A stretch of 64,000 nt of DNA from the NCBI GenBank assembly GCA_903895845.1, contig CAITVK010000121.1, forward strand, positions 34,980 to 98,979, in the 5' to 3' direction. The translations under genes were made by a program, and so were the position numbers. Positions 1 through 64,000 of this stretch are shown here, in pieces. This DNA comes from an uncultured Chitinophagaceae bacterium (GTDB lineage: Bacteria; Bacteroidota; Bacteroidia; Chitinophagales; Chitinophagaceae). Numbering within the stretch: position 1 is the stretch's first letter; every line of letters begins with the position of its first letter. Below the pieces are notes generated by a model. It was not told the DNA's origin and did no database searches. It saw nothing but the letters and a program-made list of their open reading frames with translations.

Positions 1-2404
1 CCTTCACCGTTAAATGAATGCTCGCCAATTTCAAATTGCCCGAGGTAGCTGTCAACACCACATCCCCCGCACTTGCAGCTTTACTCTGGATAATCACTTG
101 CGCCAATCCATTATACAAGCTGTATTTATTACCCTTTTCTGGTTCGTGGTTATTGCTGTTGCCATTACCCATCCCAATAATGTTTGCTGGCCCACTTATC
201 TCAAATTCTATTGGCAGATTAGCCGTTTCCACAGGTCTTCCCTTGGCATCCAATGCCCTGACTGTTACTGGCAAAGCATCCTGACCATCGCCTGCCAAGC
301 TATTTTTGTAAGGTATCAACTCCAGGCTAACAGGTTCTCCCGCAGTTTCTTCCACAAAGTGAGACACTTCTCTCCCTCCTTTATAACCAACAGCTTCCAG
401 CTTTCCGGGTTGATAAGGCACGTAAAAATTATTCATATCATATTTATCTACCTTCTGCTCTCCAATTACTTTACCATTCAGCTTCAACTTTATGGTTTCC
501 GCATTGCTCATCACCATCACACGGATATTTTTACCGATGCTGTCTTTGGGCCAGTTCCAATGCGGCACCAACTGCAACACAGGCTGAGATGCAGGTAGCC
601 ACTGCGCCTGATGAATATAGAAAGCCGTCTTGGGGAAACCACACACATCCATACAGCCAAAAACAGAACTAGCAGAAGGCCACTCAAAAGGCTGCGGTTC
701 GCCTCTGTAGTCGAAGCCAGTCCACACAAAACAGCCCGCCACATACGGCTTCTCATCAACCAATTTCCACGCTACCCTGTGTGTTTCGCCCCATCCTGGC
801 TTAACATCATCATAAGATGCCAGCACATGCTTCTTCTTATCGCTCACATATTCGCCCCTATTCATCTGTCCCGAAACATCTTCGGAACTCGTGATGGGTT
901 TATTGGGGAACTGTTTGTGGTAGTTTTCATAACCACCTTGCTGATAGTTGAAACCCACAACATCAACGGCATGCGACACATTAATGGGTGTAAAAAGCCC
1001 GCCACTTTGAGCCGCAGTAACCGGGCGGCTCGTGTCTAGCGTCTTCACAACCCTACTCATCCGGCGCACCATCTCATAACCATTTTCGGTGCCTTGCATC
1101 GGCTCTTCATTAAACACACTCCACAGAATGATGCTTGGGTGATTTCTATCCCGTCTCACCATCCACTCTAACTGACGCTGATATTCGGGTGAAACATTGA
1201 AGTTCCTGTTTTCATCCATCACCAGAATTCCGTTTCTATCACAAGCATCCAAGAACTCATTGGACGGCGGATTGTGCGAGCATCTGTTGGCATTCACCCC
1301 CATCTCTTTCAGCTTCTTAATCCTAAAATCCCACAAGGCATCAGGCACGGCAACACCAACACCTGCATGATCCTGGTGATTACAAGTGCCCTTAATCTTC
1401 ACCCATTTATCGTTGAGGAAAAAGCCCGAATCGGCACGGAACTGAATGGTACGGAAACCGCAGGATGTTATCAGGTGATCTACCACTTTCTCCCCTTCAT
1501 ACACAACCGTTTTTACCTGATACAACACAGGATTCTCTAAGGTCCATAAAGTTGGATTATTGATTGAAAGATTTATTTTGGTAATACTTTTATCTAGTGG
1601 ATTAATGCTTGCAGATTCCGACTTTCCCGTGGCTATTACAGTACCGTCATCCTTAATAACCCTCGATTCAACCACATAAGAAGCCGCATCCTTTCCACTA
1701 TTCTCCACAGTCGCTTCCTCTGGAATAACCCAACTGCCATTTGCCGTTTTCACCGGCTGCGCAAACACCCCATCCGTAATAATATGTACGGGAGACTGCT
1801 TTACCAACCAGGTATGCCTATAAATTCCCGCCCCTTCGTACCACCAACCTTCTTGCGTAACTGCATCTACCCGGATGGCGATATTGTTTAGGTCTTCGCC
1901 ATACTTTGCCATAGAGGTAATGTCTATGTAAGACGAAGTATAACCACAAAAATTACGGTGCATGATGGTGCCATTTACCCAGATGGTGCAGTTGGTAGCA
2001 ATGCCATCAAACTGAAGCTCTATATGCTTTCCCTTATCGGCGGCATCCAGTTTAAAGTTGCGGCGATACCATCCAATCCCCCTCTTTCGGTAGCCTTGAG
2101 TAGGGTTTTCGGTACTGTCGTACGCTGTTTCCACGGCCCAGTCGTGGGGAAGATTCAGCAAGCGCCATTTTGTATCATCATACTCTGGGTCGGCAGCGCC
2201 CCACGCCTTTCCGGCCTTGGCATTTGGATAACTCATGTTCTGCCCTCTGATGATAGGGAAGGGAATATCGCCCAGATTAAACCGCCAGCCATTGTCTAGC
2301 GACAACCGTTCGTGCGGAGCAGCGTTAATTGTACTATTTGTTTGAGCAATTACTGAAGTACCAATCAGCATTAAAGCAAGCAGTGAGAAGCAAACGTTTT
2401 TCAT
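1..2404 (-). CDS. Glycoside hydrolase family 2 (beta-galactosidase-like), 3' end beyond window edge
   Basis: Minus-strand reading from ATG at 2404 gives MKNVCFSLLALMLIGTSVIAQ (signal peptide), then RLSLDNGWRFNLGD, LPHDWAVE, GVNANRCSHNPPSNEFLDACDRNG, RNHPSIILWSVFNEEP; typical GH2 motifs. Not in the ORF track because it runs off the window. Confidence 0.85.
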   Translation of the reverse strand, partial: MKNVCFSLLALMLIGTSVIAQTNSTINAAPHERLSLDNGWRFNLGDIPFPIIRGQNMSYPNAKAGKAWGAADPEYDDTKWRLLNLPHDWAVETAYDSTENPTQGYRKRGIGWYRRNFKLDAADKGKHIELQFDGIATNCTIWVNGTIMHRNFCGYTSSYIDITSMAKYGEDLNNIAIRVDAVTQEGWWYEGAGIYRHTWLVKQSPVHIITDGVFAQPVKTANGSWVIPEEATVENSGKDAASYVVESRVIKDDGTVIATGKSESASINPLDKSITKINLSINNPTLWTLENPVLYQVKTVVYEGEKVVDHLITSCGFRTIQFRADSGFFLNDKWVKIKGTCNHQDHAGVGVAVPDALWDFRIKKLKEMGVNANRCSHNPPSNEFLDACDRNGILVMDENRNFNVSPEYQRQLEWMVRRDRNHPSIILWSVFNEEPMQGTENGYEMVRRMSRVVKTLDTSRPVTAAQSGGLFTPINVSHAVDVVGFNYQQGGYENYHKQFPNKPITSSEDVSGQMNRGEYVSDKKKHVLASYDDVKPGWGETHRVAWKLVDEKPYVAGCFVWTGFDYRGEPQPFEWPSASSVFGCMDVCGFPKTAFYIHQAQWLPASQPVLQLVPHWNWPKDSIGKNIRVMVMSNAETIKLKLNGKVIGEQKVDKYDMNNFYVPYQPGKLEAVGYKGGREVSHFVEETAGEPVSLELIPYKNSLAGDGQDALPVTVRALDAKGRPVETANLPIEFEISGPANIIGMGNGNSNNHEPEKGNKYSLYNGLAQVIIQSKAASAGDVVLTATSGNLKLASIHLTVK

Positions 2405-2733
2405 GAAGCTATTTTTCGTTGAGACGCAAATCTAAGTATAAAGTTTAGTAGTGTATCCAAGACATTTAACGGGGAGAGGAGGTTGAAAATAATAGTTTCT
2501 ATTAATCAGAATATAAAGACTAATGTTGCTGAACAGAGCAGTAAAGAAAAGTCTCGCTCCACACAGATAGACATTCGGCATTCGTTTCATTTCCATAAAT
2601 CTTCTTGTATTATAAGGCAAGAAATTCTAAGCTACCAAACATCAATTTACAGATAGTCAATCATTCATTCAGCAAGTACACTCAGCCCAAAAGCGTTTAG
2701 CATTGTTTCGCTATGCTTTTGATTTGATTTAGA

Positions 2734-2985
2734 GATAAATAAAAAGATTTGCTATAACACGAGTTCTCGTGGCAGGGCAAATTCGAAGATTCGTTGTAAC
2801 ACGAGTTCTTGCGACAGGGCAAATTCGAAGATTTACTATAACACGAGTTCTCGTGGTAGGACAAATTTGAAGATTCATTGTAACACGAGTTCTTGCGACA
2901 GGGCAAATTTGAAGATTCACTGTGACACGAGTTCTCGTGACAGGGCAAATTCGAAGATTCATCGTAACACGAGTGTCGGTGTTGG
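2734..2985. repeat. 21-bp-period tandem array A (12 units, alternating taacacgagttctcgtggcag / ggcaaattcgaagattcgttg, 42-bp higher-order repeat)
   Basis: Unit starts by eye: 2734, 2755, 2776, 2797, 2818, 2839, 2860, 2881, 2902, 2923, 2944, 2965, all exactly 21 bp apart. Edge units are more diverged. Confidence 0.95.
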
Positions 2986-3041
2986 TACAAATACATTTAA
3001 TATTATCAAAATTAGTATAATCATTCTTTAAAACAATAAAA

Positions 3042-4001
3042 ATGGATTTAGCTTGGAAATACATAGACGATCAATTTGTACAAGTAACACGAGATAGCGT
3101 AAAGCGATCCATCATACTAAGCACCTTTCACAACAATGCGCTCTTCACACTATCAACAAAGTATCCGTTACTATTGACATTGTACAACAGATACCACCCA
3201 TTGCACCTAGCCCTAATCCAAAGCAACAACCAACGCACAAGTTCGGGTAGCTTGCAACAGGGCGACAGGCTGACGGTGATGCAAGATTACGCTGCTGCCA
3301 AACTATTGCTGACGGAAGAATGGATGCCAGTGATATTGGGGCTTCATAAGAAAACATCTCCTCGTTATCTGGCCATTTTTCCTGATGGACTGAAAGATTT
3401 TAACAGGGGCGGCATTGATGATAAGATTGAAGCCTTTGATGTGTTGAGCAAAAATATAGGCGACGAACCTGCACTCGCCTCCATCAAAGCACTTGTTGAT
3501 AGTACCTACGCTTCGCTACTAGTGGTGAGGAATACGCAAAGCAGCGCAAAGACGACGTCCTCAGACGATAGTACTACTTTGGAGGATGCGCGCCTGGCTG
3601 CCATGAGTATGCAATACCGAAACATGGCCTTCATAGTAGATAATTTTTACGAAACGCGAGAAGCTATGTGTGCCCTTATTTTCGACTTGGTAACACTGCG
3701 CGAAAATCCGCAAACCATCTTTACAGGGAAGGTATTAGCAGGAGAATCAAGTAACATACTGGCACATACTTTCCTTGCTGCCGATGAAGTTGCTGTGAAA
3801 ATAGTAGGTTCCGGCACCTTTAAACTACGCCTTTCCTCCTCCGCTTCAGGAACGGATAGCGCAGCGGTTTTAGTAACTGCAAACATCAAGCAAAAGATAA
3901 CCATCAGTGCTTTCGACATCACCAACTATGCCCTTCACCGCTATTTAAATGTAGAAAATTTATCTGGCAACGCAGGAAGTTATCGGGTGCAGCTACTATA
4001 A
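3042..4001 (+). CDS. Hypothetical protein, 319 aa
   Basis: Long ORF with ATG start 57 bp after array A; helical-looking N-terminus and beta-rich C-terminus; no family recognised. Confidence 0.75.
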   Translation: MDLAWKYIDDQFVQVTRDSVKRSIILSTFHNNALFTLSTKYPLLLTLYNRYHPLHLALIQSNNQRTSSGSLQQGDRLTVMQDYAAAKLLLTEEWMPVILGLHKKTSPRYLAIFPDGLKDFNRGGIDDKIEAFDVLSKNIGDEPALASIKALVDSTYASLLVVRNTQSSAKTTSSDDSTTLEDARLAAMSMQYRNMAFIVDNFYETREAMCALIFDLVTLRENPQTIFTGKVLAGESSNILAHTFLAADEVAVKIVGSGTFKLRLSSSASGTDSAAVLVTANIKQKITISAFDITNYALHRYLNVENLSGNAGSYRVQLL

Positions 4002-4009
4002 GTAGTGCT

Positions 4010-4080
4010 GAGTGATGAGTTATAAGTGATGAGTTAGCCGCGCCTAAACTTATAACTCATCACTTATAACTTATCACTTG
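4010..4080. terminator. Inverted repeat of agtgatgagttataagtgatgagtta / taactcatcacttataacttatcact between convergent genes
   Basis: Complementary arms around gccgcgcct; overlaps the stop codon of the minus-strand GH105 gene. Confidence 0.6.
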
Positions 4081-5233
4081 CTTTCGCTTTCCTTTCCTCA
4101 TACGCCTGCTCGAACATGGAGAAAATGCCGATGCCGAAGTCGTTGCCTTCAACTTGTTTGCGATGATAATAGTAATTTTTGTCGCCGATGCAAGTGCCAA
4201 TGCATATTCTTGTAGGCACCAGATACTGGCTTCCTTCCTTGCGGAGACTATACTTCCTAAGACCTTCATAAGCCTTATTCACCACAGGCAAAAAGGTGTT
4301 GGCAGGGAGGATATGCAGGTTGATACCCTTTAAAATAGTATAGGCAAACATAGCAGTACAGCTACTTTCCTGAAAATTTAGCGAATCTGTTGGGTGAACC
4401 GGCAACTGACACCAATGCCCGGTCTCCTTGTTTTGAAGCGCAGGAAGGTTGGCAGTCATCCTCACTAAATCTGCTTTCAAAATGGGATAATAAGGAGAGC
4501 TTTTTGGAACGATGGCAAGTGCATCAGCAAGCGTCATCAGTATCCAACCATTACCCCTTCCCCAGAACTCATGGTTTTTGCGCTCAGGATTCATATCCCA
4601 ACCAATCTGGCAGCAAGAATCGTCATATTCTCGGTTCTCTTCATTCCAACCGTGTACCCAAAAGCCTGTTTTCTTGTCCGCCAACACGTTCTTATGAATG
4701 GTATATTGTTGCATGAAGTCATCCAGATACTTCGTGTCGCCCGTTAGTTTATACATCTCAAAAAAATACTGTGCCAGCATATACACCGTGTCATCCCATA
4801 GCTGCGCAATGTTTGCACGATGAGATACACCGCCATTTTTTGTCTTGATAATATGCTGATAGTCGTTGTAAATAGCCAACGCCTTCTGCTTGTATTTCTC
4901 ATCCTTGGTCTTTTCAGCCAAAAATGCCATGCCCAAACCAGATACGATATCGTTGGGCGTAGTACCATTGGCTTTGGTATAGTTTAGGTCCATCGCAGTC
5001 TTGATATAATCAAAATATCTTCCTTTTTCCGTCTCGTTACTGCCCTGATATTTGGTGTAAATAGCCTTCAGGAGAATAGCTTGCGACCAACCCCAGCCAT
5101 ATTTATTGGCAGGAACCTTCACCTCCATACCATAATTGATGATTGAATCGGAAAGCTTTTGAGCCATAGAATAATGACCCAGCAGCAACATGGAAATTAG
5201 AACAGGAAGAAGTTTTGTACGCATTTTTTTCAA
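4064..5233 (-). CDS. GH88/GH105-type unsaturated glucuronyl/rhamnogalacturonyl hydrolase
   Basis: Motifs KANGTTPNDIVSGLGMA, WDDTVYMLAQYFFEMY, WGRGNGWILMTLADAL; signal peptide. Confidence 0.85.
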   Translation of the reverse strand: MKKMRTKLLPVLISMLLLGHYSMAQKLSDSIINYGMEVKVPANKYGWGWSQAILLKAIYTKYQGSNETEKGRYFDYIKTAMDLNYTKANGTTPNDIVSGLGMAFLAEKTKDEKYKQKALAIYNDYQHIIKTKNGGVSHRANIAQLWDDTVYMLAQYFFEMYKLTGDTKYLDDFMQQYTIHKNVLADKKTGFWVHGWNEENREYDDSCCQIGWDMNPERKNHEFWGRGNGWILMTLADALAIVPKSSPYYPILKADLVRMTANLPALQNKETGHWCQLPVHPTDSLNFQESSCTAMFAYTILKGINLHILPANTFLPVVNKAYEGLRKYSLRKEGSQYLVPTRICIGTCIGDKNYYYHRKQVEGNDFGIGIFSMFEQAYEERKAKASDKL

Positions 5234-5338
5234 GTGTTTTTAAAGTGTTGTTTATGAATGGTTACTATTTAGACCCCAAATATAATTAGTCGTCCCTATC
5301 CCTTTGCCTATCCCCTCTTTTCCTCCTTGTCCTCCTCG

Positions 5339-6364
5339 TTATTTCTTACCCTTCGGAATCCAGCTTGGCACGTCCGAAACACGAAGCGTCGGTTCTCCTT
5401 TCAGGTACCCAAGGTGAGTTAGGAATTTGTCCCCTTCGGTAATAGCACTCACCACCTGTTCCTCCGTAGCAGTATAATTTGTACACACAAAAGCGTGACG
5501 CGTATTGGGAAGCAGCAGCACGGTGCAGTTGTTACCTGCCTTTTTCATGGCATCTGTAAAGCGCACCGACTGCTCGCTAGGGATTACTTTATCGGCTAAT
5601 CCATGCAGTATTAAACAGGGAGGCAAACCCGGTTTCACATAACTAATGGGAGAGAAAGTGCGCGCTAGTTGCCAATCCTCAGGCTTGATAGACGCAGAAT
5701 CGAGCGCCTTTATGTTCTGAATCTTATCGCTCAATACATTCTTCACCAAAGGATATACCGTCATGTCCACACACGGGTTGTAAAGCACCATGGCATTGGG
5801 TTTCGCACTGATGGAAAGATCGTCGGCAGCGTCGTCAAACCCATCCATTGTACCCAACGCACCCGCAAGGTGACCACCAGCAGAATCGCCCAACACGATA
5901 ATCTTGTCGGGGTCTATGTTTAATTCTTTAGCGTGTGTACGAATGAAACGGATGGCAGATTTGCAATCGGAAAGACACTCGGCAAGCCCTGTACCACCAA
6001 ACTTAATCAGGCGATATTCGATGCTGAAACCAACGGCACCACGCTGTGCAAAATATTTGGCGTGTGCAAAGAAGGAACTGGCAGTGCCACTCGTCCAGCC
6101 ACCACCATGTATCCAGATAATGGCAGGGTATTTCTTACCGGGCTTTGCATCGGCAGGCTTGCTGTAATAAATCTTCAGGGTAGTATCTTTTGTCGATTTA
6201 AAAAACATCTCCTGCATGGGAGGCGTGGCTTGCAAAAGAGTGCGAAGGGTGACGGTATCTTTTTGTTGAGTGAAAGTTTTATCAATAATCCTACCCTCAT
6301 TTGAGTACGCAGAGAGGATACTACCCATCACCAAAATCGTTAGAAGAAAGCTTTTCATATTCAT
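5339..6364 (-). CDS. Alpha/beta hydrolase (acetyl-esterase-like), secreted
   Basis: HGGGWTSG oxyanion motif and GDSAGGHLAGALG nucleophile elbow; signal peptide. Confidence 0.85.
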   Translation of the reverse strand: MNMKSFLLTILVMGSILSAYSNEGRIIDKTFTQQKDTVTLRTLLQATPPMQEMFFKSTKDTTLKIYYSKPADAKPGKKYPAIIWIHGGGWTSGTASSFFAHAKYFAQRGAVGFSIEYRLIKFGGTGLAECLSDCKSAIRFIRTHAKELNIDPDKIIVLGDSAGGHLAGALGTMDGFDDAADDLSISAKPNAMVLYNPCVDMTVYPLVKNVLSDKIQNIKALDSASIKPEDWQLARTFSPISYVKPGLPPCLILHGLADKVIPSEQSVRFTDAMKKAGNNCTVLLLPNTRHAFVCTNYTATEEQVVSAITEGDKFLTHLGYLKGEPTLRVSDVPSWIPKGKK

Positions 6365-6580
6365 TTATTAATACAGACCATTGTTTTTGGGAAGGTTTAA
6401 AGTAGGCAATCTAGGCAAGTAATTTCTTTTAGAATGAGGACAGCAGGTTGTTATTGAAAACTGATTATCCCATTAAAATTATTGCAGTGGTAAAATTAGT
6501 AGCGGTAGATCAGGTGTAGAAGCCTGAATGCTTCTAATTGTGGTTTGTATGTTGAAGTGGGGAGGTGAAATCTGTTTAAT

Positions 6581-7409
6581 TTACTCGTTTACGGTATAGA
6601 TGTCAATGCCATCCTTGGTTAGGATGTAGCAAAGGTTTTGGCGTTGTACTATTTTCTTTGCATTTGCAATGCTGATGCTAGGTCTCGCTTGTTGAAAATG
6701 CATGTCCTTGGGACGTTCGGCATAGAAAAAAGTACTGTCATGTCCCTTCAGGAAGCCATCAAATACCTGCACATCCTGCCACTGGTAAACGGGATATTGC
6801 GACTTGAAGCCACCATAATAATCAAAGACTTTCCACCCACCCTTTGGATTGTACAGATACAGCAACCCATTCATATCGAGGATGGTTTGGGGTGTAAAAC
6901 CTCCATCAAACAATAAACGGAAATCGGGGGTTTCCAGTAGCAGGTTACCGCTTTCATCAATCTTCTTCAGCTTGTTATCTACCTCATCAAACAACCAGAT
7001 TTTGTTGTCGTAACTCTGTGCAATTGCCTTCACCTGCAAATAGCCTTGTTGGGAAAGGTCAATCGTGTTTCTATTATTCAGTTGCCTGTCGAGCATCAGG
7101 ATGGTATTGAAGTCCTTATAGTAAACCAGCACTTTCAGGGGGTTACTAACGTCTATAGAATAGATGTCGCCGAAGCGTTTACTATCATTAAAGACGGCAA
7201 TACTATCGAGGTTGTAATTCAAGGTTTTGAGTTGATTAGAAGCCGTAATCAAATAGATGTTTCCCATGTTATCAACCGAGAAATTTGTATATGAACCCTT
7301 AATGGTTTGCGTCAATTTGAAGGGAAGCAATGTATCAGGGGAAGCCTTGATTGAATCAACTGCAAGCAAAGTAAAAAGGACAACAAAGAGTGTCTTGAAA
7401 ACCTTCATT
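6581..7409 (-). CDS. Hypothetical secreted beta-propeller-like protein
   Basis: ORF track starts at 7468, but MKVFKTLFVVLFTLLAVDSIKA (signal peptide) starts at 7409; the extension would read through a dispersed repeat. Confidence 0.7.
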
Positions 7410-7455
7410 CTTCTTTGTGCCCTTGCGCCTTTGTGGCAAGATTTATTATATAATG

Positions 7456-8214
7456 TTAGTCTTCCCATTTGTGGAGTTGCATATCATTTCCATCGAAGGA
7501 AGCATAAGTGAAGGTCCGTATCCAGTCGCCGAGATTTATATACCTACTTGTTTCGGTCAGTTTGAAGTCGATAGGAAAATGACGATGTCCAAACACAAAG
7601 TAGTCGTAGTGTTCCTTTTGTAGTACTTCTTTGCAGAATAGAATCAGCCATTCTTTGTCTTCTCCTAGAAAATGTTCGTCGCTTGTACCCGTCTTCTCTT
7701 TACTTTTTCTACTTAAGTAATTCGCCAAGCCCATCCCTAAGGTTGGGTGAAGTTGTCCGAAAAGCCAATGGCACACGGGGTTACGGAATATCTTTTTAAT
7801 GAACTTATACCCATGATCTCCCGGGCCTAAACCATCCCCATGACCTATGTAAAAGGCTTTGTCATTGAACTGGAAGGTCTTTGGGTGATGATATACTGGG
7901 ATGTTGAGTTCTTTTTCGAAATATCCGCTCATCCACATATCATGATTGCCCACAAAGAAATGAATAGGGATTCCGCTATCTGTTATCTCGGCCAGTTTTC
8001 CTAATAATCGGGTATAACCCTTTGGCACAACGGTCTTGTATTCATACCAGAAGTCGAAGATGTCTCCCACAATAAAGATGGCCGAAGCATCTTTCCGTAT
8101 AGATTCCAGGAATTGTACCACCTTCTTTTCACGTACCAAACTTCTTTCATGATCGGGCGCACCCAAATGAAAGTCGGATAGAAAGTATATCTTTTTAGAA
8201 GGAGGTATTTGCAT
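7456..8214 (-). CDS. lpxH: UDP-2,3-diacylglucosamine diphosphatase, LpxH-like metallophosphoesterase
   Basis: FLSDFHLGAPDHE, GDIFDFWYEY, GNHDMW, GHGDGLG, FGHRHFP motifs. Confidence 0.8.
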   Translation of the reverse strand: MQIPPSKKIYFLSDFHLGAPDHERSLVREKKVVQFLESIRKDASAIFIVGDIFDFWYEYKTVVPKGYTRLLGKLAEITDSGIPIHFFVGNHDMWMSGYFEKELNIPVYHHPKTFQFNDKAFYIGHGDGLGPGDHGYKFIKKIFRNPVCHWLFGQLHPTLGMGLANYLSRKSKEKTGTSDEHFLGEDKEWLILFCKEVLQKEHYDYFVFGHRHFPIDFKLTETSRYINLGDWIRTFTYASFDGNDMQLHKWED

Positions 8215-8258
8215 TGATTATGTAAGTTATAATCTATTATATTAAGATGAAAGTGGTG

Positions 8259-8888
8259 TTATCCTTCAATCAGGAAGCAGAAAACCTCTTTAGGGCCGTG
8301 AACACCCACTACGAGTGTTTTCTCAATATCAGCTGTTCTGCTTGGCCCTGTAGCCAAGGATATTAAAGAGGGTAAATTGCCTTTGTACTTAGTTTTCAAT
8401 AACTGCAAACCATCCTTTATATCGAACACCAACTGACTGGTGTAGGCAATACAGATGTGAACGGGCGCATATACACTTACGGTTCTACCGCTTTGTTCTG
8501 CTGAACTTAAAAGGATGCTTCCTGTTCTTGCCACTAGGGCTTCGCAGGTGGTGATAGAAGCATCGCAGCTTTTTAAATCAGTTGAACTGAGGTTAGAGAA
8601 ACCATTGTTTTGAAGGCTTTCCTTTAAAGCATCCTCAACACAATAGATGTTATCCCACTTTCTTACAGCAGCCAACTCATTCAGGTTAGCGACCAACTCC
8701 TCCGCAGAGCCACAGTAGACAAACTTACCTTGAAGTTGGGAGAAATTCTCTGCAAACTTCAACTCCAAATCGTCTTTCTCTGCTTCAAATATCTCTTTGT
8801 CAGCATTCGTTGATACAAACGGAACAGGCACTCTAGTAGTGAGTGCCTGCCTTATCTTGCTTAATATCTTTTCTCTTGAATTGCTCAT
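8259..8888 (-). CDS. LUD domain protein (LutC/YkgG family)
   Basis: ITTCEALVARTGSILLSS...GRTVSVYAPVHI...ATGPSRTADIEKTLVVGVHGPKE signature. Confidence 0.85.
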   Translation of the reverse strand: MSNSREKILSKIRQALTTRVPVPFVSTNADKEIFEAEKDDLELKFAENFSQLQGKFVYCGSAEELVANLNELAAVRKWDNIYCVEDALKESLQNNGFSNLSSTDLKSCDASITTCEALVARTGSILLSSAEQSGRTVSVYAPVHICIAYTSQLVFDIKDGLQLLKTKYKGNLPSLISLATGPSRTADIEKTLVVGVHGPKEVFCFLIEG

Positions 8889-8890
8889 CT

Positions 8891-10942
8891 CTAAGATTCA
8901 GATTCTGTATTAATGTTTGGAGCAATAATTATTGGTTCATCAGGAGCGATTACAACTTCTGGCAAAGCCTCTTCCAAGATTTTCTTTTCATCAAAAGGAC
9001 GCTTACCTATCAAGGCTTCTACATCACTTTTGTGTAATACTTCTTTGGATAGAAGTTCCTTAGCAATAATCTCTACCTCATTCTTTCTTTCTGTAAGCAA
9101 CTGTAAGGTTCTTTCATAAGCCTTTGCAACAATTTCCCTTACTTCTTCATCAATCAACTTACCTGTTTCTTCACTGTATGGCTTTGTGAAGGTACTTTCT
9201 TGAGATGGATCGTAGAAGCTAACGTTACCAACCTTACTATTCATTCCATAAACAGTAACCATTGAATAAGCAATCTGGGTTACGTTCTGCAAATCGCTTC
9301 CTGCACCAGTTGATATCTTACCAAAGAATATTTCTTCACTAACCCTTCCACCAAGTGACATACAAATACGGTCAATCAGATCTTCTGTTCTGTGAATATA
9401 TTGTTCCTTAGGCGTATATTGTGCATAGCCCAAAGCCGCTGTTCCTCTTGGCACGATCGTTACTTTCAACAATGGATATGCGTGTTCCAAGAACCAACCG
9501 CATACGGCATGCCCTGCTTCATGGTAAGCAATTATTTCTTTCTCATGCGGTGCTATTATCTTGTTCTTCTTCTCTAAACCTCCAATTACACGATCAATCG
9601 CATCTTGGAAGTCAATCATTTCAACACCTTCTTTGTCTTTACGAGCAGCAATCAAAGCCGCTTCATTACAAACGTTGGCAATGTCGGCACCAGCAAATCC
9701 TGGTGTTTGCTCAGCTAATTTATTGATATCAAGGGTTTCGCTGACTTTAATAGGTGTAAGGTGCACTTTAAATATCGCTTCCCTTCCTTTTACATCAGGC
9801 TTATCAATACTAATTTGCCTATCGAAACGACCCGGTCTTAGTAGTGCACTATCCAACACATCGGGTCTGTTAGTAGCTGCAAGAATGATGATACCTGTAT
9901 CGCCACCAAAGCCGTCCATTTCAACAAGCAATTGGTTTAGCGTGTTTTCCCTTTCATCATTACTCATCATTACGTTCTTACCTCTTGCACGTCCTATGGC
10001 ATCAATTTCATCGATGAATATGATACAAGGCGCCTTCTCTCTAGCTTGCTTAAACAAATCTCTTACCCTGCTAGCGCCCACACCTACAAACATTTCTACA
10101 AAGTCACTACCACTCAAACTAAAGAAAGGAACTTGTGCTTCTCCAGCCATTGCTTTCGCCAACAATGTTTTACCAGTACCTGGAGGGCCAATCAGTAAAG
10201 CCCCCTTGGGAATCTTACCGCCTAGTGCTGTGTACTTCTTTGGGTTCTTAAGGAAATCTACAATTTCCATCACCTCTACTTTAGCTTCATCCAAACCTGC
10301 TACGTCACCAAAGTTGATATTTACTTTAGCACCTTTATCAAAAAGGGTTGCTTTAGATTTTCCGATATTAAAGATACCGCCGCCGCCACCGCCTGGTCCA
10401 CCGCCGCCCATCTTGCGCATCATCAGAAGCCAGATGCCTGCAAAAATCAATACATAAATTATAATACTTGACGCAGGACCAAAGAAGTCTGTATCGTCTG
10501 TTGGATCTATTGCTACCTGATTGATAGTAGGGTGTGTTTTATAGAATTCGCTTAGGTTCTCGTAGAAAACCTTCCAGTCAACAATGTTAAACTGAAACAA
10601 GGCAACCCCTTTTACCTTGCTTGGATCTAGTTTCTCCTTAAATTTCTTTACATAAAACTCCTTACCAATACTATCACTGTTGATGTAGACTCTTACCAGA
10701 TCCTTATTTCTTACCAGTTCAATCTTTAATACATCACCTTTGGCAAGCATATTTTCTTTAAACTCTTGCTCGGTGATTTTGGTAATATCAGGGCTGTTTT
10801 TTAGATATGTAGAACCCACCAAAACCGCGAATATCAATCCATATATCCAATAGATATTAAACTTAGGTACCTTGCGATTGGGCTTTTCATCTCCTCCAGG
10901 GTTTATAAAAGGTATCTTTGGTTGCTTGTCTTCCTTTGCCAT
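8891..10942 (-). CDS. ftsH: ATP-dependent zinc metalloprotease FtsH
   Basis: Walker [17 protein letters not shown] region, HEAGH zinc site. Confidence 0.97.
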
Positions 10943-11018
10943 AATGATGAAGTTACTTCAAATAAAAATAATGTCTTTCCTATTGTATAGTTCAAATACG
11001 TATTGTTAAAATTCTTTT

Positions 11019-11423
11019 TTATGCTCCGTGTGTTTCTGCAATTGCATCGCTCCACATGTCTTCCAATCTATAAAACCTTCTTGCTTCGGGGTGCATAATG
11101 TGTACTACGATGCTCACATAATCTATGATTACCCATTGCGCACTTGCTTGACCCTCATGTTTATAAGGGTTTTCGTCACAAACTTCTTTAACATTAAATT
11201 CAATGAAATCACCAATGGCTTTTACTTGTGTAGTAGAAGATGCTTCACAGATGATAAAGAAGTCGGCCACAGCTTCCGGTATCTTTCTAAGGTCCAGACT
11301 AACGATACCTGTGCCTTTTTTATCTTCTATCGACTTGATGATTGTCTTGAATATCTTAGAGTTTTTGGTAAGCCTCGTTATTCCTTTTTTACGAGTATCT
11401 AATACGGAAAGTTGTTCCAACAA
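11019..11423 (-). CDS. rsfS: Ribosome silencing factor
   Basis: IFKTIIKSIEDKKGTGIVSLDLRKIPEAVADFFIICEASS...WVIIDYVSIVVHIMHPEARRFYRLEDMW. Confidence 0.92.
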   Translation of the reverse strand: MLEQLSVLDTRKKGITRLTKNSKIFKTIIKSIEDKKGTGIVSLDLRKIPEAVADFFIICEASSTTQVKAIGDFIEFNVKEVCDENPYKHEGQASAQWVIIDYVSIVVHIMHPEARRFYRLEDMWSDAIAETHGA

Positions 11424-11573
11424 GAGTAATGTTTAAATTAAAAAATTTGTACCCACTAGTGTAAACGTTTGTCGTTTACTTATATTTTAAAAGTAAAAGT
11501 AATTTAATTATTTTGTTTTGAATATATTAAACAATTACTTCCTTTTATCTTCGGCTTCAAAAATAATACTTCT

Positions 11574-12347
11574 TTGTCTGCTTTTATTATTAATAAACAC
11601 GTTAACCCCGAATTTCCTACAATTGGCTACCCTTTTGTAGAATTATTTGAGGTGGCTAGTACCAATAGTTATGCCATTGATAATATTCAAGCTAATTTGG
11701 CTGTACATGGCACTACCTATTTTGCGCATAGCCAGACAGCAGGCAAGGGGCAACGGGGTAAACAATGGCTAACAGAACCTGGTAGCAACATTATCGTTTC
11801 GTGTGTGGTGGGTACCTCTTTTCTATCGTTAAACCACCAGTTTCCGTTTAGTATGTGTGTGGCATTGGCTGCGAGGGACTTTCTCGCTAAATATGCGGGA
11901 GAAGAAACAAGTATCAAGTGGCCCAATGATATTTACTGGCGTGACAGAAAGGCAGCAGGAATATTGATAGAAAATGTTGTGAGGGGTAATCAATGGCCGT
12001 GGGCGGTGGTTGGTATCGGGATGAACATCAATCAAACTACCTTTTCCCCCGCATTGAAGAACCCGGTATCGTTAAAACAGATTACTGGTAAAACCTTTGA
12101 TGCCGTGGCATTGACAAAAGAATTATGTTCATTCTTAGAAAATCGTTACCAACAACTGAAGCGTGGAGTTTCTTTACTTGAAGAATACAACAATCACTTA
12201 TTCAGAAGAAATGAAATAGTAACATTCCTTAAAGGCAATGAAACCTTTAATTGTACCATTAAGGGTGTAGACCAATCTGGTAAACTGTTGGTAGTTGGTG
12301 CTACCCAAGATTCCTTTTCGTTTGGAGAAGTAGAATGGGTACTTTAA
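11574..12347 (+). CDS. birA: Biotin-[acetyl-CoA-carboxylase] ligase
   Basis: ASTNSYA, AHSQTAGKGQRGKQW, SIKWPNDIYW, KAAGILIE motifs; start codon uncertain (TTG in track). Confidence 0.9.
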   Translation: MSAFIINKHVNPEFPTIGYPFVELFEVASTNSYAIDNIQANLAVHGTTYFAHSQTAGKGQRGKQWLTEPGSNIIVSCVVGTSFLSLNHQFPFSMCVALAARDFLAKYAGEETSIKWPNDIYWRDRKAAGILIENVVRGNQWPWAVVGIGMNINQTTFSPALKNPVSLKQITGKTFDAVALTKELCSFLENRYQQLKRGVSLLEEYNNHLFRRNEIVTFLKGNETFNCTIKGVDQSGKLLVVGATQDSFSFGEVEWVL

Positions 12348-12404
12348 CACATAGAAACATAGATACATAGACCGATTATAATACTACCCATGTTCCTATG
12401 TGTT
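12346..12404. repeat. Dispersed ACATAG-rich inverted repeat, copy 1 (aacacatagaaacatagatacatag ... tgttcctatgtgtt)
   Basis: Self-complementary; shares about 28 bp with the copy at 18277-18362. Confidence 0.7.
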
Positions 12405-12411
12405 GATACTT

Positions 12412-12669
12412 CTATTTATACTTAATCTTGTACGTCAGGATAATTAATGCCAATATCAATGTGATACCATTTGCAATCATGATTGGGTAATTGGTACTCA
12501 TGATGCCAAACGTAAACCACAACAACGTTCCGAATGTAAACAACGAATACATAGACAATGAGATGCCCTTTGTGTCTTTTGTTTTAATGGTTTGCAGTGC
12601 TTGCGGCAGAAAAGAAAGCGTGGTACAAAACGCTGCTATCAACCCAACGATGGTAGTATTATTGAACAT
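12412..12669 (-). CDS. SemiSWEET/PQ-loop family transporter
   Basis: FCTTLSFLPQALQTIKTKDTKGISLSMYSLFTFGTLLWFTFGI; 85 aa, three TM segments. Confidence 0.85.
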   Translation of the reverse strand: MFNNTTIVGLIAAFCTTLSFLPQALQTIKTKDTKGISLSMYSLFTFGTLLWFTFGIMSTNYPIMIANGITLILALIILTYKIKYK

Positions 12670-12861
12670 AGTTATTTATTTTATTTTACCACAATGTTCA
12701 CAAAGGTTTTACACAAAGGTTAATTCGCTTATATCCTTGTGTACTTAGTGTTCTCTTACCTGGTGTCCTTTGTGGTTAAATCCCTAAAAGAAAAACCATC
12801 ATCCACAACTTTAAACAAGCAATGAATGATGGTTTATTATGAAAGAATACTTCTTGTTAGA

Positions 12862-13866
12862 CTATTTGATTAATCCAGCAAAGTATTTTACTGTACGAAC
12901 CAATTGGCTTACATAGCTCATTTCGTTGTCGTACCAGCTTACTACTTTTACCAGTTGTTTGTCGCCAACAGTGATCACTTTAGTTTGCGTAGCATCAAAC
13001 AATGAACCGAAAGAGATTCCGATAACATCGCTGCTCACAATTTCATCTTCGGTATAACCAAAGCTTTCATTGCTTGCTGCTTTCATTGCTGCATTTACTT
13101 CAGCAACAGTTACTGTTTTTTCTACAATAGCAGTCAATTCAGTTACAGAGCCAGTAATTACAGGTACACGTTGTGCGCTACCGTCCAATTTACCTTTCAA
13201 CTCAGGCAATACCAAACCAATTGCTTTTGCAGCACCTGTACTGTTAGGTACAATGTTGGCAGCAGCAGCACGAGCCCTACGCAAATCGCCTTTAGCATGA
13301 GGCGCATCCAACGTATTTTGGTCGTTGGTATAAGCGTGAATGGTAGTCATGCTACCAGCAAGGATGTTGAAAGAGTTGTTTAATGCTTGAGCCATTGGCG
13401 CCAAGCAGTTGGTAGTACAAGATGCAGCACTGATAACTGTTTCGCTACCATCCAAAATAGTATGGTTTACGTTGTACACTACAGTTTTCATTTCGCCTGT
13501 TGCAGGAGCAGAGATCACTACTCTTTTTGCACCAGCTTTAATGTGCAACTCAGCTTTTTCTTTATCTGTAAAGAAACCAGTACTTTCAATTACTACATCA
13601 ACACCATGTTCTCCCCAAGGAATTTGTGAAGGATCACGTTGTGCATAGATTTTTACTTCGTGACCATTTACGATGATAGAGCTATCCGTATTTGAAACTT
13701 CTTGATCGAAACGACCTTGTGCGCTATCATATTTTAATAGGTGAGCCAACGTCTTAGGGCTAGTAAGATCGTTGATGGCAACTACCTCGATACCTTCGAT
13801 ATTAAATATTTGACGATAAACCAATCTGCCTATCCGTCCGAAACCATTAATTGCAACTTTAACCAT
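12862..13866 (-). CDS. gapA: Glyceraldehyde-3-phosphate dehydrogenase, type I
   Basis: [43 protein letters not shown]. Confidence 0.96.
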
Positions 13867-14081
13867 GACTATTATTTTTAAATGTGTGAAAAATTGTGTT
13901 TTGCGCGGCGAAGGTAAAGAATAGTTATGAGTTATGAGTTATGAAATATGAGTGAAGCCAAAGACAGGTTAATGATTAACGATTATTGATTAATAGAAAA
14001 GGCTGTAACAAAGTATAACCTTCATCACAGCCTCTTTTTTATTAGCAATGGAGAGATCAATCATTACCAAACGTTAATCAT

Positions 14082-14747
14082 TTATACGATTACTGCACTA
14101 AAATAGGCACCCCAAGGGCCATATCCGCCTTTTTTAGTTACCCAACGGGCAAAGAAATAAACCGTTTTCCCTTTTTGAGACAATAGATAAGTAATGGGAC
14201 TACCCGATTTGGCGATGTTTATTTTCAGGTTCATATCCCCCAATCCCATTGGGGCAGGGTCGTCTATTTTATACCACATCTCCATAAAGCCAACGCCTTT
14301 TGGCTTGCCTATTTTGCCGGTAGCTGCGTTAGTCATATTTACAATCTGTTGCAAAGGTGCGCCATACGTAATGTTTACCCTTGGTGCCGTAGTTGGGTCG
14401 GGCACGGGTGTGCGTGCAGAACCAAACAAATGGATGCCCATTGCCAACTTGTCGGCAGCAGATATAGCCGCATTGTTTATTAGGTAGTCGTCGAACACCA
14501 ATGCTAAGGCGGGTTGAAACAATAACTGATTGGCGTCGCGGTTGACAGTAGCGGTCTGGTTTTTTGTAAGTTTATTTACAGATGCAGCCCAAAGCGGTGT
14601 CCAGGCGGTTTGATAAGCAACAATGGCATTCACTTCCAGGAGTGTCATGCCCCAACTGGCTACTCCTTTGGCAATGATAAGTGCCAATACTACAATTTGT
14701 AACTGGTTGAACTTTGACGGTAATGAAGGTATACTATAAATTTCCAT
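14082..14747 (-). CDS. Hypothetical protein, 221 aa (apparent diverged paralogue of 43817-44485)
   Basis: ORF with AWTPLWAASVNKLTK... and C-terminal GKTVYFFARWVTKKGGYGPWGAYFSAVIV resembling the 43817 protein. Confidence 0.75.
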   Translation of the reverse strand: MEIYSIPSLPSKFNQLQIVVLALIIAKGVASWGMTLLEVNAIVAYQTAWTPLWAASVNKLTKNQTATVNRDANQLLFQPALALVFDDYLINNAAISAADKLAMGIHLFGSARTPVPDPTTAPRVNITYGAPLQQIVNMTNAATGKIGKPKGVGFMEMWYKIDDPAPMGLGDMNLKINIAKSGSPITYLLSQKGKTVYFFARWVTKKGGYGPWGAYFSAVIV

Positions 14748-15002
14748 GACAAGCGTTAGAAACCAGTTTTAGTTAGCAAGTTTCTGCACTAAAGGTCAAT
14801 GATTGCATTCGTAACTGCCAAATCTATTTTCCAAAAAAAGAGGCAAAAAGTCATAGTGATTTATAATCATATCTGTAATGAAGGCTAGTATCAATGAGTT
14901 GCGTTTTTTGGTGCCTCCAAACTTTAACATTTGACGGTTGAGTTTTGCTGGGATAAAAGGGGTAATTATTAATAAAAAACAAAAAAGACTTTTTCAACAG
15001 CG

Positions 15003-15147
15003 CATTATTCAAGCATTCCACGTCATTATTTAAGCTTAATTAATGACGCAACAAGCTTGAATAATGACGCAACAAGCATGAATAATCACCCGTAATGCTT
15101 GAATAATGACGTGGAATGCTTGAATAATGGCACAAAAAGGCACATTT
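15003..15147. repeat. 21-bp-period tandem array B (atgacgcaacaagcttgaata-like units) with an inverted first unit
   Basis: Direct units at 15043, 15064, 15085, 15106 (plus a decayed one at 15127). 15003-15030 is the perfect 28-bp reverse complement of 15102-15129. Confidence 0.92.
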
Positions 15148-15279
15148 AGGTGGGTTTTTGACAATGGCAGGTTTGTAACTGGCGTGTTTTTGGGGGATTT
15201 TAGGGCATTTATTGGTAATAATGCAAGGATTTGACAACTTTTGGACAGTTTTATAATCTAATTGGGACAACTGCACAGT

Positions 15280-15312
15280 AAGGAAGGCTTCGCTTGAAGC
15301 GAAGCCTTCCTT
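15280..15312. terminator. Hairpin aaggaaggcttcgcttgaagcgaagccttcctt
   Basis: 16-bp perfect inverted repeat. Confidence 0.5.
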
Positions 15313-15546
15313 TGAGCGCAACTTCCCGAAAGCTGCAACTTTTGGGAAGTTTGCTTACATGGAACGACCGCCATTGTAAATGGGAAATGTACGTATGTAT
15401 CTATTTGAATTGTTTTTTTAATACTGATAATAATAAACCTTTACATTCGTTACTGAAACTGATGCAGAGACAGGGTTTGAGGGATATTAATGAAATCGAG
15501 CTTTTTACTGTTTATAGCGTCTATTTAAGAGTTAGCTGCAACCCAG

Positions 15547-16443
15547 ATGGAAAAAGTTTACAAATTCATAGCGGTAATTTTAGTAACGGTTTTTCCTGCA
15601 TTTGCATTTTCACAAATGATTAGGACAGAATATAGTTTTAGCTATATCCCCCAACATCATAGTGATAAAAAGGAAACTAGGAAAGAGAAAATCAACTATG
15701 AAAAATATGATGCCAATTCTAACCTAATCGAGGAAGGGGAATATGGAGAAATCAAACACTTTAGAACTGTAAAGAAAATAAATGACACCTCTTCATTTAT
15801 ATCAATTGGACACAGGCGAGATTATAAGAATCTTAATAATGTAAAATTCAATAAGTATGACAATTCTAATCATTTAATTGAAAATGAACTTTGGCATTAT
15901 ATCCACAACAAGAAAGGCAACCTAATTTATAAAACGGAATATGTTTATAATTCAAAAGGTCAATTAATCAAAGAAACAGAATTTGACTGGCAAGACAAAA
16001 TATCAAGGACAAAGTCAAATGAATATTTAGTTAATAGAATTACTTCCATAGACACAGTTTATAATTTAAGCATAGAAGGAATAACAAGAGTTGACGGAGA
16101 AAGTCGAGACACAACATACCTTGACAGTTTAAATAGACCGGCGGAGAGTTTTCATTTTTATAATGGCAAGTTCTTATATCGTCAAAAGTATGTCTATGAA
16201 AAATCTGGACTTAACAGAACCGAATTAAGATATGATGATAATCCTAACAATCTGTGGTGTGTGACAGAATATAAATACGACAAAGATGACAATATTCTTC
16301 AAAAATATTGGAAAGTAATCGGCGGTTTTACTGAATCTAAACAAGTGTACATTTATGACAAAAACAAACGCTTAATAAAAATACTTAACTACGATGCTTA
16401 CGAGTTAACTGGCATTAACAAATTTAAATATCACTTTGATTAA
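15547..16443 (+). CDS. Hypothetical secreted protein with YD/RHS-like repeats
   Basis: Signal peptide; repeated Y-[ND]-x-[KN]-x-x-[LI]-I pattern (EYVYNSKGQLIKE, EYKYDKDDNILQK, VYIYDKNKRLIKI). Confidence 0.7.
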   Translation: MEKVYKFIAVILVTVFPAFAFSQMIRTEYSFSYIPQHHSDKKETRKEKINYEKYDANSNLIEEGEYGEIKHFRTVKKINDTSSFISIGHRRDYKNLNNVKFNKYDNSNHLIENELWHYIHNKKGNLIYKTEYVYNSKGQLIKETEFDWQDKISRTKSNEYLVNRITSIDTVYNLSIEGITRVDGESRDTTYLDSLNRPAESFHFYNGKFLYRQKYVYEKSGLNRTELRYDDNPNNLWCVTEYKYDKDDNILQKYWKVIGGFTESKQVYIYDKNKRLIKILNYDAYELTGINKFKYHFD

Positions 16444-16589
16444 ATGGGTATGCAGCTAACAAAAGTGTTTAGTAAAGTGCTTGGACGGGAGTAATTTGGC
16501 AATAGTGCTTTCTTTTAGCAGTAGTTTCGGGTGCAAACAACAGATGGTAATGTGAGTGGCGTGGCAATATTTTTAAGTTAAGGAATGAC

Positions 16590-16668
16590 TGTCAGGTTGA
16601 GCTTGTCGAAACCGAGTAAATTAAGGTTCATTCTTTTATTAAACGCCTTCGACAAGCTCAGGCTGACA
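16590..16668. repeat. Dispersed inverted repeat tgtcaggttgagcttgtcgaa ... ttcgacaagctcaggctgaca
   Basis: 21-bp arms, 2 mismatches, visible in sequence. Confidence 0.7.
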
Positions 16669-16863
16669 CCCTGATTTCCATCAGGTAGCATAGATATAAA
16701 CCCTTAACTTAAAGTAAGTGGCGCAGGGATGATGAAGGAATAAACCTTAGCGCTTCTTCCTGCCTTTGCGCCTTTGTGGCTAAACCCTTATAACTCTTCT
16801 TTTAACTTTTATGATTTTAGCAAGCTGCATTCAGTATAAGTTTGCAACCGTTAATGTTATTGA

Positions 16864-18270
16864 ATGAAAAAGAAAGCATCGTTCCTCCTCTTGCTACTAT
16901 TTATTGCTGCCAAACTATTACTATTAACTAGTTGTGCAGGCATCGTGCCGCCTACAGGTGGGCCAAAAGATACCCTTCCCCCTCGCTTGGTGAAGGCTTT
17001 GCCCGCAGATAGTGCCACCAATGTAACCTCTCAAAAGATTGTACTCACCTTCGATGAGTTTGTAGATTTGAAAGATGCACAACAGAATGTGTTGATTTCC
17101 CCTATCCCTACAAAAATCCCTAACATAGAGTCTAACCTTAGGTATGTTACGGTAAAGCTGCGTGATTCGTTGGAGAAGAATACCACCTACAGTATCAACT
17201 TTGGCAATAGCATCAAGGACATTAATGAGGGCAATATATTCAAGGACTTTACCTATGTATTCTCTACCGGGCCCACCATTGCACACGGACAGTTTGCTGG
17301 TAAAGTAATACTGGCTGAGACAGGCAAAACGGATAGTACCCTGTTGGTAATCTTGCACCGTAACCTGAATGATACTGCCATCTACAAATCGAATCCCCGT
17401 TACCTGACTAAAGTAAATGGCAGGGGCGAGTTTAGCTTTAACTTTATTGAGCCCGGTAAGTACAACGCCTTTGTGCTACCCAACGAATACAGTAAAAAGT
17501 ATGATGACAGCACCGAGATATTCGGCTTTCTCGATAGTACCATTACCATCAGTGAGGCTACGCCCAATGCGGTCTTTTATGCGTATCAGGAGGAAAAGAA
17601 AAAAGAAAAGCCTGCTAAAGCTGCCACTCCTACCAATAACAATAAGAACAAGAAAGAAGATAAGTCTTTGAAGTTTGCCAACAACCTGGATGGCGGGCAT
17701 AGTCAGGGATTGATTAATAAGCTACAACTAACGTTTAGTAAACGATTAAAGACCTTCGACTCGTCCAAGATAGTTTTGTGTGATACCTTCTATGAGCCAC
17801 TTCCAAATGCAAAGGTGACGTTGGATACCAGCAACACCACCGTGTCTATCAGTTACCCTTGGAAAGAAAATACGTACTTCAAACTGATATTATCTAAAGA
17901 TGTTGCACAAGATACTAGCGGCAATACTTTGAAGAAAGGCGATACACTTAGCTTTACTACAGCCACAGAATCGAGCTATGGTAGTGTGAAGATAAAGTTT
18001 ACCAATCTCGATTTAAAGAAGCATCCGGTGCTGCAAATAGTCTCCTCCGATAAGATAGAAGAGAGTGTGCCCTTGACTGATATTGTCTTTAAAAGGAAAC
18101 TATACAAGCCAGGGGATTACATCGTGCGGATTTTGTTCGATAATAACCAGAATGGCATCTGGGATGCAGGTAACTACAAAAAACACTTGCAACCAGAGAT
18201 TGTGTTGGAAAGAAACTGGAAGCTAAACATAAAAGCCAACTGGGATAATGAAACAGAGATAAAATTGTAG
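16864..18270 (+). CDS. Ig-like (Big_5/SbsA-type) domain lipoprotein
   Basis: Lipobox-like LLLTSC, PPTGGPKDTLPPRLVKALPADSATNVTSQKIVLTFDEFVDL. Confidence 0.8.
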   Translation: MKKKASFLLLLLFIAAKLLLLTSCAGIVPPTGGPKDTLPPRLVKALPADSATNVTSQKIVLTFDEFVDLKDAQQNVLISPIPTKIPNIESNLRYVTVKLRDSLEKNTTYSINFGNSIKDINEGNIFKDFTYVFSTGPTIAHGQFAGKVILAETGKTDSTLLVILHRNLNDTAIYKSNPRYLTKVNGRGEFSFNFIEPGKYNAFVLPNEYSKKYDDSTEIFGFLDSTITISEATPNAVFYAYQEEKKKEKPAKAATPTNNNKNKKEDKSLKFANNLDGGHSQGLINKLQLTFSKRLKTFDSSKIVLCDTFYEPLPNAKVTLDTSNTTVSISYPWKENTYFKLILSKDVAQDTSGNTLKKGDTLSFTTATESSYGSVKIKFTNLDLKKHPVLQIVSSDKIEESVPLTDIVFKRKLYKPGDYIVRILFDNNQNGIWDAGNYKKHLQPEIVLERNWKLNIKANWDNETEIKL

Positions 18271-18276
18271 AACAGA

Positions 18277-18362
18277 TTAAACACATAGAAACATAGATAC
18301 ATAGACCACATAGCTTTATGTTTCTTCTATGTTTTCTATCTTCCTATGTTCCTATGTGTTTA
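18277..18362. repeat. Dispersed ACATAG-rich inverted repeat, copy 2
   Basis: ttaaacacatagaaacatagatacatagacc ... cctatgttcctatgtgtttaa. Confidence 0.7.
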
Positions 18363-18393
18363 ATTTTTTCTTTACCAAAAAACAAAAAAGACT

Positions 18394-19194
18394 GTGGCAA
18401 ATAATCCCGACCTGATAGATTTCTTCAATGCAAAGGCTGCCCAATACAATCATCCCTCTTTTATAAAGGATGACCCTATCTCTATTCCGCATCGGTTTAC
18501 CACTAAGCAAGACATCGAGATAGCCGGACTGTTTGCTGCTATACTTGCTTGGGGAACACGCACAGGTATCATCAATTCTTGCAACAGATTAATGAACTTT
18601 ATGGGTAATAAACCCTATGAGTTTATTATGAATATGCAGGATGATAACCCTGAAGCCCTGCTGCCAATGATGAAGTTTGTACACCGTACCTTCAATAGCA
18701 CGGATTTATTCTATCTGCTCGACTTCCTGAAATACCACTATGCCACAATGGGTGAACAGTCTTTGGAAACTGCTTTTACCAAAGGACTATCAGCTACCGA
18801 TACCGATACAGAGAATGCTTTGAATGGGTTTCATAACTATGTATTCTCTGGTAAGATACACGAAGACTATCCGCAGCGAACCAAGAAACATATTGCAGCG
18901 CCTTTTAAGAAGTCTGCTTGTAAACGATTGAATATGTACCTCCGTTGGATGGTGCGTTGTGATGACAATGGTGTGGACTTTGGCATCTGGAAAACCATTA
19001 AACCCCATCAGTTAGTATGTCCGATAGATGTGCATGTGGCAAGGGTGGCAAAGCGTTTTAATCTGTTGGATAGAAAACAAAACGACTGGCTGTCTGCTAT
19101 TGAGCTAACCAATTACTTAAAACAATTAGATGCCAACGACCCTGTTAAATATGATTATGCTTTGTTTGGTTTGGGCGTAATAGAAAAGTTTTAA
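18394..19194 (+). CDS. TIGR02757/DUF2400 family protein
   Basis: NHPSFIKDDPISIPHRFTTKQDIEIAGLFAAILAWGTRTGIINSC...FKKSACKRLNMYLRWMVR; GTG start. Confidence 0.85.
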   Translation: MANNPDLIDFFNAKAAQYNHPSFIKDDPISIPHRFTTKQDIEIAGLFAAILAWGTRTGIINSCNRLMNFMGNKPYEFIMNMQDDNPEALLPMMKFVHRTFNSTDLFYLLDFLKYHYATMGEQSLETAFTKGLSATDTDTENALNGFHNYVFSGKIHEDYPQRTKKHIAAPFKKSACKRLNMYLRWMVRCDDNGVDFGIWKTIKPHQLVCPIDVHVARVAKRFNLLDRKQNDWLSAIELTNYLKQLDANDPVKYDYALFGLGVIEKF

Positions 19195-19203
19195 ATAGCT
19201 CCT

Positions 19204-19530
19204 ATGGAAAATCTACTTCTTATAAAAGAAACACTCGAAAAGGAAACGGGTATGGAGTTGCAGACAATCCCCACCATGGATGGGTTGCAGTCGGCATTGG
19301 CAACTTACATCAATAACCTTATTCTCAACGACTTTGAGAAACTAGTGTATCTCTTATACAGGATTGATATTAATGAGAAACACATCAAACAATTATTACA
19401 GGAAGCCACCGCCACTCCCGCCGGAGAAACGATTGCCATTGCAATTATAGAGCGGCAGTTGCAGAAGATAATTTCTCGCCAGAACAATACCCCACCTGCT
19501 AGTGAGGATTGTGAGGAAGAAAAGTGGTGA
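19204..19530 (+). CDS. Hypothetical protein, 108 aa
   Basis: ORF 10 bp after the preceding gene, same strand. Confidence 0.65.
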   Translation: MENLLLIKETLEKETGMELQTIPTMDGLQSALATYINNLILNDFEKLVYLLYRIDINEKHIKQLLQEATATPAGETIAIAIIERQLQKIISRQNNTPPASEDCEEEKW

Positions 19531-19602
19531 GTGTCCCTTTAAAACAAAATGCTCACCCCAATAATTGAGATGAGCATTTGCATATAATGATTGATTAATA
19601 AA

Positions 19603-20307
19603 CTAACCCCTCCATTCCCTGTGTTTCATACTGCTCTCCAGTTTGCTTTGTTGTTCAGGAGTCAGAAGCGCCTTTACGGTTGCTTTGTGTTGTTCGAACA
19701 ATGCCTTCATTTTCTCTTTCTTTTGTTCAGGAACCAAGCTTTCATCTTCGTGTAATGCTTTCATTTGTGTATGCAAAGATTCTTGCGCAGTTTTAATAGA
19801 TGCCACCTGATTTTCATTCAGACCCAGATTAATTTTCATCCTTTCCAATCTGGCAGCTGCTATCACCTGCCTGTCTTCCGCTCTTTTCTTTTTAAAGGCT
19901 TCTATTTTGCTCTTCTGCTCAACGGTTAGCAGGGCCTCCATTTTAGCTTTTCTTTCGGCTATCAAGGCAGCGGTTTTCTTCTTAAACTCACCCATCTTCA
20001 ATTTGTCATTGTCGTACAAAGCGGCCAGTTGCTTGTCATAATTATCCTTGATTGCTTTACCTTGTTCCTTTTGTTCTTTGGTCAGGTGCAAGTGTTGCAT
20101 CATTTCATGTCCATCATGATGCGCCCAATTTTCTTTGCCATTTCCACCATCTTTTTGTCCGTCGCCATGGTGTTTGTGCATTTCACCACCTTTTGCTTGA
20201 TGGTCGTTAAAATGATGTTCATGGTTTGCTTGTGTACTGTCAGACTGTGCATTGGTAATCCCTACCAATAGAAATAGTGCAGTTGCTGTTACGATTATCC
20301 TTTTCAT
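19603..20307 (-). CDS. Periplasmic Spy/LTXXQ-like helical protein
   Basis: Signal peptide, His-rich segment, LTPEQQSKLE/LTVEQKSKIEAFKKKRAE repeats. Confidence 0.65.
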   Translation of the reverse strand: MKRIIVTATALFLLVGITNAQSDSTQANHEHHFNDHQAKGGEMHKHHGDGQKDGGNGKENWAHHDGHEMMQHLHLTKEQKEQGKAIKDNYDKQLAALYDNDKLKMGEFKKKTAALIAERKAKMEALLTVEQKSKIEAFKKKRAEDRQVIAAARLERMKINLGLNENQVASIKTAQESLHTQMKALHEDESLVPEQKKEKMKALFEQHKATVKALLTPEQQSKLESSMKHREWRG

Positions 20308-20639
20308 TTTTTGTGTTTTAAATGATTAATTAATGCCTTTCAGACATCAAGTTGATTTCATTGGTTTAATGTGACAATGTTAATTCGGTATAAGGTTAAT
20401 TTTTTCTGCTGACTAAGACTATTCTACTCAAAATAAACAAATGGAAAAGAATTTATGGCGCGTCTATCGTTCTAGTAACAAAGAACAGGGTAAGCATACA
20501 AGAGAAAGTGGTTTAATCAAACGGAAGCGGCGTGATTTGTGAAAAGGATTGGTGAAATAGAAGTGCTATGTTTTTTCAACTTATAACTCATCACTCATAG
20601 TTCATAGTTCATATCTCTTCTACGCCTTATCTTCGCCCC

Positions 20640-22967
20640 ATGCAGGATTATTTACAAGGATTGAACGAACCACAACGCGAAGCAGTAACCCATATCAACG
20701 GCCCATTAATGATTGTAGCGGGTGCCGGAAGTGGTAAAACCAAGGTACTCACCACCCGAATTGCTCACCTGATGGCACAAGGGGTAGATGCTTTCAACAT
20801 ATTGGCACTCACATTTACCAATAAGGCTGCTGCAGAAATGAAGGAGCGTATCGAAAAGATATTAAATAACCACGAAGCCCGTAATCTTTACATCGGTACT
20901 TTCCATAGTGTATTTGCCAGGATTCTTCGCGCCGAAGCCCACAGGATTGGCTACCCAAATTCTTTTACTATTTATGATACCGACGATAGCCGAAGTGTTA
21001 TAAAAACGGTTATAAACGAACTGAACTTAGATGATAAACAATACAAACCAAACATTGTAGGCAACCGTATTTCCTCTGCCAAAAATGCGTTGATTGGCCC
21101 CGGTGAATATTCCATTGATGGATACTTGCAGCAGGAAGATATCCGTGCAAACAGACCAGCTATTGCTAAGATTTATGCAGCTTATTGCGCCCGTTGTTTT
21201 AAGAATGGTGCCATGGACTTCGATGATTTGTTGTTGAAAATGTACGAGATGCTGAATACACAACCCGATGCCCTCAGCAAATACCAGCGCAAGTTTAAGT
21301 ACATCATGATAGATGAGTACCAGGATACCAACGCTGTGCAGTACCAGATATCTAAGTTGTTGGCGGCAATGAATGAAAATATCTGTGTAGTGGGGGATGA
21401 TGCGCAAAGCATCTATAGTTTCCGTGGTGCAACCATTGAAAATATCTTGCAGTTTCAAAAGGATTATGATGATGTGAAAGTGGTGAAGCTGGAGCAGAAC
21501 TATCGTAGCACCCAAAGCATCTTAAAAGTTGCCAACGAGATAATTGGTAACAATAAAGGTCAGATACCCAAGCAATTGTGGACAGATAATAAGATCGGGG
21601 AGAAGATTAAAGTCGTCCGCACCATGACCGATAATGATGAGGGTAAGTTTGTTTCGGATGCTATTCAGGAACAAAAACTGCGCAATCATTACCTCAACCG
21701 CGACTTCGCCATTCTTTACCGCACCAATGCACAGAGCCGTGCGTATGAAGAAAGCCTTCGCCGCATGGGTATCACTTATCGTATTTATGGGGGTGTAAGT
21801 TTCTATCAAAGAAAGGAAGTGAAGGATATGTTGGCGTATTTGCGTGTGGTCGTAAATCAACGCGATGAAGAAGCGCTAAAAAGGATTATCAATTATCCGG
21901 TACGGGGCATTGGAAAAACAACTATTGAGAAGTTGGCCATTGTAGCTAGCGAACAGAATATTACCTTTTTCGAGGCGGTGCAGCGTGCTGGGGAAATTGG
22001 CTTTAAAGGCGGTACACTAGAAGCGTTGCAGAACTTCGTAACGATGATTAAGTATTTCCAGACGTTACTTAATGATAAGAATGCGTATGACGTTGCTGTG
22101 TTGGTGGGCAAGCACACCAACTTAGTGAAAGAACTATTTGCTGATAAAACTACAGAAGGGTTAGCCCGTTACGAGAATGTGCAGGAGTTGTTGAACTCAA
22201 TAAAGAACTGGACAGAAATGCCCGACAATGAAGATGGTGAGGTGATGGAGAAATCGTTGGGGGCGTTCTTGCAACAGGTTACGTTGTTTACTGATGCAGA
22301 CGATGACAAAGAAAATGCAGATGTGGTGAAACTAATGACTATTCATGCTGCAAAGGGTTTGGAGTTTGCTTGTGTATTTGTTGGCGGTATCGAAGAGAAC
22401 CTTTTTCCAAATGCCATGAGCGTCAACACCCGTGAGGAACTGGAGGAAGAAAGGCGTTTGTTTTATGTGGCGGTTACTAGGGCTAAGGATAAACTGTGGC
22501 TCACCTATTCCAACTCCCGCTATCGTTTCGGGCAATTGGTACAGAATGATCCTAGTCGCTTTCTGGATGAAATGCCGGAACAGTTTCTTGACAGAACAAA
22601 TTCTGGCGGTGGCATGCGCAACCAGGGAGGCACAAGTACAGGAATGCCTTTTGAGCGGATGCACAAAGGAATGGGGCTTCCCAATGCAGGTAATGGTAAC
22701 CCCGGTGGACCCAAGCCAAAGCCGAGTTATATGCCCGCACAACCCGTTGCACCAAAAGTAAAAGAGCATACGCCAAGCGAGAACTTCGAACCTAGTGATA
22801 CCAGTAATTTGCAGGCGGGACAGAAAGTGGAGCACCAGAAGTTTGGCTTTGGGATTGTACTTAAAGTAGAAGGCTCGGGACATAATCCCATTGCAAATAT
22901 CGATTTCAAACAGAATGGGGAGAAGAAGATAATGCTGAACTATGCTAAGCTGAGGATTGTGGAGTAA
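20640..22967 (+). CDS. UvrD/PcrA-type ATP-dependent DNA helicase
   Basis: GLNEPQREAV, AGAGSGKT, DEYQDTN, GDDAQSIYSFRGA, TIHAAKGLEF motifs. Confidence 0.96.
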   Translation: MQDYLQGLNEPQREAVTHINGPLMIVAGAGSGKTKVLTTRIAHLMAQGVDAFNILALTFTNKAAAEMKERIEKILNNHEARNLYIGTFHSVFARILRAEAHRIGYPNSFTIYDTDDSRSVIKTVINELNLDDKQYKPNIVGNRISSAKNALIGPGEYSIDGYLQQEDIRANRPAIAKIYAAYCARCFKNGAMDFDDLLLKMYEMLNTQPDALSKYQRKFKYIMIDEYQDTNAVQYQISKLLAAMNENICVVGDDAQSIYSFRGATIENILQFQKDYDDVKVVKLEQNYRSTQSILKVANEIIGNNKGQIPKQLWTDNKIGEKIKVVRTMTDNDEGKFVSDAIQEQKLRNHYLNRDFAILYRTNAQSRAYEESLRRMGITYRIYGGVSFYQRKEVKDMLAYLRVVVNQRDEEALKRIINYPVRGIGKTTIEKLAIVASEQNITFFEAVQRAGEIGFKGGTLEALQNFVTMIKYFQTLLNDKNAYDVAVLVGKHTNLVKELFADKTTEGLARYENVQELLNSIKNWTEMPDNEDGEVMEKSLGAFLQQVTLFTDADDDKENADVVKLMTIHAAKGLEFACVFVGGIEENLFPNAMSVNTREELEEERRLFYVAVTRAKDKLWLTYSNSRYRFGQLVQNDPSRFLDEMPEQFLDRTNSGGGMRNQGGTSTGMPFERMHKGMGLPNAGNGNPGGPKPKPSYMPAQPVAPKVKEHTPSENFEPSDTSNLQAGQKVEHQKFGFGIVLKVEGSGHNPIANIDFKQNGEKKIMLNYAKLRIVE

Positions 22968-23183
22968 AAACAAGGTTTAAAGATGCGGTGAAGTGGTTCT
23001 GCAAACCACTGCGTCTTATTCTCTAAAACCTTGCGGAGCAAATATACACTTTACTTACAGTAATATTGGGCAATCCTTTCTTCTCTTAAATTCTTAGTGC
23101 TTCTTCGAGTCTTAGCGTCTTTGTGGCAATTTTCCTTGTTACATTTGTTTGAACTGAAAAAATATTCGTTTAACTTTTATACC

Positions 23184-23636
23184 ATGGCAATAAAAAATCT
23201 TACGCTCGATGTCGAAGGCCTCAATGAGGACTTCTTTAGGGGTACACGATTGTTGGCCATCACTGCCCCCATCAAAAAGCATTTGTTTTGTTGGCAGTTG
23301 AATAATCTTTTCGGGCTGAATTTTAGGCTGTGTAGTGAGAAGGAAATCCCCATCAATAAGAAAAACAGAAACTATTTCTTCTCCATCTATCATTCTATCG
23401 ACACAAATAATCCATCACTCGAATATATTCTTTACCATACCCAATATGATGGCGAATATCTGTTACCCGAGTTTAAACATACCGATTTTTTGTGGTTGAT
23501 CCGTGGCGATATTATGGAAGAAGAACAACTAAACTGGATAAAACAGGGCATCAAAACAATTAATGGGGTACAGCTGGTGGCAGAACTAACGCCCGAACAG
23601 ATAAAAAGTAAAGGAAACCTGGTGTTTGATGTGTGA
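23184..23636 (+). CDS. IPExxxVDY family protein
   Basis: LFGLNFRLCSEKEIPINKKNRNYFFSIYHS...DFLWLIRGD; ATG at 23184. Confidence 0.75.
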   Translation: MAIKNLTLDVEGLNEDFFRGTRLLAITAPIKKHLFCWQLNNLFGLNFRLCSEKEIPINKKNRNYFFSIYHSIDTNNPSLEYILYHTQYDGEYLLPEFKHTDFLWLIRGDIMEEEQLNWIKQGIKTINGVQLVAELTPEQIKSKGNLVFDV

Positions 23637-23752
23637 TTTAAGTTGTAAGTCGTAAGTGGTAAGTTGTAAGTCGTAAGTAAAGGCAGTTATAAGTTTTAAG
23701 TAATAGGTTATACGTTAGCAAAAAATCATTGAATCATTCAAAATATTCAATC

Positions 23753-24136
23753 ATGGCAGAGAAGGAAAAATTGAGGATTGATAAATATTTATGGTCAATA
23801 AGGCTTTTCAAAACAAGAAGTCTGGCTTCTGATGCTTGCGATAAGGGTAAGATAAAGTTAAATGGTGGCTCGGTGAAAGCTTCTAAGACGGTAAATGTGG
23901 GCGATGAATATGAGGTGAAGACGGAAGCTAGAAAATGGATTATAAAAGTGACTGGATTATTGCATAACCGGGTGGCGTATGCCGAATCACTCAATTATTA
24001 TATAGATCTTACCCCTGCCGAAGAGTTGGATGTCACCAAGTTTCAACCCTCTTCTTTTCATACAGGCAAGCGTTTGAGTAAAGTAGGCAGACCAACAAAA
24101 AGAGATAGAAGGGATTTAGATGGATTTATGGAATAA
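23753..24136 (+). CDS. S4-domain RNA-binding protein (Hsp15-like)
   Basis: RIDKYLWSIRLFKTRSLASDACDKGKIKLNGGSVKASKTVNVGDEYEV. Confidence 0.88.
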   Translation: MAEKEKLRIDKYLWSIRLFKTRSLASDACDKGKIKLNGGSVKASKTVNVGDEYEVKTEARKWIIKVTGLLHNRVAYAESLNYYIDLTPAEELDVTKFQPSSFHTGKRLSKVGRPTKRDRRDLDGFME

Positions 24137-24214
24137 GAGGAAGTAGTAGGTAATAAGTTATAGTTTGTACGTTCTTTAGATGTAAAAAATAGAGATTTAG
24201 TGATTGCGGACTTT

Positions 24215-24382
24215 CCCCTTTTCTTTGGGGGACACCCCCTTTTCCTTCGGGGGCATCCCCTTTTTCTCTGGGGGTATCCGCAATTTGTTGGGGGGCACCC
24301 GCAATGTTCTTGGGGACATCCCCTTTTCTCTGGGGGGCATCCCCTTTTGTTTGGGGGACAACCGCAAATAGCTTAGGGACAA
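24215..24382. repeat. 21-bp-period tandem array C (ccccttttctttgggggacac / ccgcaatttgttggggggcac subtypes), 8 units
   Basis: Unit starts 24215, 24236, 24257, 24278, 24299, 24320, 24341, 24362. Confidence 0.95.
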
Positions 24383-24461
24383 AGGAAAAGTAGCTTTGGT
24401 ATCCAACTTATCAATAAGAACTGCTACTTTGCAAGCATTAATCAACCTAAAAAAGATAAAA

Positions 24462-24950
24462 ATGAAAAAGATTGTTTTGATGATGATGGCGGTTTTGATG
24501 GCGGGGAGTGGATTGAAGGCGCAAAAAAGAGATACTTTATATTCTGAGGACAAAAGTTTGACTGATGGATTCATTGGATTGTCCCCCAACGGAGACAGTA
24601 TATTTAGAATTGTGCAAGTGGAAGCAAAATTTCCTGATGGCTGGGTTGGATGGCGAAAATATTTGGTAAAGAACGTAAATTCATCACTTGGCAATAAATA
24701 TATAAAAATACCTAAAGGAGAAAAGTGTGCAAAAGCTACTGTAAATGTTATTTTTTTGATTGACAAGGAGGGAAATGTAAGCGATGTAACTGCTGACAGT
24801 TTATCAACTTCAACAGTAAATGAAAAGCTAGTTGAAGAAGCGAAAAGAGTTATTAAGGACGGACCCAAATGGATACCTGCATGGCAAAGAGGTCATACAG
24901 TTTCATATAGGGCTAAGCAAAAAATTACTTTCGTTGCTACTAAAGATTAA
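24462..24950 (+). CDS. Secreted protein with TonB C-terminal-like domain
   Basis: Signal peptide MKKIVLMMMAVLMAGSGLKAQ; AKATVNVIFLIDKEGNVSDVTADS...EEAKRVIKDGPKWIPAWQRGHTVSYRAKQKITF. Confidence 0.75.
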   Translation: MKKIVLMMMAVLMAGSGLKAQKRDTLYSEDKSLTDGFIGLSPNGDSIFRIVQVEAKFPDGWVGWRKYLVKNVNSSLGNKYIKIPKGEKCAKATVNVIFLIDKEGNVSDVTADSLSTSTVNEKLVEEAKRVIKDGPKWIPAWQRGHTVSYRAKQKITFVATKD

Positions 24951-24959
24951 ACTCCCCAC

Positions 24960-25637
24960 ATGCAAATAGACATTATCACCGTTGCGCCTGAATTATTGGA
25001 TAGTCCCTTTAGTCATAGTATTATGAAAAGGGCGCAGGACAAAGGCCTGCTTTCTGTGCGTTGCCACAACCTCAGAGAATGGGCCATTAACAAACATGGT
25101 CAGGTAGACGATTACCAATATGGTGGCGGTGCAGGTATGGTGATGATGTGTGAGCCATTATCAAATGCCATTGAACACCTGCAAAAAACAACTACTTACG
25201 ATGACATTATTTACATGACCCCCGATGGCGAAACCTTTAATCAGGGAATGGCTAACTACCTTTCTATGAAGGGAAATTTACTGATTATCTGTGGGCATTA
25301 CAAGGGCATCGATCAGCGTATCCGCGATTTGTATGTAACTAAAGAAATTTCTATTGGCGATTATGTTTTGAGTGGGGGCGAACTAGCCGCTGCCGTTGTA
25401 GTAGATGCGATTGGAAGACTGATTCCCGGGGTTTTGAACGACGAGACCTCTGCTTTGTTGGATAGTTTTCAGGATAATTTACTCGCTCCACCTGTTTATA
25501 CCCGTCCTGCCGAGTTTAAAGGATTAAAGATTCCGGATATTTTATTAAGTGGAGACCCAGTAAAAATTGAAGATTGGCGCAGCGAACAAAGTCTGCAACG
25601 CACCAAAGAAAGAAGACCCGATATATTGAGAGATTAG
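24960..25637 (+). CDS. trmD: tRNA (guanosine(37)-N1)-methyltransferase
   Basis: [57 protein letters not shown]. Confidence 0.97.
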
Positions 25638-25721
25638 GAAACCGCATATCCCAGCGCTATCATTGGCTGACTTGAAAGAGGTAATATTTTGATTTTGTGT
25701 AAGGGTTGAGACATTTCCCCC

Positions 25722-26483
25722 CTACCAATATTTCATGTATCTCACAACAGCGATAGAAATATTATCGTTGCCTCCAAGTTTTTTGGCCTCATCAGCTAGT
25801 TTGAGGTAGCTGTTGGAGTTATTGATGAGGTTGGCAATCTGATCGTCGGTTAATTCCTTGGTCAATCCATCAGAGCAAATCAGCAACAGGTCGGTATCCT
25901 GAAGTTTGTGAGTTATTTCATGAAAGTCGATAAAAATATCCTTATTGGCACCAAAAGCATTTACAATAGCGGTTTTCAATGCACCATCATTTCCATTCAA
26001 TTCCTGCAAAGAGTGGTCTCGAGAGAGGCGTGTCAGCAAGTTTTTATTGCTATTAAAATGATAAATGCGGGTATCGCCTATGTGCAACAAAAAGATTTTA
26101 TTTCCATAAAACAAAGCGCCAGAAAAGGTAGATGCCATTCCTTTCTTTGTGTCATCGGCATTGCCTTCGTCCAGAATACTATCATGAATGCTTTTGGACG
26201 TTGCATTGAAATAACTTCTAACTATATTTTTTGGAAGATTCAGGGGCAATTGATTAACAGCTTTGGCCATATTCTGCATCACAAACTCACTTGCAATCGC
26301 ACCACTTTTGTGACCACCCAAACCATCGGCAATGGCAATAATAAAAGGATGCTCGTAGGTGCTAAAATCAAATTCATAACGCTTGGCAGCATTTCGTAGA
26401 ATATCATTTCCCACAAGAACCAGGTCTTCATTGGTAGTTCTCACAACGCCTCTGTCTGATATGGCCTCAATTACAAGCTTCAT
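25722..26483 (-). CDS. PP2C-family protein phosphatase
   Basis: SDRGVVRTTNEDLV, ADGLGGHKSGAIAS, HIGDTRIYHF, CSDGLTKELTDDQI, GNDNISIAVVRY. Confidence 0.92.
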   Translation of the reverse strand: MKLVIEAISDRGVVRTTNEDLVLVGNDILRNAAKRYEFDFSTYEHPFIIAIADGLGGHKSGAIASEFVMQNMAKAVNQLPLNLPKNIVRSYFNATSKSIHDSILDEGNADDTKKGMASTFSGALFYGNKIFLLHIGDTRIYHFNSNKNLLTRLSRDHSLQELNGNDGALKTAIVNAFGANKDIFIDFHEITHKLQDTDLLLICSDGLTKELTDDQIANLINNSNSYLKLADEAKKLGGNDNISIAVVRYMKYW

Positions 26484-26656
26484 TTATAAATATTTCTTTA
26501 TACTTTCTAGGGATTGTAGCCTTCAAAAATATGAATTCTCGACAAGCAAAAATTACTTTTAGAATCTTTATGGACACTAAATGCGCATTATTTGCGTTTT
26601 AATACAAATTTATGCTAGAGACAAAGCATTAGTTTTGTAATCATTAATTGAGTTTT

Positions 26657-26857
26657 ATGAATCGCAACGTAGGAAAAGTAGATGCCATCATCCGAATTAT
26701 AGTCGCAGCTATTATATCAGCTTTATTTATTACGCACACAATTGCCAATGCTTTTGCCCAAACCGCTATTATTATCGGCGGTATTTTGCTCTTTACTGGA
26801 ATAATGAATTTCTGCCCACTGTATGCACTGTTGCGAATAAATACTTGTAAAAAGTAG
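26657..26857 (+). CDS. DUF2892-type small membrane protein
   Basis: MNRNVGKVDAIIRIIVAAI...GGILLFTGIMNFCPLYALLRINTCKK. Confidence 0.8.
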   Translation: MNRNVGKVDAIIRIIVAAIISALFITHTIANAFAQTAIIIGGILLFTGIMNFCPLYALLRINTCKK

Positions 26858-27005
26858 TTTAGTTGTGTGGTATTGAACCAAATAAATAAGCAGGATTCAA
26901 CCTATAAAAAGTATTCCCCCTATTTGAGGGGTTTACAAGAATTGTCTGGCTGGTATCTTTGTAGGATAGATTTTGATTGTTTTTAAAGATTTTGATACTT
27001 ATATA

Positions 27006-28307
27006 ATGAATACAATTTTTAAATACACCGCATTTGTATTGTTTTTGACAGTACTATTTACTTCTTGCAAAAAGACAACCGACACAACCACGAATGGGGG
27101 TGGAACGACAGATACCATAAAAGTGGTTGGTGGGGCAACATCGGCTTACCTGGATACTGTAACTGTTGAAGCCAATAATGTAACTATCAAATACAGCAGA
27201 ACAAACCAATGCTATCCAAGCAACGAGATATTTGCTTTTAGTGCCACTGCTACAGGTCTTCCATCTGGGGCATTATTTAATTGGGATTTTGGTGATGGGC
27301 ACTCTATCAATGGAGCATCAAGTGCCAATACGGTTGGTAATATTTATCAGGATGCGGGATACTATACGGTTACGCTTAATATTACAAATTCCAAAAAGAA
27401 TAGCCTTGCCGTTACTACGGTAAATGTGCAGGCTTATGGACAACAAGTTACCCCTCACGCTTCTTTTTATGCGCAGCTATTTGACATCAACTATCCAAAT
27501 AATCTTAATTTCAATGCAAATGGTTCATCGGTCCCAAGGGGTACCATTACAAACTATAAATGGATATGGGGAGACAGTACAACGAGTATTTCGGTAAGTG
27601 GAGATAATGTACCGCACGATTTCCCACAGATTTCAAATGATGTAACTTATCCAGTAAAGCTGATTGTAACATCTAGTGGTGGTTGCAAAGACACTTCTAT
27701 TGTACCTGTTGCTATCAATGCTATTTACACCAATATTTCGGGAAGTTTTACTGCCTTAAGTTCAAACGTTTGTACGGCAGAGTCTATACAGTTTACTTCT
27801 ACTGCAACCAATGTTCCTGCCGGTGCGGTTTATTTGTGGGACTTTGCAGATAATGTTAGTGGGATACCGGTTAGTAACCTACCGTCTGGCAATCCAATCA
27901 GTCATTCGTATGCTTATCAAAATAATTATGGCGTTACGATGTATATCAGTCTGAATGGTAAAATTATTTACACTTCGCCTCGGACTAATGTTACTGCTTA
28001 TGGGCAAAATATTAAACCAGTGGCGCTCTTTTTAAAGAATACGGCTTATGAAGATTCCGGTTATGTGAAATGGGCTTTCTACGATCAATCAAATATCCCA
28101 CACGGGTATATTACAGGACGTACCTGGACAATAGATGGTGCTTCTATAGACCCTAATTCAGACGATACTTATGAAACACAGGGTTATAGCAAACTCGAAA
28201 CAACTTCTACTCATAAGATTCAGTTAGTAGTTACCAGCAATAGTGGCTGTAAGGATACTGCTGCGGCAGTGATAACTATTCCAATTTTTAATCAGTACAC
28301 ATATTAA
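27006..28307 (+). CDS. PKD-domain lipoprotein
   Basis: Lipobox-like LFTSC; GALFNWDFGDGHSING, TNYKWIWGDSTTS, AVYLWDFADNVS. Confidence 0.82.
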   Translation: MNTIFKYTAFVLFLTVLFTSCKKTTDTTTNGGGTTDTIKVVGGATSAYLDTVTVEANNVTIKYSRTNQCYPSNEIFAFSATATGLPSGALFNWDFGDGHSINGASSANTVGNIYQDAGYYTVTLNITNSKKNSLAVTTVNVQAYGQQVTPHASFYAQLFDINYPNNLNFNANGSSVPRGTITNYKWIWGDSTTSISVSGDNVPHDFPQISNDVTYPVKLIVTSSGGCKDTSIVPVAINAIYTNISGSFTALSSNVCTAESIQFTSTATNVPAGAVYLWDFADNVSGIPVSNLPSGNPISHSYAYQNNYGVTMYISLNGKIIYTSPRTNVTAYGQNIKPVALFLKNTAYEDSGYVKWAFYDQSNIPHGYITGRTWTIDGASIDPNSDDTYETQGYSKLETTSTHKIQLVVTSNSGCKDTAAAVITIPIFNQYTY

Positions 28308-28328
28308 TTGTTAGTTGTAGATGAACTA

Positions 28329-29609
28329 ATGAAAAAATTAACAATGAATCACCTACTAGTACATACTAATAATAGACGGTTAAACCTAGCTATTGCTTTG
28401 TTTATTCTTTTTATTTCTATTTTATCTTCCTGTACTAAAAGTGACACGACTGGTACCAAAACCACCACGTTTGTAGGCAATAAAACAACATCTGTTACGG
28501 GGGATACAACTGTATATACTTTTGAAAATTTGGTTGTGACAGTTACTAAGACCTCTCCTTGCTATCCGTCTACTGAGATATTTACTTTTAAAGCAGACCC
28601 TTCCAAGATAACGGGTGCAACAACCTTAACTTGGTATTTTGGAGATGGATATTCAGATACTGGTGATAGTGTTCAGCATGGGTACAATAGAGCCTCTTCT
28701 TTTGTGGTATTGTTGGAAGCAAAAAACAGTAATGGAACGGTTATCTATTCAACATCAATCGGGGTAGATGCTTGGGGACAACAGCTGAAACCAGTGGCTA
28801 TTTTTTCATTCAAGAATGATTTTTCAAACAACCCAAACTATATCACCTTCAACAGTGCATCAAGTGTAAATCATGGATCTATCATTAATTATAATTGGAA
28901 CTGGGGAGACGGAACAACATCTAGTATTGCAACAGCACTTACCAGACATGCGTTTCCTGCTGCCAGTCAGGATGTAAATTACCCAGTTAAGCTAACCATT
29001 ACTACCGATGCAGGTTGCACAGCCGATACAACTCTTAGTGTCTATGTGCCAGCTACTTATCCAATTACAGGTAGTTTCGATGCGGTATCTTACAACTCCT
29101 GTTCAGGCGAATATTTTGTTTTTACGCCAACAGCTACTAACGTTCCAACGGGTTCTGTTTATTCTTGGCATTGGTCTAATGGAACAGGAGATACAACTGG
29201 TAGTCCCATGCAATATTCATTCTATTATATGAATGATTATGACGTTATAATGAGCATCTTGCTGAATGGACGAATTATTTACACAGTACATAAAACCATC
29301 CATGCAAAAGGACCCAACCCATCACCAAAAGCTGCTTTCGAATACACTTGGGTAAAAGAATATCCTACTGATGTATTGGTATCGTTTAAAAATACATCCA
29401 TTTCGCCTGCCGGAGGTGGAGGTATTGATGGTTATTATTGGGACTTCGGAAACGGAAAAACAGATAATGATTACAATGCTTACACCGAAACAAGGTACCT
29501 GCGAGGCGCTACAGGAACTGGGACCCAAAGTTATCCTGTAAGGCTTATAGTTACTGGAAATGGTTGCGCAGACACGACCTATCAAACAGTAGTAATTCCC
29601 GCACAGTAA
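28329..29609 (+). CDS. PKD-domain lipoprotein, tandem paralogue of previous
   Basis: SILSSC lipobox-like; TTLTWYFGDGYSDTGDSVQHGY, INYNWNWGDGTTSS, DGYYWDFGNGKTD; shared C-Y-P-S-x-E-I-F motif. Confidence 0.82.
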   Translation: MKKLTMNHLLVHTNNRRLNLAIALFILFISILSSCTKSDTTGTKTTTFVGNKTTSVTGDTTVYTFENLVVTVTKTSPCYPSTEIFTFKADPSKITGATTLTWYFGDGYSDTGDSVQHGYNRASSFVVLLEAKNSNGTVIYSTSIGVDAWGQQLKPVAIFSFKNDFSNNPNYITFNSASSVNHGSIINYNWNWGDGTTSSIATALTRHAFPAASQDVNYPVKLTITTDAGCTADTTLSVYVPATYPITGSFDAVSYNSCSGEYFVFTPTATNVPTGSVYSWHWSNGTGDTTGSPMQYSFYYMNDYDVIMSILLNGRIIYTVHKTIHAKGPNPSPKAAFEYTWVKEYPTDVLVSFKNTSISPAGGGGIDGYYWDFGNGKTDNDYNAYTETRYLRGATGTGTQSYPVRLIVTGNGCADTTYQTVVIPAQ

Positions 29610-29733
29610 GGTGTTTTTTAAGCGATTTTCTTTCTAAGTTCTAAGTATTTGAAAAAAAGGAAGATTTTTTTGCACTTATGTGTATTACTTTAATAATATA
29701 CCCTTACTTTTGCCGACCAAATTTTGGTTTATT

Positions 29734-30039
29734 ATGTTAGCAATCGTAAAAATAGCAGGTCAGCAATTCAAGGTACAAGCAGGAGATAACTTGTTCGTTC
29801 CACACATTGAAGGAAACACTGGCGACAAGGTACAATTCAGTGATGTATTGTTAGTTGACAACAACGGAGTACTTACAACTGGTGCAGCTGTAAAAGCAAC
29901 TGTAACAGCAGAAATAGTTAAAGACCTTGTACAGGGGGATAAGGTTATCGCTTTTAAAATGAAGCGTAGGAAAGGTTTCCGTAAGAAACACGGTCACCGT
30001 ACGCACTACACTCGTATTAAGATTGAAAGCATTGCCTAA
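29734..30039 (+). CDS. rplU: 50S ribosomal protein L21
   Basis: MLAIVKIAGQQFKVQAGDNLFV...KMKRRKGFRKKHGHRTHYTRIKIESI. Confidence 0.97.
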   Translation: MLAIVKIAGQQFKVQAGDNLFVPHIEGNTGDKVQFSDVLLVDNNGVLTTGAAVKATVTAEIVKDLVQGDKVIAFKMKRRKGFRKKHGHRTHYTRIKIESIA

Positions 30040-30090
30040 TCAGTTTTAAGTGGGTTCAATTAATTATTAAAATATTCAAATCTTTATAAG

Positions 30091-30363
30091 ATGGCACACA
30101 AGAAAGGTGAAGGCTCGGTAAAAAACGGAAGAGATTCAAACAGCAAACGTTTAGGCGTTAAAATATTTGGTGGTCAGCCTGCAATTTCTGGCAATATCAT
30201 CATTCGTCAAAGAGGAACTAAATTTCATCCTGGTAAGAATGTAGGAGTAGGTAAAGACTTCACATTATTTGCTTTGACTGATGGCTTGGTTCAATTCAGA
30301 AAAACAAAAGAAGATAAAACTATCGTTTCTGTTGCTGCTCCAGAAGTAGCAATAGCTGAATAG
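30091..30363 (+). CDS. rpmA: 50S ribosomal protein L27
   Basis: [29 protein letters not shown]...[21 protein letters not shown]. Confidence 0.97.
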
Positions 30364-30374
30364 TTTATTAAACT

Positions 30375-30421
30375 ATAAACAAGAATAGCGGTTGAATCAA
30401 TCAACCGCTATTCTTGTTTAT
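30375..30421. terminator. Strong hairpin after rpmA (ataaacaagaatagcggttga/tcaaccgctattcttgtttat)
   Basis: 21-bp perfect arms, 5-nt loop, right after the rpmA stop. Confidence 0.75.
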
Positions 30422-30519
30422 AGAACCTTTAAGACGACCCCTCGTTTTTCTCACTTTTTTGGAAGCTCCGACTTATTTCGGGGCTTTTTATTTTAAGTTT
30501 GCTAACAAAAGACTTTATT

Positions 30520-32190
30520 ATGACCAACGAAGCGATTGCAGATAATTTCTCCCTATTAGGAAAGTTGATGGATATACATGGAGAGAATAGTTTTAAGACC
30601 AAAACATACTCTATTGCAGCATTCACCATTGAGAAATTGCCAACCGAGTTGAAGGATTTGCCTCAAGATAAAATATTTGGTATCAGAGGTATTGGTGATG
30701 CTATTGGTAAAAAGATAATTGTACAACTGGAAACGGGTCAGTTACCGCAATTGAATGAATACATTTCCAATACCCCTCCCGGTATTTTGGAAATGCTGAA
30801 CTTAAAAGGACTAGGCCCAAAGAAGATTTTTACAGTATGGAAGGAGCTAGGCATAGAAACTATTGGAGAGTTATTGTATGCCTGCGAGGAAAACAGACTT
30901 ACCCTTTATAAGGGCTTTGGCGAGAAAACCCAGCAGAACGTAAAGGAATCCATACTGTTTTATATGGGTTCTCAAGGAAGCTATTTGTATCAACAGATAG
31001 AAAACTTTGCTATCAATGTAGAAGCGAAGTTGAAGTCACTTTTTAATAATCCTCAGTTTTACATTACTGGCCAGTTTAGGCGGCAGATGGAGGTGATAGA
31101 TAAACTAGATTGGGTAACAACTACCCCTAAGAATACCGTCTCTTCCTTTTTTACAAATAATGGATACACTTTAGTGGATGATACAGGCAATTATGTTTCT
31201 GTTGTGGGACAGGAGAATGTGAAGCTGGGTTTTTATTCTGTTGAAGCAAATGCTATTTCAAAGCAACAGTTCGAAACCAGCTGTAGTGATGCTTTCTTGG
31301 ATGGCTGGAAAGCAACTATCGGGTTTAATGAAAGCAGTTATCCATCTGAAGAAGCCATCTTTTCATCCAATAACATTGCTTATATCCAGCCTTGTTTGCG
31401 TGAGGAAATTTCTGTTATCGCGCAAGCAAAAGAAAACAAGTTGCCTTCTCTTATCCAAACAAAAGATATAAAAGGCATTATACATTGCCACAGTAAATGG
31501 AGCGATGGCAACAATACATTGGAGGAAATGGCGGCTGCGGCTATGCAAAAGGGGTATGAATACTTGGTGATAAGCGATCACTCGAAGACTGCCTTTTATG
31601 CGCAAGGATTGTATGAAGAACGGGTGCTTGCACAGCATCAACAGATTGATGAGTTGAATGCACAGATTGCGCCTTTCAAAATATTTAAGAGTATTGAGAG
31701 TGATATATTGAATGATGGAAGTTTGGATTATGAGAAGGATATACTAGAACGGTTTGATGTAGTGATTGCCTCCATCCATTCCAACTTGAAGATGACAGAA
31801 GAGAAGGCGATGATGCGTTTGATCAATGCAATAGAAAATCCTTACACCTCTATTTTAGGTCATTTAACTGGAAGATTGTTGCTAAGTAGAAATGGGTATC
31901 CCGTAAATCATCAGAAGATAATTGATGCCTGTGCGGCTAATAATGTGGTGATTGAAATAAATGCACATCCTCGTCGTCTGGATATTGATTGGCGCTGGGT
32001 TCGCGCAGCCTTGGATAAAAATGTACTCTTGTCCATTAATCCAGATGCACATAGTATTGATGGTTACAACGATTGCAGATATGGGGTATTGGTAGCGCAA
32101 AAGGCAGGATTGACTTCCGAGCAGAATCTTAGTAGTTTTTCATTACAACAGTTTGAAGACTTTGTGATTGAACAAAAGAAAAAGCGATAA
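30520..32190 (+). CDS. polX: DNA polymerase/3'-5' exonuclease PolX-like (Pol X + PHP domain)
   Basis: HhH region GIRGIGDAIGKKI / LKGLGPKKI; PHP motifs IIHCHSKWSDGNNTLEEMA, VISDHSKTA, INPDAHS. Confidence 0.9.
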   Translation: MTNEAIADNFSLLGKLMDIHGENSFKTKTYSIAAFTIEKLPTELKDLPQDKIFGIRGIGDAIGKKIIVQLETGQLPQLNEYISNTPPGILEMLNLKGLGPKKIFTVWKELGIETIGELLYACEENRLTLYKGFGEKTQQNVKESILFYMGSQGSYLYQQIENFAINVEAKLKSLFNNPQFYITGQFRRQMEVIDKLDWVTTTPKNTVSSFFTNNGYTLVDDTGNYVSVVGQENVKLGFYSVEANAISKQQFETSCSDAFLDGWKATIGFNESSYPSEEAIFSSNNIAYIQPCLREEISVIAQAKENKLPSLIQTKDIKGIIHCHSKWSDGNNTLEEMAAAAMQKGYEYLVISDHSKTAFYAQGLYEERVLAQHQQIDELNAQIAPFKIFKSIESDILNDGSLDYEKDILERFDVVIASIHSNLKMTEEKAMMRLINAIENPYTSILGHLTGRLLLSRNGYPVNHQKIIDACAANNVVIEINAHPRRLDIDWRWVRAALDKNVLLSINPDAHSIDGYNDCRYGVLVAQKAGLTSEQNLSSFSLQQFEDFVIEQKKKR

Positions 32191-32206
32191 AGGGGAGTTT
32201 GTCCTC

Positions 32207-32416
32207 AATAAGTGGTCACTTATTCATAATAAGCACCTTCTTTTTTTCAATAAGGACTCACTTATTACAAATAAACGAGTTCTTATTCGGAATAAGTGAG
32301 TCCTTTTTTTCAATAAGTGACAACTTATCGCAAATAAGTGGTTACATATTCATAATAAGTGACCACTATCTTTCAGTAAGTTGTCACTTATTGGAAGAAA
32401 GTACTCACTAAAAATG
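32207..32416. repeat. 21-bp-period tandem array D (aataagtggtcacttattcat-like), 10 units
   Basis: Unit starts 32207, 32228, 32249, 32270, 32291, 32312, 32333, 32354, 32375, 32396. Confidence 0.95.
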
Positions 32417-32622
32417 TGGTTGGAAGCATTTTAGTACAGGTGATTGTAGGATAGAATTTGATACGCAATAAAGTATTCTCGTCTGGTTTCAAAAGCTTTT
32501 TTATATTGCAGGGGTGCAGCATTAGGGTTGGTTAATCTATCTAAAAGAAGAATATTTTAAAATAAAGTCAGATTACCCATAACTTTTTTGCACTTTTGCA
32601 CTAATCACTTACAAAACATTGC

Positions 32623-33378
32623 ATGAAGCAAGCCTTGTACAAAACATTTACGGAGAATAAAAAGCAAGGGAAAAAGTCTTTCTCGGTTCTGATAGACCCC
32701 GATAAAGTTACTCCTCAGACTATCGATCAGTTGGTTTCATTAGGCATTGATGCGATGGTTGATTATTTTTTTGTAGGTGGTAGTCTTGTTATTTCTAATC
32801 ATCTGGATGAATGTATTCAGCAGATAAAAGCCAATTGCGATATTCCTGTTGTGCTTTTTCCTGGTTCTCCCTCACAAGTGAGCCGCTATGCTGACGCTTT
32901 GTTATACTTATCTCTTATCTCTGGTCGTAACCCCGAATTGCTGATTGGTCAACACGTTATCTCTGCCCCTTATGTAAAAAAGAGTGGTTTGGAGATAATG
33001 CCAACTGGTTATATGGTAATAGATGGAGGTGCCCCAACAACCGTTTCTTACATTTCTAATGCTAGCCCGATACCTGCCGACAAAAATGAAATTGCTATGT
33101 GTACGGCTATGGCGGGAGAAATGCTAGGCATGAAACTGATTTATATGGATGCAGGCAGTGGTGCCAAAAAGCCCATTACCGAAGCAATGATACAAACAGT
33201 AGCTAGCCACATAGAAAGCCCATTGATTGTTGGTGGCGGCATTACTACCCCAGAAAAAGCTTACTTGAATTGTAAAGCTGGTGCCGATGTGATTGTTGTT
33301 GGCAATGCTATAGAAAAAGATTTTTCATTGATAAAAGAAATGAGTGACGCCATCAAACGTGTTGGCGTGACTGTATAG
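32623..33378 (+). CDS. Geranylgeranylglyceryl/heptaprenylglyceryl phosphate synthase family (PcrB-like)
   Basis: SVLIDPDKV, VDYFFVGGSLV, VLFPGSPSQVS, YMDAGSGAKKPI, VGGGITTPEKA. Confidence 0.9.
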   Translation: MKQALYKTFTENKKQGKKSFSVLIDPDKVTPQTIDQLVSLGIDAMVDYFFVGGSLVISNHLDECIQQIKANCDIPVVLFPGSPSQVSRYADALLYLSLISGRNPELLIGQHVISAPYVKKSGLEIMPTGYMVIDGGAPTTVSYISNASPIPADKNEIAMCTAMAGEMLGMKLIYMDAGSGAKKPITEAMIQTVASHIESPLIVGGGITTPEKAYLNCKAGADVIVVGNAIEKDFSLIKEMSDAIKRVGVTV

Positions 33379-33530
33379 TTTTATACTATTACTTGCCCTG
33401 AAGATATACAACACCCCTTAAACCATCCTGTTGGTCTGATTTTTTTGTTCAATTGCCACATGCAGATACCTATTTATTTGGTGTGCAATTTTTGGTTTGA
33501 CAAACAGGTTTGGCAAAAAACGAACAATAA

Positions 33531-34400
33531 ATGAGAATTGCACACCTGATACTTGCTCACGAAGCCCCCGAACACGTTGAAAGACTAATTAAAAGATTAC
33601 AACATCCCAAGGCGGATTTCTTTATCCATATTGATCTTAAGGCAAATATCAACCCCTTTTTGTATCTGGAAAATCTAGGTCAGGTGCATTTCATCCGACC
33701 AAGGGTATCTATTTTTAAAGATGGGTTTAGCAGCGCAGAAGCCATTCTCAACGGATTTGATTATGTACTTCAAACCCACAAACGATATGACTACTTTAAT
33801 ATCTTAAGTGGGCGGGATTATCCTTTGAAAGACGTGTTCGAGATACATCAGTTTTTTAAACAGAATCCAGGTAAGATATTTATGGAGTCGAGAGTGGTTG
33901 ACAGTGAATGGAAAGAGGGGGCAGACAATATAAAAAAATATTATTTTGGCTATAATCCATTCTTTGGAAGTAAGTTGCTGGCGGGATTGGCTAGTACATT
34001 TCTTCCTGCAAGAAAAATCCCTAAAAACCTTAAAGCCTATGGTGGTTCGGCGTGGTTCACTATTTCATCTTTACATGCCAACATCATCTCCGATTATTTA
34101 CTGGATTTTCCTAGCGTAATCAATTTCTTCAAAAAAACGCGCAGAAGCAACGAGTTCATTTTTCAGACATTGATGAAGAATTCGGATTACACCACAGACT
34201 TTGTGGATGATAACCTTCGGTTTATCGAATCTGCTCCTGATAAAATACTGACTATTGAGGATGCTGAAAAGCTTGTGAATAGTGGGAAATTGTTTGCCAG
34301 AAAATTTGATGCAAAAGTGGATAATAAAATCTTGGATTATTTAGATGAGCAAGCTGCCATCGCTGCTCAAAACCGTCCGGTAGAGGAAGAAGAGGATTAA
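33531..34400 (+). CDS. Core-2/I-branching (GT14-type) glycosyltransferase
   Basis: RIAHLILAHEAPEHVERLIKRLQHPKADFFIHID..., FNILSGRDYPLK, YGGSAWFTISSLHA. Confidence 0.85.
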   Translation: MRIAHLILAHEAPEHVERLIKRLQHPKADFFIHIDLKANINPFLYLENLGQVHFIRPRVSIFKDGFSSAEAILNGFDYVLQTHKRYDYFNILSGRDYPLKDVFEIHQFFKQNPGKIFMESRVVDSEWKEGADNIKKYYFGYNPFFGSKLLAGLASTFLPARKIPKNLKAYGGSAWFTISSLHANIISDYLLDFPSVINFFKKTRRSNEFIFQTLMKNSDYTTDFVDDNLRFIESAPDKILTIEDAEKLVNSGKLFARKFDAKVDNKILDYLDEQAAIAAQNRPVEEEED

Positions 34401-34404
34401 GCAT

Positions 34405-35016
34405 TTATTCCCATTCACCGGCACCCATCCGCACCACTTCATACTCCTCTTTGGTACAATCGATAACAGTGGAAGGGATCATTCCGCCAATTCCACCATC
34501 AATCACAATGTCAACCAGATTTTTAAAGTTCTCATAAATCAGTTCTGGGTCGGTATATTCTTCCACCATTTCGCCCGGCAATGAGGCAGACAAAATAGGA
34601 TGCCCCAACTGCCTCGTAATGGTTTGAACAATGAGGTTATCGGGTATTCTCAATCCGATTGTGTTCTTTTTTGTCTGCAAAATCTTGGGCACTTCTTTGC
34701 TTGCCGGCAATATAAAGGTATAAGGCCCTGGCAGGTAGTTCTTCAACAAACGATAAAGGGGCGTATCAATGCTTTTGGTGTATTTACTCAGGTCGCTCAG
34801 GTCATTACACACAAAACTTAGCTGTGCTTTTGCGGGGTCAACCTGTTTAATTCGTGCAATTTTTTCTATTGCTTTATGCTGAAAAATATCGCAACCCAAA
34901 CCATAGATAGTATCGGTGGGATAAACAATAACGCCACCCGAAAGCAAACAATCTACAACGGTATCTATATGCCTTTGATTGGGGTTAACTGGGTGTATGT
35001 TTAGTAATAAAGCCAT
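34405..35016 (-). CDS. L-threonylcarbamoyladenylate synthase (Sua5/YciO/YrdC family)
   Basis: GGVIVYPTDTIYGLGCD, LPGPYTFILPAS, GLRIPDN. Confidence 0.9.
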   Translation of the reverse strand: MALLLNIHPVNPNQRHIDTVVDCLLSGGVIVYPTDTIYGLGCDIFQHKAIEKIARIKQVDPAKAQLSFVCNDLSDLSKYTKSIDTPLYRLLKNYLPGPYTFILPASKEVPKILQTKKNTIGLRIPDNLIVQTITRQLGHPILSASLPGEMVEEYTDPELIYENFKNLVDIVIDGGIGGMIPSTVIDCTKEEYEVVRMGAGEWE

Positions 35017-35263
35017 TTTCGCAAAGATATTCGCAATAGGCGTATGAACAGGACTGATATATTCATAAATATATCGTCCATCTTGTAGAATATAATGAAG
35101 AGATACATGACTATATCGAGTATTGTGTGAATTTATTAACTCTGTTTATCAATTCAAACTACTTTTCTACATATCCCTTTATCAAAAAAGTAAATAATTA
35201 ATAGACCGAATGCTTTTCAATCCCATTATTCTTAATCTTTGTTGAAATAAAACTAATCTGTAC

Positions 35264-36001
35264 ATGAAGATTGTTGCAATGATACCTGCACGCTATGCTG
35301 CCACCCGCTTTCCTGCAAAATTGATGCAGTTGCTGGGTGACAAAACAGTTATAAGACATACCCACGATAATACCCTTGCAACTGGTTTATTTGATGATGT
35401 GTTTGTGGTAACGGATAGTGAAATTATCTATGACGAAATAACCAACAACGGCGGCAAAGCTGTGATGAGTAAGGGACAACACGAAAGTGGTAGTGACCGG
35501 ATTGCTGAAGCAGTGTTGGCAATTGATGTGGATGTGATTGTGAATGTGCAGGGCGATGAACCATTTGTGAAACGGGAGCCTTTGGAGAGATTGATTAATC
35601 TTTTTGAAGAAGATACTGAAAATAAAGTACAAGTGGCTTCACTGATGCAAGTACTAACTGACGAAAAATCCATCGCAGATCCCAACTATGTGAAGGTGGC
35701 TGTGGACAGAAATATGAATGCGATGATGTTTAGCCGCTCGGTGATACCTTATAACAGAGATGGTAAAATAACACCCACCTACTACGAACATATTGGCGTG
35801 TATGCCTTTAGGAAACCTGCCCTTATTAAGTTTACCAACTGGAGTATGACGCCTTTGGAAACGGTTGAAAAAATAGAATGCTTGCGTTATCTTGAGAATG
35901 GTGTTTCCATCAAAATGGTGGTTACAGATTATATGGGCATTGAAATAGATACACCCGAAGACTTGGAAAAAGCTGCTGCCAAGCTGGATAGTTATCAGTA
36001 A
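35264..36001 (+). CDS. kdsB: 3-deoxy-manno-octulosonate cytidylyltransferase
   Basis: MIPARYAATRFPAKLMQLLGDKTVI, GSDRIAEAV, VNVQGDEPFV, HIGVYAFRK. Confidence 0.96.
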   Translation: MKIVAMIPARYAATRFPAKLMQLLGDKTVIRHTHDNTLATGLFDDVFVVTDSEIIYDEITNNGGKAVMSKGQHESGSDRIAEAVLAIDVDVIVNVQGDEPFVKREPLERLINLFEEDTENKVQVASLMQVLTDEKSIADPNYVKVAVDRNMNAMMFSRSVIPYNRDGKITPTYYEHIGVYAFRKPALIKFTNWSMTPLETVEKIECLRYLENGVSIKMVVTDYMGIEIDTPEDLEKAAAKLDSYQ

Positions 36002-36018
36002 TAAGAGATAATTGGTTG

Positions 36019-36186
36019 TCCCGCAAAGATTTCCGTACAACCCTAATTGTTTGACGGCATACCCTTAAGGAATAAGGGTGAACCCACAACAATATTTGGT
36101 ATACCCGGAACAATTTATGGTGTACCCAGAACAATATTTGGTGTACCCAAAGTTGTTACGGGTGTACCCGGAAGAAAATTGGGTAA
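36019..36186. repeat. 21-bp-period tandem array E (acccacaacaatatttggtat-like, ACCC...GGGT units), 8 units
   Basis: Unit starts 36019, 36040, 36061, 36082, 36103, 36124, 36145, 36166. Confidence 0.93.
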
Positions 36187-36251
36187 GATCGAAGAACGCC
36201 TTTTAGCGCTAAAATGAGTTAATTATTCTTTTATATTCTGTAAAGTATAGG

Positions 36252-36280
36252 CAAAAAAAATCCCACTGCAATGAGTGGGA
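36252..36280 (-). terminator. Intrinsic terminator for the 36306-36689 gene
   Basis: tcccact-gcaatg-agtggga stem with a T-tract on the minus strand. Confidence 0.7.
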
Positions 36281-36305
36281 CAATTTTGTATTGAAGCCTA
36301 AATAA

Positions 36306-36689
36306 TTATGCTCCCAAACGGTGGAACAGCTCTTTTACCTGGTATTTCCACAATTGTGTAAGGTCTTTTATTTCTTCTTTTTCAGCAAAATCAGAGATAA
36401 CCAATACTGTAGAATGAGATATTTCTGTTTGATTGATACGAAACTCCAGGTATTCATCTTTTTCAAACTTTTCCCATCTGTATCGAATAAAATATTCTTC
36501 TTCAGAATCTACTATTTGTGCCTTTTGGGTTGGCTCACCACTCCAAGAAAATGTAAATACGCCTTCCCACTCGCTCACATGGTCTGCAAACCATTCTTGC
36601 AACCCGGCAGGGGTGCATAAAAAATCCCAAAGAACTGTGGGAGAACATCTCACAGGAAACTCTAGTGTGTATAATTGTCTTTTACTCAT
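36306..36689 (-). CDS. START-like/SRPBCC domain protein
   Basis: LEFPVRCSPTVLWDFLCTPAGLQEWFADHV...FTFSWSGEPTQKAQI. Confidence 0.8.
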   Translation of the reverse strand: MSKRQLYTLEFPVRCSPTVLWDFLCTPAGLQEWFADHVSEWEGVFTFSWSGEPTQKAQIVDSEEEYFIRYRWEKFEKDEYLEFRINQTEISHSTVLVISDFAEKEEIKDLTQLWKYQVKELFHRLGA

Positions 36690-36886
36690 TTGTAATTACT
36701 TTACCCACATACAATTGTAGGGCTGCAATAATAGAAAATAAAAGATAGTTTCCAAATATTTTTTAAGTATTTGTCTATTTGTACTTATAAAAGAAGAAAT
36801 ATTATTTGAACAAATAAACTATAACAAAGCCCTAAAGAGGATAGATTTGCTGATTGAGGCTCTTGTTTTAAGTATAATCTCTCAAA

Positions 36887-38083
36887 ATGAATTTATTGTT
36901 TACAGCTAATAAGCAGGCACGTTTTTCAAACCCAACTTCTTCTTCGGAGGTTGCTTTGGCACGTGTATCAACAATAGTCTTACGTTTTGCGCTCATTGCC
37001 TGGTTCTCTGCCAAACTTCTTTGTTACAAATTATGGCTGGCCGATAGAATTTTTCCAATAGTCCCGCCTTTTCATTTAGGCTTTACGGTTCCTGCACTAG
37101 TTCATACAATACTTTTTATTGGTTCTTTGTTGGTGATGATTCTTTTGTTTTTGATGCCACAGAAGAAACTTCTCTTGCAGCTATTATTAGCGTTGGAAAT
37201 TGCCTGTTGTCTGCTAGATCAAACGCGTTGGCAAGCATGGGAATATCAGTATTTGTTGATGATGGTCATTTTTATAACCAACTGGCAATACAAAAACCGT
37301 ATCATTTCCCTCCTTGCTTTGTTGCTTGTATGCACCTATATCTTTAGTGGGATTTGTAAACTGAATACTGTATTTGTACAAACATTTTGGCAGTTCGAAA
37401 TATTGCAAAACCTCTTGCATTTGCCCGCTAGCGTTACACATAACAGGCTGATTTATCGCCTTGGTTATTCATTGCCTTCAATAGAAACACTAGGCGGAAT
37501 TTTATTTTTATTTAAAAGAACAAGAAGGTTTGGGGCAGCATTATTAATACTGATGCACTTGCTTACCCTTACCATTTTGGGGCCTTTTGGAATTAATTAT
37601 AACAGTTCTGTATGGTCTTGGAATCTGGTAATGATGGTATATCTGTATTTGATTGGAATCAGGCTGCACGATGTTCAATTCAAAACAATCATTTCAAGAA
37701 CATCTATCATAAATATACCCGTTGTGCTACTACTGGTTGTGATGCCAATAGTTGGTTTGATTGGGTGGTGGCCACACTTTTTATCGTTTAGTTTATATTC
37801 TTATAAAGCAAAACAATTGGTTATTTCAATTGACGAAGATTCTCAAAATTACAAGCTTTTTGAACCTTTTTATGAAAGTAAAAAGACATACAAATGGGCA
37901 AATCGCAATAGCAGACAGTTGATTTTGCACAATTGGGCAATGAATGAAATGAATACACCACCTTTTCCGGAAGAGGCGTATTATAATAAGTTTAAAGAAG
38001 CATTTATCAGCAAATACCCAAATGCAAAAGCAACGTTTTATCTCTATCAATCAGAACATCCTAAGATAGTTTTACTGAAATAA
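36887..38083 (+). CDS. Polytopic membrane protein (HTTM/DoxX-like)
   Basis: Multiple predicted TM segments; FSGICKLNTVFVQTFWQFEI. Confidence 0.65.
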   Translation: MNLLFTANKQARFSNPTSSSEVALARVSTIVLRFALIAWFSAKLLCYKLWLADRIFPIVPPFHLGFTVPALVHTILFIGSLLVMILLFLMPQKKLLLQLLLALEIACCLLDQTRWQAWEYQYLLMMVIFITNWQYKNRIISLLALLLVCTYIFSGICKLNTVFVQTFWQFEILQNLLHLPASVTHNRLIYRLGYSLPSIETLGGILFLFKRTRRFGAALLILMHLLTLTILGPFGINYNSSVWSWNLVMMVYLYLIGIRLHDVQFKTIISRTSIINIPVVLLLVVMPIVGLIGWWPHFLSFSLYSYKAKQLVISIDEDSQNYKLFEPFYESKKTYKWANRNSRQLILHNWAMNEMNTPPFPEEAYYNKFKEAFISKYPNAKATFYLYQSEHPKIVLLK

Positions 38084-38206
38084 TGAAGATTCTTTCCAAA
38101 AATTTTTTCTATTTCTGCCGATAAAAAACAATTATTTACCCCTCTTTAACGGGCTTTAACTTATTTAGGAACGGACTATGCTATTGTCTGAATCAAAATA
38201 AGTGTT

Positions 38207-38863
38207 ATGAAAAAGAACTATTATTTACTACTACTTTTTTGCGGGTTGTTTATGACAACTACCTATGCACAAGTTATTATTGGAGGAAGGATTGGAGGCG
38301 GTTATGGCTATGGATATGGACATTACAGGATGGGCAGAAGACCCCAAAACAAGCAAAGGGAAAAGCAGCCTGCGTACAAGCCTGTGGTATATCTTTCTGT
38401 AGGATATGGTTTTCCCAATTTAGATGCCAATGAATTTCCAGATTACTATGGACTGTATAAGGGTTCTGTTTCCCAAACCGGACCTGTGACTGCGTCTATC
38501 GATTATAGGTACAGTCGCTATTCTAGCATTGGTATCCTGGCTACTTATGGCAAAGTGAGTGTGCCCTATACCAATTACAACAACGTGTACCAAGGAAGTT
38601 CCAGCTTAGAAAACTGGTCTGTAATGGCAAACTTCATGCAATACTCGCCTCTTAGCAATACGGCAACTTTGTATTTCAGAGAAGCAATTGGGGTTAATAT
38701 AGGTAATGCTACTTCAACTATTTCTCCAATCGACCCCAGTACACTTGCTTATCAGTTGGGAGTAGGTGCCAAATTCGAAATTTCCAAGAACACGGCCTTC
38801 TTTGCAGAAGCTGGTTATGGCAAGTACATCTTGCACGGAGGATTATCATTCAGTTTCAAATAA
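38207..38863 (+). CDS. Secreted outer-membrane beta-barrel-like protein
   Basis: Signal peptide, Gly/Tyr-rich segment, alternating beta pattern ending GLSFSFK. Confidence 0.65.
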   Translation: MKKNYYLLLLFCGLFMTTTYAQVIIGGRIGGGYGYGYGHYRMGRRPQNKQREKQPAYKPVVYLSVGYGFPNLDANEFPDYYGLYKGSVSQTGPVTASIDYRYSRYSSIGILATYGKVSVPYTNYNNVYQGSSSLENWSVMANFMQYSPLSNTATLYFREAIGVNIGNATSTISPIDPSTLAYQLGVGAKFEISKNTAFFAEAGYGKYILHGGLSFSFK

Positions 38864-38891
38864 GCCAATTATTCTACTGGAAATATAAAGA

Positions 38892-38924
38892 AAGGGCTAA
38901 TCACAATAATAGTGATTAGCCCTT
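38892..38924. terminator. Hairpin aagggctaatcac/gtgattagccctt
   Basis: Perfect 13-bp stem between convergent genes. Confidence 0.65.
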
Positions 38925-39003
38925 CCCTTTTTTACTCAAACTCTTTATTTCTTTTTGCTTCTTTGAGTCTTAGCGCCTTTGTGTCAAAACTGCCTAACTC
39001 CTC

Positions 39004-40851
39004 CTAATATCCCCTCACATTCTTTCCTTCCATATAGTTTAAGAAGGCTTTATTACAAACTCGATTGCCACCAGGTGTAGGATAATTACCCGTAAAATAC
39101 CAGTCGCCCGTATTGGTAGGACAGCTATCGTGCAAATCTTCAATAGTCTGATAAACTACTTCCACAGGGAAATCAATGCCTTCCGGAGTAATCAATTGTG
39201 CAATCTTATCGGATATTTCCTCTGGTGTAAAAGGTTTATAGATATAACGAACAATGTTTTCAGTATGTAGCTGATCGGTACGTTCCAACTCAAGTATTTT
39301 TTCTTGTGCATCCGTCAATACAGATTCCATCCCTCTTTCTATCAACAAGGCAATCGCTGCACGGAAAGCAATAAAGTCGCCCATCTTACTCATATCTATA
39401 CCATAACAGTCCGGATAACGTATTTGAGGCGCAGATGAAACCACAATTATCTTCTTTGGTTTCAAACGGGCTAGCATCCGTACGATACTTTCCTTTAGCG
39501 TAGTACCTCTCACAATACTGTCATCAATCACAATCAGTGTGTCCTCGTGATTGCGGACAGTACCATACGTAATATCGTACACGTGTTGCACCATCTCATT
39601 ACGGCTACTGTCTTCGGTAATGAAAGTCCTGATTTTTACATCCTTTATCGCAATCTTCTCCTGACGAATCTTACGGGTAATCATCTCTTGCAACTTCTCT
39701 TCATCAAAGTCATTACCCCAGCTAAGAATCCTTTTTACTTTAATCTGATTCAAGTAATCTTCCATACCCTTCACCAAACCATAAAAAGCAACTTCGGCTG
39801 TATTTGGTATGTAAGAAAAGATACTGTTCTTCAAATCATAATTAATCCTTTCCAATATCCTTTTGCTCAGATGATAACCAAGCGCAATCCTTTCTCTATA
39901 AATCTTTTCGTCGCTACCCCTGCTAAAATAGATTCTTTCAAAGCTACAAGCCCTACGTTCTTTGGCAGGCACCACCTGACGAATACTAAAATTTCCCTTG
40001 TTGTCTACAATCAATGCATTGCCCGGCATCAACTCTTCTACTTCATTCTCACCCACATTGAAGGTAGTGCGGATACTTGCCCTTTCACTTGCTGCAACAA
40101 TTACCTCGTCATTTATATAATAATAGGCAGGACGAATGCCATGTGCGTCTCTAAATATAAAACTATGACCGTTTCCAACTAAGCCACCAACTGTAAAACC
40201 ACCATCAAACATGGGGATTGCTTGTTGAAGCACATCTACCAGGTTGGCATTATCTGGATTGTGTTCATCGGCTTTAACAAGGAAGTGATGTATTACTTCC
40301 ATCATAGCAGCTAAGTCACTTTGCTTTTGGAAGTCGCCCGGATTGATGCCTAGTTGTTCATACAGTTCATCCGTATTTACTAGATTGAAGTTCCCCGCCA
40401 ATGCAATGTTTCTTCCTGGTTGAATATCGCGTTTTATGAAGGGGTGACAAAAGTCTACACTGTTTCTTCCTTGTGTACCATAGCGCAAGTGACCCATTAA
40501 TAATTCGCCCAGATAAGGAACGTGACCTTTCAGTAATCCGGGATGTTTCAGTATATCTTTCTGATATTTCACCAGTTCTTGAACCTCCGCATTCACCTTA
40601 CTAAATATATCTACGATGGGTTGTTTTTCATTACTGCGAAGTCTGGAAAGGAAAGGGTAGCCTGGTTCTACATCTAGTTTTACGGCTGCAATACCAGCGC
40701 CATCCTGACCGCGATTATGCTGTTTTTCCATCAACAAATACAGCTTGTTCAAGCCATACATCACCGTTCCGTGTTGTTGTAGGTAGTAGGAAAATGGTTT
40801 ACGAAGCCTTATATAAGCAAGACCACATTCATGTTTTATTTCATCACTCAT
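39004..40851 (-). CDS. Amidophosphoribosyltransferase-like (PurF family)
   Basis: N-terminal HECGLA, KQHNRGQDGAGIAAV, MGHLRYGTQG; PRPP site TLIVIDDSIVRGTT. Confidence 0.85.
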   Translation of the reverse strand: MSDEIKHECGLAYIRLRKPFSYYLQQHGTVMYGLNKLYLLMEKQHNRGQDGAGIAAVKLDVEPGYPFLSRLRSNEKQPIVDIFSKVNAEVQELVKYQKDILKHPGLLKGHVPYLGELLMGHLRYGTQGRNSVDFCHPFIKRDIQPGRNIALAGNFNLVNTDELYEQLGINPGDFQKQSDLAAMMEVIHHFLVKADEHNPDNANLVDVLQQAIPMFDGGFTVGGLVGNGHSFIFRDAHGIRPAYYYINDEVIVAASERASIRTTFNVGENEVEELMPGNALIVDNKGNFSIRQVVPAKERRACSFERIYFSRGSDEKIYRERIALGYHLSKRILERINYDLKNSIFSYIPNTAEVAFYGLVKGMEDYLNQIKVKRILSWGNDFDEEKLQEMITRKIRQEKIAIKDVKIRTFITEDSSRNEMVQHVYDITYGTVRNHEDTLIVIDDSIVRGTTLKESIVRMLARLKPKKIIVVSSAPQIRYPDCYGIDMSKMGDFIAFRAAIALLIERGMESVLTDAQEKILELERTDQLHTENIVRYIYKPFTPEEISDKIAQLITPEGIDFPVEVVYQTIEDLHDSCPTNTGDWYFTGNYPTPGGNRVCNKAFLNYMEGKNVRGY

Positions 40852-40982
40852 TGCTAGGGAAGTATTGTTTTCGGCACCTTCTCAACGCATACCGACTCAG
40901 AAAGCTGCAAATATCGTATTAAAAGTTGGGAGCTAAACCCATCTTAACAAAAAACCATCAATCTCGAAAAGTTCAACCCCAT

Positions 40983-41073
40983 TCCATGTTACAAGTTACT
41001 CGAAATAAGGATTTATAACTAATAACTAATAACTAATAACTAATAACTAATAACTAATAACTAATAACTAATA
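40983..41073. repeat. Heptanucleotide microsatellite (ctaataa)n overlapping the 3' end of fabD
   Basis: Uninterrupted taactaataactaataact... about 10 copies; the fabD stop lies in the first unit. Confidence 0.9.
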
Positions 41074-41951
41074 ATCACTGCTTCCCTGTAAATCTTCTGC
41101 ACCAATCCTTGCAACACTTTTCCTGGACCCACTTCCGTAAAGTTGATTGCACCATCTGCCACCATTGCTTCCACGCTTTGTGTCCAACGCACAGCCCCTG
41201 TCAACTGAGCTTCCAGATTTTGTTTTATCTCCATCGGGTCAGTCACTGCTTTTGCAACTACGTTCTGATAAACAGGACAAGTTGGTGTATTAAAAGTTGT
41301 TGCTGCAATAGCTGCTGCCAGTTCTTCTTTGGCACTCGCCATCAACGGACTATGAAATGCACCACCAACAGGCAATACCAACGCACGTTTAGCACCAGCC
41401 GCTTTCATTCGCTCACAAGCGATGTTGATGCCCGCTACCGATCCACTTATCACCAGTTGTCCCGGGCAATTATAGTTAGCTGCTACTACTGTCTCACCCG
41501 TTTCAGCTTGTATTTCAGCACATATTTTCTCTACTGTTTCGTCTGCCAATGCCAATACTGCTGCCATCGTACCAGGAACTATTTCGCAAGCTTTCTGCAT
41601 GGCATTTGCACGGATGCTCACCAGTTTCAACGCGTCTTCAAAGCTCAATGTGTTGTTTGCCACCAATGCCGAAAACTCGCCCAAAGAATGTCCTGCCACC
41701 ATATCAGGCTTGGCATCAGACAATGTTTTATAAGCAATTACAGAGTGAATAAAGATGGCAGGTTGCGTCACATTCGTCTGTTTCAACTGCTCATCAGTCC
41801 CTTCAAACATAATGTCGCTGATTCTAAAACCTAGTATTTCATTAGCCTTTTCAAACAGTTCCTTAGCTGTTTCATTGCCATCGTACAGGCTTTTGCCCAT
41901 CCCACTAAACTGCGATCCCTGACCCGGAAATATAAAAGCGTGTTTACTCAT
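41061..41951 (-). CDS. fabD: Malonyl-CoA ACP transacylase
   Basis: FIFPGQGSQFSGMGKSLYD, GHSLGEFSALVA, FHSPLM. Confidence 0.95.
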   Translation of the reverse strand: MSKHAFIFPGQGSQFSGMGKSLYDGNETAKELFEKANEILGFRISDIMFEGTDEQLKQTNVTQPAIFIHSVIAYKTLSDAKPDMVAGHSLGEFSALVANNTLSFEDALKLVSIRANAMQKACEIVPGTMAAVLALADETVEKICAEIQAETGETVVAANYNCPGQLVISGSVAGINIACERMKAAGAKRALVLPVGGAFHSPLMASAKEELAAAIAATTFNTPTCPVYQNVVAKAVTDPMEIKQNLEAQLTGAVRWTQSVEAMVADGAINFTEVGPGKVLQGLVQKIYREAVIISY

Positions 41952-42208
41952 GTTAGTTCATTTTAGGCAGCAAATCTAAGAGTTAGATATGAGTTATTAG
42001 TTAGTAGATATTAGTAAATACCAACACTCCCATATCTAATAACTACTCTCTTTCTTTTGGTGTGTCCCGCAAGCACTGGGCAGGTGTAAAAGATATTTTG
42101 TGTTTATAGTCCTGTAATTGGGTTACAATAATTTAGTAAAGGCTGAGAACAGGATGGAAGTCCTGCTCAAGTTCGCGATTTTCGTACACTTCTGAACTAG
42201 TTGGTATT

Positions 42209-43261
42209 CTATTTATAAATAAACTCTGTATATCTATATTGCTCTTTGCCATATTTTGCTGCCAACTCATCAAATAGATTATTCTTTTTATCACTTCCAA
42301 ATCTGCAACAAACACGTTTAACTATTGAATTTTCCAATGCGGGTATTAATTTTTCAGGAGCTTGACTTTGGGCTAAGACATAAATAAATTCTTCGAGATT
42401 GGGGGCAGTCTTTAATGAACCCAATTCGGTCAGTCCTTTTAAGTTTTCAAGATATATTCTTCGTAAAGAATGGCAATTACTAAAATCAGGAAGTTGCTTT
42501 AATTGCTTTAATGATTGAATATACAAATGTTGAAGTGTAGTCAACTTAGAGATAAATGAAAGGTCAGATAAGTCCCGTACTTGCCACAATTCCAAATACT
42601 TTAAATTTGGCAAGGAAGTTAATGCTTCAAAATTTTTGATACCTCCAAGTTTTACATCAACAGACCAAAGCTTTTGCAGTCCTTTTATATAGTCTATATT
42701 ACTTGTTGAAATAGATCGTAAGGTAATTTCTTCAAGATTTTTTAGTTGATTAATTACTTCTATTCCATTTTGTTGCCCTTCTAAATACAAAATCTTTAAA
42801 TCACTAAATCTTGCAATTGAATCAATTTTAGGTTTCTTAGATTTGGTTTCCCCTAAATGAAGTTCTCTAATAAACGGATTTAATTTATTCAAAAAATCAA
42901 AGTTGTCAAGATTGAAAATATCTACCCCTATTAGTTCAATATTTTTTAATTTACAAATTGATTCAATTCCTGTTGCATCTAGTATACAGTTAATTAATAA
43001 TTTTCTTAAAGAAGGGATTCTTTCTAAAAAAGTCAAGTTACAAACTTGATTATAGTGAGCATAAACCCTGAATTGAATATCACTTCTTTTAGAAAATACT
43101 ATACTTTCCAAAAGCTCTACTTCCTTCTCTGATAGCGGTTCTGCAATCTGGATTAATTGTGTTTTTGGGTCAATAGCAAACTTTTCAAGGTCACTTTTTT
43201 TTATCCCTCTTGAAATTCCATATCGTCCACCACCTATTTCACTAACTACTTTCTCTGCCAT
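42209..43261 (-). CDS. Leucine-rich-repeat protein
   Basis: Repeated LxxLxxLxL segments (LTSLPNLKYLELWQVRDLSDLSFISKLTTLQHLYIQSL). Confidence 0.8.
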   Translation of the reverse strand: MAEKVVSEIGGGRYGISRGIKKSDLEKFAIDPKTQLIQIAEPLSEKEVELLESIVFSKRSDIQFRVYAHYNQVCNLTFLERIPSLRKLLINCILDATGIESICKLKNIELIGVDIFNLDNFDFLNKLNPFIRELHLGETKSKKPKIDSIARFSDLKILYLEGQQNGIEVINQLKNLEEITLRSISTSNIDYIKGLQKLWSVDVKLGGIKNFEALTSLPNLKYLELWQVRDLSDLSFISKLTTLQHLYIQSLKQLKQLPDFSNCHSLRRIYLENLKGLTELGSLKTAPNLEEFIYVLAQSQAPEKLIPALENSIVKRVCCRFGSDKKNNLFDELAAKYGKEQYRYTEFIYK

Positions 43262-43558
43262 TTTTTATCTCCTTTCGTGTAATCATTTTTTAATTGAGGT
43301 AATCTTTCCGACATCTCTACACAAATTAACACCATCCTCCCCACCCACCAAAAAACTATTTAAAATATAATTAGGTTATGTGAAACTTTTCTTTGAACCT
43401 TCACCAGAATTAAATAACAAAATAACCACCAACACCACAAAACGATGCTTTATGAATACAATTTCTTCATACAAATTTCTCCGCTGCAATGCTAGAAATA
43501 GCTGCTACTCAACAGCAGTACTGGTTACACAGCTTCAAAAGGATGGTTGATGGATTTA

Positions 43559-43768
43559 TTTTCTATTTATTTGAATATCGAAATAAAAGTTTTGAATATT
43601 CAAATAAAATATTCGGTGCATCAAATAAAATAGCTGACACACCAAATAAAATAATTGGTACACCAAATAAAAAATCTGACGCACCAAATAAAATAGTTGA
43701 TGTGTCAAATAAAACATTCGGTACACCAAATAAAGTATTCGACACACCAAATTTCTTGAAAAAGAAAG
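43559..43768. repeat. 21-bp-period tandem array F (caaataaaatattcggtgcat-like), 7 clear units plus decayed/inverted edges
   Basis: Unit starts 43580, 43601, 43622, 43643, 43664, 43685, 43706, 43727 (43748 decayed). Confidence 0.95.
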
Positions 43769-43816
43769 GGAATGGAAAATTCCACAATCATTTATTAATT
43801 TTTTAAACTCAAAAAT

Positions 43817-44485
43817 ATGTCTCACAACGAAGCACGTTTCCCTACAAAGGATGATGATAAAAACAATTATTACAACACGGTAATACCATATATAAACCTA
43901 CCGGCCAACCAAACTAGGTTTAATACACCTGCTACTGTGCTTACGGCACTGAATGCCAAGTACGCACTCTGGACACCCAATTGGACAAAGTTGAATGATA
44001 CCGATTTGTGTACGCACAATGTAGTTGAGTTGAAGAACACATTGGAAGTGGAAATTGATGGCATTCTTGATGCTGTTTATGGGGATATTCCCGATTCTGT
44101 TTTGACAGCTGTCGATATGTCTAAATTTTTAATTTTTGCTCGTAAATTGGCAAGTGCAGCTGTGGTTTCGTCTGTTGCACCGGGTTTTGCCCTAGATACA
44201 ATTGGGCATTTGTGGGCAATATTTCATTTCACCAATACCGCTTCGCCTAGCAGCAAAGAAGCACCCGTTGGTAATTTTATTTTCTTCGAAACATACGTTG
44301 GTGCAGCAGGCATTGCCGATGCCGATGTGCCTTTTGCCAATGGAAATGTGACTTCTGCAGCTAGTCATACCTTTCATTTTGTGAATGGGCAAGTAGGAAA
44401 AACTTGTTATGTGCATTGCTATTATCAAATTAAAAATGGCAACCGTAGCCCCGAAAGCGTAATCATTAGTTTTGTGATTAATTAA
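43817..44485 (+). CDS. Hypothetical protein, 222 aa (apparent diverged paralogue of 14082-14747)
   Basis: WTPNWTKLN...GKTCYVHCYYQIKNGNRSPESVIISFVIN; starts about 70 bp after array F. Confidence 0.75.
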   Translation: MSHNEARFPTKDDDKNNYYNTVIPYINLPANQTRFNTPATVLTALNAKYALWTPNWTKLNDTDLCTHNVVELKNTLEVEIDGILDAVYGDIPDSVLTAVDMSKFLIFARKLASAAVVSSVAPGFALDTIGHLWAIFHFTNTASPSSKEAPVGNFIFFETYVGAAGIADADVPFANGNVTSAASHTFHFVNGQVGKTCYVHCYYQIKNGNRSPESVIISFVIN

Positions 44486-44522
44486 TGTAGAAGGCCTAAG
44501 TAAAAAGGTATAAGGCGTAAAT

Positions 44523-44558
44523 AAAAAGCCCTTGAAGAAAATTCTTCAAGGGCTTTTT
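44523..44558. terminator. Intrinsic terminator aaaaagcccttgaagaa-aa-ttcttcaagggcttttt
   Basis: Perfect stem with T-tract. Confidence 0.8.
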
Positions 44559-44713
44559 TATTGCTGAACTTATTACTTACTACTTACAACTTACGACTTA
44601 TGCCTTACGAAATCATTTGAGTTAGTATCGCAAAACAATAAAATGCAGGTTTATACTTGCTACTAATTCATTTTCCATTAATTTCACGCCGCAAAAAAGA
44701 TAATCTAAATTAT

Positions 44714-46354
44714 ATGGCAGAAGTAATAAAAATGCCCCGATTAAGCGATACCATGACCGAAGGGGTGATAGCAGCTTGGCACAAGAATGTGGGAGATACA
44801 GTGAAAAAAGGTGATGTACTTGCTGAAATAGAAACAGATAAAGCAACTATGGAACTGGAAAGCTATCAAAATGGTGTGTTGCTTCATATTGGTACAGGTA
44901 CTGGCGGAAAACTACAAGTGGATGATTTGTTGGCAATATTGGGTACTGCCGGAGAAGATATCAGTGGATTATTGAGTAATCCTGTTGCTGCTGCTGCACC
45001 GTCAACCCCAGCAACCGCTGCTCCCGAAGCTGCTGCACCTGCTGCTGCAAAAGGCGTTGATGTTTCTGCATTGGAAGAAGTAGTATTGATGCCACGTCTT
45101 AGCGATACAATGACCGAAGGCGTAATTGCTTCTTGGCACAAGAATGTGGGCGATACCGTAAAGAAAGGTGAAGTGTTGGCTGAAATAGAAACCGATAAGG
45201 CAACAATGGAATTGGAGAGCTACAAAAACGGAAAGATTTTGTACCAAGGTGCCAAAGTTGGTGAAAAAATACAGGTGAACGATTTGCTATGTATCATTGG
45301 AGAGGATGGATTTGATGTGGCAGGAACAGTTGCTGCATTGAAAAATCCGGGTGCTACTGCTCCAGTTGCCGCCCCTGCCGCTGAAGCAAAACAAGAAGTT
45401 GCCGCTGCACCAGTTGCACCAGCTGCTCCTGCTGCTGCACAACAAACCGTTGTAAACGAAGGAAGAATATTTGCATCGCCTTTGGCTAAGAAAATAGCTG
45501 CCGAAAAAGGTATCGACCTTAAATATGTGCAAGGAAGTGGTGATAACGGACGAATTGTAAAAGAAGATATTGATAATTTTAAACCTGCTGCTGCACCTGC
45601 TTCAGCTCCTGCTGCCGCTAGTCCGGCACCTGCAACTTCTGCTGCAAAAGCACCTGCTGCTTCTTATGGTGTAGAAAGCTTTGATGAAGTTCCGGTTTCG
45701 CAAATGCGTAAAGTAATTGCTCGCAGGTTAAGTGAAAGCTTGTTTACGGCACCACACTTCTTCTTGACAATGAGTATTGATATGGATGCCGCAATAGCTG
45801 CCCGTACAAAAATAAACGAAGGAGCAAAGTCTAAGATTAGCTTTAATGATTTGGTATTGAAAGCAACAGCCGTTGCCTTAAAACAACATCCTAAAGTGAA
45901 TAGTAGTTGGTTGGGAGATAAAATCCGTACTAATTATCATGTAAACATTGGTGTTGCAGTAGCAGTAGAAGATGGTTTGTTGGTACCAGTTGTTCGTTTT
46001 GCAGATACAAAAACATTGAGCCAAATAAATGCAGAAGTAAAAGACTATGCACAAAAGGCAAAAGATAAAAAGCTACAACCAGCAGATTGGGAAGGAAGCA
46101 CATTTACTATTTCTAACCTAGGAATGTTTGGTATTGATCAGTTTACGGCAATCATCAATCCGCCAGATGCTTGTATCTTGGCAGTTGGTGGTATCTCTCA
46201 AGAACCCGTTGTTAAGAATGGTCAAGTAGTTGCAGGAAATGTAATGAAACTGACATTGAGTTGCGACCACCGGGTTGTTGATGGCGCAACAGGAGCGGCT
46301 TTCTTACAAACACTAAAGAGTTTGCTAGAAGAGCCAGTGAGAATGTTGGTATAA
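44714..46354 (+). CDS. Pyruvate dehydrogenase-type dihydrolipoamide acetyltransferase (E2), two lipoyl domains
   Basis: Two ETDKATMELES lipoyl motifs, PSBD FASPLAKKIAAEKGIDL, catalytic DHRVVDGATGA. Confidence 0.93.
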   Translation: MAEVIKMPRLSDTMTEGVIAAWHKNVGDTVKKGDVLAEIETDKATMELESYQNGVLLHIGTGTGGKLQVDDLLAILGTAGEDISGLLSNPVAAAAPSTPATAAPEAAAPAAAKGVDVSALEEVVLMPRLSDTMTEGVIASWHKNVGDTVKKGEVLAEIETDKATMELESYKNGKILYQGAKVGEKIQVNDLLCIIGEDGFDVAGTVAALKNPGATAPVAAPAAEAKQEVAAAPVAPAAPAAAQQTVVNEGRIFASPLAKKIAAEKGIDLKYVQGSGDNGRIVKEDIDNFKPAAAPASAPAAASPAPATSAAKAPAASYGVESFDEVPVSQMRKVIARRLSESLFTAPHFFLTMSIDMDAAIAARTKINEGAKSKISFNDLVLKATAVALKQHPKVNSSWLGDKIRTNYHVNIGVAVAVEDGLLVPVVRFADTKTLSQINAEVKDYAQKAKDKKLQPADWEGSTFTISNLGMFGIDQFTAIINPPDACILAVGGISQEPVVKNGQVVAGNVMKLTLSCDHRVVDGATGAAFLQTLKSLLEEPVRMLV

Positions 46355-46373
46355 TTTTATTGCAAATAAATAG

Positions 46374-46443
46374 TTTAAACAAGAATGCCGCCTTAATTAA
46401 GGCGGCATTCTTGTTTAAATGAACATAAACATTCTTGTTTAAA
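46374..46443. terminator. 46-bp perfect palindrome (46374-46419) followed by an extra copy of its 3' arm (46430-46443)
   Basis: tttaaacaagaatgccgccttaattaaggcggcattcttgtttaaa, then cattcttgtttaaa. Confidence 0.8.
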
Positions 46444-46496
46444 AAAAGGAAATCAACTTTAAACAACCTTTTTAAAAAACTGTTGTTTGTTTAAGT

Positions 46497-47375
46497 ATGA
46501 ATGTATTTTCAATTAAAGATTTGGAGCAATTATCAGGTATAAAAGCCCATACAATACGCATTTGGGAACAACGATACACACTATTGAAACCAAAGCGTAC
46601 TGATACAAATATTCGTTTTTATAGTAATGAGGAACTAAAAGCAGTTTTGAATATCTCTTTACTTAATAGGTATGGATACAAAATATCCCACATAGACAAA
46701 ATGACTCCTGATGAGATGCAGGACAAAATTGTTTCCCTCTCTCACTCAGATGCACAACAAGAAAGACTCGTTAATGAGTTGATACAGTGCATGATAGATC
46801 TTGATATTGAAAAATTTGAAGAAGTTCTTGATAAATGTATTGCAGTAAGAGGGATTGAAAAAGCGATAACGAATATTGTATTTACTTTTTTGGAGAAAGT
46901 TGGGATACTTTGGCAAACAAACCATGTAAATCCGGCTCAAGAACATTTGGTAACGAATGTTATCCGACAAAAACTTATTTTAGGTATCGAAAACACATCC
47001 AACCAAATACAAATAGACAAAACAATTTTACTTTTTTTACCAGAAGGAGAACACCACGAGCTTTGTTTACTTCTAGTGCATTATATACTCAAGAATAGAG
47101 GTGTGAAAGTCTTGTATCTTGGTGCCAACATCCCATTTAAAGATGTGCTTTACGTTGTAAATTTGAAGAAACCTTTGTTCTTATACTCGCATCTCACTGC
47201 AATAGGGCATAGCTTCAACCTGGAAAAATATTTAACACAAGTGGGAAACAAATTGCAGAATAGCAAACTGATACTATCTGGGCAAATGATACAGAACTAT
47301 AAGAAGAAGGTTCCAAATAATGTAGATTTAAAGAAAACATTGGGGGAAGTGATGGAGTATATAAAATCTATATAA
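46497..47375 (+). CDS. MerR-family regulator with cobalamin-binding-like C-terminal domain
   Basis: FSIKDLEQLSGIKAHTIRIWEQRYTLLKPKRTDTNIRFYS; LPEGEHHELCLLLVHYILKNRGVKVLYLGANIP. Confidence 0.88.
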   Translation: MNVFSIKDLEQLSGIKAHTIRIWEQRYTLLKPKRTDTNIRFYSNEELKAVLNISLLNRYGYKISHIDKMTPDEMQDKIVSLSHSDAQQERLVNELIQCMIDLDIEKFEEVLDKCIAVRGIEKAITNIVFTFLEKVGILWQTNHVNPAQEHLVTNVIRQKLILGIENTSNQIQIDKTILLFLPEGEHHELCLLLVHYILKNRGVKVLYLGANIPFKDVLYVVNLKKPLFLYSHLTAIGHSFNLEKYLTQVGNKLQNSKLILSGQMIQNYKKKVPNNVDLKKTLGEVMEYIKSI

Positions 47376-47524
47376 GTTATCAAAACCCCTCGTATGCCTT
47401 ATAACCATTGGGTTTGGAGATAAAATAGCCCTTTTATAGAGTAAAATTATTTTGAATTATTTTGAAACTATTTTGAATTATTGAACAAAGGTTGCTAACT
47501 TTAACCCAAAATAAAACGGCAAAA

Positions 47525-48346
47525 ATGAAAACGATTCTTCTTCCTACAGATTTTTCGGAAACATCCAAGAATGCAGCAGAGTATGCCTTAGGCCTAGCTT
47601 CTTTACTTGGTATTCCTAAGATTGTATTTTATCACTATTTTCAAACCCACTTGGTTTACACCCCTAGTGGTGTACTTGACGAGGAGGCAACGATTGAACC
47701 TAATCGTAACAAAAGTATTGAAGGATTAAATGATTTCATCGATTCTCTAGGACCTATTCCTGCTGAAATTGAGGTTGAAATGTATCAGGGTGCCAGCTCA
47801 ATAGATGAGGGTATCACAGAAGTTGCGAAGATTGTAAGTGCCGATCTTGTGGTAATGGGAATTAAGGGTGGTGGTATATTCAAAGAATCAATAATTGGTA
47901 GCCACACATTGTCAATTGCCAGACACATCACTATTCCGGTATTGATTATACCAGCAATGACCAAACTTAAGAAATGTGAGAAAATCACTTTCCTAAGTGA
48001 TTTTAAGAATGTTGAAAACAATAGATCTGTTGAAGGATTGAGAACTTTTCTGGATCATGGAATTGTTAAGTTTACTATTTTCCATTTGCTTAAGCATAAT
48101 GAAAAAATAGGAAATGACCATCCAGAAAAGCTAAAACTTGATAGGATGTTCAAAAAATACAATCCAACTTTCGAGTACAAAGAAAGTCATCACTACACAG
48201 ATGATATCATTGATTTTGTGTTCGAAAGCAATACAGACATTTTAGCACTAGTTCCAAAAGAACATGGTTTAATTGAAACTATTTTTAATGACCATACCAA
48301 GAAATTAGCTTTCCATAGTAAAGTTCCTTTATTGATTCTTCATTAA
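47525..48346 (+). CDS. Universal stress protein family (tandem UspA)
   Basis: MKTILLPTDFSETSKNAAEYALGLA...DLVVMGIKGGG...IIGSHTLSIARHITIPVLII. Confidence 0.9.
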   Translation: MKTILLPTDFSETSKNAAEYALGLASLLGIPKIVFYHYFQTHLVYTPSGVLDEEATIEPNRNKSIEGLNDFIDSLGPIPAEIEVEMYQGASSIDEGITEVAKIVSADLVVMGIKGGGIFKESIIGSHTLSIARHITIPVLIIPAMTKLKKCEKITFLSDFKNVENNRSVEGLRTFLDHGIVKFTIFHLLKHNEKIGNDHPEKLKLDRMFKKYNPTFEYKESHHYTDDIIDFVFESNTDILALVPKEHGLIETIFNDHTKKLAFHSKVPLLILH

Positions 48347-48365
48347 TAAGATAAAATACATTCAT

Positions 48366-48405
48366 AAATAAGAAAGGCTGCAAAAATTTGCAGCCTTTCT
48401 TATTT
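48366..48405. terminator. Bidirectional hairpin aaataagaaaggctgcaaa/tttgcagcctttcttattt
   Basis: Perfect stem between convergent genes. Confidence 0.75.
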
Positions 48406-48410
48406 ATACT

Positions 48411-50093
48411 TTAACTCAGATATTTACCAACTATTGGCACCCGTCTACCAACTCCAAATGCTTTTGGACTAACACGTATGATGGGGCAAAACTGATTGCG
48501 TTTATACTCATTTATATTCACCATTTTAATAGCCCTATCCACAATGGCAGCATCAAAACCCTGCTCTTTTATTTCTGCAGGGCCAAGTCTTCTTTCAATG
48601 TATTGAAAAAGTATTTTGTCAAGAACCAAATAATCTGGAAGACTATCGCTATCCTTTTGGTTAGGCCTCAATTCGGCACTAGGTGCTTTTGTAATGATAT
48701 TATCTGGTATGATTTCTTTTTTCCTATTGATATATTTTGCCAAAGCATATACCTGCAACTTATAACAATCGCCCAAAACACCCAAACCGCCAGCCATATC
48801 TCCATAAAGTGTTCCATAACCAGTAGACAACTCGCTTTTGTTGGAAGTATTAAGCAGGATATATCCAAATTTATTGGCAATGGCCATCAATAAGTTCCCT
48901 CTTGTACGGCTTTGCATATTCTCCTCGGCAAGCGAAAAAGGAAGATCCTTAAAGATGGGTTGCAGTGTTGTTAAAAAGCTTTCATAAACCTCATTTATTC
49001 GGATGATATCATACGGATTATTCAAATTTTTACTCAATTGCACTGCATCGTTCACCGAATGCTCGGTAGAATAGGGCGAAGGCATCAGTATTGCCCGTAC
49101 ATTTTCGCTACCCAACGCCTCACAAGCCAATGCCAATACCACTGCCGAATCTATTCCACCACTACTTCCCAAAATAGCCTTTGTAAAACCCATCTTAGCA
49201 AAATAATCCTTTATCCCGAGTAGTAGGGCATTGTAAACCTGGTCTATATTCAAGGTTTCGTTCAAGGAAAAAAGGCCCGATTCGCTTTCAGGCAATTCAG
49301 ATTGTTGGGCAATAATGGGTTCATCTATCGTTCCGTCCTCATTTAATACCACACCATCAATTGCTTCTGTAAAAGAAGGCAGTTGTTTGCGCAAATTTCC
49401 GTTCTTATCAAATATCAGCGATGCCCCATCAAATACAATTTCAGTTTGGCTACCTACCGCATTGCAGTAAAACATGGGCAGTCCATACTTCAACACATTG
49501 TTCCGCACCACACCAATCCGTTCTTCGCCATGCGTATAATCAAAAGGGCTGGCACTAAGGTTAATCATCAAATCGGGGTGTTGTTCCATCAATATATCCA
49601 TGGGACAGATGCGATATAATGGATTATTACCCAGATTCCAGATGTCTTCGCAGATGGTTATTGCTAGTTTCTTGCCTTTAAATTCCACTACATTCCATTC
49701 GTAGGCAGGCTCGAAGTAGCGATATTCATCAAACACATCATAAGTAGGCAGCAAGGTTTTGTGTATCTCCGAAACAATCTTTTGTTCATATAAAAAGAAC
49801 GCCGCATTAAATAATCCCTTGCCTTTTAGGTTCGAATTTCTTGCTGGCGAGCCAACAATTACGCCGATGGTATCTGCATGCAGTTTAATTTTATCTATTG
49901 CCGCATAGCATTTATTGATAAAATCAGAAAATTCCACAAAGTCGCGGGCAGGATAACCACAAATGCTCATTTCGCTAAAAACAATCAAATCAGCTTTTGC
50001 CTCTTTGGCTGTGTTGATAGCGGCAATTATTTTTTCTATATTACTTTCAAAATTACCTATGTGATAATTCTGTTGTGCCAATAAAATCTTCAT
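48411..50093 (-). CDS. nadE: NAD+ synthase (glutamine-amidotransferase type)
   Basis: Nitrilase-like N-terminus; LGSSGGIDSAVVLALA; TSNKSELSTGYGTLYGDMAGGLGVLGD. Confidence 0.95.
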   Translation of the reverse strand: MKILLAQQNYHIGNFESNIEKIIAAINTAKEAKADLIVFSEMSICGYPARDFVEFSDFINKCYAAIDKIKLHADTIGVIVGSPARNSNLKGKGLFNAAFFLYEQKIVSEIHKTLLPTYDVFDEYRYFEPAYEWNVVEFKGKKLAITICEDIWNLGNNPLYRICPMDILMEQHPDLMINLSASPFDYTHGEERIGVVRNNVLKYGLPMFYCNAVGSQTEIVFDGASLIFDKNGNLRKQLPSFTEAIDGVVLNEDGTIDEPIIAQQSELPESESGLFSLNETLNIDQVYNALLLGIKDYFAKMGFTKAILGSSGGIDSAVVLALACEALGSENVRAILMPSPYSTEHSVNDAVQLSKNLNNPYDIIRINEVYESFLTTLQPIFKDLPFSLAEENMQSRTRGNLLMAIANKFGYILLNTSNKSELSTGYGTLYGDMAGGLGVLGDCYKLQVYALAKYINRKKEIIPDNIITKAPSAELRPNQKDSDSLPDYLVLDKILFQYIERRLGPAEIKEQGFDAAIVDRAIKMVNINEYKRNQFCPIIRVSPKAFGVGRRVPIVGKYLS

Positions 50094-50205
50094 AGAAACG
50101 AAGGTAAGGAGGATGGGGGAAAGCTACAAACGGCCAAAGGATAATGTGTGATGAGCCAGACCATGATGGGCATATAAAAAGAGATGGTTCTTGCCTGCAG
50201 AATAT

Positions 50206-50241
50206 AAAACACCCTTGAAGCAATTGTTTCAAGGGTGTTTT
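50206..50241. terminator. Hairpin aaaacacccttgaa/ttcaagggtgtttt
   Basis: Perfect stem downstream of the minus-strand TPR gene. Confidence 0.7.
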
Positions 50242-50260
50242 TGTATTTGAATGGATGAAA

Positions 50261-51307
50261 TTATTTATTGAAATATCTTTTTAATAAGAGATTAGCATTG
50301 TGTTCTCCCAAGTCTCTTGCTTTTATAAAATCAGAATACGCTTGCTGCTTTTTATCAATTTCATATTCGGCTTCACCCCTACTAAAATAAGAAAGTCCAT
50401 CTTTTGGATTTAATTCTATTGCTTTGGTATAATCAATAATTGCTTCTTTATAATTTTTTAATTCAAGGTTTACACTTCCTCTGCCAAAAAAAGCCTGACT
50501 ATCTTTTGGATTCAACTTTATCAATTTATTATAATCATTTAATGACGCCGTGAAATTTTTTACTCTTGCATAATCTGATCCTCTATTTAAAATAGCTTTA
50601 GTATAGTTTGGTTTTAGCAATATTGCTTTATTATAATCTTCAATAGCCCCCTTATAATCGTGTAAACTCTCTTTAGTAAATCCTCTATTGTAGTATCCGT
50701 CTTCATTTTTGGAATCTAACTTAATTACTTTATTAAAATCTATTAACGCACCATTATAGTCTTTTAGTTTTCCTTTTGTAATTCCTCTATTAGAGTATGC
50801 ATCAGTGTAGGATGGATCAATTTTAATTACTTTCGAATAATCTCCAATAGCTCCAATAAAATCCCCTAGCTCATCTTTAATACCACCTCTATTAAAATAA
50901 GCAAACGTGTTTTTGGGATTAATCCTAATTGCGTTGCATAAGTCAGCCATTGCACCTTTAGAGTCTTTTAGTTTATGCTTTGAAACGCCTCTATTTTGAT
51001 AAAAATAATCTGCTGAATTATTTAAAATTATTGCCGTATCATAATCTAATATTGCTGCTTTATAAAAGCCTAATTGATCTTTTGCAGTCCCTCTTCTAAA
51101 ATAAGCACTGTCAAATTTTGAATTTATTAAAATGGAAGAATCAAAATACTTAATTGCATCTTTGTAATGATTTGAAGCAAGTTTCTCCTTCCCCTTCTTA
51201 TAATACTCCTCCGCAGTCTGTCCATCTACTTTAACAGTACAAGCCATCACCAACAACATCAGCAATCCGTAACAGCATTTTTTAGTTTTTATTTTATTGA
51301 TAATCAT
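50261..51307 (-). CDS. Tetratricopeptide-repeat lipoprotein/secreted protein
   Basis: Many Y/F-x-NRGxxKxxLxDYxGAIxDYxKxIxLxP repeats; likely start at 51307 (MIINKIKTKKCCYGLLMLLVMAC). Confidence 0.88.
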   Translation of the reverse strand: MIINKIKTKKCCYGLLMLLVMACTVKVDGQTAEEYYKKGKEKLASNHYKDAIKYFDSSILINSKFDSAYFRRGTAKDQLGFYKAAILDYDTAIILNNSADYFYQNRGVSKHKLKDSKGAMADLCNAIRINPKNTFAYFNRGGIKDELGDFIGAIGDYSKVIKIDPSYTDAYSNRGITKGKLKDYNGALIDFNKVIKLDSKNEDGYYNRGFTKESLHDYKGAIEDYNKAILLKPNYTKAILNRGSDYARVKNFTASLNDYNKLIKLNPKDSQAFFGRGSVNLELKNYKEAIIDYTKAIELNPKDGLSYFSRGEAEYEIDKKQQAYSDFIKARDLGEHNANLLLKRYFNK

Positions 51308-51383
51308 ATTCTTAATTAGTTTTAAATGTTTCCACAATCTTCTATCCGATTCCCAAATATAGCGTACCAATCCTCAAATACTT

Positions 51384-51593
51384 CATCACTTAATTGAAAT
51401 AAGTGATGAAGTATTTGACTTTTTTGATCAAGTTTTCCAAAAACTTAATCAAGTATTCAGTTTTTTTGATGAAGTTTCTTAATTACTTGATGAAGAAAAA
51501 GGTTTTCTTGATGAAGTTTTTCAATTACTTGATCAAGTTTTACAATTAAGTGATGATATTTTCCAATTACTTGATGAAGTTTTTGGGGTTCGT
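51384..51593. repeat. 21-bp-period tandem array G (gatgaagtttttcaattactt-like), 9 direct units plus an inverted first unit
   Basis: Unit starts 51405, 51426, 51447, 51468, 51489, 51510, 51531, 51552, 51573; 51374-51392 and 51400-51418 are 19-bp perfect inverted arms. Confidence 0.95.
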
Positions 51594-51651
51594 ACAAAAT
51601 AAACTTTTAATTGCTAGTTAAAATAAAGGAATGTTTTTTACTTATAACTCA

Positions 51652-51870
51652 TTATTGAGTACTCACAACTATTTTATTATAAACTTCCACCAACGTATCT
51701 ACCGCTTTTTGTTTGTTTCTATATAATGCAGCGTAATGTTTGAACCCTTTTTATTTAAATCCCATTGCCCGCTGATGTAATTTACAGCATTGCTTAGAAG
51801 CACTCCACTCAATTGATGGTTTTTGAGAAATTCGATATAGTTATAAGGAAAGAGAGATTTTTGTGAAGAA
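51652..51870 (-). pseudogene. Possible degraded/frameshifted gene remnant
   Basis: Minus strand reads PYNYIEFLKNHQLSGVLLSNAVNYISGQWDLNKKGSNITLHYIETNKK, then continues after a frame change as KAVDTLVEVYNKIVVSTQ*. Confidence 0.35.
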
Positions 51871-51941
51871 CTAAAAAGTCAAACCCTGCTAGTTTGTTTC
51901 CAAAATCTATCATACCCCGAGAATTTGAATCTTGCTATTTC

Positions 51942-53279
51942 TCAAAATTCCACGTGTCCTCTTATGCCAAATACGTGTATTGGGCCCTTTCGGTCTTTGT
52001 TGTAAGCCGGGTTGGATACAAATTGATAATCGAAAGTGAGTTTTAGGGTGGTTGTTAGTTTTATATCGTAGTAGGTTTCCACTATTTTTTCCATTCCATA
52101 GTTCAAAGCACCATCACCAATGATAAAACCATTGCCGCCTGCTGCAAGAAAATCACGATGGTCTTTAGAAATACCATTTATCACCCCGGCAATACCACAA
52201 ACATCAGCAGCCCGATGCCATTTGGTACCTTTTACGGACAATCCACCACTTATGGTTTGGTCTATTTCGGTAAAAGCCCACGAAGCGTGTTTGCCATCAT
52301 TCCATCCGGCACGGGCAAAGACACCTATCTCATTGGTAAGCTCCTGATTGAAGCTAAGACCTAATCCAAACTTGGTTCCCCCAAAGCTATTGTTCTCTTC
52401 TGTGCCAGTAAATACATTCAATAAATGGGTATCGTTGTTGGCAACCGCTTTAATGCCATCTAGATACGAGGGCGCACGCGAACAGGTGTTGGTAACAAGA
52501 AACCTTGCCGTACCTGCGTGTTTATTGATGGCCCAACTCTTCTCTATCTCAAAACTTTCGGAATGAACGTGCGAAATGTTGTATTCCATACCCGATTGAT
52601 TGGCCATTTTTGGTACTGCTACAGTAGAAAACCGTATTGCCCAAGTGGGTTTAATCAATTCTACAACCACCCCAAAGGTATATCCTTTGGTATTGGCGGG
52701 ATAATCCCACGCACCGTTGGACATGAGCGACCAATTGAAGAATTGATTGCGTGGATCGTGGCTATAATTGTTTTTATCGAAAAAGTCGCTGATGGCAAAC
52801 TTGCCTGCAGAGATGGTAATGCGGCTTGTGGGGCGTGAGTCCTTCACTTGGTTCACATCATCTTCCACATCTTCATAAGCAGTATTTCGCAATGGGATAT
52901 TTTGTTGAAAATAAGCCCGTGCAATAGATGTTTTGGGTTGAGGATTACCAATTCGGTAGGTTTCGCCATTCAATGCACCCGCAACACCTACAGAATAACT
53001 CAACCCTGCACCACCAGCCACCTCTGGATTAAAATAAAATGCTGCGTTTTTCCATAATTTCTTACCAAAAAACAAGGTAGATGTAACGCTAGAAGCACCT
53101 ACTTCTGTAGAATCTGTCAAACTATTTCTTCCTACATAAGGAACATTGAAGCCCGAGTGACTTTGAGAGATAACAGTAACCTGAAAGTGATTGGAAAAAG
53201 TTGAATCACCACCGATTTGTGCATGTGTAGCATTTATCAGTGAAGTAAAAAGTATGATTAGAAATAGACATTTCTTCAT
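51942..53279 (-). CDS. OprB-type carbohydrate porin-like outer membrane protein
   Basis: Signal peptide; YNISHVHSESFEIEKSW, AGWNDGKHASWAFTEIDQTISGGLSVKG, C-terminal FGIRGHVEF. Confidence 0.75.
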   Translation of the reverse strand: MKKCLFLIILFTSLINATHAQIGGDSTFSNHFQVTVISQSHSGFNVPYVGRNSLTDSTEVGASSVTSTLFFGKKLWKNAAFYFNPEVAGGAGLSYSVGVAGALNGETYRIGNPQPKTSIARAYFQQNIPLRNTAYEDVEDDVNQVKDSRPTSRITISAGKFAISDFFDKNNYSHDPRNQFFNWSLMSNGAWDYPANTKGYTFGVVVELIKPTWAIRFSTVAVPKMANQSGMEYNISHVHSESFEIEKSWAINKHAGTARFLVTNTCSRAPSYLDGIKAVANNDTHLLNVFTGTEENNSFGGTKFGLGLSFNQELTNEIGVFARAGWNDGKHASWAFTEIDQTISGGLSVKGTKWHRAADVCGIAGVINGISKDHRDFLAAGGNGFIIGDGALNYGMEKIVETYYDIKLTTTLKLTFDYQFVSNPAYNKDRKGPIHVFGIRGHVEF

Positions 53280-53449
53280 TTTGAAAATATTTTAGCTAGC
53301 TTAATTCTAAATTTAGAATTGCAAAAATATAAGATTAGACTAATCTAAAAAATATAATTTAACATACCTCCTCGTTATTGCCAATAGAGTTGGCGATGTG
53401 GCTAATTAAGTTCCAAATCTCTGACTCTATGTGGCAACTGAGTTATGAA

Positions 53450-56155
53450 TTAAAGCCATTCCTGGAATTTTCTTATAAACCAGTTTTTAATTAACTGCGT
53501 TAAGAAACAATAAGCAACTAAGATTCCTATTAACCAAGGGAAATAGCTCATTGGCAACGGCACTAGCTTTAAAGCCGCACCAAAAGGCGTGAACGGAATG
53601 ATGATACCTAGCAACATAATTGCAGATGTTAAAGCCACCACAGGCGTTGTTGCCCAGCTTTGTATGAATGGAATTTTTCTGGTACGTATCATGTGAACGA
53701 TAAGTGTTTGTGATAGCAATCCCTCAATAAACCAACCACTCTGAAACAAATTTTGATGTGCATCGCTGTTTGCTTTGAAGAAATAAAACATCACGGCGAA
53801 GGTTACATAATCGAAAATGGAACTGATTGGGCCAATGTAAATCATGAACCTTGTAATTCCGCCTGCATCCCACTTCTTTGGAGTTTCCAAGAAGTCTTCA
53901 TCCATCCTATCCCAAGGAATTGAGGTTTGAGAGATGTCGTATAATAGATTTTGTACTAATATCTGCACGGGAAGCATCGGCAAGAAAGGCAAAAATGCAC
54001 TTGCACCCAACATACTAAACATGTTTCCGAAGTTACTACTGGCCGTCATCTTGATATATTTGATGATATTGCCAAAAGTCCTCCGACCATAGATTACTCC
54101 CTTGCGTAATACCATCAAATCTTTTTCCAACAAGATAATATCTGCACTTTCTTTGGCTATATCCACGGCTGTGTCTACACTTATGCCCACATCAGCATCC
54201 CTCAAAGCCGCAGCATCGTTGATTCCATCACCCATAAAGCCAACAGTATGACCCATTTCTTGCAATAGTTTCACAATGTGCGACTTTTGAATCGGACTAA
54301 GTTTTGCAAGAATAGATACATCACCTATTTGTGCCTTCAACTCCTCATCAGTCATGTTTTCTATGTCGCCACCCATCAATATTTTGTTGACAGGGATACC
54401 CACTTCGCGACAAATCTTCTTTGTAATGATTTCATTGTCACCCGTAAGCACTTTCATGGTCACACCTAGCTTGTGCAACGCTTCGATAGAGGCTTTTGCA
54501 GATGGTTTTGCAGGATCAAGGAAACCAATGAAACCAGTAAGCACCATGTCTTTTTCATCTTCCACCGCATAGTTCAAAGCCCTGTCGTCAAATTCTTTAA
54601 TTGCCACCAACAATACCCTCAAACCTTCTTTATTCAATCTTTTTGAGGTATCTAATACTGTTTGCCTTACTTTTTCATCGATAGGAATAATCACATCATT
54701 CTCAATATGCAGTTGCCTGTCCTCACCAGGATCGAAAGCGTGGGTACAAAGACTCAACATTTCCTCAACAGCGCCTTTGCAAATCAACAAATGCTTGCCA
54801 TTGCGTTGTTTTAGGATAACACTCATGCGACGACGTTGAAAATCGAACGGTATCTCATCTACTTTCAAGAAGTGTTCTTCTACTTTTAGGTAATCATTCA
54901 GTTCAACGTGTTCCAAAATTGCTAAATCCAATATATTCTTCAATCCAGTTTGGTGATAACTGTTCAGGTAAGCCCATTTTAGTACCTCATCATCATCATC
55001 ACCATCAATATTCAGGTGCCTTTCCAACACAATCTTGTCCATTGTGAGTGTACCTGTTTTATCGGTACACAAAATATCCATCGCACCAATGTTTTGGATT
55101 GCATTTAATCTCTTTACAATTACTTTTCTCTTGCTCATGTTCAAAGCACCTTTCGCAAGGTTGGCAGTTACAATCATTGGTAGCATTTCTGGCGTCAAAC
55201 CCACTGCAACGGCTATGGCAAAGAGCAGGGCATTCATCCAATCGTGCTTAACAAAGCCATTGATTAGGAAAATCAAAGGCACCATCACCAACATAAACTT
55301 AATAAGGAGGTAACTTACTTTATTAACGCCTTTATCAAAACTAGTTTCAGCCCTTTTACCAACGATTGCCTTGCTCAATGAACCGAAATAAGTCTGATTT
55401 CCAGTTGTAACAATCATTGCAGTTGCCGATCCGCTCACAACGTTCGTTCCCATAAAGCAGATATTATCCAATTCCAATGGCGACTTCTCATCTGCATCCC
55501 TTATTGGCAAGTTTCTTTTCTCTACTGGTAACGATTCCCCTGTGAGCATTGCCTGACTGACAAATAAATCCTTAGATTGAATCACTCTACAGTCGGCAGG
55601 AATCATATCCCCTGCAGAGATGATGATTATATCTCCAGGTACCAGTTCTTTGATATCTATTTCAAGTTTACCAATATCCTTACGTTGAACAGTAGCCGTA
55701 GTTTTTACCATACTCTTCAACTTTTCGGCAGCCTGATTGCTTCTAAACTCCTGAAAAAAGCGCAGTAAAGAGCTTATCATCACCATAATACCCACGGTGA
55801 TTACGGTTTTATAATCTTCTTCACCCTTTGGTGCCATCAATACATCAAGCACAAACGAGACGGTGGCAATAATGAGCAGTACGCCAATAAACGGGTTCAC
55901 AAATGCCTCAAAAAGTTGCTTTAACCACGAAGGTGCTTTCTCATGATGCACTTCATTGAGTCCTCCTGCCAACAATTTTTCTTCTACTTGGTCTTCTGTA
56001 AGACCTTCTGGTGCACTTTCAAACATCTCGAAGAAGGTACTCGTATCGCTACGACCTGCTTCCCTCAATTTCTTTGCAGCAACATCATCCAATCCACCGA
56101 TAGTGGGTGTAAAAGGCAGTTTGCTTTTGATGATTTCTTTGATTGATTGAGCCAT
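53450..56155 (-). CDS. mgtA: Magnesium-translocating P-type ATPase
   Basis: DKTGTLTMDKI, VLTGDNEIITKKIC, MGDGINDAAALRDADVGISVDTAVDIAKESADIILLEKDL. Confidence 0.95.
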   Translation of the reverse strand: MAQSIKEIIKSKLPFTPTIGGLDDVAAKKLREAGRSDTSTFFEMFESAPEGLTEDQVEEKLLAGGLNEVHHEKAPSWLKQLFEAFVNPFIGVLLIIATVSFVLDVLMAPKGEEDYKTVITVGIMVMISSLLRFFQEFRSNQAAEKLKSMVKTTATVQRKDIGKLEIDIKELVPGDIIIISAGDMIPADCRVIQSKDLFVSQAMLTGESLPVEKRNLPIRDADEKSPLELDNICFMGTNVVSGSATAMIVTTGNQTYFGSLSKAIVGKRAETSFDKGVNKVSYLLIKFMLVMVPLIFLINGFVKHDWMNALLFAIAVAVGLTPEMLPMIVTANLAKGALNMSKRKVIVKRLNAIQNIGAMDILCTDKTGTLTMDKIVLERHLNIDGDDDDEVLKWAYLNSYHQTGLKNILDLAILEHVELNDYLKVEEHFLKVDEIPFDFQRRRMSVILKQRNGKHLLICKGAVEEMLSLCTHAFDPGEDRQLHIENDVIIPIDEKVRQTVLDTSKRLNKEGLRVLLVAIKEFDDRALNYAVEDEKDMVLTGFIGFLDPAKPSAKASIEALHKLGVTMKVLTGDNEIITKKICREVGIPVNKILMGGDIENMTDEELKAQIGDVSILAKLSPIQKSHIVKLLQEMGHTVGFMGDGINDAAALRDADVGISVDTAVDIAKESADIILLEKDLMVLRKGVIYGRRTFGNIIKYIKMTASSNFGNMFSMLGASAFLPFLPMLPVQILVQNLLYDISQTSIPWDRMDEDFLETPKKWDAGGITRFMIYIGPISSIFDYVTFAVMFYFFKANSDAHQNLFQSGWFIEGLLSQTLIVHMIRTRKIPFIQSWATTPVVALTSAIMLLGIIIPFTPFGAALKLVPLPMSYFPWLIGILVAYCFLTQLIKNWFIRKFQEWL

Positions 56156-56678
56156 GACTAATTATTTTAACTATGCTTGATGTGATTGGAATGAGATAAA
56201 TGATTTATAAGCCAAAAGACTAGCCTTTGACAGTAAAATGCCATTAATTACAAACCAGATTGTATAAATGAAGTTGAACATAACCTTTGATGTTGTCCCG
56301 CTGCTGCGGCGGTGTACCAAAGGCATCCATGCAGAAGTGGGGGAGTTAACGAATGTTTTTACTATCTGACGGAATACTGTCCATGCTGTGTTTTTGAGTG
56401 ATAAATGTGCAACCTCTTTTGTTGCGATGCGCAAATGTAGGACAGCTTGTTTGAAGGATTGTTTGGTGAAGTCTTAGAATTTTATTAGAATTTGTATTAA
56501 GTAAGCCTTGTTCCTTATACCTAATGTCCGTTCGGTTTTAAGTAAGGTGTTGTTTTTATTGTCTTATAAAATCATTCAATCCCTTACTGTTATTGCGCTG
56601 TAGCGTATTGGGTACTCCATATTCCTTATCATCCTTTTACTGTATCATCTTATTTTTTTGGATTTATTTACTGAACTT

Positions 56679-56846
56679 GTCACGTGTGACAGGTTTTCTG
56701 TCACAGGTTACGATATTTCTGTCACAGGTTACCAACATTCTGTAACCTGTGAAAATATTTCTGTCACAGGTTACCAACTTCTTGTAACCTGTGCAATATT
56801 TCCTGTAACCTGTGACAAGAAGTTGGTAACCTGTGACGGAACAAAT
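56679..56846. repeat. 21-bp-period tandem array H (gtcacaggttac / gtaacctgtgac core in both orientations), 8 units
   Basis: Unit starts 56679, 56700, 56721, 56742, 56763, 56784, 56805, 56826; 56763-56785 is the perfect reverse complement of 56815-56837. Confidence 0.96.
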
Positions 56847-56915
56847 AAGTAATTAGATATTCATCAAATCAAACTTCAAAATGGAGGAAATGATTTACTA
56901 AAGAGCATAAACAAA

Positions 56916-56940
56916 AAAGACCGCCAAAGGAGCGGTCTTT
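56916..56940. terminator. Hairpin aaagaccgc-caaagga-gcggtcttt
   Basis: Stem-loop just downstream of the MFS gene (minus strand). Confidence 0.75.
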
Positions 56941-56963
56941 CAATATTAATAATTCAAATGAAA

Positions 56964-58484
56964 TTATAAGTCTGTGATAGGACTATGCTTTGGAACCAAT
57001 ACTTTCATCATAGTCCATGCAGATAAATAAGCCAAAGCGCATACAGTAAACATGATACCATAAGCAACGGAAACATTGGAAGAAATAAAATGTCTTGCTT
57101 CTGTAAGCATATTACTATCTACCAATACGTTTTTTAGGTTATCCATTTTTACTTTATCCAAAGGAATAGCACTGGTAGCTTTGATAAGGCCTGCATTTGC
57201 TGCTTCCATAACCCCTTTGATGCGATATTTATCTTCCAAACCACCTGCAAGCAACTGAACCAATACGCCACCCAAACCACCTGCTGCTGCACCAATACCC
57301 GTAACAGAACCTACTGCTTTTTTGGGGAACATATCCGATACAGTCGTAAAAAGATTGGCACTCCAAGCCTGATGTGCAGCACCACCAATACTAATGATGA
57401 TGATTGCAGCTACAATACCCAAACTTGCAGCATATTGTGTACTTAATAATAATAATGGAGCGAAAGCAATAAGTAGTAAGGCTGTCATACGGGCTTTGTA
57501 AGTCTGCCATCCCTTATTCATAAATATCATTGGGATAGAACCCCCAAATATAGATCCTACGATAGCTACTCCATAAACGATGAAAGTGGAAATCATGACC
57601 GTATGCTTTGTTGCAACAGGATCCAACCCTACACAGAATTGTTGTTTGATATAAGTAGGAAGCCAGAATAACAAAAACCACCAGATACCATCGGTCATGA
57701 ACTTACCCAATACAAACGCCCATGTTTGTTTGTAAGTAAGCATTTTATACCAAGGTACTTTTTCCTTAACAACTTCGGTTATTACCTCTACTTCATCGCC
57801 ACTATGAATATAATCGTATTCATCTTGTTTCAGTTTACCATTGGCAAGCAATTCTTTTGGAGTACCATATAGTCTACTCCAGAATAATAGCCATATAAAA
57901 CCAATAAAGCCAGTAATTATAAAGGCCATTTGCCAACCATGGAATATACCCAAGAAAAGACTATGACCTTCGGAAGGATTCCAGGTGGATAGAATTAAGG
58001 GGATTATCAGGGCGCAAATCATTGCGCCAATATTTGAACCAGAATTAAATATACCCGTAGCTAATGCACGCTCTTTTTTAGGGAACCATTCTGCTACAGT
58101 TTTAATAGAAGCCGGAAAATTCCCTGCTTCCCCAGCACCAAAGATTGCTCTTGCTACATTGTGAGCCCACAAGCCCATACCCATGAAGGCACTCGAGATA
58201 CCTGCAACAGACCATAGGATTAGAGAACCCGCAAGTCCTTTTTTGGTACCAATTTTATCAATTATAAAGCCTGCAAACAAAGTAAAGCCAGCATAGAACC
58301 CAGTGAAAATAGCAGTTAAATAAGAAAAATCAGTAGAAGACCACCCAAATCCATTCGGTTGTGCTGTACAGAAATAATCTTTTAAATAGCCAATTACATT
58401 TCTATCCATGTAATTGATTGTAGTAGAAAATAATAACAGGGTAACTATTATCCACCGGTACTTTCCTATTTTTTCGTTTGTCAT
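56964..58484 (-). CDS. MFS transporter, hexuronate (ExuT-like)
   Basis: TTINYMDRNVIGYL, GAGEAGNFPASIKTVAEWFPKKERALATGIFNSGSNIGA; adjacent to uronate catabolic genes. Confidence 0.9.
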   Translation of the reverse strand: MTNEKIGKYRWIIVTLLLFSTTINYMDRNVIGYLKDYFCTAQPNGFGWSSTDFSYLTAIFTGFYAGFTLFAGFIIDKIGTKKGLAGSLILWSVAGISSAFMGMGLWAHNVARAIFGAGEAGNFPASIKTVAEWFPKKERALATGIFNSGSNIGAMICALIIPLILSTWNPSEGHSLFLGIFHGWQMAFIITGFIGFIWLLFWSRLYGTPKELLANGKLKQDEYDYIHSGDEVEVITEVVKEKVPWYKMLTYKQTWAFVLGKFMTDGIWWFLLFWLPTYIKQQFCVGLDPVATKHTVMISTFIVYGVAIVGSIFGGSIPMIFMNKGWQTYKARMTALLLIAFAPLLLLSTQYAASLGIVAAIIIISIGGAAHQAWSANLFTTVSDMFPKKAVGSVTGIGAAAGGLGGVLVQLLAGGLEDKYRIKGVMEAANAGLIKATSAIPLDKVKMDNLKNVLVDSNMLTEARHFISSNVSVAYGIMFTVCALAYLSAWTMMKVLVPKHSPITDL

Positions 58485-58610
58485 AATGCAAGTTTAATTG
58501 TTAATTGGGGTGAGGGTTGATTTAAAAGGTAGTTTAATAAAAATAGTTGTACCGTCGAGACTGATTTAATCTATTGGTACAACTATCCATTCTCAATTAT
58601 CAATTAGAAT

Positions 58611-59273
58611 TTATCCTTTCACCGCCTTGATGATAGCTAAAGTTTCTACAGTCAATTTTTCAATTGCTGCATAATCTTTTTGCTCCATCAATTTTTTGCT
58701 GATTAATTTACTTCCCATTCCAACTGCACAAACACCTGCTTTATACCAAGCAGAAATGTTTTCGTGGGTTGTATCTACGCCACCAGTTGGCATAAACAAT
58801 AAATTAGGGAAGATGTCTTTGATACCGCTTAAGAAATCAGGGCCCAACATATTTCCTGGGAATAATTTAATAAACGTAACGCCAGTATTTTCAGCTTCGA
58901 TTATTTCTGTTGGGGTCATACAACCTGGTGCATACAACATTCCTATTGTATTACAGAACTCTGCTACTTCCTTTACAAAACCAGGACTAATCATAAAGTC
59001 AGCTCCTGCATCTACATAAATTTCAGCAGTTGCTAAATTCTTGATAGTACCGATACCTAATTTCAAACCAGGCATTTCTGCATCTCTAAGAGCTACCATA
59101 GCTTTAAAGTTCTTCAAAGCTGCTTCACCACGGTTAGTGTATTCCACTGCTTTGATACCAGCTTTATAGATTGTTTTCAGAATCTCGATACTTACTGCTT
59201 CGTCGGCATTAAAATATAGTGGCAACATCCCTTGCTCAACTATAATGTCTATTATTTCTTGTTTCTTGCTCAT
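58611..59273 (-). CDS. eda: 2-keto-3-deoxy-6-phosphogluconate aldolase-like
   Basis: AGIKAVEYTNRGEAAL, GADFMISPGF, FIKLFPGN, FMPTGGVDTTHENISAWYKAGVCAVGMGSKL. Confidence 0.9.
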   Translation of the reverse strand: MSKKQEIIDIIVEQGMLPLYFNADEAVSIEILKTIYKAGIKAVEYTNRGEAALKNFKAMVALRDAEMPGLKLGIGTIKNLATAEIYVDAGADFMISPGFVKEVAEFCNTIGMLYAPGCMTPTEIIEAENTGVTFIKLFPGNMLGPDFLSGIKDIFPNLLFMPTGGVDTTHENISAWYKAGVCAVGMGSKLISKKLMEQKDYAAIEKLTVETLAIIKAVKG

Positions 59274-59336
59274 TTTTTTAATTTATGTAATTGTAAAAAC
59301 AAAGTCCATTCTTTCATGAGAATGGACTTTGGTGAA

Positions 59337-59789
59337 TTATATTTTTACTTTAATAACCAATTTCTTTATTTCAGCATCGCCGCCAATCATTGGTGCGTGT
59401 ACGTCTTCTGGAAAGAATATGGCAAACTGATTGTCTGTTAACTGAAAATAAGTATCGGGGGCTTCGTCATAAAAAAGCACGTCTTTCTCGGGGTTGTAAT
59501 CGCCTTTTGTGGCAACACATTTCTCCCTAGGCTTCCATGCAATTGTTTCTACACCACTGATACAAAGCTGTATATCAATGTTATTATTATGGCACTCAAA
59601 CTTTGCCAAAGAATCAGCAGCAGCCTTTCCTTTATTGTTGGAAATGATTGCTTTTAAACCTTCTGCAATATCAGCTTTACCAACTTCAGCGTTTGCTAAG
59701 TCTGTATGCTTAATGTAGTCGAATGCTTTTTCAAACAAAGGATGCACGCTAAAATATTTATGTGCATTCTGAATAGTATCTATTATCAT
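59337..59789 (-). CDS. YhcH/YjgK/YiaL family protein
   Basis: ECHNNNIDIQLCISGVETIAW...FAIFFPEDVHAPMIG. Confidence 0.88.
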   Translation of the reverse strand: MIIDTIQNAHKYFSVHPLFEKAFDYIKHTDLANAEVGKADIAEGLKAIISNNKGKAAADSLAKFECHNNNIDIQLCISGVETIAWKPREKCVATKGDYNPEKDVLFYDEAPDTYFQLTDNQFAIFFPEDVHAPMIGGDAEIKKLVIKVKI

Positions 59790-59799
59790 GTTTAAAATT

Positions 59800-59880
59800 T
59801 TGAGTTGTACGTTGTAAGTATTACGTTTTACGTCATCAAACTACGTATTACTTACAACGTAAAACGTATAACTCAATTAG
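59800..59880. repeat. Intergenic inverted repeat acgttgtaagtattacgt / acgtattacttacaacgt
   Basis: Visible complementary arms (1 mismatch) between yhcH-like gene and kdgK. Confidence 0.7.
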
Positions 59881-60902
59881 CGTTGAACACGTCCGCTACC
59901 ATCACCTTTTACAATACCCATTACTTCTTCAACAGTCACTTGGTTCAAGTCACCATGAATGGTATGTTTCAAAGCAGAAGCAGCAACACCAAATTCAGCC
60001 GCATCACCCATTGTTTTACCGCTTACCAATCCATAGATAAAACCAGAAGCAAAGCTATCTCCACTACCAACTCTGTCTACAATACGTACTTGGTATTCTT
60101 TGGTATGATAAAATTCTGTTCCATCATATACCAATGCGCTCCAGCCGTTATCAGAAGCACTGTAGCTTTCACGTAAAGTAGAAGCGATGTATTTGAAACC
60201 GAATTTGGCTTTCATTTGTTGGAACACACTCTTGTATCCATCCAAATTCAATTCGCCTTTAGTTACATCCGTTCCTTCTGATTTGAATCCCAAGGAAGTT
60301 TCTGCATCTTCTTCGTTACCGATACAAACATCAACGTATTCGCAAAGCTGAGTCATTACTTCTCTTGCCTTTTCTTTACTCCATAATTTCTTACGGTAGT
60401 TTAAGTCAATACTTGTAGTGATACCTTTTGCTTTTGCAGCTTTCAAAGCAGCCAAAGTCAAGGCAGCAGCTTTATCACTCAATGCAGGTGTGATACCTGT
60501 AGTGTGAAACCAAGCAGCACCTTCGAAGATGGCATCCCAATCAAATTCAGAAGCATCAACATCAGCAATAGCTGCACCAGCACGGTCGTATATTACTTTA
60601 CTTGCACGCATAGACGCACCAGTTTCCAGGAAATAGATACCGATACGGTCTCCGCCTCTAGCCACAAACTTTGTATCAACACCATATCTGCGCAAATGAT
60701 TGATTGCAGCCTGACCCAAAGCATCCTTTGGAACCTTGCTTACAAATCTTCCTTGCAAACCATAATTACAAATTGCAGCAGCTACGTTTGCCTCGCCACC
60801 ACCATAGGTTACATCAAAATTGTTCGCTTGCTCGAAGCGTTGAAAACCCGGAGTAGATAATCTCATCATTATCTCACCCAATGTTACTACTGTTTTACTC
60901 AT
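59877..60902 (-). CDS. kdgK: 2-dehydro-3-deoxygluconokinase
   Basis: PfkB-type: LGEIMMRLS, GGGEANVAAAI, DRVGSGDSFASGFIYGL. Confidence 0.9.
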   Translation of the reverse strand: MSKTVVTLGEIMMRLSTPGFQRFEQANNFDVTYGGGEANVAAAICNYGLQGRFVSKVPKDALGQAAINHLRRYGVDTKFVARGGDRIGIYFLETGASMRASKVIYDRAGAAIADVDASEFDWDAIFEGAAWFHTTGITPALSDKAAALTLAALKAAKAKGITTSIDLNYRKKLWSKEKAREVMTQLCEYVDVCIGNEEDAETSLGFKSEGTDVTKGELNLDGYKSVFQQMKAKFGFKYIASTLRESYSASDNGWSALVYDGTEFYHTKEYQVRIVDRVGSGDSFASGFIYGLVSGKTMGDAAEFGVAASALKHTIHGDLNQVTVEEVMGIVKGDGSGRVQR

Positions 60903-60929
60903 TGTTTTTATTATTGAAAGTGTATAAAA

Positions 60930-61012
60930 AATAGTTATGAGTTATGAGTTATGAATGATAAGCTATAAGTAATTTATTTCACTCATAACTCATAATTCAT
61001 AACTTATAACTA
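60930..61012. repeat. Intergenic (TTATGAG)n inverted repeat between kdgK and kduI
   Basis: agttatgagttatgagttatgaatgataagctataag ... actcataactcataattcataacttataact. Confidence 0.8.
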
Positions 61013-61840
61013 CTTTAAAGTTGCGATCGGTGCCGGATCCATATCCGTAAACTCTTTATTTTCTCCTGCCATTGCCCAGATAAATCCGTAATTAGAAGTT
61101 CCTGTTCCAAAGTGCATTGACCAAGGAGCAGAAATTACTGCTTCGTGATTTGCCATAACCAGATGCCTTGTTTCTTGTGGTTCGCCCATTATGTGGAATA
61201 CACGGTGTGCTTCTGCAACATCAAAATAGAAGTAAACTTCCATTCTGCGGGTGTGCGTATGTGGTGGAACAGAATTCCAAACACTTCCTGGTTCCAAAAC
61301 AGTCAATCCCATTACTAACTGGCAACTTTGAATGCCATCGTTATGGATGTATTTGTAAATAGTTCTTTTGTTTGAAGTAGAGATATCGCCCAGATTAACA
61401 GGAGCAGCTTGAGCCTTTGTGCAACTGGCATTAGGATAAGCGTGGTGTGCTGGTGTTGAAATCAAAAAGAAGCTAGCAGGATCATTTGCATCCGCAGAAC
61501 TAAAATTTACTTCTTTAGTGCCTTTACCCAAATAAACTGCTTCCAGTTTTTCTATTTCATACTTTACACCATCTGCTTCTACTGTACCTTTTCCACCAAC
61601 ATTGATGATACCAATTTCTCTTCTTTCCAAAAAGAAATTAGCCTTCAACTCTGGCTCATTTGGCAATTCTATTTTCTTGCTCACAGGCTTTACACCACCA
61701 ATAATTACACGGTCGTAATGCGAGTAAACCAGTTTAAGCACATCGGCTTGTGTTAATTCTTGCACAAGGAAGTTCTCACGCAATTCTTTTGTTGACATTG
61801 TAGCCGTCTCTTTCGGGCTATTTTGAAATCTTATTTCCAC
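61010..61840 (-). CDS. kduI: 5-dehydro-4-deoxy-D-glucuronate isomerase
   Basis: ERREIGIINVGGKGTVEADG, NKRTIYKYIHNDGIQSCQLVMGLT, MPPHTHTRRME-like PPHTHTRRMEVYFYFD. Confidence 0.93.
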   Translation of the reverse strand: MEIRFQNSPKETATMSTKELRENFLVQELTQADVLKLVYSHYDRVIIGGVKPVSKKIELPNEPELKANFFLERREIGIINVGGKGTVEADGVKYEIEKLEAVYLGKGTKEVNFSSADANDPASFFLISTPAHHAYPNASCTKAQAAPVNLGDISTSNKRTIYKYIHNDGIQSCQLVMGLTVLEPGSVWNSVPPHTHTRRMEVYFYFDVAEAHRVFHIMGEPQETRHLVMANHEAVISAPWSMHFGTGTSNYGFIWAMAGENKEFTDMDPAPIATLK

Positions 61841-61847
61841 TTTAATT

Positions 61848-61960
61848 AGTTATGAGTTATAAAATATGAGTTATGAACTTAATTATGAGTTATGAAATAT
61901 GAATGATGAGTAATCTGTTATGTTCTAAAACTCATAACTCATCATTCATAACTCATAACT
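61848..61960. repeat. Intergenic (TTATGAG)n inverted repeat between kduI and kduD
   Basis: agttatgagttataaaatatgagttatgaac ... aactcataactcatcattcataactcataact. Confidence 0.8.
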
Positions 61961-62729
61961 ACCTTCCCATCCATCCACCATCTACCGTCAATATCGTTCC
62001 ATCTACATAGTTGGAAGCATCCGAACTTAAGAAAACCACCGGGCCTTTAAAGTCTTCTGGTTCGCCCCAACGTCCTGCTGGTATCCTTCCCAAAATAGAT
62101 TTACTTCTTTCTGCGTCTTCTCTCAATGCCTGGGTATTATCTGTAGTAATATAACCTGGTGCAATACCATTTACATTCACCCCTTTGCTTGCCCATTCGT
62201 TGGCAAATGCTTTTACCAAACCACCCACTGCCGATTTACTAGCAGCATAACCAGGCACATTGATACCCCCTTGAAAAGTAAGTAATGAACAAGTAAATAC
62301 AATCTTTCCCTTTCCACGGGCAATCATGTCCTTACCAAATTCGCGGGTAAGGATAAATTGCGCATTCAGGTTAATGTTGATCACTTTGTCCCACATTTCA
62401 TCTGGATGTTCTGCTACTGGTGTACGCAGAATAGTACCTGCATTATTAATCAATATGTCTAGTGCCGGCTCATTGGCCTTCACTTTAGCTATAAAAGAAT
62501 AGATAGAATCCCTGTCACCAAGGTCGCACTGATAAGCTTTGAAAGTTCTTCCAGTAGCTGTCACTGCTTTTTCAACCTCGCTGCCCACTGCTGCCAATCT
62601 GCTGGATACGCCAATGATGTTGGCACCTGCTTCTGCCAAACCAACGGCCATTGCCAAGCCAATACCGCTGCTGCACCCTGTTACAAGTGCGGTTTTTCCG
62701 GTTAAATCGAAACTGTTTTTGATACTCAT
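61959..62729 (-). CDS. kduD: 2-deoxy-D-gluconate 3-dehydrogenase-type SDR
   Basis: FDLTGKTALVTGCSSGIGLAMAVGLAEAGANI, NNAGTILRTPVAEHPDEMWDKVININLNAQF, YAASKSAV. Confidence 0.92.
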   Translation of the reverse strand: MSIKNSFDLTGKTALVTGCSSGIGLAMAVGLAEAGANIIGVSSRLAAVGSEVEKAVTATGRTFKAYQCDLGDRDSIYSFIAKVKANEPALDILINNAGTILRTPVAEHPDEMWDKVININLNAQFILTREFGKDMIARGKGKIVFTCSLLTFQGGINVPGYAASKSAVGGLVKAFANEWASKGVNVNGIAPGYITTDNTQALREDAERSKSILGRIPAGRWGEPEDFKGPVVFLSSDASNYVDGTILTVDGGWMGR

Positions 62730-63063
62730 TTTATTTATTATGATTGTTTTTCAGAAAATTGAATGGAGAATGTTGGAGTGATGATTGGTGAGATTTTGTA
62801 TTGTGTATATTGTACACCTTGTTGAGTTGGTGAGGAAATCCGTCCCCATTTAGTCAAAAAAAAGCAAGTTTTAAAAGTGTCGCAATCGTTAATCAGCAAT
62901 AATGTAGACCTCATAATCATCAGTGTTTGAAGCAACCACGCAAACATATTAAGAAACCCCAACTAAAATGCTGATTAATATTATTATTTTCAATTTAAAC
63001 CTTAAAAAAAGAGTTATTTTTTGCAATAAAGCAATCGCAATCGTTATCGAATTTTGTTTTTTA

Positions 63064-63150
63064 TGGCGTGCCCCGAGGCGGGTCGGGCTTTCCGTTCCAA
63101 TCTTTTTGCCAAGCAGCAAAAAGGATTTCCACTTCAATCCCTCACGCAAT
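63064..63150. repeat. Dispersed intergenic element gcgtgccccgaggcgggtcgggctttccgttccaatctttttgc...gcaaaaaggatttccacttcaatccctcacgca
   Basis: Contains hairpin ctttttgc/gcaaaaag; matches a sequence type I recall from intergenic regions of many Bacteroidota (not searched). Confidence 0.6.
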
Positions 63151-63191
63151 GTGCGAATAGACTGTATTACTGAATAAGATTGGTTTGCAAA

Positions 63192-63710
63192 TCATTTAAG
63201 TTTTTTGACCACTATTTGCCACTGCCTGTCCTCAAATTTTTCTAAATCCGTAGAATCACAAAATCGCCCACTTGCAATTATTGATTCTGTGTAAGAAACT
63301 GATTTTGGGAAGTCTGGAGCACCTCCATAACCTCCAGATACACCATAGTATCGAACTAAAATTGTATTGTAATTCTTGGTTAAGTATTTTTTTGCTTTTA
63401 CTGAGTCTTGCTCGAGTATTGAACTATCTATATTTATTCTCTCTCTTGAACCATCTGGTTTTAAATAATAATACACCTCATCAAGGATACCATCTTCCGA
63501 CTTAAAATTAGTAATTAAAATCCCAGAAGTATCAATCCTATAAAGTCTTCTTTTCCCATCAAATTCTTCTTTTCGCCCTCTCTCTTGACCATAAATAACA
63601 AGAATCTTACCTTGATAACCATAAGGAATTAGATATATTACAGGAGTCTTGATTTTAAAACATCCAATTATAGCTAGAATTAAAAAAAATATTAAAATTA
63701 GTATTCTCAT
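63192..63710 (-). CDS. Hypothetical lipoprotein, 172 aa
   Basis: MRILILIFFLILAIIGC lipobox; no family confidently recognised. Confidence 0.7.
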   Translation of the reverse strand: MRILILIFFLILAIIGCFKIKTPVIYLIPYGYQGKILVIYGQERGRKEEFDGKRRLYRIDTSGILITNFKSEDGILDEVYYYLKPDGSRERINIDSSILEQDSVKAKKYLTKNYNTILVRYYGVSGGYGGAPDFPKSVSYTESIIASGRFCDSTDLEKFEDRQWQIVVKKLK

Positions 63711-63812
63711 AGTTTGTAATTAATCTCATTTCAATCAGCAAATAGCAAAACTGATTTAACAATCCAAATCCCCCCCACAAATATAATAGTATCCCTTTCA
63801 TGCAGAATGTCT

Positions 63813-63845
63813 ACGGTCAACAACCTTTTGAAGGTTGTTGACCGT
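63813..63845. terminator. Hairpin acggtcaacaacctt-ttg-aaggttgttgaccgt
   Basis: 15-bp perfect arms. Confidence 0.6.
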
Positions 63846-64000
63846 TTGTTATTGCAACATCTTTTCGACGAAGGAGAAATCTAATTCTTTTTCAGCCAGC
63901 TATCTCCTAGGTTCGATATAACGGCTCACAGGTTTCGGAAGTGTTTGATACAAGATTTGATAACTTTTTAAAAGTTGTCAAATCTTATTTCCTTTTACAG

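Follow-up and report, generated by a model that had tools for sequence, protein, structure and literature searches.

Regulatory DNA is normally recognised through conserved letters. Iterons are direct repeats of about 20 bp that lie on one face of the DNA, like other phased protein-site arrays; they mark origins, and their sequence is maintained for a cognate initiator. CRISPR arrays display a regular spacing and a constant plus a variable part, an arrangement also recognisable in some of the arrays considered below (CAAATAAA plus 13 nt). Palindromic intergenic units, sometimes in tandem, are typical of REP, REPIN and BIME elements (REPINs: PMC3116915), while abundant short intergenic tandem repeats have been described as the heptamer repeats of cyanobacteria (STRR) and of Beggiatoaceae (TAACTGA; PMC4679880).

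The DNA analysed here (the window) is a stretch of 64,000 nucleotides from an uncultured Chitinophagaceae bacterium, in which tandem arrays with a period of 21 bp, or in one case 42 bp, are found (Table 1). The interpretation tentatively put forward is that of a patchily distributed, conserved module, in which the regulatory DNA would inherit a 21-bp period and self-complementarity, not a sequence, and in which proteins with predicted four-helix and Fn3-like domains would act on the array.

Table 1. Arrays, genes and other elements of the window.
Feature	Position	Strand	Remarks
Period-42 array	2744..2974	.	12 two-state columns, all transitions
Second family member	14088..14747	-	G000:C121:49067-49726
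Period-21 array	14996..15150	.	upstream of gene 14088-14747; 14982-15139 is 93% identical to L022:11119-11276, flanks unrelated
Period-21 array	24214..24381	.	CCCC...GGGG units
Period-21 array	32205..32381	.	cores of units 1/8, 3/5, 6/9 mutual reverse complements
Period-21 array	36075..36185	.	GGGTGTACCC cores
Leader	43349..43451	+	conserved between species, upstream of small ORF; 75-80% identity with L047/L048 over leader and ORF
32-aa ORF	43452..43550	+	MNTISSYKFLRCNARNSCYSTAVLVTQLQKDG; stop just before array F; peptide conserved in G004, G006, G007, G009, G010
Array F	43580..43752	.	about eight 21-bp units, between 32-aa ORF and 222-aa gene
222-aa gene	43817..44485	+	predicted four-helix N domain and Fn3-like C domain
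Period-21 array	51420..51583	.	inside 381-bp segment 51246-51626, 95% identical to L034:19047-19427
Period-21 array	56695..56802	.	core GTCACAGGTTAC in both orientations
7-bp tandem repeats	4004-4079, 13923-13953, 23639-23678, 41015-41074, 44568-44610, 60933-61011, 61846-61960		ATAACTC/ATAACTT type, intergenic
Flavo-1 RNA	63077-63162	-	Rfam RF01705, 59.6 bits

The purine-pyrimidine pattern of array F

The core of array F (43601-43747) is composed of seven clear, gapless 21-bp units, each starting with CAAATAAA. A sequence-only reading of this DNA had maintained that positions 13-21 of these units always read YYRRYRYRY and that the eight variable columns among them show transitions only, and both statements were confirmed: the pattern is present in 7/7 units, column 15 is invariant, and columns 13, 14 and 16-21, together with column 9, vary by transitions only. 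Over all 21 columns, nine are two-state (9/9 transitions) and two are three-state (columns 10 and 12, transversions included); in the unit directly preceding the seven (GAAATAAAAGTTTTGAATATT) the pattern is already broken.

The average over 49 arrays of this and related genomes is 201 transitions in 372 two-state columns (0.54), against which the 9/9 of array F gives p = 0.004 for this array alone and p of about 0.2 after correction for the 49 arrays; array F stands out in transitions, but not once the number of arrays looked at is corrected for. In a larger set of 71 arrays the fraction is 0.52, and in orthologous DNA flanking arrays it is 0.49-0.57, that is, the transition fraction of the arrays is that of the background flanking DNA. 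The fraction is heterogeneous between arrays beyond expectation (p = 4e-4), with array F at the high end together with the period-42 array (window 2718-3006; 12/12 two-state columns), which is the more extreme of the two. In the other arrays, taken column by column, transition-only columns are not commoner among dyad-paired columns (68/214) than elsewhere (43/132), so that neither this test nor the background-like transition fraction upholds the pattern as a general feature. A concentration of transitions in stems was likewise rejected, since the unbiased column test shows none; the apparent excess arose because the positions had been picked by the fold itself.

Relatives breaking the pattern had been named beforehand as the outcome contrary to it, and such breaks do occur. 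In the sister species G002, F-type arrays are present at four loci (L167-L170); the closest homologue of array F (L060/L167) carries YYRRYRYRY in 5/5 units, and the three others in 3/6, 1/5 and 1/3 (counted from the printed units), so that only 10/19 units keep the pattern, 5/9 of the failures consisting of an A at position 13 only. These homologous arrays lead to the rejection of a strict rule: YYRRYRYRY is a tendency of F-type arrays, and may be a by-product of self-complementary units and ordinary transition bias.

The self-complementarity attributed to the pattern, on the other hand, is real, array F folding with a z of -8.6 on the minus strand, G.U pairs included, and of -4.3 on the plus strand. 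Of the structural constraint that had been suggested, this part stands and is general, 71 arrays of family genes folding better than their column-permuted selves (median z -2.8, p = 5e-16; permutation of the 21 columns preserves repeats and composition), whereas the constraint on purines and pyrimidines as such is not supported.

A gene family preceded by arrays

The gene 64 bp downstream of array F encodes a protein of 222 residues whose predicted structure has two parts: an N-terminal four-helix domain at residues 12-104, for which pLDDT is mostly above 80, and an Fn3-like beta domain that is less certain. Foldseek gave no match with E below 0.001 and Pfam, NCBIfam, PHROGs and PADLOC no family; no DNA-binding fold was recognised by family searches or in the predicted structure, and tblastn against plasmids was negative. 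A profile built from nine members detects 13 in this genome, and matches in one sister species number up to about 30; the family is present in 11/13 genomes of the genus, in 4/60 of the order and in 3/296 of the phylum (this genome being counted in the latter two), and is therefore widely scattered but rare.

Among the members examined first, 25/31 are preceded by an array at the strict threshold, compared to 27/323 genes generally (Fisher p = 1.5e-18), a comparison set which contains some family members; these 27 genes of this genome (G000) have a period-21 array within 400 bp upstream, and the control periods 19, 20, 22 and 23 yield only 0-2 of the 323. In 60 further members, picked by coordinates alone with the upstream DNA not looked at, the top lag among 8-63 is 21, 42 or 63 in 54/60, and 44/60 pass the strict threshold. 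The array lies at a median of 100 bp before the ATG and has a median length of 190 bp; of the roughly 90 members examined in all, most keep an array of like spacing, place and length. All five members of G225 and G319, both listed as phylum-only relatives, carry an array, and the link is also found in G042, G055 and G070, which belong to other families of the order. Genomes devoid of the family are mostly devoid of arrays: none is found in 79 kb of G005 and G008, which belong to the same genus, and two, one of them in apparent coding sequence, in about 390 kb of other such genomes (small samples); G012, with a family fragment only, has four (small sample).

What is kept along this association is not the sequence of the units. 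In G004, G006, G007 and G010 conservation extends to both the 32-aa ORF and the gene, and the array between them has the 21-bp period, with units unrelated to those of array F; a like turnover is seen at a second family member (L009 vs L073). Unit sequence, in other words, changes completely between species, and the place of the array is kept. Arrays share the exact 21-base spacing and self-complementarity and almost no sequence; it is therefore spacing, not letters, that is conserved. As to the surrounding elements, the 32-aa peptide ends in ...TQLQKDG, and at L032:6752 a short ORF ending in SELQEDG directly precedes an array with no family gene; in the upstream regions of L108 and L110 the arrays are preceded by a conserved leader that may contain a short ORF (LRNPMTVSLSPAS), conceivably a remote variant of the 32-aa ORF, and in L122, L124 and L103 a hairpin followed by a T run, resembling an intrinsic terminator (by eye only), lies between array and gene start. 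The promoter motif TAnnTTTG is not enriched in the gap, in the array or in the 200 bp upstream.

In 527 kb of this genome, scanned at lags 5-69 and 84, the dominant lags are 21, 42, 63 and 84; no arrays occur at 10, 11, 31, 32, 52 or 53, and the other lags are separate 7-bp repeats or, in some cases, lie one to a few bases off (20, 40, 41, 60, 62). Comparison between arrays shows mostly unrelated units, a few copied types excepted. The segment shared with L034 (Table 1) spans the array and the N-terminal codons of two otherwise different genes, which begin MIINKIKTKKCCYGLLMLLV and MVINKIKTRKCCYGLLMLLV, a configuration that joint copying of upstream region and signal peptide would produce. Arrays also precede housekeeping genes of this genome (chorismate synthase, ilvD and others, named by eye from sequence) and genes for other helical plus beta proteins (likeness judged by eye), the latter in this genome as well as in G225 and G319.

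Possible modes of action

With a helical repeat of 10.5 bp, no whole number of bases below 21 completes an integral number of turns. Whole turns of B-DNA thus need multiples of 21, which would account for the presence of 21, 42, 63 and 84 and the absence of 10, 11, 31 and 32; assuming this pitch, the spacing of the units is integral. On these grounds array F may, tentatively, be viewed as a double-stranded DNA element with its units on one helix face, upstream of a small-protein gene. Array F would then be the cis half of a module whose two parts are a tandem array, with about nine units of 21 bp that often have dyad symmetry, and a gene behind it for a four-helix plus Fn3-like protein. The array would act as double-stranded DNA, with all units facing the same way and 42, 63 and 84 as the allowed multiples, and could be a platform for the side-by-side assembly of an oligomeric protein (conceivably what the neighbouring gene itself encodes, or else a shared partner) which in turn controls that gene; within an array, the units would be homogenised by slippage and unequal exchange even as their sequence drifts. 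This proposal brings together the family association in scattered members of the phylum, the exact period, self-complementarity, the turnover of units at a conserved place, the dispersal of arrays and the lack of a coding signal. Against it count the lack of a recognised DNA-binding fold in the 222-aa protein, the arrays before housekeeping genes and the lack of any excess of a 10.5-bp signal inside units, by which intrinsic phased curvature is also rejected; moreover, a sequence-reading protein would have to co-evolve in order to keep up with such turnover, and plain DNA symmetry would not predict that the antisense strand folds better in 45/71 arrays (p = 0.011).

The latter advantage, small as it is, would fit an array working as RNA, one strand being transcribed into tandem hairpins with a regulatory or scaffolding role, and tolerance of G.U pairs would then give rise to the purine-pyrimidine pattern. 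Most arrays fold strongly, and the minus strand of array F does so far better than the plus strand, using G.U pairs. The better-folding strand, however, differs from array to array (the sense one in 26/71), L101, L102, L108, L074 and L123 hardly fold at all, covariation between arms of neighbouring units is limited to scattered weak signals over many axes, with a weak within-array permutation test, and single hairpins do not account for an exact 21 and its multiples. At the array F locus Rfam returns nothing at the gathering score (a sub-threshold match over 43452-43588 has 15.7 vs 50 bits), and array F is not recognised as a known structured RNA. An RNA function is unlikely, yet it is a serious rival, and the same holds for a selfish or neutral minisatellite, to which we assign a rather low probability, generated by slippage or template switching with a 21-bp quantum in upstream regions of the family that are merely tolerant or act as source. 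The lack of relationship between unit sequences, the presence of copied array types at unrelated loci lacking the family gene, arrays preceding unrelated genes and cores flipped as template switching predicts (L049, TTACCAA/TTGGTAA; likewise the arrays at 56695 and 32205) all agree with such an origin; what it leaves unexplained is why, even in distant members of the phylum, arrays of a defined length stay beside one family at a defined distance, and no slippage process advancing by a fixed quantum of 21 bp is known to us.

That each paralogue or its partner binds its own array type, copies elsewhere marking its regulon, appears improbable: several paralogues per genome do have distinct array types, some of which recur (window 14996 and L022; F type at four G002 loci), but the protein has no recognised DNA-binding fold, the F type occurs only once in this genome, and the F-type arrays of G002 reside on contigs lacking a family gene. 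Translation of the array into a coiled-coil heptad repeat, 21 bp being seven codons (7 x 3), is already disfavoured and has very little probability left. One sense frame runs open through array F (ORF 43489-43806), and an open sense frame was found in 23/27 first arrays vs 15.7 expected (p = 0.0006); a further 44 arrays did not bear this result out (21 open vs 23.3 expected, that is, at chance), variation is even over codon positions (112/126/119, with no third-position excess), and the frame relative to gene and start codons is inconsistent, and coding heptads were accordingly rejected.

The arrays make it possible to ask directly if spacing and symmetry, instead of sequence, are what a cell reads. 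Ordinary motif and homology searches are blind to elements of this kind, which also open a way into an unannotated protein family (13 members in this genome).

Comparison with described repeat systems

A search of open-licence papers retrieved no description of such an array-gene module; novelty concerns this module, not the purine-pyrimidine pattern, and rests on the lack of a matching description in the libraries searched. With respect to CRISPR, whose repeats of about 23-50 bp are separated by unique spacers, the 21-bp unit, which is the total period, is too short, and most arrays have no constant repeat. REP elements form one genome-wide sequence family, whereas the arrays share no common sequence or palindromic family, their units being mutually unrelated except for the few copied types, and have a fixed 21-bp period and a fixed place upstream of the gene family. 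Iterons differ in keeping their sequence; the arrays have no kept sequence and are placed upstream of a gene family. The ATAACTC/T-type 7-bp arrays of this genome do resemble the heptamer repeats of Beggiatoaceae (PMC4679880), but array F, with a lag-7 identity of 0.31 and a period of 21, does not belong with them: STRR and TAACTGA repeats share one 7-bp sequence, while the arrays described here have a period of 21, each its own sequence, and are tied to one family.

Follow-up and report, generated by a model that had tools for sequence, protein, structure and literature searches.

How do the units of a tandem repeat come to lie in both orientations while keeping one exact period, and what does such a repeat do? 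The question is raised by array H, a short repeat in the window, the whole 64,000-nucleotide stretch of DNA analysed here, which belongs to a Chitinophagaceae-like lineage with a Ferruginibacter-labelled MAG among its nearest named matches. The array and its main internal duplication are as follows.

56679 to 56837, no strand assigned: array H, with an exact 21-bp period made up of a 12-bp core and a 9-bp spacer (eight cores, seven spacers).
56763 to 56785, plus strand: core plus spacer with an exact inverted recurrence, the longest inverted repeat in array H (23 bp).
56815 to 56837, minus strand: inverted copy of 56763-56785, an exact reverse complement (23 bp).

The cores start at 56679, 56700, 56721, 56742, 56763, 56784, 56805 and 56826, all steps being 21 bp; the array end of 56846 given in a preliminary description lies about 9 bp too far, as the last core stops at 56837. 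Each core consists of two 5-bp half-sites flanking 2 bp (5-2-5), whereby half-site A is GTCAC, half-site B is GTAAC, and a "flip" exchanges A-B' for B-A'. Unit 1 is symmetric (GTCACGTGTGAC); units 2, 3 and 5 read GTCACAGGTTAC (forward, n = 3), and units 4, 6, 7 and 8 read GTAACCTGTGAC, the reverse complement of GTCACAGGTTAC, or are near it (n = 4). The claim that cores occur in both orientations locked to the 21-bp phase was confirmed by this count of three forward, four reverse and one symmetric; that the core flips unit by unit holds for mixed orientation and fails for strict alternation. The proposed quasi-palindromic, dimer-type core was also borne out, the 5-2-5 half-sites being dyad-symmetric and the dyad staying put on inversion. 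The 23-bp inverted repeat is exact, as described: when only the spacers were shuffled and the cores left in place, 2 of 2000 sequences equalled it, and plain shuffles gave a longest inverted repeat of at most 10 bp. Its inner ends fall at core edges. The argument against simple slippage likewise stands, since same-strand slippage alone yields no inverted units. No Rfam family matched at array H.

Orientation flipping as a property of the system was not supported by comparison with sister arrays and relatives. In the orientation comparison that the preliminary description had itself proposed, the array at C114:129105-129260, which has the core family of array H, carries all eight of its units in the same direction; another of this family, at C82:23343-23501, is of mixed orientation and includes A-A' units. 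Most cores are symmetric in G007, in G009 and in the G002 orthologue of the C114 array, so orientation carries little meaning there. The half-sites are GTCAC and GGAAC in G004 (at two unlinked loci), RYCAC in G007 and G009, and YYCAC in G001; they are common to unlinked loci within one genome, yet different between species, and the layout of 5-2-5 plus 9 is constant across congeners despite the change. The orientation of units in array H is a by-product, and the persistent features are dyad symmetry and the 21-bp step. Array H is not a special switch, and there is no sign of dedicated inversion.

The preliminary description had recognised a real repeat and treated it as a single array, whereas about 290 arrays are extrapolated for the genome. 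Arrays were counted in a 459-kb lag scan and in a second, independent 701 kb; the total of 1.16 Mb (29% of the genome) held 83 arrays, making up 1.5% of its DNA, with a median of ~9.8 units. In the lag scan, strong enrichment was seen at 21, 42 and 63 bp only, plus 7 bp from heptamer arrays; no arrays with 20- or 22-bp units were present among those of the 1.16 Mb, and the 21-bp arrays have no 7-bp sub-period. Unit similarity groups the 83 arrays into ~44 clusters of one to seven arrays each. Dyad symmetry was significant in 49 of the 83 (p<0.05 by column permutation; ~4 expected), leaving 34 without a significant dyad, and exact inverted 16-mer matches over all 83 arrays fell on one axis class modulo 21 in 126 of 126 cases. 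Further arrays in the window are listed here.

2744 to 2986, no strand assigned: array A, with a 42-bp (2 x 21) period.
15020 to 15134, no strand assigned: array B (AAGCTTGAATAATGACG), first unit inverted; the family is also found at C114:174207.
24214 to 24381, no strand assigned: array C (GGGGGACATCCCC).
32195 to 32395, no strand assigned: array D (AATAAGTGGTCACTTATT), missing from both G001 and G010.
36060 to 36190, no strand assigned: array E (GGTGTACCC), missing from G001; it occurs in G010, where its cores are changed.
43560 to 43752, no strand assigned: array F (CACCAAATAAAATATT...).
51373 to 51590, no strand assigned: array G (ACTTGATCAAGT); the copies at C48:169-572 and at C60:19047-19427 are 94-95% identical to it.

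Other repeats and elements were noted alongside. Heptamer arrays at 41015-41074, 44568-44610 and 61846-61960 (ATAACTA, ACTTATAACTTACG and AACTCAT types) are also intergenic, and the array of ATAACTA type recurs many times in relatives, in several cases at the end of a contig. A Flavo-1 RNA (RF01705) was matched on the minus strand at 63077-63162 with 59.6 bits, above the gathering score. At G000:C53, an array is flanked by a palindromic MITE-like repeat of ~170 bp with AATGTCGTTTAGTTAAGG ends (L034 106-278) and by a multi-copy IS (L034 466-1755) with what we take, from its sequence by eye, to be an IS256-like transposase; several copies of both end contigs. The array at C53:60266 was considered as part of this IS and rejected, as the repeated IS stretch begins at the array edge, in other copies too.

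Every one of the 83 arrays falls between genes in a genome that is ~85% coding, and a reading of them as coding repeats was rejected on that ground. In the first 33 arrays, gaps of each type (divergent, convergent or tandem) were occupied roughly in proportion to gap length, a pattern that argues against a simple role as promoter or terminator. From one array to the next the distance averages 12.8 kb, with a coefficient of variation of 0.54, compared with 0.85-0.91 under four null models, and none of 3000 null draws was as low (P<1/3000); the test was made on a single draft genome (138 contigs), long ORFs standing in for genes, and the evenness is visible separately in the 459-kb and the 701-kb data sets. 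Neighbouring arrays came from different families in 67 of 68 pairs, so family-specific target immunity fails to explain the spacing.

The period itself was then considered as a possible object of selection. Of 263 core-to-core steps, 240 measure exactly 21 bp and 5 deviate by a single base pair. With 0.09 indels per substitution in noncoding DNA between species, and with adjacent units diverging at 40% of positions, ~200 indels (to an order of magnitude) would be expected in the arrays, against ~20 irregular steps observed. This shortage is partly ascertainment, because arrays were detected by their phase, and the substitution count is distorted by unit duplication and inversion; it suggests selection on array phase, short of proof; the absence of arrays with 20- or 22-bp units agrees with such selection.

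Six sampled congeners (G001, G004, G006, G007, G010 and G011) contain arrays, at varying density; none were present in the 60 kb sampled of G012, nor were arrays of this kind found in samples of up to 20 kb from other genera of the family. In those genera, tandem repeats of 24 and 23 bp were observed (L101 13710-13804; L105 48-136), which resemble the multiple repeats at the termini of IS21-family elements. One frame of a 21-bp array in G033 translates into a repeated heptapeptide, and this array was excluded as coding. Among 80 MgtA loci across bacteria, mostly Bacteroidota, a 21-bp palindromic array of mixed orientation was found in one Bacteroidales MAG (DUQY01000046.1; L245 3729-3812 and 8760-8843); the array's core, TGAAACGCTGTTTCA, occurs both forward and reversed, and the array recurs inverted 5 kb off. 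A second 21-bp repeat (GTCCCACC) adjoins the first array there. A scan of viral contigs returned mostly heptamer arrays. On one of these contigs (IMGVR_UViG_3300037524_000452; L289 977-1111), a 21-bp array of TGTTACNGGTAACA palindromes was seen, which is perhaps a phage operator or iteron array. No description of 21-bp palindromic arrays in this lineage was found in the literature.

The reading we favour, tentatively and at somewhat below an even chance, is that array H belongs to a genus-wide class of intergenic arrays, made of dyad-symmetric, operator-like sites of ~12-18 bp repeated ~8-11 times at two helical turns, putatively protein-bound and domain-marking. As 21 bp corresponds to two helical turns, all sites would face one side of the DNA. 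Each family may have its own dimeric DNA-binding protein, which would bind the sites co-operatively and through which selection would keep the spacing; such a reader is suggested by the operator-size dyads, by sites two turns apart, by indels that break the phase being apparently rare, and by half-sites that unlinked loci of a genome share and that differ between species. In favour of the reading, array E has exchanged nearly all its cores between G000 and G010 and stayed in phase, and the Bacteroidales MAG has a similar 21-bp palindromic array; the 34 arrays without a significant dyad count against it. Units would be duplicated, lost or inverted by exchange or strand-switching within the palindromic core, and an exchange that starts and ends inside such cores would give direct or inverted copies with the phase kept automatically. 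The arrays might serve as chromosome-scale markers, for instance supercoil or loop-domain boundaries, rather than as single-gene switches, a role proposed because of the even spacing and the analogy to BIMEs; the turnover of array positions between close species is unexpected for fixed boundaries. A fuller version, in which ~290 fast-evolving phased palindrome arrays placed every ~13 kb and bound by co-evolving dimeric proteins would form a chromosome-architecture system of Bacteroidota with regular domains, is unlikely.

The strongest competitor, rather unlikely itself, holds that the arrays are non-autonomous selfish elements, MITE-like and minisatellite-bearing as BrickBuilt is, which would be spread by transposases or ectopic recombination and have no host function. 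It draws on the surroundings of array H and on array turnover.

56548 to 56678, no strand assigned: left module of the H element, ~70% identical to the C114 and C82 elements and to G002:C238.
56841 to 56860, no strand assigned: right border AATAAGTAATTA, counterpart of an inverted border that is clearest in C114 (TTGTAATTACTT ... AAGTAATTACAA).
56493 to 56879 (approximate), no strand assigned: stretch missing in G001, where the mgtA-exuT gap is ~33 bp as against ~415 bp here.
35054 to 35150, no strand assigned: decayed array remnant, a full array with 42-bp period in G001:C10 and absent in G010.

Array H lies within an element of ~330-390 bp, with a common left module and an inverted border, that is present at three unlinked loci (H, C114 and C82) and missing in G001. 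In H the left end shows this inverted border weakly; in the C114 and G002 copies the border adjoins the array. Plasmid or phage relatives of the H element were not found. A peptide in the left module (KEYRLPQTLQ...) was unconvincing as a gene, its four copies being short and of unequal length. Presence and absence of arrays differ between species, and in G010 an array of another family stands upstream of mgtA. The near-identical copies of array G bear pieces of flanking genes: at C48 an mqnD-like gene contributes its 3' end to the match, and at C60 a lipoprotein gene contributes its signal-peptide start. A fragment matching the 3' end of the C48 mqnD-like gene was also observed at 51640-51710, apparently carried with array G. 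From these copies, arrays travel with neighbouring DNA or act as recombination junctions. Against selfish spread, the array G copies have unequal flanks, unlike the products of precise transposition; empty sites showed neither clear terminal inverted repeats nor clear target-site duplications. Moreover, the ~44 families are unrelated and yet have one period and are evenly spaced across families, an arrangement that separate families would not produce.

Less probable is that the arrays are functionless neutral minisatellites, in which palindromic cores would drive slippage and strand-switching and the 21-bp period would come from the mutational mechanism. Units are indeed gained, contracted and lost whole: the C114 array differs from its orthologue in G002 by complete 21-bp units, and array E has one unit more in G010. 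Inverted units that end inside cores and the lack of preference for promoter or terminator gaps also fit, and intergenic placement could reflect tolerance. A neutral process would be expected to yield many periods, however, and only 21 bp was found besides the heptamers; even spacing and identical half-sites at unlinked loci within one genome count against it as well.

A role as transcribed hairpins, be it as terminators, sRNA-like or mRNA-stabilising elements, is very improbable. As a single strand, array H folds far better than its shuffles (z -9.6 as DNA, -8.0 as RNA), and the C82 and G004 copies likewise fold better than shuffles, but strong folding is not a conserved property: array B gives z +0.1, array C -2.6 and the C114 sister -3.2. 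Because folding strength varies among arrays, a function in transcript structure is unlikely; all gap types are occupied, and the lack of an Rfam family at H points the same way. Scarcely credible is a programmed switch, in which a recombinase would flip units of array H in the population: the exact inverted unit and the mixed orientations in H and C82 would fit, but palindromic cores account for all in-phase inversions, the C114 sister is uniform, cores are symmetric in many relatives, and no recombinase gene was recognised among the ORFs from 50 kb to 64 kb.

Among known systems, BIMEs are nearest in behaviour and BrickBuilt is nearest in anatomy and phylum, and by the features tested the arrays belong to neither. 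BIMEs are intergenic clusters of REP palindromes in both orientations, hundreds per genome, which have been proposed as topological domain barriers (PMC6907758; PMC2817692), and one BIME was shown to impede supercoil diffusion (PMC6907758). The arrays resemble them in palindromic intergenic units, in the use of both orientations and in high number; they differ in the exact 21-bp step and in having ~44 unrelated core families in 29% of the genome. The cores of H lack the GT(A/G)G (GTAG-type) head of REPs, and by eye no constant head of that type was seen in the cores and spacers of H and its relatives. REP/BIME sequences are RAYT-associated; an origin by RAYT/REP was rejected, as no 21-bp array lies within ~1.5 kb of either of the two Y1_Tnp loci here.

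BrickBuilt, a MITE of Porphyromonas gingivalis, has a 23-nt repeat of one family at 19 loci with IS-like terminal inverted repeats (PMC4596501). It shares with the arrays a Bacteroidota host, an intergenic tandem repeat of similar length, a leader and tail and variable copy number, and the H element, with its three loci and common left module, matches this anatomy. The arrays differ in their ~44 families, 21-bp and mostly dyad-symmetric units, inverted units and even spacing. In plasmid iteron arrays, sites for a binding protein recur in tandem about every two helical turns, next to a rep gene at a single replication origin. The arrays share the tandem sites at two-turn spacing and differ in occupying ~290 chromosomal loci; the genes beside H, C82 and C114 are of housekeeping, transport or hypothetical type, and no rep gene was recognised among them. 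The TAACTGA heptamer arrays of Beggiatoaceae are dispersed, short and intergenic (PMC4679880), as are the 21-bp arrays. The latter differ in having no 7-bp sub-period, for which reason a heptamer origin was rejected.

What determines the boundaries of bacterial topological domains is an open question (PMC6907758). The ~290 sequence-diverse arrays, with their two-turn period, solely intergenic placement and even spacing, are concrete candidate boundary sites. Even if the arrays are selfish, they show that palindromic cores allow the units of a repeat to be duplicated and inverted without loss of helical phase.
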